Translations under genes and position numbers: made by a program
DNA from: a virus
Virus record (IMG/VR): IMGVR_UViG_3300009786_001529
Span: 1 to 26,681 of that record
DNA: 26,681 bases
Strand: one strand, 5' to 3'
Shown here: positions 1 to 26,681 of the stretch, in pieces
Layout: the number at the start of each line of letters is the position of its first letter
Position numbering within the stretch: the stretch's first letter is position 1
Notes under the pieces: model-generated
Database searches by the model: none
Seen by the model: the letters and a program-made list of their open reading frames with translations, nothing else
Told to the model about the DNA's origin: nothing

Positions 1-413
1 ACGATACGAAATGTCTAGCGTCTGCCAAACGATTCATGGCAGGTTCAAGAATTCGGATCGAATCGTGGAACGGTTTTGTAACCTTCTTGGAAGCCGGTCT
101 CGGTGCCATTAATCTTGGTATCAGGTGGAACAATTCGGTCAACATGGAACACGTTACAGACTTCCGTGGCGGTTCTGGTGGTGGCCACGCTCTTTGTGCG
201 GCTCAGATGTCCAAGAAGCGTGAGGGAGAAGGAGACATCCTCAACTCATGGGACGAGCGATGGGGCGACAAGGGGTGGGCAACGTGGAACCAACGAGCGG
301 TTGAGAAAATGTTCCGCGACAAGTTCACCGTTTTCATCGGAGTATCAGATATGGAAAACCTAGAGCCACGGAAGGTTTCGTTCACAGAGTTTTCTGACCA
401 AGTTTCAATGTAA
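1..413 (+). CDS. Papain-like (C1 family) cysteine peptidase, C-terminal part, cut by window edge
   Basis: The frame is open from the first bases of the window (codons begin at position 3), so the N-terminus lies upstream. An internal ATG at 36 is probably not the start. The visible part carries the second half of a papain-type active site: GGGHAL with the catalytic His at 186-188, and 19 residues later NSWDERWGDKGW with the catalytic Asn at 243-245. This matches the papain His-Asn-Ser-Trp arrangement and the WG(D/E)KG signature. The catalytic Cys would be outside the window. The gene sits upstream of the neck and tail genes, so roles in virion maturation or host-surface degradation are both possible. 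The fold assignment is fairly sure; the role is inference. Confidence 0.72.
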   Translation, partial: DTKCLASAKRFMAGSRIRIESWNGFVTFLEAGLGAINLGIRWNNSVNMEHVTDFRGGSGGGHALCAAQMSKKREGEGDILNSWDERWGDKGWATWNQRAVEKMFRDKFTVFIGVSDMENLEPRKVSFTEFSDQVSM

Positions 414-423
414 GGAGATAAAC

Positions 424-1104
424 GTGAAAGCCAACTCAATTCTAATCCTACTTGCTTGCGGCATCGCTGCCGTAGCTTTTGCCAGTCCAACTGAAGAACC
501 TACTCCAGTAGTGGTTTCCCAATCGAGCGACGACATCGCTTCCTTGGCTCAGTCTGTACAGGGTCTACTTGCGACGGTCAAGGCTGTCGACAAAGACGTT
601 GTCGATAATGCCAACCGATTGGATACGCTTGATCTAAGGTTGTCGCTACTGGAAGCGGATCTTTCCACCGAACCTGAAGAGACAGTCGAAGCCAAACCGG
701 AAGCGTTGAAAGAATTACCACCAGTAGTTAAACCGCCGGTGGCCGTTACTGGCAACAGAGGGTTTGTCGACTACGTTGTACAGAACTATCGTGGTACCGA
801 ATACGTGGAGACGGGAACGAATGACGCCCGTGCGAGCCATCTCGTTTCGTACCACGGTTCCGGGTATTTTACCATGGAGGATATTGCTCATTTGGATAGG
901 CGTGGCAGACGACGATTACACGGGGCGGCTCATACCGGTCAACTAGGGTCGCTACGGAATCGTTACACGGGGAATACGACATCTAGCAGCGTCTCTCCAA
1001 CAGTCTATACGTCCAGACGGGTTATGTACCGTTCTAATGATCGAGACTGTTTTAACGGCTCTTGTCGGACGAATAACTTTCGGATGACGCGGAGGCGACG
1101 ATGA
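424..1104 (+). CDS. Exported protein with signal peptide, coiled coil and Arg-rich tail, unknown function
   Basis: 226 residues from a GTG start, chosen because AAGGAG lies about 7 bases upstream. Residues 1-20 form a typical signal peptide (basic start, hydrophobic core, AFA-S cleavage-like site). Residues 35-80 have a heptad-like pattern consistent with a coiled coil. A Pro/Glu-rich linker (about 80-110) follows. The C-terminal half is Tyr/Arg/Ser-rich and ends in RRRR, with two Cys in DCFNGSC. The stop overlaps the start of the next gene (ATGA), so the two are translationally coupled. No family is recognised. An exported protein inside a neck/tail operon could act in lysis or at the cell envelope, but this is speculation. 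Confidence 0.75.
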   Translation: MKANSILILLACGIAAVAFASPTEEPTPVVVSQSSDDIASLAQSVQGLLATVKAVDKDVVDNANRLDTLDLRLSLLEADLSTEPEETVEAKPEALKELPPVVKPPVAVTGNRGFVDYVVQNYRGTEYVETGTNDARASHLVSYHGSGYFTMEDIAHLDRRGRRRLHGAAHTGQLGSLRNRYTGNTTSSSVSPTVYTSRRVMYRSNDRDCFNGSCRTNNFRMTRRRR

Positions 1105-1469
1105 AGAACTATGTCCACGTTGTAATCCTTGGCATCCTAGTTGCCTCGGGTTTCTACTATACCGAACAACCCGTTGGAATGTTCGACAAAGAATTCGAGC
1201 TCAAAGGAGAAGTCCATGACGCGTTGTTCGGGTTACTGGAAGATGGCTTATTCGAGCGGAACGGATTGACCATAGACGCTAGTGGCGTCCAGTCGGTTTC
1301 GGTTTCGGATGGAAAGGCAAGTTTTGACCCACCGATTAAAGTTGATTGGAAGTTCTTGTCCACTACGGTTACGGACGTTACTGCCGAGATTGGCGACAAT
1401 ACGATCTTTATCGACGTGGACAGATCTCCTGTAGATGTAAGGATACGTCGCGATGATAGTCAAGAATGA
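1101..1469 (+). CDS. Small membrane-anchored protein, unknown function
   Basis: 122 residues. The ATG overlaps the upstream stop by four bases. Residues 5-20 are a hydrophobic segment (VHVVILGILVASGFYY) that could be an uncleaved signal anchor. The rest is soluble and acidic, with alternating beta-like strands (QSVSVSDGK, VDWKFLSTTVTDVTAEI, IFIDVDRSPVDVRI). It overlaps the next gene by 17 bases. I recognise no family. It is part of a block of membrane or exported proteins between the peptidase and the connector genes. Confidence 0.7.
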   Translation: MKNYVHVVILGILVASGFYYTEQPVGMFDKEFELKGEVHDALFGLLEDGLFERNGLTIDASGVQSVSVSDGKASFDPPIKVDWKFLSTTVTDVTAEIGDNTIFIDVDRSPVDVRIRRDDSQE

Positions 1470-1788
1470 CAACTACATGTCGGCGGCTTATGCGGCGTAC
1501 CAGGAGATGGACCATCGGGTGTCCTACGAACATTGCCGGGAAGTGGCAGAGCTAGTTGATTCCCTCCCCAGAGAATTGCCAATGGGGATGAGTGAGAAGG
1601 AATGGTATAAACAATGTAAGAGAACAGTGGACAATAAGGCAGCTAGTCTTGGTATCCTTTCTGCTGGGATCTTTTCCTTTATTGTTAACATGGCTATTTC
1701 GGCTTTAATTAAATTGCTTCTGAAGCATTACTTGAGCAACTCGGGATGGACTAATGAGAACGATGTGGGACGGGGACAAGAAGGATGA
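1453..1788 (+). CDS. Small protein with one C-terminal transmembrane segment, unknown function
   Basis: 111 residues; start at the ATG overlapping the upstream gene. A second possible start is the ATG at 1477. The N-terminal 60 residues are soluble and carry two Cys (EHCRE, YKQCKR). Residues 66-90 form a hydrophobic helix (LGILSAGIFSFIVNMAISAL) followed by a Lys/His-rich turn. Topology and size would fit a holin-like or membrane accessory protein, but nothing identifies it as a holin. It overlaps the following miniprotein by 35 bases in another frame. Confidence 0.6.
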   Translation: MIVKNDNYMSAAYAAYQEMDHRVSYEHCREVAELVDSLPRELPMGMSEKEWYKQCKRTVDNKAASLGILSAGIFSFIVNMAISALIKLLLKHYLSNSGWTNENDVGRGQEG

Positions 1789-1915
1789 TCCTTATCGGGA
1801 GTTGGTGCCAGGTAGCGTGCCAGATACTCCCGATGAGTACAGTCCTGTCTTTTGGGTTTTGTATACGTTAATACTTTTGGTAACAGGCATAGTGATTGGA
1901 ACGGTGATGGGATGA
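1754..1915 (+). CDS. 53-residue single-span membrane miniprotein
   Basis: A short frame that reads through an acidic, Pro-rich head (about residues 5-30) into a 20-residue hydrophobic segment (FWVLYTLILLVTGIVIGTVM) and stops at once. The stop TGA overlaps the ATG at 1912 of the next gene as ATGA, the same coupling used elsewhere in this operon, which argues that it is real. The start could be the ATG at 1754 or at 1763; the Shine-Dalgarno signal is weak (GGGATGG). Function unknown. It adds to the cluster of membrane proteins inside the structural operon. Confidence 0.6.
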   Translation: MRTMWDGDKKDDPYRELVPGSVPDTPDEYSPVFWVLYTLILLVTGIVIGTVMG

Positions 1916-2271
1916 AGGTGGAAAATATGGGAATGCTGAGATCTAAACTCAAATCGATGGCCAAGAAATATGGGACCACCAATGGTGTATCCGTCGTCGT
2001 GGGTTACTCAGCTGAATATGCCATCTATGTCCACGAAGATCTCCAAGCTAATCATCCTCGTGGGGGTGAAGCTCAGTTTCTTGCCAAAGCTGCCAAAGCC
2101 ATGAATTCTCAGATTCCTAGTTTGGTTCGCAAGTATGTAAAGAATGGTGTCCACCTTATAAGTGCTCTTACCATCATTGGACTGAAGATTCAAAGAGACT
2201 CTCAGAAACTTGTACCAGTCGATACTGGCAATCTAAAAGGATCTGCCAAGACTTTTAAGGAGAAGAAATAA
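1912..2271 (+). CDS. HK97-gp10-like head-tail connector / tail completion protein
   Basis: 119 residues from the ATG at 1912, which overlaps the previous stop. A longer reading from 1852 would run through the membrane-segment codons of the upstream miniprotein and is less likely. The family hallmark is the C-terminal motif VPVDTGNLKGSA, with an N-terminal helix and a YAIYVHE segment typical of HK97-gp10-like proteins. These proteins help join head to tail. Its place just before the tail terminator and major tail protein matches the usual siphovirus order. Confidence 0.82.
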   Translation: MKVENMGMLRSKLKSMAKKYGTTNGVSVVVGYSAEYAIYVHEDLQANHPRGGEAQFLAKAAKAMNSQIPSLVRKYVKNGVHLISALTIIGLKIQRDSQKLVPVDTGNLKGSAKTFKEKK

Positions 2272-2696
2272 TGCCAGAGATTATTCCATCTCCCGCTGAT
2301 ATAGTGACCAGAGTATTCCATTCTTTGAAATTGGGAACCGATCCGGGAGAAAACGGTCAATGGCCAATCTTCGTGAACGTGGAACCAAACGAGCCAGACG
2401 ACGTCATTACAGTACAAGACACGGAAGGAGCCATGGAAGGAAGACTCCAATTCCCTGGCACTATTTCCGAAAAGCCTGGTATACAAATTCGCATCCGGTC
2501 ACGGAATCCGAATCCAAGTAAGCCATACCAGATACGCGATGCCATGGACCAAACAATTCGAAACAATACCGTCAAGGTATCCGGAATCAACTACAAACTC
2601 GTTTCTGTCTCACGCCAATCAAACGTAATCTCTATTGGTAGAGATGGCAACAACGGTTTGTTTTTGTTCGTAATCAATGCCCAAGTAACCCTGTAG
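2271..2696 (+). CDS. Tail terminator-like / minor tail protein
   Basis: 141 residues; its ATG shares one base with the upstream stop (TAATG) and AAGGAG precedes it. The sequence has the pattern of phage tail-terminator or minor capsid proteins: an N-terminal helix, a central PGIQIRIRSRNPNPSKPYQI strand-loop-helix, then IRDAMD and a C-terminal beta region. Tail terminators cap the tail tube and fix its length. Position between the gp10-like gene and the major tail protein supports the call. Confidence 0.72.
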   Translation: MPEIIPSPADIVTRVFHSLKLGTDPGENGQWPIFVNVEPNEPDDVITVQDTEGAMEGRLQFPGTISEKPGIQIRIRSRNPNPSKPYQIRDAMDQTIRNNTVKVSGINYKLVSVSRQSNVISIGRDGNNGLFLFVINAQVTL

Positions 2697-2710
2697 AATA
2701 AGGAAGTCAA

Positions 2711-3172
2711 ATGACAGCCCCAACAGCAACAAACAGAGTAGCTCCTGTCGGCACTCACTTGAAGGATGGCTACCAATCCCTCGTAACCTTTGCGGCAGAC
2801 CCTAATGTTTCTCTATGGGAAACGGAGATTGGCAGTCCAGATGGAGACGATGGTGGCGATCCAGTCGACCTGACCACGATGCATAATACTACACGGATGA
2901 CCAAAGGTGCTCGTGGGTTGATCGATACCGAAAATGGTTCGATGACTTGTGGATACGCAACTACTGCTCGTGCTCAGTGTCGTGCCTTGATCAACGTCGA
3001 GACTGTAATCACGGTCACGTTTGCGGATGGAACCCAGACGGCAGACTACGGTTACATGAAGTCGTTCAAACCAACTGGTCTTACCAATGGCGAAATGCCA
3101 CTGGCAGACGTTGAGTTCGTATTTACTGGTCGTGACACTAGCGGTAACGAAGAAGAACCTGTAACCGTGTAA
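2711..3172 (+). CDS. Major tail (tube) protein
   Basis: 153 residues with a good ribosome-binding site (AAGGAAG). The N-terminus resembles phage tail tube proteins (TNRVAPVGTHLKDGYQSLVTFAADPNVSLWE) and the body is beta-rich, with the VTFADGTQTADYGYMKSF and PLADVEFVFTGRD stretches expected of a tube subunit. Position agrees: after the terminator and one small gene before the frameshifted chaperones and tape measure. The call rests largely on gene order plus general character. Confidence 0.75.
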   Translation: MTAPTATNRVAPVGTHLKDGYQSLVTFAADPNVSLWETEIGSPDGDDGGDPVDLTTMHNTTRMTKGARGLIDTENGSMTCGYATTARAQCRALINVETVITVTFADGTQTADYGYMKSFKPTGLTNGEMPLADVEFVFTGRDTSGNEEEPVTV

Positions 3173-3185
3173 AGGAAGGTGAGTC

Positions 3186-3404
3186 ATGGACAATGTCAAG
3201 AAAGTATGTGACGATCTGGATACTGCTGCGGCTATCCTTCGAGCAGGCTATGGGGGACGCAAACACGTCGCCCTGGCTGACTCGATTTTGGTAGCACGCA
3301 AGGAGTTGAATGGAGCGTCGAAGGATGTTCCGGCTGGCAAGCCTAAGAAACCTGCTAGACCGGCTGGCAAGAAAGAAGTCGAAAAGATCGACTTGGACAA
3401 GTAA
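3186..3404 (+). CDS. Small Lys/Pro-rich protein between tail tube and chaperone genes, unknown
   Basis: 72 residues, preceded by AAGGAAGG. The N-terminal half is helical (CDDLDTAAAILRAGYGG) and the C-terminal half is a Lys/Pro/Ala-rich, probably disordered tail (PAGKPKKPARPAGKKE). No family recognised. Its position between the tube and assembly-chaperone genes suggests a tail assembly role. Confidence 0.6.
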   Translation: MDNVKKVCDDLDTAAAILRAGYGGRKHVALADSILVARKELNGASKDVPAGKPKKPARPAGKKEVEKIDLDK

Positions 3405-3425
3405 CTTTAATTCGGGAGCGAACTA

Positions 3426-3869
3426 ATGGCAGTAATGGATTTTGATGCGACTCTTACGGAGTGGCGACAAGAGTTCAAGTTTAAGGGGTGCGAATACCTT
3501 CTTGTTGAGGCATCTGGTGGTTCTGTCTGTGACTACAAAGACAGTATTATGAGTGCCATGACCTTGAACGATGCTAGCAAGCCGGTGAAGATCGGCGGGT
3601 TCCAGAGACCGGAGTTGGAACTGTTGGCAACTTGTATCCGTGTTAAAGACGGATTCCGTGAGATTGGCATCGAGCTAGTTGAAAAGTGGCCTAATAAGAT
3701 CACTGACCAGCTAATCGACTTGGTCAAGGAAAAGTCCAATGTAACAGTTGGATCAGAAGACTCACTGGAGACGCTTGAGAAGAAAAGAGATCTGTTGGAC
3801 AAACAGATTGAAGAGAAGCAAGCGGATACAGTGGGAAACGTGCCATCCTCAACCACTACTGGTTCATAG
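3426..3869 (+). CDS. Tail assembly chaperone, short form (gpG-like)
   Basis: 147 residues, start ATG after GGGAGCG. It lies directly upstream of the tape measure gene, where lambda-like phages encode gpG. The protein is mixed alpha/beta with a long charged helix near the C-terminus (LETLEKKRDLLDKQIEEKQ). The zero-frame product ends with a Ser/Thr-rich tail at 3869. It is the unshifted form: at 3833-3839 part of the ribosomes should slip to the -1 frame and make the longer form. In lambda the two forms at a fixed ratio load the tape measure during tail assembly. Confidence 0.85.
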   Translation: MAVMDFDATLTEWRQEFKFKGCEYLLVEASGGSVCDYKDSIMSAMTLNDASKPVKIGGFQRPELELLATCIRVKDGFREIGIELVEKWPNKITDQLIDLVKEKSNVTVGSEDSLETLEKKRDLLDKQIEEKQADTVGNVPSSTTTGS

Positions 3870-4057
3870 CTGCCAAGCACTTCGGCCTGTCCCTTACGGA
3901 TGCCTACGACAAACTAACGAATCGTCAATTTGAGACGTTTAGGGTTTGGGTGGACATCCAAGAGGGAAGGCGGAAAGTGAGGCAACGAAATACTCCAGAC
4001 TCGGTTGAGGCAAGTAAACAACGTTGGCAACAAAGGATGGGATATAATGGCAGTTAG
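3426..4057 (+). CDS. Tail assembly chaperone, long frameshift product (gpGT-like)
   Basis: Zero frame from 3426, then a -1 shift on GGGAAAC at 3833-3839 and continuation from codon 3839 to the TAG at 4055-4057. The product is about 210 residues: 138 from the first frame and 72 from the second. The second frame is open from 3812 and reads as a proper protein (HYWFIAAKHFGLSLTDAYD...), with an aromatic Trp-Phe and FG pattern like the T domain of lambda-type chaperones and a basic C-terminus. It covers the otherwise gene-free stretch 3870-4046 and overlaps the tape measure start by 11 bases. No separate start is needed for it. Confidence 0.85.
3833..3839 (+). promoter_or_regulatory. -1 programmed ribosomal frameshift site GGGAAAC
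   Basis: The heptamer fits X XXY YYZ in the zero frame (G GGA AAC), so both tRNAs can re-pair with GGG AAA after slipping back one base. It is one base different from the lambda site GGGAAAG. It lies about 30 bases before the zero-frame stop and joins the two overlapping frames described above. I did not establish a downstream stimulatory structure. Confidence 0.87.
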
Positions 4058-6089
4058 CGAAGTGGAAATCTTTAATCTGTTAGTCCGGCTATCGGGTGAT
4101 CTTGATGATTACAAAGAGATGCTGAAAGACGCAGAGGGATTGGCAGACGGGTTTGCTAAAGGATTTGGCAAGAAGATCCGTAACGCTGGTGCCATGATGA
4201 CCGCTGGTATAACTGCTCCAATCGCTGGGGCTGCCGCAGCGTCTGTGAAGTTAGCCGAAGACCTAAACAAAGGTATGGCCAACGTCCAGTCGCTCGGGCT
4301 CAGTGAGGAACGAACAATAGACCTAAAGAGCGATGTCCAGGATATTGCCATCTCCATGGGTAAGTCTACGGACGATATCGCAGAGGGTTTGTACAACGTC
4401 GTATCGGCCTTTGGGGATACGGAAGAATCTGCCAAGCTATTGGCAATTAACGCGAAGGCTGGAACCGCCGGTCTAGCTACGACAATGGACGCGATCAACC
4501 TGACGTCAGCGGTCACGAAGGGATACGGAGATACATCGGCGGAAGCGGCACAGAAGGCAGCGGACCTGGCATTTATGACGGTGAAGCTCGGCCAAACTAC
4601 CTTCCCGGAATTGGCAGCGTCTATTGGAGCTGTCGTACCGTTAGCCTCTACGTTAGGGGCGTCACAGGAAGAATTGTTTGCCCAGTTCGCTACTCTAACC
4701 GGCGTGACTGGCAATACTGCGGCTGTCTCTACTCAACTCGGGGCCGTGTACAACGCTCTTATGAAACCTACCAAGGAGATGGGTGGAGCAATCTCTACCG
4801 TCGCAGCTCAACTGGCAGAGAGTGGTAAGCTGGTAGAGAACAAATTCACGGCTAGGTGGTTAGATACCAAAGCTGCTTTGGAAGCAGTCCAAGCAGAATA
4901 CCAAAAAGCGTTTGACGAAAAGGATCAAAAGAAAGTCAAATTGCTTGGCGAGCGAATGAAGGGATTGAGCATATTACTTGATGAGACATCACTATCTCTT
5001 GGCAGTTCGGTCATCGAAAGTACCAGTGCTGCCGAAGCCATCGACCTATTAACAGCGGCTGCCGAAGGCGATGCCAATGTTCTGGGGAAGATGTGGGGAT
5101 CATCGAACGCAATTAAAGCGGTTCTGGCACTGACCGGTTCACAAGCCGAAGTCTTTACAGAAAAACTCGGACAGATGGGCGAAGCCACAGGTGCTTCCGA
5201 TCAAGCGTTTAGAGACCAGAGCGAGGGATTGTCCAAGCTATCGTTCCAAGCCGCCCAAGCCAAGGCACAGTTACAGGTTATTGGTCAGGAGATGGGAGAT
5301 CGGTTGGCACCTATCACTCTATCGATACAGGAGAAACTACTTGGATTGGTTAAGTGGTTTGGCAGTCTATCGGAAAAGACTCAAGAGTACATAATGATTG
5401 TCGCGGGCGTACTCGCGGTCATCGGTCCAATGTTACTCATCTTTGGTCAAATGGCTATTATAATGCCAAAGATCATCGCCCTAATGAAACTAATGGCAGC
5501 GAATGCCCTCTTAGTGAAGATCGCTATGGTCGGTCTAGCATTGGGAGGAATCGCGATAGTGGCAACCTATCTCTACCGTACCAACTCCGATATCATGGCA
5601 TTTAACGCGGCACTAGAAAAGACCAAGGCACTTACTGAGCAACTGAACGCTCGAAAGGATAGAGGAAGATCGGACATCCTGGGTGCTGCCAGTTCCTTAA
5701 CGGGAGACGACAAACAGAAATTCGTCGAAGCCCAGTTGAAAATAGCAGAGACGGAATTGGCAGGTAACAAGAACAATCTCAAGGGTTCTAGTAATGTATT
5801 GGCCGAGGCTCAGGAACGAGGGGCTGGCAGTAAAGTTATCGAAGCCATCCAACAGGAAGTCAAAGAGGCTCAGAACGCAGTTCGCGACCAACAGAGATTC
5901 CGCGACCAACTCGACGACATTATCAATAAGCAAGGCCGGATCGATCGGCTCAAGGAAGAAACACTTGGCAAGGATCCAAACGCCAAAGCGGATACTGCCA
6001 ATCTAAAATCCATCGCGGAAGGCATCGAGTCTATCGAACGACAAGGTGGCAACTCCGCTCTAGTTCTTCTACAAGACGAGGTAACCTAA
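4047..6089 (+). CDS. Tail tape measure protein
   Basis: 680 residues from the ATG at 4047, preferred over an in-frame TTG at 4005 because AAAGGA precedes the ATG and translation from 4005 would overlap the chaperone further. The N-terminal region contains the tape-measure core seen in TP901-type proteins (LAEDLNKGMANVQSLG, DDIAEGLYNVVSAFGD, ATTMDAINLTSAVTKGYG). A long helical body follows. A hydrophobic block at about residues 450-515 has several membrane-like helices. The C-terminal third is charged coiled coil. It sets tail length and may help DNA cross the membrane. At 680 residues it would correspond to a tail of about 100 nm, by the usual 0.15 nm per residue. Confidence 0.92.
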   Translation: MAVSEVEIFNLLVRLSGDLDDYKEMLKDAEGLADGFAKGFGKKIRNAGAMMTAGITAPIAGAAAASVKLAEDLNKGMANVQSLGLSEERTIDLKSDVQDIAISMGKSTDDIAEGLYNVVSAFGDTEESAKLLAINAKAGTAGLATTMDAINLTSAVTKGYGDTSAEAAQKAADLAFMTVKLGQTTFPELAASIGAVVPLASTLGASQEELFAQFATLTGVTGNTAAVSTQLGAVYNALMKPTKEMGGAISTVAAQLAESGKLVENKFTARWLDTKAALEAVQAEYQKAFDEKDQKKVKLLGERMKGLSILLDETSLSLGSSVIESTSAAEAIDLLTAAAEGDANVLGKMWGSSNAIKAVLALTGSQAEVFTEKLGQMGEATGASDQAFRDQSEGLSKLSFQAAQAKAQLQVIGQEMGDRLAPITLSIQEKLLGLVKWFGSLSEKTQEYIMIVAGVLAVIGPMLLIFGQMAIIMPKIIALMKLMAANALLVKIAMVGLALGGIAIVATYLYRTNSDIMAFNAALEKTKALTEQLNARKDRGRSDILGAASSLTGDDKQKFVEAQLKIAETELAGNKNNLKGSSNVLAEAQERGAGSKVIEAIQQEVKEAQNAVRDQQRFRDQLDDIINKQGRIDRLKEETLGKDPNAKADTANLKSIAEGIESIERQGGNSALVLLQDEVT

Positions 6090-6998
6090 ATGGCAGCGAC
6101 ATTACTTGGAGCGAATGAAGACAAAACGGACGGTGGAGACAATCGTGGCATTCGGACCTATAACGAGTTCTACAAGGTTCTATCCGATCGTGGAGACACA
6201 GCCTACGCAGCCGGTTCAGCGATTGGTATCCCTCGTATCGGGGATTTCCATTCCCAAGATCCTAACGCATACTGCCACTCCGTAATTGCCAAGGTAACTG
6301 ACTCGCCTTTGAAGAAGGGAGCAACATTCGGGTTCATGGGAACACTATGGGAAGTCCATTGCCAATACACCACCGAGAATACTACTGGAGTCACCGGTGT
6401 AAATCCTCTCACTGAAGGGGCGAAAGTAGTTTGGTCAGGGGAAACTTATGCCCGTCAAACAAACCGAGACAAGGATGGAAACGTAGTTAAGAATTCCGCT
6501 CACCTCCCAATTAAAAGTTGGTCAGTAGACGAAACAAGGCCAATTGCCAAGATAACAAAGAATGTATCCGGATTACCAATTACCTCGATCACTACTTGGC
6601 CAGACTCAATCAACTCATCCTCTTTCTCTTTCCGGGGTCTCACCGTTCCGGAAAAGACTGCCATGTATAAGTTTGATGGTCTCAGCGAACTCAAATACCG
6701 AAACAATATTGCGTACTACACGTTCACGTTCAGCCTCCACTTCCGGGAAGATTGGAAACGATACTTCCCTAATGTTGGCAAACTCAAATACGGTCCCGTT
6801 GGTTCCGGTTCGGATTACGGTTGGTTACCTGTCCAAGACTGGCGTAACGCTCCGACATCGAGTGCGATGCCACTAGCTATTGACGGTAGCCAATTGATAT
6901 TCGATACGCCGAATGTTAACGATTCCGCTTTGTTATATATCGAAGTGGAGTCTGAGAAAGAATTGAACTTCCAAGCCTTGTCCAGTTATCTTGTTTAG
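6090..6998 (+). CDS. Putative distal tail / tail-tip structural protein
   Basis: 302 residues; its ATG follows the tape measure stop with no gap. The protein is beta-rich with many aromatic residues. One stretch (IAYYTFTFSLHFREDWKRYFPN) is reminiscent of structural proteins that pack against a tube. In siphoviruses the gene after the tape measure normally encodes the distal tail protein, and the position is the main reason for the call. I do not recognise a family by sequence. Confidence 0.5.
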   Translation: MAATLLGANEDKTDGGDNRGIRTYNEFYKVLSDRGDTAYAAGSAIGIPRIGDFHSQDPNAYCHSVIAKVTDSPLKKGATFGFMGTLWEVHCQYTTENTTGVTGVNPLTEGAKVVWSGETYARQTNRDKDGNVVKNSAHLPIKSWSVDETRPIAKITKNVSGLPITSITTWPDSINSSSFSFRGLTVPEKTAMYKFDGLSELKYRNNIAYYTFTFSLHFREDWKRYFPNVGKLKYGPVGSGSDYGWLPVQDWRNAPTSSAMPLAIDGSQLIFDTPNVNDSALLYIEVESEKELNFQALSSYLV

Positions 6999-7007
6999 GA
7001 AATACTA

Positions 7008-7367
7008 ATGACCATCTCACTGACCATCTCTCTTCAAACCTCTCTCGCGGGAGAAACCCCGGCATCAATCTCACCGGGCAACCAATCGATTACCAAGAAC
7101 AACAAGGGCAAATACTCGTCAACCCTTTCTGTCACCACCTCAGAGAAGACTGTGTCGACGTTCGGAGAGTTGACCACTGAAGGAGTGACCGTTGTTCGTA
7201 ACCTGGATGGCACTAACTTCGTGAAGATTGGATTCTCGACTGGAGCCTATGGCATTAAGCTCAAGCCGGGTGAGACCTACGTATTCCGACTATTGCCTGG
7301 CGTATCGATGTACCTCATCGCGGATACTGCCACCTGTCTCGTTGACCTTGACGTACTGGAAGACTAA
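7008..7367 (+). CDS. Small beta-sandwich-like virion protein, unknown
   Basis: 119 residues; the stop shares a base with the next start (TAATG). Ser/Thr-rich beta strands end in the pattern FVKIGFSTGAYGIKLKPGET ... MYLIADTATCLVDLDVLED. This resembles small beta-sandwich proteins found near tail fibres in many phages, where a LKPGE turn precedes a final pair of strands. I infer a tail-tip or fibre-associated role. Confidence 0.5.
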   Translation: MTISLTISLQTSLAGETPASISPGNQSITKNNKGKYSSTLSVTTSEKTVSTFGELTTEGVTVVRNLDGTNFVKIGFSTGAYGIKLKPGETYVFRLLPGVSMYLIADTATCLVDLDVLED

Positions 7368-7765
7368 TGGTTGATTCTATTGGCATGACGGACGGGTTTA
7401 GACGGCAACTTGTCGCTCTCGTAAAACATAGTATCAATCAAGTTCGTCTGGAACATAAAGACGAAAATGAAGAGGAAGACTCACATGTTCCAGGTCGAGA
7501 GATAGGATTCATGGCAGAGGACATGGAGGAATGTGACGATGCTACGGATGGATACGATGATCTTCCTACTGCCAAGATGGATATCTATTACGAAGATGTA
7601 GACGGTAAACTTGTAAAGGATGGAGACAACCAATTAGATGTCTTGTCCAGACGCGATTCGGCTATTGACGCGGATACCTATGTTGAAGCGGAGTACCGGC
7701 GTGGACGCTGGTGGTTAAACGATGCCAACTGTGGTACTACGACGAATCCGAGAGTCAACTCATGA
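7367..7765 (+). CDS. Acidic tail-region protein, unknown
   Basis: 132 residues, very acidic in the middle (HKDENEEEDSH, AEDMEECDDATDGYDD). The C-terminus has a basic-aromatic run (YRRGRWWLNDANC) before a polar tail. It is translationally coupled on both sides: TAATG upstream and ATGA downstream. No family recognised. Its place suggests an adaptor between tail tip and the large downstream protein. Confidence 0.5.
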   Translation: MVDSIGMTDGFRRQLVALVKHSINQVRLEHKDENEEEDSHVPGREIGFMAEDMEECDDATDGYDDLPTAKMDIYYEDVDGKLVKDGDNQLDVLSRRDSAIDADTYVEAEYRRGRWWLNDANCGTTTNPRVNS

Positions 7766-9915
7766 ATATGATTTACCCTTGTAAGTGTTGTGGAGATGAA
7801 TGCTGGCCTCTTGAATGGGGCCATCCTGTCGGTCCACACGGTATCAATTTCCCCGGAACTGCTGATGCTGTATTTGGTTTTGCAACTGGAACATTTTTCC
7901 ACGCGGACCTAAGTGACACTGATATTCTAGGAAAGAATTTCGGAGGCATTACTAAGCATGGGAAATTAGATTTTCTCTGGTGCGGTTCAGTGTACGTTGA
8001 TCGAACTCCCTTCTTCGCGACTAATGGTAATAATCATTATCCCAGTTACAATTTCCCCGGAGTACAAGCAGCCCTTGATTATCTCGATGCCGGTGGAACG
8101 ATTGTAGTCTACATGGGTAAAGATCCTATGTCGAATGACTCAGGAATTTTCCCCCCCGTTCTTGGGGATGATCCGTACTTCTACGTTTGGCCATCTTCAA
8201 GAACGATGATTGAAGATTACAATACCTTTCTTTCCGCGATAGGTTCCGGCAGTTCTTATCGACCGATGAGAGATTTGGAAGAATACTCTCTCATGGTTCC
8301 CGCCGACAAAAATCTCTTTGCGTGGAATCCCGACAATACGGTTAGGAACGGTACCCATGGAATGTTTATGGGAGAGAATTATGTCAATGATCGATACATC
8401 AGAAGCACTCTGACATATGGAGAGATTCCGTTTTTTGAATGGTCTGGTGCCACCTTCCCGAAGAATAGTGAATGGTGGCAAGCTATCCTACAAAATACCG
8501 ATACAAGCTCTTGGGTATTTCAACTTCCAGCTTCCAAGACTCGTTTCCCGGCGAACTACTTTGGAGGTGCTCAAGTACCTTATGAAAGACCTGCCAACGG
8601 TGGAATGTATACTTACGAATACTCAACAGGGTTCCAAATAGATGATTTCTATCGGGAAGGCAATCTGAAAGTTCCAATCATTACCGTCGAAAGTATCAAC
8701 GGCGGGAAAGTGATCACTTGTGCCGGTCCGGTATCCGCTTCGATGTTTATGAATTATGTTACAGATCTCCATCGACCGGAGAATTGCCGGGTGCTTTCCG
8801 TAGCTAATGACTCTGTGTACTTTACAAGAGAAGGCGGAGAGAACGCTGATGGAGAAACTCTCAGAAATGGGGTTCCATCTCGATGGAGTCCCGGATATGG
8901 TCGAGGTGTTTCAGGTGCTCGCAGAGGTTCGGACCGCTGGACGTCTTTACAAATTCGAGATTCTAGACGTTTACATCATAGTGAGATTTTGACGGATGGC
9001 GACCCACCGACAAATGCCTTCTTCCGAAGTCGGCCAAATTCAGGATGGCCTGATGATATCCCAGTAATTCAAACTGCGTCACAAGCAGATACAACTTTTA
9101 TGATTCGGATGTGCTCCAAAACCTACACTCCGAGTTCAATTGCTAAGTTCGGTGATCCTAATACCTACAATAATGACGGCCTTCAAGAATTGGTTGACTT
9201 CGGACTTACCTACGCTCTACAGCCTCATATTTATCTCAACCCGATGTTCGGTCAAACCTCAAGCCAACAATTCCGCACGGGTCACACCCAACTCGGAACT
9301 AACGACCACAACAAGTACGCAATCAATTCCGAGTTTGGTCAAAATGTGACCCACATGGTTCTTCTTCAAAACACTAATCTCTGTTATTCCAAAAGCACCT
9401 ATTGGAAGAACACTCTCACTGATACGCTCTCCGTAAGATTCACCGTGAAGAATCCCGACGGTTCGACTGCTACCGATGAGTTCGCGGATGAACTTTGGGT
9501 TCCAGTCGTTCCCGCGATATTCCAAAAGGGAAAATGGTATGCGGATCTGGAGTCTGTAGAGAAAGGATCAATCTATAAAACCAACTCAAACACTTTCGGC
9601 AATACGAAGATTATAAGCAACGTGCGATCTCGAATCGTCAAAATGAAAGACATTACGGATTGGCCGAACGTAGTCGACGCTCAACCCGATCTCACAACCG
9701 ACGGTCCGATGTTCAGCATGGGATATTGCGGAGTGTCTAGCGGGTTTCACGAAGGAATCAATTTGAGCGTAGGCACCGGATATGAATACACCGCGTTCTC
9801 AATCGTAACTCCGAGACAGTTGGGTGGTCGTGAACCAGTTTTAGATCTCATTCATGATCCGAGAACCGATCGGCAGGAAGCCTGGGATTTGGTAGCGGGA
9901 CGAACTATGTTGTAG
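7762..9915 (+). CDS. Large putative receptor-binding / tail fibre or adhesin protein
   Basis: 717 residues from the ATG at 7762, which overlaps the previous stop as ATGA. A longer reading from 7711 lies inside the upstream gene. The N-terminus has a cysteine cluster (CKCCGDEC, residues 7-14) that may bind metal. The body is rich in aromatic residues, Asn, Ser and Gly, typical of exposed beta-rich proteins. A segment near residues 105-125 (LDYLDAGGTIVVYMGKD) looks like a strand-turn-strand of a Rossmann-like domain. It is the last gene of the late operon, a usual place for host-recognition proteins. The over-represented TGGCA/TGCCA pentamer of the rest of the window is only at background level here. 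Function is inferred from position and composition. Confidence 0.5.
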   Translation: MNMIYPCKCCGDECWPLEWGHPVGPHGINFPGTADAVFGFATGTFFHADLSDTDILGKNFGGITKHGKLDFLWCGSVYVDRTPFFATNGNNHYPSYNFPGVQAALDYLDAGGTIVVYMGKDPMSNDSGIFPPVLGDDPYFYVWPSSRTMIEDYNTFLSAIGSGSSYRPMRDLEEYSLMVPADKNLFAWNPDNTVRNGTHGMFMGENYVNDRYIRSTLTYGEIPFFEWSGATFPKNSEWWQAILQNTDTSSWVFQLPASKTRFPANYFGGAQVPYERPANGGMYTYEYSTGFQIDDFYREGNLKVPIITVESINGGKVITCAGPVSASMFMNYVTDLHRPENCRVLSVANDSVYFTREGGENADGETLRNGVPSRWSPGYGRGVSGARRGSDRWTSLQIRDSRRLHHSEILTDGDPPTNAFFRSRPNSGWPDDIPVIQTASQADTTFMIRMCSKTYTPSSIAKFGDPNTYNNDGLQELVDFGLTYALQPHIYLNPMFGQTSSQQFRTGHTQLGTNDHNKYAINSEFGQNVTHMVLLQNTNLCYSKSTYWKNTLTDTLSVRFTVKNPDGSTATDEFADELWVPVVPAIFQKGKWYADLESVEKGSIYKTNSNTFGNTKIISNVRSRIVKMKDITDWPNVVDAQPDLTTDGPMFSMGYCGVSSGFHEGINLSVGTGYEYTAFSIVTPRQLGGREPVLDLIHDPRTDRQEAWDLVAGRTML

Positions 9916-10079
9916 ATTGACTAATGGCGGTCGCGAATGAATCGCGGCTCGGGGATTTGGCCACGGTCCCTGCCACTCGCTTTTGTCGCTCCCAAGGCGG
10001 GTGGGCCATTTTTGTTTCTAACGGGTTCAAATCGGTAGTACGGGCGGATAGTCCCGGAATCGTCCCGATAGGCTTAGAA

Positions 10080-10240
10080 TGTGGAGAAAACGGCCTAGAA
10101 TCGGCCTTTTCCCGGTTCCCTATACCCCGGAACCCAAGAATAACACCGGCAAGGCGTCTCTCCACACCCTCTCCACACGGTATTCGTCTCTAGGTCTACT
10201 CGGTCGCGTAACCCTATTTGAGCCCCTTAAACTGTGGAGA
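10080..10240. repeat. Cluster of four TGTGGAGA octamers, two in each orientation
   Basis: Copies are at 10080-10087 and 10233-10240 (forward) and 10159-10166 and 10170-10177 (as TCTCCACA). The two inner copies lie in a near-perfect tandem repeat of CTCTCCACACC. Flanks are partly shared: the copies at 10170 and 10233 read TGTGGAGA, then G or C, then GGTGT. In 160 bases an octamer should occur by chance far less than once. The arrangement looks like a protein-binding array, but its role is unknown. Confidence 0.6.
10086..10111 (+). terminator. Possible terminator of the late operon
   Basis: GAAAA-c-GGCC, a loop of TAGAATC, then GGCC-TTTTC: nine paired bases with a one-base bulge, A-tract on the left and T-tract on the right. 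It lies 170 bases past the last late gene and could work in either direction. The core is only four G-C pairs, so confidence is limited. Confidence 0.4.
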
Positions 10241-10276
10241 CGGTGTTCTTAGACTCCCGATATCCGCCCGAATACG

Positions 10277-10311
10277 AAAACACGCCGGAATACTCGATGG
10301 CATCCGGCGTG
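10277..10311 (-). terminator. Intrinsic terminator of the minus-strand module
   Basis: Perfect 9-bp stem (CACGCCGGA at 10281-10289 with TCCGGCGTG at 10303-10311) around a 13-base loop. On the minus strand it is followed by TTTT. It sits 30 bases past the stop of the last minus-strand gene, the expected place for a Rho-independent terminator. Confidence 0.68.
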
Positions 10312-10340
10312 GCAAAGGTTAGATTGGCAACGGTGGCAGA

Positions 10341-10772
10341 CTACTTTGGGTTCCCGATAAAAGACTCGTTCAGCCGAATCGTTTGGACACCGAATTCCAT
10401 CCCCTTATATCGCAATGGCGTCCGACCCTGAAGATACGAAACGTGGAGATTGGCAGCCTTCTCTGTGACGTAGACTTCGATGAGCTCCTCAATTCGATTC
10501 TCTTCCGGGTTAAGACTAAAGACGACGTACACTTGTACAAGATCCGACAGATACTTCTTTACGCTCGCCTGAGCTAACTTGTCCAGAGCGTCTTCAAATG
10601 CGATATCACCATTACGGTACGCATTTAGAACTGACGCTGGCAAGTCTGGACGGTACTCGACTCTGAATCCGGGATTGGCATCCTTCATCTTACGAACCGA
10701 GATAAGATTTGCGTTGACCCTGCGTTCCAGAGTCCTAACGATTTCCTCAGTGTCTTCGTTTTTCGTTGGCAT
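10341..10772 (-). CDS. Hypothetical protein, last gene of minus-strand module
   Basis: 143 residues from the ATG at 10772, whose A is also the last base of the upstream stop (TGATG). The longer upstream reading is a shadow inside the nuclease gene. The sequence is charged and mixed alpha/beta: an N-terminal helix (EEIVRTLERRVNANL), a central helix (FEDALDKLAQASVKKYLSDL), then strands (VQVYVVFSL, IEELIEVYVTEKAA). No family recognised. Coupling to the exported nuclease gene suggests related expression, not necessarily a related job. Confidence 0.68.
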   Translation of the reverse strand: MPTKNEDTEEIVRTLERRVNANLISVRKMKDANPGFRVEYRPDLPASVLNAYRNGDIAFEDALDKLAQASVKKYLSDLVQVYVVFSLNPEENRIEELIEVYVTEKAANLHVSYLQGRTPLRYKGMEFGVQTIRLNESFIGNPK

Positions 10773-11263
10773 CACTTCACCGCCTTTCGAGATTTCTCCA
10801 AGGGATACGTAAACTTTGTCCAGTCCCGTCGTTTGCCTATTCCATTGTACTCGTCCGCGTAGCCTTCCGTGACTAGCCGATTGTTGACGCTGAACCAACC
10901 TGCTTCATCCTCAGAAAAGATAATGCCCATATACCTTCCATACTTGCCAGTACGGTCTTTGACGGTTTTGAGGATTATCGTGCCATCGATCGGAGCTAGT
11001 TGAAGGAATCGTTCGCGTGCTTCCATTCCCATCTTCTTTTGAGGTCCGCGTCTTTCCGGTGTATCGATGCCCATTAGCCGAATCTTCTGGACACTTGAGA
11101 TATTGAACCCGTGGTCGATCCGGACGGTGACGGTATCACCATCGTAGACATCGATCAATTCGGCGTTGTACACGTATCGCTCGGGAGGATTAAAGTCATC
11201 CCCGCCAAGTGCCACTGTCGCCAGCGATCCTAGTAATAAAAGTGCCACTTGAAACTTGGTCAT
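10772..11263 (-). CDS. Exported staphylococcal-nuclease-like (thermonuclease) enzyme
   Basis: 163 residues; start at 11263 chosen for GGAGAA upstream and because it begins a classical signal peptide (residues 1-20, hydrophobic core VALLLLGSLATVALG). The SNase fold follows with its key residues: YDGDT (Asp41), IRLMGIDTPE (Arg62, Asp67, Glu70) and KYGRYMG (Arg110), matching the calcium-binding and catalytic set of the family. The C-terminal GWFSVNNRLVTEGYADEY is also typical. It should cut DNA or RNA outside the cytoplasm, perhaps to degrade released or competing DNA or host extracellular DNA. Family call is firm; the role is inference. Confidence 0.9.
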   Translation of the reverse strand: MTKFQVALLLLGSLATVALGGDDFNPPERYVYNAELIDVYDGDTVTVRIDHGFNISSVQKIRLMGIDTPERRGPQKKMGMEARERFLQLAPIDGTIILKTVKDRTGKYGRYMGIIFSEDEAGWFSVNNRLVTEGYADEYNGIGKRRDWTKFTYPLEKSRKAVK

Positions 11264-11284
11264 AGTATTCTCCAAGGCTAATTG

Positions 11285-11326
11285 AAAAGACACCCTGCGG
11301 CCGCCGACCAAAGTAGACGCAGGGTG
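11285..11326 (-). terminator. Terminator/attenuator hairpin upstream of the exported nuclease gene
   Basis: Perfect 9-bp stem, CACCCTGCG (11291-11299) with CGCAGGGTG (11318-11326), loop of 18 bases. On the minus strand the stem is followed by TCTTTTC. It lies between the zinc-ribbon miniprotein and the nuclease gene, so it could end the upstream transcript or attenuate the nuclease. Confidence 0.6.
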
Positions 11327-11351
11327 CCCGGAACACTGCCACGAGGCAGCG

Positions 11352-11468
11352 TCACTTCTTAGATCTCTTTGCCGGCCTAAATTGGCGTTTGCCAGTTAGG
11401 TGGTGTTTTCCTTTCTCATGGTTCTTGCCACGGATCTTAAAACCACATTTCGAACATCGATCAGTCAT
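11352..11468 (-). CDS. 38-residue basic zinc-ribbon-like miniprotein
   Basis: Read from the ATG at 11468, with AAAGGA about 9 bases upstream; an ATG at 11477 would add three residues but leaves no spacing to that signal. The protein has one CxxC (CSKCGFK), several His (KNHEKGKHH) that could complete a zinc site, and a Lys/Arg-rich C-terminus. It could bind nucleic acid. Good ribosome site and tight packing with neighbours support it as real despite its length. Confidence 0.62.
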   Translation of the reverse strand: MTDRCSKCGFKIRGKNHEKGKHHLTGKRQFRPAKRSKK

Positions 11469-11481
11469 CTTTGCCATTCCT

Positions 11482-11592
11482 TTAGTATGATCTTTCGATC
11501 AGAATAAGTATGACGGAGGCAATTCCCCATCCGCCAGTCAATCCCGCAAACACTAAACCACCAACAAAAATTAGATCATCCTTGATCCACAT
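11482..11592 (-). CDS. 36-residue membrane miniprotein
   Basis: Starts at 11592 after a strong AGGGGAAG signal. After a short charged head (MWIKDD) almost the whole protein is one or two hydrophobic segments with Gly pairs (LIFVGGLVFAGLTGGWG then IASVILILIE). It lies 21 bases past the helicase stop. Small phage membrane proteins of this kind often change host envelope functions or exclude other phages; nothing here shows which. Confidence 0.62.
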   Translation of the reverse strand: MWIKDDLIFVGGLVFAGLTGGWGIASVILILIERSY

Positions 11593-11613
11593 AACTCTTC
11601 CCCTAAACCTATT

Positions 11614-13287
11614 CTACTCGGAAACGTACACCAACTCTGAAATCGCTCGCGTTATTGCCACGTAGCGAAGATTCTTTTCTTGCTCACGTTCCCATGGCTT
11701 CGTTGCCATAGGGTGAGGAACGGTGGCACCTTTCGGCTCGATGAGAAATACTCGCTGAGCCTCTAACCCTTTCGCCTTATGTATAGACGATAGAAGTATG
11801 CCATCTACTTTATCGTCGGTGAAGATATGGTTCACCTCGTCCACTACGTCTGCGGCGGTTTTGGCATCCTCGGCAAAGAAGAGCAAACAATCCACCTTAT
11901 CCTGGATATTGGCAATCTTGATATCGGACGGGTTTCGTCCCTTCTGCTCGCGGGCGACCTCAGCGATGCCCCACTCAGTTAGCCGCCATCGAAGATCCTC
12001 TACACCGATCGACGGATAATACTTTGCCCATTCCTTGGCATTCATAACACCAGCCTTCCGAGCATCGTTCTTGTACACGCGTTTGATTAGAGCAATAAGC
12101 CCCTGCCCCACGTCGCGACCCTGGATATTGGCCTTCTGTCCTTTCCTCAGAAATCTAAAGCACTCGGAGATAAGTGGAGCATTACAACGACATAGGATCA
12201 TGTCTCCAGGCGTGACCAACTCCCTGTAGTCGTCTTTACTTTCTGGAGGGAAAGAACGATGGAGAACCGTGCCATCCGGGTTGTCCTCGTGAGCCTCGAA
12301 TTCCGGGACTCTAAACTGTGCCTCCTTCACGATAGCCTTGCCACACCGGCGGGTTACCGTTAGCGGGAGAACGATGACATTCTTGCCAGTCGGTCCACCG
12401 AGATCCTCTTCCATCCGGTCCATGGCTTCCGAGTCTGCCCCCGCGAATCCGTAGATCGCCTGGAACTCATCGCCGCATAGGAGAAGACGTTGACCACACT
12501 TCCTTGCCAACGCCTGCTGGCATCGATTACCATCTTGCGACTCGTCCCATAGGAGTAAGTCGAACGGCTTAAATGCCAGATCGTGGACAATCGGAAGCCA
12601 GATCATATCGTTATAGTCCATCTCCATATCCTTAGAGACATCCTTACAACGCTCTAGCACATCCGGTACGGTATCGTAGACTCGATTGCGACTACCGTTT
12701 AGGTCTACGTCGTAATGGCTACACAGAGCGTTAAGGTTGTACTCCGTCGGCTCTGCCAAGTTTACCTTACAAAGTCCAACTAGCTTCTCCGTGGCATTGA
12801 GGAAGTCACCGTGCTTCTTTTTGAGCGTCCAGATATCCGTCTTGGACACCTCGCAGATTATGTTGGACGTTCGCCATCCGTTAGTGGCACCCAAACCCGG
12901 TTTGAGCTTAAAGTGGTTACGGACGATTCTGCCTCCCATCCGATGCATAGTCATCGCTTGGCAATTCTTTCCTTTCGGGATTCGCTTTTCCAATGCCATT
13001 GCGATGGCTTTACTAAAGGCGACGAAGGCGATGCTATCGTGGTTACCCTTTGCCATCTCCTTCCAAACGGCTGCCTGTTGAGGGGATGGAATAATGTCCA
13101 ACTTCCGTTTGCCCCTTCCGGGGTTATTCGGATCGATGTCCACCATAACATGAGGCTTAATTCCTTTCAGATGTTGGATGCCACCAACGAGCATCGTGGA
13201 CTTACCAGTTCCAGCGAATGCCTTACAGATAATATGAGGGGCAGAAGTTTTCTTGCCAGCGTTGACGAGTTTAGTAGCGATGGTCAT
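11614..13287 (-). CDS. UvrD/Rep-like superfamily 1 DNA helicase
   Basis: 557 residues with the SF1A motifs in order: Walker A AFAGTGKST (about 23-31), motif Ia VAFSKAIA, Walker B LLLWDESQ (244-251), motif III GDEFQAIYGFAGA (272-284), motif V SSIHKAKGLE (about residue 500) and motif VI YVAITRA (about 545). These are the ATP and DNA contacts of UvrD/PcrA-type 3'-5' helicases. At 557 residues it is shorter than UvrD (about 720), mainly through smaller 1B/2B subdomains. It probably unwinds DNA in phage replication or recombination. Its leader carries TGTAAAGGAA. Confidence 0.93.
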   Translation of the reverse strand: MTIATKLVNAGKKTSAPHIICKAFAGTGKSTMLVGGIQHLKGIKPHVMVDIDPNNPGRGKRKLDIIPSPQQAAVWKEMAKGNHDSIAFVAFSKAIAMALEKRIPKGKNCQAMTMHRMGGRIVRNHFKLKPGLGATNGWRTSNIICEVSKTDIWTLKKKHGDFLNATEKLVGLCKVNLAEPTEYNLNALCSHYDVDLNGSRNRVYDTVPDVLERCKDVSKDMEMDYNDMIWLPIVHDLAFKPFDLLLWDESQDGNRCQQALARKCGQRLLLCGDEFQAIYGFAGADSEAMDRMEEDLGGPTGKNVIVLPLTVTRRCGKAIVKEAQFRVPEFEAHEDNPDGTVLHRSFPPESKDDYRELVTPGDMILCRCNAPLISECFRFLRKGQKANIQGRDVGQGLIALIKRVYKNDARKAGVMNAKEWAKYYPSIGVEDLRWRLTEWGIAEVAREQKGRNPSDIKIANIQDKVDCLLFFAEDAKTAADVVDEVNHIFTDDKVDGILLSSIHKAKGLEAQRVFLIEPKGATVPHPMATKPWEREQEKNLRYVAITRAISELVYVSE

Positions 13288-13331
13288 AACGATTTTCCTT
13301 TACAGAATTGAGATAGAAACCAATTGTTCAA

Positions 13332-13589
13332 TTATACGTCACGGACGAGTTCAAGGAGTTCAGCGGCAAATGCTTCGATGCCACCTTTCGTGCCAGAGAT
13401 TTTAATCTTATTGGCATCAATGTCCCCGATGTATGAAGAGATAACGATGATGGCTTCTGGGTCATCCTTGAACCGTTCCTCTGCCATATCTTCATACTCT
13501 AAGGCCGCTCCATTTACAAACGGATTATTCCATTCCTGGCCAAACGCTTCGATGGACACTTCACTAATATATTTGTTAACAATCTTCAT
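13332..13589 (-). CDS. Hypothetical 85-residue acidic protein
   Basis: Start at 13589 with AAAGGAA upstream. Acidic, with a helix (YEDMAEERFKDDPE), a hydrophobic strand (AIIVISSYIGDI) and a C-terminal helix (IEAFAAELLELVRDV). No family recognised. It is preceded by the pseudoknot-like leader at 13597-13646. Confidence 0.65.
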   Translation of the reverse strand: MKIVNKYISEVSIEAFGQEWNNPFVNGAALEYEDMAEERFKDDPEAIIVISSYIGDIDANKIKISGTKGGIEAFAAELLELVRDV

Positions 13590-13596
13590 AGCTTCA

Positions 13597-13646
13597 TTCC
13601 TTTACATGGACAAGAGAAAAACCGGAGCCCATCCCGGCGTGGGGCT
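13597..13646 (-). promoter_or_regulatory. Conserved leader: H-type pseudoknot-like element plus TGTAAAGG
   Basis: On the minus strand the order is AGCCC, spacer, CCGG, GAT, GGGCT, CCGG, TTTTT, and 17 bases after the final GG begins TGTAAAGGAA. AGCCC pairs with GGGCT and the first CCGG with the second, interleaved as in an H-type pseudoknot. The second helix with the following T-run could instead act as a short terminator. The same layout precedes the MoxR-like gene (15824-15874) with compensating base changes. Function as an attenuator or riboswitch-like control is inference. Confidence 0.5.
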
Positions 13647-13660
13647 ACGTTCATTATAAG

Positions 13661-14476
13661 CTAAACTTTGGCATCGTCCATGAGACCGAATTCAGCGAGA
13701 CTGCGAGAGACCAACGAGATCGCATCGTCTATGTCGTAGACGTCAGAAACGTAGATTCGGTTAGAATCCGGAGTCACAGCGTCTAAATCGTCTGCCACGA
13801 TCGGTACGATGGTCAGGCTTTCGTCCGTGCCAGATCCGATCGAGTATAGATGGTTGAACCGCACCGTTCGATGGTACCATCCCGATAGTGCGTTAATCAG
13901 CGATGACCGATCCAGTGGCATACCGGCAGGTTTAAGCGTACAGTGGCAAACGTGCGTCCCGGTGGTCAACGCATTCTTCCCGATGGCATACAGCGTTACC
14001 TTATGGCCAGCCTCTTCAAGAATCTCGACTGCCGAGATAGCTGCCATTCCTCGCCACATACATTCGGTCGAAGTCTTTGACCACGGTGTCGTCGTTTGGA
14101 CAACCACGCTAAACTCTCCAGGCCCGGTAGTATCGACCCTCACCGACTTCCTCATAAAGTTGGCATCGCCCTGCATTAGACGATCGATGTCCACGTCGCC
14201 ATCATCGGCATTGAAGACCACTTTGCGTTTGGAGGATTTGATCTCAATCTTAATGAGCTCCTTCATTCGCTTATACAGTTTAGTGGCAATGTCCAATCCC
14301 TCTTCCCAATTACTGTGGGCAGCCTCCATCGCTTGGTCAAAGGTATTTATGTTCCGACCAACAAAGTCGGATTTGCCAGACTCGAATCGATCGCGTAGAA
14401 TCGTCTTCTCCATATCTGCCAGACTGGCATAGGCGTTGACGTCGGTCGTTTTATTCTGTTCGTTCAAAAAGCTCAT
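13661..14476 (-). CDS. MoxR-associated protein, VWA-like candidate (DUF7192-like)
   Basis: 271 residues from the ATG at 14476 (CAAGGAATG upstream). From memory the layout matches a phage family found beside MoxR ATPases: an N-terminal helical region, then DVDIDRLMQGDANFMR, then a beta-alpha-beta core with FSVVVQTTTPWSKTSTECMWRGMAAISAVEILEEAGHKVTLYAIG in pieces. The core fold resembles a von Willebrand A or Rossmann domain, but a classical metal site (DxSxS) is not seen. It lies directly downstream of the MoxR-type gene, so I infer the two work as a pair. The exact family name should be treated as provisional. Confidence 0.6.
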   Translation of the reverse strand: MSFLNEQNKTTDVNAYASLADMEKTILRDRFESGKSDFVGRNINTFDQAMEAAHSNWEEGLDIATKLYKRMKELIKIEIKSSKRKVVFNADDGDVDIDRLMQGDANFMRKSVRVDTTGPGEFSVVVQTTTPWSKTSTECMWRGMAAISAVEILEEAGHKVTLYAIGKNALTTGTHVCHCTLKPAGMPLDRSSLINALSGWYHRTVRFNHLYSIGSGTDESLTIVPIVADDLDAVTPDSNRIYVSDVYDIDDAISLVSRSLAEFGLMDDAKV

Positions 14477-14528
14477 CGTTACATTCCTTGGCAAAGTTAA
14501 AAAGTGAAACTCAGTTTTGTGCGGGCAA

Positions 14529-15815
14529 CTATGCCCAGTCGGCGTGGTTCTTAACCTTCAGCGTCTCATCGGCGTGCCATCCTTGGAAGAATGATTCGTC
14601 GATGTCTTCGATTGTCCAACCATCGGAATACATATCATAGGCGTCTTTCATAAATCGAGTGGACAGTGATCGTTCCAATCGGTTTTTGTTAATGCCATCC
14701 CGGTATTTGAGAAGGCGGTTGCGTAAAGTATCGTCTGGACAAAGTTCTGCTTCCACGGTGGCATCGTAGTCCATATACGTTTTACCGATACGGAATCGGT
14801 CCAGCGTGGCATCATCGAGTTTGTTCCTTCCGGAATACATTCGGTCTGCTCCAGTGCCAACCGTGTTAGCCGCACCGACACAGATGAAGTCGTCGTGCCT
14901 TTCTGCATAGGGATTCGACGGACGATTCGGAACTGCCATCTTCCCGTTTGCCAAGGCCGTGTTAATGACCAGTAGCACATTCGGATCGGCAGCATCCATT
15001 TCGTCTAGTAGGAATACTCCACCATTCTCGAATGCCACGACAAACTCGGAAATGATAGACGAGAAGCCATTGGCCATCGCTGCCGCCAAAGTAGCGGCTG
15101 CCGCCTTGGCAACTCCCTGCTCCACGAATTCGTTATAGTTGTCCATAAGCACATCCCTGTCCGGTATAGTTGGAGCGATGCGAGCCGTCATATGCGTCTC
15201 AGGCGTGCCACTGGTACAACTCGTAAAGTAGAATGGCAGATCCATCGAATCCGCTATCTGCTCGCACGTAAAGGTTTTGCCAGATCCCGTGGGTCCGTAG
15301 ATAAGGATGTTCTTTCGACGCACTGCCAACTTTAGCAGCCGTTCAAACTTAGCATGGAACAGGCCTTCCGTGACCTTAACCATGCCATCCTTCTTCCACG
15401 CTTCGATGCTTACCACTCGATCGGCTGGCTTCGCTGCCACCTGAACCTTTAAGTCTGCCACTTCGTCTTCCAACTGGGCAACGAGTGTGCCAGCCATCGG
15501 ATCGACTAACGGTGCTGGATCTGAAACGGTAAGAGTGGCAGGATTGAAAGTGGCAGGATTTCCCCCTGTGTCCGGTTCGATGTAGTGGATACCGGATGCG
15601 TTCGTTCCTTGCCAGTTCGTTATCCCTCCAATCTTGCCATCGTTGACCATCGTAATGACCACGCCACGCACGACGGATGCGGCAGCGGAGTAGCCGGTGT
15701 ATTTGCCAACCTCGCGGGTTAGTGTTGCCACCGACCACGTTTTGGCACGGTCTTCGGTTAGGATGTACAATACGCATTTGTGAGCGTCGGTCGGGTTTTT
15801 ACTAAAAGTTGCCAT
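14529..15815 (-). CDS. MoxR-type AAA+ ATPase with N-terminal winged-helix-like domain
   Basis: 428 residues; the start at 15815 has AAAGGGAA upstream, while the longer reading would cover the conserved leader. Residues 5-65 look like a small helix-turn-helix or winged-helix domain. The AAA+ core has Walker A GPTGSGKT (174-181), Walker B VFLLDEMD (267-274), sensor 1 AANT (315-318) and DRF in DATLDRFRIG, as in MoxR/CbbQ-type dynein-related ATPases. Such enzymes remodel partner proteins, usually with a VWA-domain partner encoded next door; the following gene is the candidate. The stop codon falls in the loop of a 5-bp hairpin (GGGCA/TGCCC, 14523-14536). Confidence 0.87.
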   Translation of the reverse strand: MATFSKNPTDAHKCVLYILTEDRAKTWSVATLTREVGKYTGYSAAASVVRGVVITMVNDGKIGGITNWQGTNASGIHYIEPDTGGNPATFNPATLTVSDPAPLVDPMAGTLVAQLEDEVADLKVQVAAKPADRVVSIEAWKKDGMVKVTEGLFHAKFERLLKLAVRRKNILIYGPTGSGKTFTCEQIADSMDLPFYFTSCTSGTPETHMTARIAPTIPDRDVLMDNYNEFVEQGVAKAAAATLAAAMANGFSSIISEFVVAFENGGVFLLDEMDAADPNVLLVINTALANGKMAVPNRPSNPYAERHDDFICVGAANTVGTGADRMYSGRNKLDDATLDRFRIGKTYMDYDATVEAELCPDDTLRNRLLKYRDGINKNRLERSLSTRFMKDAYDMYSDGWTIEDIDESFFQGWHADETLKVKNHADWA

Positions 15816-15823
15816 CGTCGTCG

Positions 15824-15874
15824 TTCCCTTTACATTGGAAGAAAAGAAACCGGTGCCAATCTCCGGTAGTGGCA
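15824..15874 (-). promoter_or_regulatory. Conserved leader: second copy of the pseudoknot-like element
   Basis: On the minus strand: TGCCA, CT, ACCGG, AGAT, TGGCA, CCGGT, then TTCTTTTC and, 17 bases after the final GG, TGTAAAGGGAA. TGCCA pairs with TGGCA and ACCGG with CCGGT in interleaved order. Compared with the copy at 13597-13646, the first and last pairs of the first helix differ on both sides but still pair (A-U to U-A, C-G to A-U), which supports the structure. The gene controlled would be the MoxR-type ATPase. Confidence 0.55.
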
Positions 15875-15884
15875 ACAAACTCGT

Positions 15885-16307
15885 CTACGCTTCAAAGTCT
15901 TGGACAATGCCAGTGGAAAGTAGTTCGCGATATTGGCAAGCAGTTAAGTCCATTTCCATTCGGATAAAAGATTCCATCATATGGTCAGGCGTGGACACAA
16001 GAATCTTTCGCAGTTCGACGCCCTGGGCTGGCATCAGATAAACGTCTAGGATATCTGCCAATGCTTCCACCTGGGCAACCTTCAAAGTCATTGCCACCCA
16101 CTTGCCACTTAATCGACTTAATTTCCATACCGTAGTGGCATCGTGCTTCGTGGCATATGCCAGGCATTCGTCCAGACTTCCGAAGTAACCAAAATCCTCT
16201 CCATCGCGGTAGTCTGTTGTACAGTAGTTAGTCGTGGTCAACTTCGCGTCCATCTTTCCTAAAGTTCGCGGCGTGGCATTCGTTTTACTCTTCGTGGCAC
16301 TTGGCAT
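15885..16307 (-). CDS. Hypothetical protein, 140 residues
   Basis: Start at 16307 with TGTAAAGGAAA upstream. A Lys/Thr/Ser-rich N-terminus precedes an acidic and aromatic centre (DYRDGEDFGYFGSLDECLAYA), a WKLSRLSGKWVAM beta hairpin and a helical C-terminus (FIRMEMDLTACQYRELLS). No family recognised. The upstream 130 bases (16308-16438) hold an A/T-rich leader and no gene. Confidence 0.65.
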   Translation of the reverse strand: MPSATKSKTNATPRTLGKMDAKLTTTNYCTTDYRDGEDFGYFGSLDECLAYATKHDATTVWKLSRLSGKWVAMTLKVAQVEALADILDVYLMPAQGVELRKILVSTPDHMMESFIRMEMDLTACQYRELLSTGIVQDFEA

Positions 16308-16438
16308 CGTTTCGTTTCCTTTACACTAAACTTAAAACTTAACATTAACACTAAAAGAAGTATCGTCTACCCTAACTGATAACGCTAGGCCAACCCGCCT
16401 GTATTCGTTCCGCCCGAAAAACTAATTTTTCCCGTGCG

Positions 16439-16657
16439 CTATATACGGGGTTTGCGTCGGAAATCTTTTGGATTATTTTTCCGGAATTTTGCTACTTCGG
16501 CCTTCGATATGTACCATTTGTAGCCGTGGCGGGAATAGCCGGCATCCCCTGGCACCACTGGCACTTTCGTTGCCACAAGCCTGCCAAGCCTGATCAACTC
16601 CGTTACGGCATTCGCCCTGGTGTATCCTAAAGCCTTGGCAACTTGTCGCGTATTCAT
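16439..16657 (-). CDS. Small helix-turn-helix (excisionase/MerR-like) protein, copy 2
   Basis: 72 residues from the ATG at 16657, which overlaps the upstream stop by four bases. The N-terminal MNTRQVAKALGYTRANAVTE looks like a helix-turn-helix, followed by LIRLGRLVATKVPV and a SRHGYKWYISKAEVAKF wing-like segment. It aligns along its length with the neighbouring protein at 16654-16851. Such proteins often act as small DNA-binding regulators or recombination directionality factors. Here a regulator is more likely, because no integrase is in view. Confidence 0.72.
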   Translation of the reverse strand: MNTRQVAKALGYTRANAVTELIRLGRLVATKVPVVPGDAGYSRHGYKWYISKAEVAKFRKNNPKDFRRKPRI

Positions 16658-16851
16658 GGTTTCTTTCCGTAAAGGTTTTGGTAATCCCTCACCGCGATAT
16701 TGGTAATGTGCCAAACAAACCCGTGTCGGTTAAATCCGAAGTCTCCAGGTTTCGTTGGCACCCGGGTGGCCCGGATTCGTCCCATGCGACAAAGTCTAGT
16801 GACCGTTGTAACGTCGCAGTTCAGAATCCGGGCAACATCCCTGGGATTCAT
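16654..16851 (-). CDS. Small helix-turn-helix (excisionase/MerR-like) protein, copy 1
   Basis: 65 residues, MNPRDVARILNCDVTTVTRL then CRMGRIRATRVPTKPGDFG and NRHGFVWHITNIAVRDYQ. The matching pattern with copy 2 (M-N-x-R-x-V-A, then RxGRxxAT+VP, then GDxGxxRHGxxWxI) shows they are tandem paralogues. Coupled to copy 2 by an ATGA overlap. It lies 20 bases downstream of the ParB-like gene. Likely DNA binding through the N-terminal helices. Confidence 0.72.
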   Translation of the reverse strand: MNPRDVARILNCDVTTVTRLCRMGRIRATRVPTKPGDFGFNRHGFVWHITNIAVRDYQNLYGKKP

Positions 16852-16871
16852 GGCAAGCCTTTCAATTGGGG

Positions 16872-18179
16872 TTACTCGTCAGAGTCTTCATCGGACTCTT
16901 CAGATTCCTCATCGGCTCCATCCTCCTCCACATCGTCCACAACCGCCTCATCAGATTCGTCTTCGGTATCGTCTTCGGATTCGACGACATCCTCCACAAC
17001 CTCATCGGCTTCCTCGTCTTCCACTTCCTCTTCATCTGCCAACATCGATTCCCGTTCTCCGCCAAAGTCGATGCCACCGACAGTTGGGTTCTCCGCCAGT
17101 TGCCGGAATCCGTCATCGTCTTTCGTGTACTTAGGTTTGATGTTCGCAGCGGTCATTTTCTTACCAGCCGAGAAGACTGTCCAAGCCTTAACGAAGATGG
17201 CGATGCGTTCGTTATGTACAGATGTCGCATCCTCGTCTTCGAGCAGATTCTTGATCGCCTTCCGAAGTGGGTCCAGATCTTTGCCTTCCGATCCGAGTAG
17301 GGTCCAGAATTGCTCAGCCTTCTCCCACAGCTTGTCGTCGAGAACAGTTTCATCTGGCCTGTCCATATCCTTGTAGGCTTGAGGATCGGTTGCCGACGTG
17401 GCCATTAGGAACATGAGACCGGAAGCGTATCCTGGAGAGATAAACTTGCCAATCGATTTATCGTCGTCTTCCAAACAGAGATGCGAGACACACTCGACCA
17501 TTTTCGGATGACGCTCGATGAAGTCCAGAGACTCGGAATGAGTCCTGCGCAAACCGAATGCGTCGTCGACACCTGTTCTCTCCCAGAGAAACTTGACGGC
17601 ATAGTTTAGGTTTCTCGCTGCCACTCCACGTTCGTTCTTAGTCAACGACCGGAAGTATTCAGAACGGAAGATGACATCGGTTAGCGACCGTGGCCGTCCC
17701 GTGTCCAAGGTGTTAACAATCTCGTCCGTTTCCTCGGCACCGAATGCCACCGTAGTTTCGAAGACTGGACATTCGCCATTCCAGTCCGGATACAACTCGG
17801 CATCGATCTCGAAATCCTGCGTGGCCAGGATGTAGGCGATAAGCCGGTGTTGTCCCGATAGGACGATGCCCGTCTTCCCGATGATGATCGGTTCGAAGTT
17901 GAGCTTCCATTTCTTCCGGAGATGCTCTTGGACAAGTGTCTTCACCCATCCTAAGTTAAGCTGCCGGTTGTTTAGGTTGTTACAGCATCGGATCTTGACG
18001 CCGTTGGCATCCTTCAAATCAAACTCGCTTCCGAATCCCGCGTCATCGGGTTCTTCTTGCCACCCTAACAACTTCTTGGCTTCTTTCGCGGTCATCGCCG
18101 TCTTGTCCATACAAATCTTCATTCGCGGTTTGGCGTAGATGATTTCTCGTCCGGCAGACTTCGTTTTCAAACTTGGCAT
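16872..18179 (-). CDS. ParB/Srx-like domain protein with long acidic tail
   Basis: 435 residues. Residues about 60-135 resemble the ParB N-terminal/sulfiredoxin-like domain: NNRQLNLGWVKTLVQEHLRK, then EPIIIGKTGIVLSGQHRLIA with the conserved GQHR (109-112). ParB domains of this fold bind CTP or act as nucleases or phosphotransferases. In phages related proteins accompany modification or DNA-processing genes. The middle part is helical and unassigned. The last 60 residues are almost all Asp, Glu, Ser and Val, a DNA-mimic-like or interaction tail. The reverse strand of that tail gives long Ser-rich false frames. Confidence 0.75.
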   Translation of the reverse strand: MPSLKTKSAGREIIYAKPRMKICMDKTAMTAKEAKKLLGWQEEPDDAGFGSEFDLKDANGVKIRCCNNLNNRQLNLGWVKTLVQEHLRKKWKLNFEPIIIGKTGIVLSGQHRLIAYILATQDFEIDAELYPDWNGECPVFETTVAFGAEETDEIVNTLDTGRPRSLTDVIFRSEYFRSLTKNERGVAARNLNYAVKFLWERTGVDDAFGLRRTHSESLDFIERHPKMVECVSHLCLEDDDKSIGKFISPGYASGLMFLMATSATDPQAYKDMDRPDETVLDDKLWEKAEQFWTLLGSEGKDLDPLRKAIKNLLEDEDATSVHNERIAIFVKAWTVFSAGKKMTAANIKPKYTKDDDGFRQLAENPTVGGIDFGGERESMLADEEEVEDEEADEVVEDVVESEDDTEDESDEAVVDDVEEDGADEESEESDEDSDE

Positions 18180-18230
18180 TAAAACATTCCTAAAATCGTG
18201 AGGTTAAGTAAAGGTACAAACAGCGGGTGA

Positions 18231-18410
18231 TTACATTTCGATTCCGACTTCAACTGGTTCAACCTTTTCCGGCGAAACAAACTTGATCGGTTTCCGTTTC
18301 CTTTTCCTTGTTGGGCTCGGTGACCACTTTACCCAGTCGGGCCATCCGAACAACTCGTTGGCAGTCAGATACAACCTTGCGTCTGACGAAACTCTTACAA
18401 CCTTGACCAT
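18231..18410 (-). CDS. 59-residue basic protein, first gene of the minus-strand module
   Basis: Starts at 18410 after GGAGAAG. The sequence MVKVVRVSSDARLYLTANEL is followed by FGWPDWVKWSP, a Lys/Arg run (TRKRKRKPIKF) and an acidic end. The N-terminal part could be a short DNA-binding or adaptor domain. No family recognised. As the first gene from the divergent control region it is probably expressed early. Confidence 0.62.
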   Translation of the reverse strand: MVKVVRVSSDARLYLTANELFGWPDWVKWSPSPTRKRKRKPIKFVSPEKVEPVEVGIEM

Positions 18411-18524
18411 CGTTTCTTCTCCGATACTACGGTAGAAATCCCCACACCGCCGATCGATGTAGGGAGGTGTAGTCTAGGGTACATTGTTAAATACGGATAT
18501 CCCTAGCGTAACCGAAACTGTCGA

Positions 18525-18551
18525 GTTGTCCAGCGAGTTGAACTGTACAAC
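18525..18551. promoter_or_regulatory. Operator-like imperfect inverted repeat
   Basis: GTTGTCCAG (18525-18533) and CTGTACAAC (18543-18551) match as inverted repeats at 8 of 9 positions, spaced by 9 bases. The site lies between the leftward genes and the rightward promoter, where a repressor controlling divergent transcription would bind. The small helix-turn-helix proteins nearby are candidate binders. No experiment supports this. Confidence 0.4.
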
Positions 18552-18607
18552 GTTTTTATTAGATATACACGGGTTATCGCTGACAGGTTATTTTGAGATA
18601 CTGATTA

Positions 18608-18637
18608 TTGACTAAGTGTAGAATCGTAGGCTATAGT
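18608..18637 (+). promoter_or_regulatory. Sigma70-like promoter reading rightward
   Basis: TTGACT (18608-18613), an 18-base spacer, then TATAGT (18632-18637). Five of six bases match consensus at -35 and five of six at -10. Predicted start of transcription near 18644, right at the first hairpin. It would drive the replication module and the hairpin-rich leader. Confidence 0.6.
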
Positions 18638-18643
18638 GTAAAT

Positions 18644-18984
18644 AGCGGTTCGCACCGCTGCCATACCCGATATTTCGATGTCCAAGGCTCAGTCTCGTAT
18701 CGGGAGAAGGCATCCAAGAGTTTCAGGCACGTCCCGGCCAGGGTAGTTTTAACCGTTACAGATATTGGTCAAACGGTATGAGGGATGGGATCGGAGTATC
18801 TACAGATACGTTAGACCGGCCTGTAACTAGGTCTACCGATATCTCTTCACGGAGAACATGACCAAGGGACCGACGGCTGTAGCCAGAGGCGTGAGGAAAA
18901 TCTAGTATGGCTCTCGCACTATTGCTTTTTGGCAGTATCGTGTCGGGACCCAGTCCGTGAGGAAAAGGGTTTTTAACCGCACGG
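18644..18984 (+). ncRNA. Candidate structured RNA or long structured leader
   Basis: Starting at the predicted transcription start, consecutive hairpins can be drawn: AGCGGT/ACCGCT (18644-18659, four-base loop), CCCGATA/TATCGGG (18666-18704), ACCGTT/AACGGT (18752-18777), GTATC/GATAC (18796-18809), TAGACC/GGTCTA (18812-18835) and CCGTG/CACGG (18955-18984). An 11-base direct repeat CGTGAGGAAAA occurs at 18890 and 18956. One or two 6-bp stems are expected by chance in such a length, so the number here is suggestive, not proof. No known RNA family is recognised. It could be a separate RNA or the 5' leader of the replication operon. Confidence 0.35.
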
Positions 18985-19053
18985 TGGCCATGTCATATCG
19001 TAGTCTATACTGTAGATAGAGACTTTTCTGACTTTACTACGGGAGTGGATACG

Positions 19054-19572
19054 ATGCCTTGTGATGGACTTCAAAGCGATATTATTGATAGAGCGAATCA
19101 AAGTATTGACCAGCTAAGGGAACAGAACAAAACCCTTGGACAGCGATTAAACATTGTAACCGCGTTACTATGCGACCTATGTGGGAAGATGAATGACGCG
19201 GTTCTATATCTGACCAACGATCCTCACTGGGAAAAGGAGGAAGTGGAAAAACTATTCCCTGCCGAGTTAAAGGCGTGGTGGATTGAGCATTCTAAGAAGG
19301 ATGCCGCTAGACGGAGTAGAGCCCAACAGGAAATGGCCAACGCTGCTGCGATACAGAATCGTAGTAACCACTTGAAGTCGGTACACGACCGGCTAATGTC
19401 CCAGCTAACGGACGAAGAGTTGGAAGCGTTAGGATTCAAGCGACCTGCCAAGGATACCACCCAGCCGGGGAAGCCCCAGTCAGCCGGCCACCCCGTACCG
19501 AAAGAGTCACCGAAACCCATCCCGTACATGCCACCGGAGTTCCCACCGGAAGTAGAACAGTTCGGGTCATAG
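19054..19572 (+). CDS. Hypothetical coiled-coil protein, first gene of the replication module
   Basis: 172 residues from the ATG at 19054, preferred over the GTG at 19045 because GGGAG then has 8-base spacing. The N-terminal 40 residues are helical and coiled-coil-like (DRANQSIDQLREQNKTLGQRL), with CDLCGK after them. A HWEKEEVEKLFPAELKAWW stretch and a charged helix follow. The C-terminus is Pro-rich (KPQSAGHPVPKESPKPIPYM). No family recognised. Confidence 0.68.
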   Translation: MPCDGLQSDIIDRANQSIDQLREQNKTLGQRLNIVTALLCDLCGKMNDAVLYLTNDPHWEKEEVEKLFPAELKAWWIEHSKKDAARRSRAQQEMANAAAIQNRSNHLKSVHDRLMSQLTDEELEALGFKRPAKDTTQPGKPQSAGHPVPKESPKPIPYMPPEFPPEVEQFGS

Positions 19573-19592
19573 ATTGGTTCGGTTGGTTCCTC

Positions 19593-19661
19593 GTGGCAGT
19601 TTTCCTCGTTAGCGGAGCATCGCTGACGTATCTCATTCTCTTTACCATCTACGGAAGATAG
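19593..19661 (+). CDS. Possible 22-residue membrane peptide
   Basis: The frame from a GTG at 19593 reads as one hydrophobic helix (VAVFLVSGASLTYLILFTIYGR) and stops just before the next gene. No good ribosome site precedes it. The same frame is open further upstream through WFGWFL, which would make sense only as a -1 extension of the previous protein, but no slippery heptamer is visible. It may be chance hydrophobicity. Confidence 0.22.
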   Translation: MAVFLVSGASLTYLILFTIYGR

Positions 19662-19663
19662 AT

Positions 19664-20122
19664 ATGCCGAAGCTGCCAAGTAAACGGAAACCCGTGACCA
19701 AGGTTGTTACGGGGTTGGCACCGAAAGAAGAACTGACTTCCATCCTCAGAGATTATGGCAGGCGGGTTCCTTCTAAGCGTAAAGCCTTCAGATACCATTC
19801 GGTCAAGTCCAGGAAACTGTTCAAGGCCACCGGGAAGGCAATTGGCAAGTTCTTTGTCATACATTACAATAAAGCGAGGAAGGGTTGGCAAGTAACCCAC
19901 CTGCCTACTCGGGAAAGCGTAGTACAACCATTCGATACCGAAGAGCAAGCTGTCCAGTTCACTAGAGCGGTGGCAGGATTGGACGGATGGGAAAAGAAAA
20001 CGACGGACGAGCTCAAACATTTTGAGGGATGTTGTATCAATCTGAGATCCTTCATCCGTAAACATTCCATGAGCGTCGGTGCCATTGAATTGGTTATCAA
20101 TCGACTAGCTAAAGGTTGTTAA
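19664..20122 (+). CDS. Hypothetical basic protein
   Basis: 152 residues, GGAAGA upstream. Very basic N-terminus (MPKLPSKRKPVTKVV), a central YHSVKSRKLFKATGKAIGKF and a segment GWQVTHLPTRESVVQPFDTE that resembles small beta domains. Cys pair at ECC in the C-terminal helix region. The following GTG start is adjacent to its stop. It probably binds nucleic acid, judging only from charge and neighbours. Confidence 0.65.
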   Translation: MPKLPSKRKPVTKVVTGLAPKEELTSILRDYGRRVPSKRKAFRYHSVKSRKLFKATGKAIGKFFVIHYNKARKGWQVTHLPTRESVVQPFDTEEQAVQFTRAVAGLDGWEKKTTDELKHFEGCCINLRSFIRKHSMSVGAIELVINRLAKGC

Positions 20123-20629
20123 GTGCCAAAGGTTAAAAAGAAACGGAAGCTGACCAAGGTAATGGGGATCGATCCTGGCAAGTCCGGGGGGATAGTCGTT
20201 CTGGACGTTCGTGGTGGCGTAGTCCTAATGGAAGAGATGCCAACGACGTACCGGGATATCTTCAAACTCCTTGACCAAGACGTAGAGTTTTGTTACATCG
20301 AGTGGATCCATCCTGCCATTCAGGGAGCAGCGAAATCCGCGATGTCCAAGCTGTACGGAAACTACTGTGCCTTACAAATGGCATTAACGGGTAACGCGAT
20401 CCGCCATAATACCGTAATGCCAAAGAAGTGGCAGCAACACTTCGAGATTCCGAAGCGAGGCGGGTTGACCAAGACGAAATGGAAGGATGTCCTCAAAGGG
20501 AAAGCGGAGCAGATCTTTCCGGAACTGGATGTCTGGGACCAAACCCTTACCAAGCAACGTACCGTTTGTGATGCCCTACTCATTGCCGAGTACACAAGGA
20601 GAGAGATATGCCTAAGCTCCCCAAAATGA
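20123..20629 (+). CDS. RuvC-like Holliday junction resolvase (RNase H fold)
   Basis: 168 residues from a GTG directly after the previous stop, with AAAGG upstream. The first strand carries MGIDPGKSGGIVVLD with the catalytic Asp17. CYIEW gives the second acidic residue (Glu60), and TVCDALLIAEY near the end gives the third (Asp150, with Glu156 nearby). This D...E...D pattern and the order are those of RuvC-type and related phage resolvases. It would cut branched DNA made during replication or recombination before packaging. It overlaps the glycosylase gene by 22 bases. Confidence 0.85.
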   Translation: MPKVKKKRKLTKVMGIDPGKSGGIVVLDVRGGVVLMEEMPTTYRDIFKLLDQDVEFCYIEWIHPAIQGAAKSAMSKLYGNYCALQMALTGNAIRHNTVMPKKWQQHFEIPKRGGLTKTKWKDVLKGKAEQIFPELDVWDQTLTKQRTVCDALLIAEYTRREICLSSPK

Positions 20630-21186
20630 CGTGGAAGCGTTTTAAGAAGAAGTGGCAGGACTGCGACAAATGCGAGTTGTCGAAGACTCGGGACAAGATC
20701 GTAATTGCCAAGGGAACAATACCCTGCGACGTTCTGTTCATCGGGGAAGCACCGGGATATAGCGAAGACACTCTTGGCAAACCGTTCGTTGGTCCGGCTG
20801 GCAAACTACTCCATAAGGTTATCGACGAAGCGTTGGAAGAAAACGGGATGATCGTACCGCCAACGATGGCGTTCACTAATCTGGTTTGTTGTATTCCGAA
20901 AACGGAAGACGGAAGCAAAACGCACGACCCGCCAAAGGAGTGTGTACAAGCCTGTTATCCTCGCCTCCAGGAATTCGTTGAACTTTGTAAACCTCAGTGC
21001 CTAGTCTTCGTTGGTAGGGTAGCGGAGAAACGCGGTGGCACTCTCCTCATGTCCGAATGCCTAGATGCTATCTCGATTACGCATCCGGCGGCTATACTAA
21101 GAGGAACGGGTGCGAATACAGAACTACAATGCCAAAAGATGATTATTGACCTACGGGTTATGTTTAACAATCTAGTACCATTTTAG
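20608..21186 (+). CDS. Uracil-DNA glycosylase, Fe-S family 4-like
   Basis: 192 residues. Signatures in order: CDKC (19-22), the uracil-site motif FIGEAPGYSED (44-54), PFVGPAGKLL (59-68), AFTNLVCCIP (88-97), ECVQAC (111-116) and the second motif THPAAILR (158-165). The Cys positions fit a 4Fe-4S cluster as in family 4 enzymes. The same superfamily occurs in many phages as a stand-alone gene near the DNA polymerase. It would remove uracil, or may process modified bases if the phage has them. Confidence 0.9.
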   Translation: MPKLPKMTWKRFKKKWQDCDKCELSKTRDKIVIAKGTIPCDVLFIGEAPGYSEDTLGKPFVGPAGKLLHKVIDEALEENGMIVPPTMAFTNLVCCIPKTEDGSKTHDPPKECVQACYPRLQEFVELCKPQCLVFVGRVAEKRGGTLLMSECLDAISITHPAAILRGTGANTELQCQKMIIDLRVMFNNLVPF

Positions 21187-21195
21187 GAGCGAACA

Positions 21196-22317
21196 ATGCC
21201 ATCTCTGACTTCCAAGATTAAAGCCCAAGCCAAGAAGAACACCGAACCGGCTTGGTCAGGACCACACGACGATGGGATCACCCAGTCGATGGTCTCGTCA
21301 TACCTTAACTGTCGGGAACGATTTCGGATTCGTGCCATCGATGGGCTACAACCGATACCGCGATTCAATAAGGCCATCGCCTACGGACATATGTGGCACC
21401 TATGCGAGGAATGTTTCGCTCGGGGGGAAGACTACCACGACGAACTCAAAGACTACGCGATGGTGTTGGTCAGTCAATGGAAAACCGATCAGGCCGAAAT
21501 CGATAAGTGGTACAACGTCTGTATGGTTCAGTTTCCGGTGTACGTTGATTTCTGGGAACGACATAAAGACGTGAGGCGTCGGAAGCCGTTATTCCAGGAG
21601 AAGTCTTTCAAGATACCATACACCCTACCGTCCGGACGTACAGTGTACATGCGAGGCAAGTTCGATTCGGTAGATATCCTCGGGAAAGAAGTTTGGCTGC
21701 AGGAGAACAAGACGAAGGGACAAATTAACTTTACCAGTTTGGAACGGCAGCTGACCTACGATCTTCAAACGGGATTCTACTTCAAAGCGTTGACCATCGA
21801 TCCGGAAGTGTTAGCGACGAAGAAGAAAGTGGGTGGCATTACTTACAATGTTATCCGTCGTCCGCTATCGGGCGGGAAGGGTTCCATCCGTCCGCATAAG
21901 GCACGCGGTGCCAAGCCGGCAGAAACTCTTCGCGACTACTATGACAGATTACAGACTATAATAGAAATAGACGCCAAGGAGGAAGATGGAGAGCAATGTA
22001 CATTCTTCCACCGATGGAAGATTGAGATTGAGCAAAAGGATTCGGATCGGTTCTGCGACACCTTCCTCAATCCGGTTTTGGAAAATGTTTGCGACGATTA
22101 CGAATGGTGGATGTATTGTAAGAATACTGGCACGTCGGCTTTCGACTACGCTATAAGATCCGGAGAGTTTCCTGACCATCAGCTACGCCATTCGATTCAT
22201 CCCTACGGAGTGTACAATGTTCTAAATGAAGGAGGCATTACGGACATCGACGAATACTTGATCACTGGCTCGACGGTCGGGCTGACTCGTGTAGAAACTA
22301 TGTTCCCGGAATTGTAA
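21196..22317 (+). CDS. PD-(D/E)XK nuclease, RecB/Cas4-like
   Basis: 373 residues, GGAGCG upstream. It has the RecB-family layout: SMVSSYLNCRERF (31-43) at the start, YGHMWHL (63-69), then the active site KFDSVDILGKEVWLQENKTK with Asp157, Glu170 and Lys172, and the trailing Gln motif QLTYDLQTGFY (185-195). The core should act as a metal-dependent exonuclease. With the Sak4-like protein and SSB downstream it would form a resection plus annealing recombination system, in the style of exonuclease-annealase pairs. Confidence 0.87.
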   Translation: MPSLTSKIKAQAKKNTEPAWSGPHDDGITQSMVSSYLNCRERFRIRAIDGLQPIPRFNKAIAYGHMWHLCEECFARGEDYHDELKDYAMVLVSQWKTDQAEIDKWYNVCMVQFPVYVDFWERHKDVRRRKPLFQEKSFKIPYTLPSGRTVYMRGKFDSVDILGKEVWLQENKTKGQINFTSLERQLTYDLQTGFYFKALTIDPEVLATKKKVGGITYNVIRRPLSGGKGSIRPHKARGAKPAETLRDYYDRLQTIIEIDAKEEDGEQCTFFHRWKIEIEQKDSDRFCDTFLNPVLENVCDDYEWWMYCKNTGTSAFDYAIRSGEFPDHQLRHSIHPYGVYNVLNEGGITDIDEYLITGSTVGLTRVETMFPEL

Positions 22318-22318
22318 C

Positions 22319-22525
22319 ATGTTTAGTAGACGACAAAAACGAGAAATCTCTTCATCTGTCCAAAAGATTTTACGAGAGACGGGACATCCGGAATTGCCAG
22401 TTGGTAATATCAGATTCCAACTCCACGTAGACGGAGCAGAGTCATGGAGTTGGGCAGACATCGGGGATAACGCCTCAGTTGATAAACCGGGGGTCAACCC
22501 TCATAACGAAAGTCAGGACAAATAA
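22319..22525 (+). CDS. Hypothetical 68-residue protein
   Basis: The ATG follows the nuclease stop by two bases and its own stop shares a base with the next start (TAATG). Basic N-terminal helix (RRQKREISSSVQKILRETG), then IRFQLHVDGAESWSWADI and a polar tail. No family recognised. Tight packing between nuclease and recombinase genes suggests an accessory role. Confidence 0.62.
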   Translation: MFSRRQKREISSSVQKILRETGHPELPVGNIRFQLHVDGAESWSWADIGDNASVDKPGVNPHNESQDK

Positions 22526-23388
22526 TGCCAGTAGCAAGAAAACAAACTGCCAAGAAGCCAGTAAAGAAGTCCGGGGGCAGGCGAGTACCAAAGACGGGCA
22601 TCTTGTCCAGGATTGAAACGCCAGAGTTTTCCGATGACGATCCGTTGGTTGTTGCCGTATTTGGAAAGCCCACGACTGGCAAGACGACATTCGCCTGTTC
22701 CTTCCCAGGAAGAATCTTGTACGTGTCTTGTTCAGGTGGTCTTAACAAACCGGGAGAACTCAAGTCGTTGTCCAAGGAGACTCTGGCCAAGATCGATTTA
22801 ATCCGGATCAAGAATTGCGAGGATCTCAATAGCATTACCGAAGAAGTGGCAATGTCTGAACCTCATACCACCGTTGTCCTTGACCATCTCACTTCGTTTT
22901 CCGATCTGGTATTGGAGGAAGTAACCGGGAAACCGGTGCCGGCTCAACTTAGTTGGGGTTATGCCAAACAACAGGAGTGGGGGAAGCATGGAGCGTTGGT
23001 CAAGTCGTTTCTACGGAATCTAATCGATACCGGGAAGAATACGGTCATCGTATGCCATGAGAGAGTGTTCGAGCCGCCTGAGGATTCCACGCTCGATCTT
23101 CCTACCGTTATAGGTCCGGCGTGTACTCCAACGATTGCCAACTGGCTTACGGGAACGATAGACTATAGCATCCAGATGTTCCTTCGTGCCAAGACTATCG
23201 ACAAGACGGTCACGATCAACAAGAAGACCAAGATCAGGAAGATCAAAACTGATGAGATGGAGTTCTGTTCGTACCTTCCACTTGCCGAAGGCCGAATGAC
23301 CAAGTTTAGAAAACCGATTGACTTGGAAATACCAACTGTGGTTGTAGACTTAGATTACAATAAACTTTCAGCTATAATAAAGGAGTAG
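22525..23388 (+). CDS. Sak4-like RecA-fold ATPase (phage single-strand annealing/recombination)
   Basis: 287 residues. After a Lys-rich N-terminus the RecA-type core starts: Walker A GKPTTGKTT (47-55), Walker B TTVVLDHLT (115-123), then WGKHGALVKSFLRNLIDTGKNTVIVCHE, the typical strand and sensor region of AAA_24/Sak4 proteins, and a C-terminal IDYSIQMFLRAKTI. Sak4 proteins are short RecA-core relatives that promote homologous DNA exchange and commonly have an SSB gene nearby, as here. It forms one unit with the nuclease upstream. Confidence 0.85.
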   Translation: MPVARKQTAKKPVKKSGGRRVPKTGILSRIETPEFSDDDPLVVAVFGKPTTGKTTFACSFPGRILYVSCSGGLNKPGELKSLSKETLAKIDLIRIKNCEDLNSITEEVAMSEPHTTVVLDHLTSFSDLVLEEVTGKPVPAQLSWGYAKQQEWGKHGALVKSFLRNLIDTGKNTVIVCHERVFEPPEDSTLDLPTVIGPACTPTIANWLTGTIDYSIQMFLRAKTIDKTVTINKKTKIRKIKTDEMEFCSYLPLAEGRMTKFRKPIDLEIPTVVVDLDYNKLSAIIKE

Positions 23389-23390
23389 GG

Positions 23391-23570
23391 ATGCTGATAC
23401 TTTCAAGAAAGAAGGAAGAGACAATTGTCGTCACTTTGCCAGACGGCACTGAGATATCAATTATGATCGTAGATCTTCGCGGAGACAGAGTGCGATTGGG
23501 CATCGAAGCTCCAAAAGATTTCAAGATTTTAAGAAAGGAGATTATTGGCAATGAACCTACTGTAACGTGA
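23391..23570 (+). CDS. csrA: CsrA/RsmA-family RNA-binding translational regulator
   Basis: 59 residues, ATG two bases after the previous stop, with AAAGGAG in front. The sequence MLILSRKKEETIVVT ... GDRVRLGIEAPKDFKILRKEI is a clear CsrA: MLILSRK at the start with Leu4 and Arg6, the central VRLGIEAPK, and the Arg equivalent to CsrA Arg44 in ILRKEI. These residues bind GGA motifs in RNA. The usual Gly-Glu at positions 9-10 is Glu-Glu, and there are two extra residues in the second strand loop (LPDGTE). CsrA dimers block ribosome binding or stabilise mRNA. A phage copy could redirect host carbon or motility control, titrate host small RNAs, or time its own genes. Confidence 0.93.
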   Translation: MLILSRKKEETIVVTLPDGTEISIMIVDLRGDRVRLGIEAPKDFKILRKEIIGNEPTVT

Positions 23571-23613
23571 CCCTGCTTGACCATTCATTTCGTGTTTACT
23601 TTGGAGAAGATAG

Positions 23614-24759
23614 ATGCCAGTTAAAAAGTCCGTGCTCGGGAAGACATTCAAATCGAGTCTGAACAAGCAAAAGAAGAAGAAGCAAACTTTCACTCCCGGT
23701 GGTGGAGGATTCCCGAATGGAATTGAGTTTGGAGTTGCCAAGATTTCGTCGATGAAGATTGACGTCTACGGTCGCGGCGACAACAAGGGAAAACCGTACT
23801 TCATGATGAGGGGCGTTTGTACATCCCCTAAAACAATTAAGTTGGACGGTGATACGGTCGACGTGGCAGGTATCCAAGACACTCTCGTCATGGAGCCGTT
23901 GTTCGATACGCCGACACGTGCCAGAAAGACTGAGGCTGAGCATATTGCTTACCTTCTCTGGATTCTCCAAGAGATGGGGGTCGACACTGACGACATGGAC
24001 GACGATTCGTTGGAAGATGGCAGTCTCTTCAAGGCAATTCTTGAGGACAAGCCTCATGCCAAGTTCCGGACGTGGAAGGGTGAAGCTACAAAAGACTTCC
24101 CCGACCCACGCGTCAATGTTCAATTCGGTGGTATCAAGAACGACGTGGTCAGCGAAGAAGGCGATGACGATGACGTCGTGGACGAGACGGATGACGAAGT
24201 GCCAGACGAAACTGAACCGGATGTAGTCGATGAAGCCGGTGAAGAAGAGGAAGAAGCAAAACCTGCTCCAAAGAAACCACGACGCAAGAAGAAGAAAGTG
24301 GCAAAGGCTGAACCTGAGCCTGAGCCAGAAGAAGACGAAGATGAAGATGAAGACGAAGATGAAGGCGATGAAGATCTGGAAGAGTTGGCCAAAGCTGCCG
24401 ACGCTAACGATGAAGATGAGGAATCCGCTGCCAAGATTATGGAAGCTGCCACTAAGGCTGGTGTATCCGAAGAAGATGCCGAATCAGCTGCCAACTGGGT
24501 AGCTGTCGTCGAGTTGATCAAGGAAGCATCCGGCGGTGACGATGAAGAAGAACCAACGGTGGAAGAGGAAGAAGACGAAGACGAAGAAATCTCACCTGCC
24601 AAGGGTGAAACCTACTTCTACAAGCCGCCACGGTTTAAGAAGGCAGTTGAGATCGAGATCACCAAGGTTCTCGCTCGTGCCAAGAAGGTCAGTGGTAAGA
24701 CATCGAAGGGTAACACCTACGATAACGTGCCATTCGACAAGTTGAGCAACGATAGTTAG
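23614..24759 (+). CDS. SSB-like protein with long acidic low-complexity region
   Basis: 381 residues, GGAGAAG upstream. The N-terminal 150 residues (FPNGIEFGVAKISSMKID, KPYFMMRGVCTSPK, HIAYLLWILQEMGV) look like the OB-fold-containing SSB-like proteins paired with Sak4 in phages. Residues about 175-260 are Asp/Glu repeats broken by a KPRRKKKKVAK block, coded by GAAGAC/GATGAA repeats (about 24310-24370). A helical segment, another acidic run and a beta-rich C-terminus (TYFYKPPRFKKAVEIEITKV) follow. The Asp/Glu tails probably regulate DNA binding and recruit partners, as in other SSBs. Confidence 0.65.
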   Translation: MPVKKSVLGKTFKSSLNKQKKKKQTFTPGGGGFPNGIEFGVAKISSMKIDVYGRGDNKGKPYFMMRGVCTSPKTIKLDGDTVDVAGIQDTLVMEPLFDTPTRARKTEAEHIAYLLWILQEMGVDTDDMDDDSLEDGSLFKAILEDKPHAKFRTWKGEATKDFPDPRVNVQFGGIKNDVVSEEGDDDDVVDETDDEVPDETEPDVVDEAGEEEEEAKPAPKKPRRKKKKVAKAEPEPEPEEDEDEDEDEDEGDEDLEELAKAADANDEDEESAAKIMEAATKAGVSEEDAESAANWVAVVELIKEASGGDDEEEPTVEEEEDEDEEISPAKGETYFYKPPRFKKAVEIEITKVLARAKKVSGKTSKGNTYDNVPFDKLSNDS

Positions 24760-24844
24760 ACGTGGGTGGTTTTGTGAGGGGTCGCTCACGTGTGGGGGCC
24801 ATCGATTCTTCTCGGTCGGTGGTCCCTCTTTATAGAAAAATGAA

Positions 24845-25003
24845 ATGCCAAAGCTACCAAAGAAGTGGAAAGACAAACGATGTATTGCTTGCGGCGGTTC
24901 CGGTAAAGCTACTAGCGGGGATGGTTGTTCCCCCTGTAGAGGAACTGGCAATAAACAGAAAAGCGATTTTAACCTACCAGCCCCGACAAGGAAGTCTAAA
25001 TGA
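24845..25003 (+). CDS. DnaJ-type zinc-finger miniprotein
   Basis: 52 residues. After a Lys-rich start (MPKLPKKWKDKR) it has CIACGGSGK and CSPCRGTGN, two CxxCxGxG units as in the DnaJ central zinc-binding domain, but without J domain or substrate-binding parts. Its stop overlaps the polymerase start as ATGA. Possible roles: zinc-dependent protein or nucleic-acid contacts, or an accessory to the polymerase. The upstream 85 bases (24760-24844) can form GTGAG/CTCAC and GGGGCCA/TGGTCCC hairpins and contain no other gene. Confidence 0.75.
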   Translation: MPKLPKKWKDKRCIACGGSGKATSGDGCSPCRGTGNKQKSDFNLPAPTRKSK

Positions 25004-26681
25004 TCAAGTCGGTCGATACGGAGACCACCGGAACGGATCTGTACCATGGCAACCTACCCTACCTGGTTACTTTCTGCGACGACAATGGCAATAACAAGTA
25101 TTGGGAATGGGACGTAGATCCGGAGACTAGACAGCCCCTCTACAACTCCGATGACCTAGACGATATAGAAGACGAATTGTCGACCGGAACACTTGTCCTA
25201 CAGAACCCGGTGTTCGACGTGGAAGCATTAACCGCTGTCGATCCGGTCTTTGGGCGAAACTGGCGTTGGGAGGATACTGAGGACACGCTACTGGCATCCC
25301 ATATCCTATCGACGAATACGCCGCATAATCTCGACTGGTTAGCGGACCAGTATCTTGGCATCGATTTATCGACGATTGAGAACGGTATCCGGGATGCTAC
25401 TAACCACGCCCGGTCGATAGTTAAGATGGACAAGCCGACGTGGAAGATAGCGAAGCCAGGTATGCCCGATATGCCATCGGTGAAATCCCAATCGTCCAAA
25501 GTCGTCCGTGGTAAAGAACAGGAATCCTATTGGAAGGCCGATATGTGGCTTCCGAGATCCTTTGTTGTCTTCTCCCCAGAAGACTTGCCAGGGGAACTTG
25601 GTTGGAAACAAGGAGATAATCCTGAAGAACATTCTTGGGCAACGGTCTGTGCTACTTATGCCAACTCCGATACGGGCGTAACACTTCCTCTTTGGCACGA
25701 ACTGAAACTCCACTTAGAGAAACGGGGACTGTACCAACTTTATGTAGAGCGGCAGAAGCTATTACGAATTGTCCATCTAATGCAGAGGCAGGGCATTACG
25801 ATAAACCTGGACAGACTCCGCGAACTAAAGAAAGACTACAACACCGAGTTAAAGCGTGCCAATCGAGCGTTGACGAAGATTGCGAATAACCACGGCTACG
25901 AACTGGACTTGCCAAAAGGGGCGAACAACGATTCACTTGCTCATTTCTGTTTCGGGTATGAACCGAAGTTTAACGGAGATGGCATTACGACATGCTCGAT
26001 GTGCTCGAAGAATATACCGAAGACTGAGCGTGGCAAGGAAAGCTGGTTTCTTCTGGAGGGAAAGTGGTACTGTAAGAAATGCGAGTGTAAGCGGTTCCCC
26101 GGTAGTTGGTTGAACCTGCCAGTTCTTCGTCGATCGGCTAAGACGAACAAACCGCAGATGACCAAAGATATTATCGACGAACTGGCACTACAACTAGATG
26201 GAGAACAAAAGACGTTCGTGGTCAACCTACGAGCGAAACGAAAACTTGGCAAGTCGTTGGAGTACATTACTTCATACCTTCGATACATGACCGACAATAG
26301 AGATCCTTGGGCAAGACTACACTCATCTTTGAATCCTTGTGGCACCGATACTCTACGTTGGTCTTCTCATAATCCGTCGCAGCAGGTTATCTCCAAACAG
26401 AAAGATCATAACGGGAGAAACCTGCGGTACATCTTTGGTCCCGGCGATGGCAGAGTTTGGTACAGTTCCGATTATGACAATCTGGAGCTACGCCTACCCG
26501 CCTACGAATGCCAAGAGCCAGCGATGTTAGAGTTGTTCGAGAGTCCGGACGTAGGACCATACTTTGGCAGCTACCATCTTCTTATCTTTTCGATACTCCA
26601 TCCGGATAAGTATGACCACGACGATCCAGAGGGGTTGATCAAGGCGAGAGACAAGTACAAGGCGACGTGGTACCAGTGGAC
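25000..26681 (+). CDS. Family A DNA polymerase with 3'-5' exonuclease, cut by right window edge
   Basis: 560 residues visible, start ATG at 25000 with AAGGAAG upstream. The proofreading domain has Exo I VDTETTG (Asp6, Glu8), Exo II LVLQNPVFDVEAL and an Exo III-like DTLLASHIL ... HNLDWLA. Polymerase sequence begins after residue 400: SLNPCGTDTLRWSSHNPSQQ, then motif A SSDYDNLELR with catalytic Asp491 and Glu496. Motifs B and C lie outside. Between the domains there is a Cys-rich insertion (CSMC 332-335, CKKCEC 358-363) unlike ordinary Pol I. It should be the phage replicative polymerase. Confidence 0.93.
   Translation, partial: MIKSVDTETTGTDLYHGNLPYLVTFCDDNGNNKYWEWDVDPETRQPLYNSDDLDDIEDELSTGTLVLQNPVFDVEALTAVDPVFGRNWRWEDTEDTLLASHILSTNTPHNLDWLADQYLGIDLSTIENGIRDATNHARSIVKMDKPTWKIAKPGMPDMPSVKSQSSKVVRGKEQESYWKADMWLPRSFVVFSPEDLPGELGWKQGDNPEEHSWATVCATYANSDTGVTLPLWHELKLHLEKRGLYQLYVERQKLLRIVHLMQRQGITINLDRLRELKKDYNTELKRANRALTKIANNHGYELDLPKGANNDSLAHFCFGYEPKFNGDGITTCSMCSKNIPKTERGKESWFLLEGKWYCKKCECKRFPGSWLNLPVLRRSAKTNKPQMTKDIIDELALQLDGEQKTFVVNLRAKRKLGKSLEYITSYLRYMTDNRDPWARLHSSLNPCGTDTLRWSSHNPSQQVISKQKDHNGRNLRYIFGPGDGRVWYSSDYDNLELRLPAYECQEPAMLELFESPDVGPYFGSYHLLIFSILHPDKYDHDDPEGLIKARDKYKATWYQW

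Follow-up and report, generated by a model that had tools for sequence, protein, structure and literature searches.

A CsrA-family gene within a recombination operon

The window, i.e., the whole 26.7-kb stretch of viral DNA that was analyzed, includes a Sak4-type module, in which a gene for a Sak4-like ATPase lies beside those for an exonuclease and an ssDNA-binding protein (SSB) assigned weakly by its fold (Table 1). The window also encodes tape measure and head-tail connector proteins and therefore belongs to a tailed phage. The open reading frame that follows the Sak4 gene, csrA, is translated as MLILSRKKEETIVVTLPDGTEISIMIVDLRGDRVRLGIEAPKDFKILRKEIIGNEPTVT.

Table 1. Coordinates of the recombination operon genes and of the csrA elements in the window
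Feature	Coordinates	Strand	Basis
Holliday junction resolvase (HJR)	20123..20629	+	phrog_1770 3.2e-17
Uracil-DNA glycosylase (UDG) superfamily protein	20608..21186	+	PF03167 1.1e-21
PD-(D/E)XK (RecB/Cas4-like) exonuclease	21196..22317	+	PF12705 4.4e-14, phrog_1218
Small ORF between exonuclease and Sak4	22319..22525	+	without family match (Pfam, PHROG)
Sak4-like single-strand annealing protein / RecA-like AAA_24 ATPase, Walker A GKPTTGKTT	22525..23388	+	phrog_124 1.9e-23, PF13479 3.5e-12
Shine-Dalgarno (SD) AAAGGAG of csrA	23379..23385	+	sequence; 5 nt ahead of ATG, touches Sak4 stop TAG (23386-23388)
csrA, 59-aa CsrA/RsmA-family RNA-binding protein (by homology)	23391..23570	+	Pfam, PHROG, PDB, AlphaFold
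Codons 14-21 (VTLPDGTE), beta2-beta3 hairpin of CsrA	23430..23453	+	alignments; model strands 11-15, 21-30
Probable ssDNA-binding protein (SSB): OB-fold-like N-terminal domain (~aa 35-175), long acidic C-terminal region	23614..24759	+	model fold

The csrA product matched PF02599 (CsrA) in the Pfam search with E=2.6e-18 and 66.1 bits, the curated cut-off being 27 bits, and phrog_9500, "CsrA-like regulator", at 9e-12 in the PHROG search. It also matched the PDB sequences of CsrA/RsmA/RsmE. All RNA-contact residues are present (L4, R6, A40-P41, R48 and E50; in E. coli numbering L4, R6, A36-P37, R44 and E46), and the alignment identified R48 as the equivalent of E. coli Arg44. The top 15 PDB matches of the AlphaFold model, built as a single chain (pLDDT 87), were all CsrA/Rsm proteins, with TM up to 0.75. 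The open reading frame encodes a bona fide CsrA-family protein, far past chance. A chance ORF was considered and ruled out by profile, fold and synteny. The preliminary description of this DNA had proposed a complete CsrA with Leu4, Arg6 and the C-terminal Arg, and the profile match and the presence of L4, R6 and R48 confirmed it. Its remark that the gene is too short for many gene callers was mistaken: callers in common use take genes of 90 nt, and 59 amino acids are long enough for standard ones.

The start codon of csrA lies 2 nt past the Sak4 stop codon, and the median of this distance across 30 operons was also 2 nt. The gene does have the strong ribosome site of its own that had been described, and it abuts the Sak4 stop codon. 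Since this layout is typical of translational coupling, csrA is likely to be translationally coupled.

The earlier placement of csrA between Sak4 and SSB genes held for Sak4, identified by phrog_124 and AAA_24; the SSB assignment found no backing by sequence and a weak one by fold. The SSB-labelled protein belongs to no Pfam or PHROG family and gave no convincing PDB sequence match. The fold closest to its model (pLDDT 81) was that of PrgE (prob 1.00, TM 0.39/0.53, E=3.5e-3), a plasmid ssDNA-binding OB-fold protein, and the OB folds of SSB, RPA and Cdc13 ranked lower. The model weakly supports a predicted OB-fold ssDNA-binding protein. Kept across approximately 60 operons, it is a probable new type of phage SSB. 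The UDG gene, too, is a regular member of the module, a possible sign that these phages repair uracil or altered bases. Elsewhere in the window, a CobS/MoxR-like AAA ATPase gene (14529-15878, minus strand) adjoins that of a DUF7192 protein (13661-14494, minus strand). A search of the window for known Rfam families identified no CsrB/RsmZ-like titrating (sponge) RNA, no tRNA genes were found in it, and a promoter scan of the operon detected 9 promoter-like sites compared to 8.1 in shuffled sequences.

Recurrence and conservation of csrA in related operons

A search of IMG/VR with a CsrA alignment identified at least 526 CsrA-related stretches. Inspection of 88 viral loci, counting the window, revealed a Sak4-like gene nearby in about 20, several of which showed the order exonuclease-Sak4-CsrA-SSB. 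Relatives of the module were then retrieved with exonuclease and Sak4 alignments, without demanding the presence of csrA, and all module genes were mapped; the seeds of these alignments all came from csrA-bearing loci. While a scan of viral contigs with one Sak4 sequence gave no matches, the alignment-seeded scans recovered the module. In total, 61 distinct Sak4-SSB operons, all from one uncultured clade, were found in IMG/VR. The csrA gene was present in 44 of them (42 at domain E ≤1e-5 and 2 weaker) and lay exactly between Sak4 and SSB in 30 of these. Its other locations were the exonuclease/Sak4, UDG/exonuclease and HJR/UDG gaps, before UDG, and after SSB. For the operons without csrA, a whole-record search located the gene elsewhere in a few cases, inspection of their Sak4-SSB gaps for a diverged CsrA produced no convincing case, and two open reading frames (ORF 8946 of L164 and ORF 7803 of L230) are possible csrA remnants.

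On the 46 module-bearing contigs of 25 kb or more, csrA lay inside the module 31 times and elsewhere 4 times. It went undetected on the remaining 11 and is therefore dispensable to the module. Random placement predicts about 5 in-module genes compared to the 31 seen among 35; the binomial P of ~1e-22 treats the contigs as unrelated and overstates the case because the contigs are kin and the seeds all carried csrA. On the exonuclease tree, many forks of which are weakly supported, csrA underwent 23 state changes, 13 of them between presence and absence. Inheritance alone is a poor account of a gene that relocates repeatedly inside one module, which is hard to explain in that way. Its recurrent return to the same operon in a large uncultured clade suggests that csrA belongs routinely to the infection program and is not a stray host gene. 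Separate from this clade, Sak4-DUF669 operons in other viral contigs (L002, L084, the L087 group, L100 and L127) are also linked with csrA.

The 42 operon CsrAs from loci with a complete gene set share a mean pairwise identity of 41%. Nonetheless, among all 44 operon CsrAs, Arg occupies the Arg44-equivalent position in 43, Glu46 is retained in 42, and Arg6, Ala36 and Pro37 in 40 each; the Leu4 position is occupied by Leu in 34 and by Ile or Val in 9. In known complexes, GGA in RNA is recognized by these conserved residues. As the key residues are retained at such a level of overall divergence, selection seems to act on RNA binding. The key Arg of CsrA has been described before (PMC7366521). 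Loss of the gene or of its key residues in close relatives had been named in advance as evidence against a CsrA function; the residues are kept, while the gene was undetected in about one quarter of the long relatives.

The same observations bear on whether csrA is a passenger gene (moron) acquired from a host and retained by chance or for a slight fitness effect, with no specific role in infection. Its presence is patchy, as the 13 gains or losses on the exonuclease tree illustrate, and plausible hosts often carry related csrA genes. In one relative (L143), CsrA shares 81% identity with its counterpart from a Pirellulaceae MAG, a hint that part of the clade has planctomycete hosts. However, the conserved key residues and the placement in one module in 31 of 35 contigs point to selection, and we consider a mere passenger very unlikely. 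The window CsrA itself was at most 57% identical to the bacterial CsrAs retrieved, with no clear donor, and a search of 392 planctomycete genomes for prophages carrying the module produced no good one, only weak exonuclease matches. As a separate observation, four Planctomycetota genomes (G062, G086, G107 and G125) have 9-15 csrA-like genes each, compared to the usual one or few in bacteria; csrA-bearing phages of such hosts may interfere with this enlarged set or draw on it.

The linkage to the genes of Sak4, exonuclease and SSB, strong and repeatedly re-established, including in the separate Sak4-DUF669 operons, would also be expected if CsrA were a direct part of recombination, its fold acting on ssDNA or RNA at recombination intermediates or partnering Sak4 or SSB. 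Divergence of CsrA was uncorrelated with that of Sak4 (Mantel r=0.10, p=0.17) and of SSB (Mantel r=0.08, p=0.24), although these two correlate with each other (r=0.52). The exonuclease was the sole protein of those compared that correlated with CsrA (r=0.34, p=0.0015). Consequently, a tight physical partnership with Sak4 or SSB is not favored, with the proviso that distances over 50 residues are noisy. Since, in addition, the conserved residues are those for GGA in RNA and about one quarter of the modules do without csrA, we regard a direct recombination part as highly doubtful. Somewhat less remote, but still improbable, is an RNA-binding regulator wired into phage recombination, in this clade and separately in the Sak4-DUF669 modules, that would set the Sak4/SSB stoichiometry or act at recombining ends.

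GGA motifs and structural variation of the phage CsrA

Another explanation is that CsrA is a phage-internal regulator that binds ribosome-binding sites within the operon (at the csrA start, at SSB or at Sak4) or other phage leaders, setting the amounts of recombination proteins or an early-late switch. The gene is inside the operon, its SD contains one GGA, and a second GGA overlaps the start codon (GGGATG). Across the operons, csrA leaders showed a small nominal excess of GGA outside the SD (1.11 observed vs. 0.86 expected), and the SD GGA was located in an apical loop in 16% of the csrA leaders compared to 3-12% for the other five operon genes. However, SSB leaders showed no such excess (0.67 observed vs. 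0.68 expected per leader), GGA is found in nearly all SDs and is for that reason weak evidence for or against, and any cis arrangement is unconserved because the position of csrA in the operon shifts. Control of phage leaders, which the preliminary description had also raised, is then an unlikely role. Cis-regulation of SSB by CsrA was rejected, as the SSB leaders have no GGA excess beyond the SD.

It had also been suggested that a Glu at position 9 and a two-residue loop insertion may change the specificity of the protein. Alignment to E. coli CsrA showed that the window protein is longer by 4 residues, not two, and that they lie in the beta2-beta3 hairpin. Hairpins resembling it (PDGT/EDGTE) occur in the phage CsrAs of loci L093, L097 and L109, a comparable one is found in the CsrA of a 595-kb uncultured phage (L006), and insertions of 1-5 residues at this location recur among other phage CsrAs. 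Glu9 is indeed present and unusual, but residue 9 is variable among the 44 operon CsrAs (G 21, N 11, D 7, S 2, K 1 and E 1). A specificity change through Glu9 or the loop is therefore unsupported. Other phage CsrAs have peculiarities of their own: those at L004 6001-6360 and L005 4109-4468 have a C-terminal extension with CxxC and CGNGH motifs that may serve as a zinc-binding tail, and in that at L157 8994-9194 a tandem duplication of SVHRREV doubles the key-Arg segment.

A probable trans-acting regulator among known CsrA and Sak4 systems

We consider it probable, though well short of certain, that the csrA product is a translational regulator, produced alongside the recombination proteins, that acts in trans on GGA-containing mRNAs, mainly those of the host. 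On 31 of the 35 long csrA-bearing contigs the gene lies in the module but at varied places, which fits co-expression and trans action better than a cis or fixed-partner role. CsrA, presumably as a dimer, would be made along with HJR, UDG, exonuclease, Sak4 and SSB, would bind GGA-containing ribosome-binding sites in trans, and would repress or retune the translation of host mRNAs during infection, possibly defense, motility or metabolic transcripts. Being encoded among the recombination genes would most likely give CsrA the right timing and dosage. The proposal that the protein could rewire host regulation is then plausible, and a benefit to the phage may follow. The strict linkage of csrA to a DNA-recombination module could nevertheless reflect a more direct role there.

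The window CsrA has the family profile, the modelled fold and the RNA-contact residues in common with CsrA/RsmA/RsmE (Pseudomonas RsmE-hcnA, PDB 2jpp; E. coli CsrA). It is 34-43% identical to the solved members over about 53 columns and differs from them, besides the longer hairpin and Glu9, in having Leu for His before the key Arg and a short C-terminal end. Phage-encoded CsrAs have been published (PMC7366521, PMC8450108, PMC9144972, PMC11879866), with surveys in 2020 (PMC7366521) and 2021 (PMC8450108), the latter of which covered IMG/VR too. A plasmid CsrA complements rsm mutants, according to a passage of PMC7366521 that cites this result. Knockdown of the csrA homologue of phage PTXU04 led to smaller plaques (PMC11879866), and Serratia RsmA binds and represses cas mRNAs, with the same proposed for phage RsmA (PMC8450108). 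Like the window, the known examples (phrog_9500, phrog_5527; F116/H66, Vibrio phages, Burkholderia JC1, PTXU04 gp28) are csrA genes of tailed phages, but the window CsrA is merely ~37-50% identical to them and its gene abuts those of Sak4 and SSB. With Sak4-type phage modules the window shares Sak4 (phrog_124), a Cas4/RecB-like exonuclease and an ssDNA-binding protein; it adds UDG and csrA, and its SSB type is absent from Pfam and PHROGs. The window exonuclease retrieved no close match for the module in the annotated phage collection.

In the cultured temperate Pseudomonas phages D14H, PP9W, F116 and H66, csrA lies in a gene run toward RecT, Rad52-like, exonuclease or SSB genes; early co-expression may therefore be general. 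The Vibrio and Xanthomonas phage csrA genes examined showed no such run toward recombination genes. Phage CsrA is a known kind of protein, and its stable association with Sak4 modules is unreported as far as the literature searched shows; no paper naming Sak4 and CsrA together was found there, an absence that is no proof.

Earlier accounts have treated phage csrA genes as scattered morons or potential anti-CRISPR factors, whereas here csrA is regularly found in a conserved recombination module. This placement makes its role testable, as it predicts the time of synthesis and binding to GGA-containing RNA, and the clade supplies dozens of natural CsrA variants for the comparison of targets.
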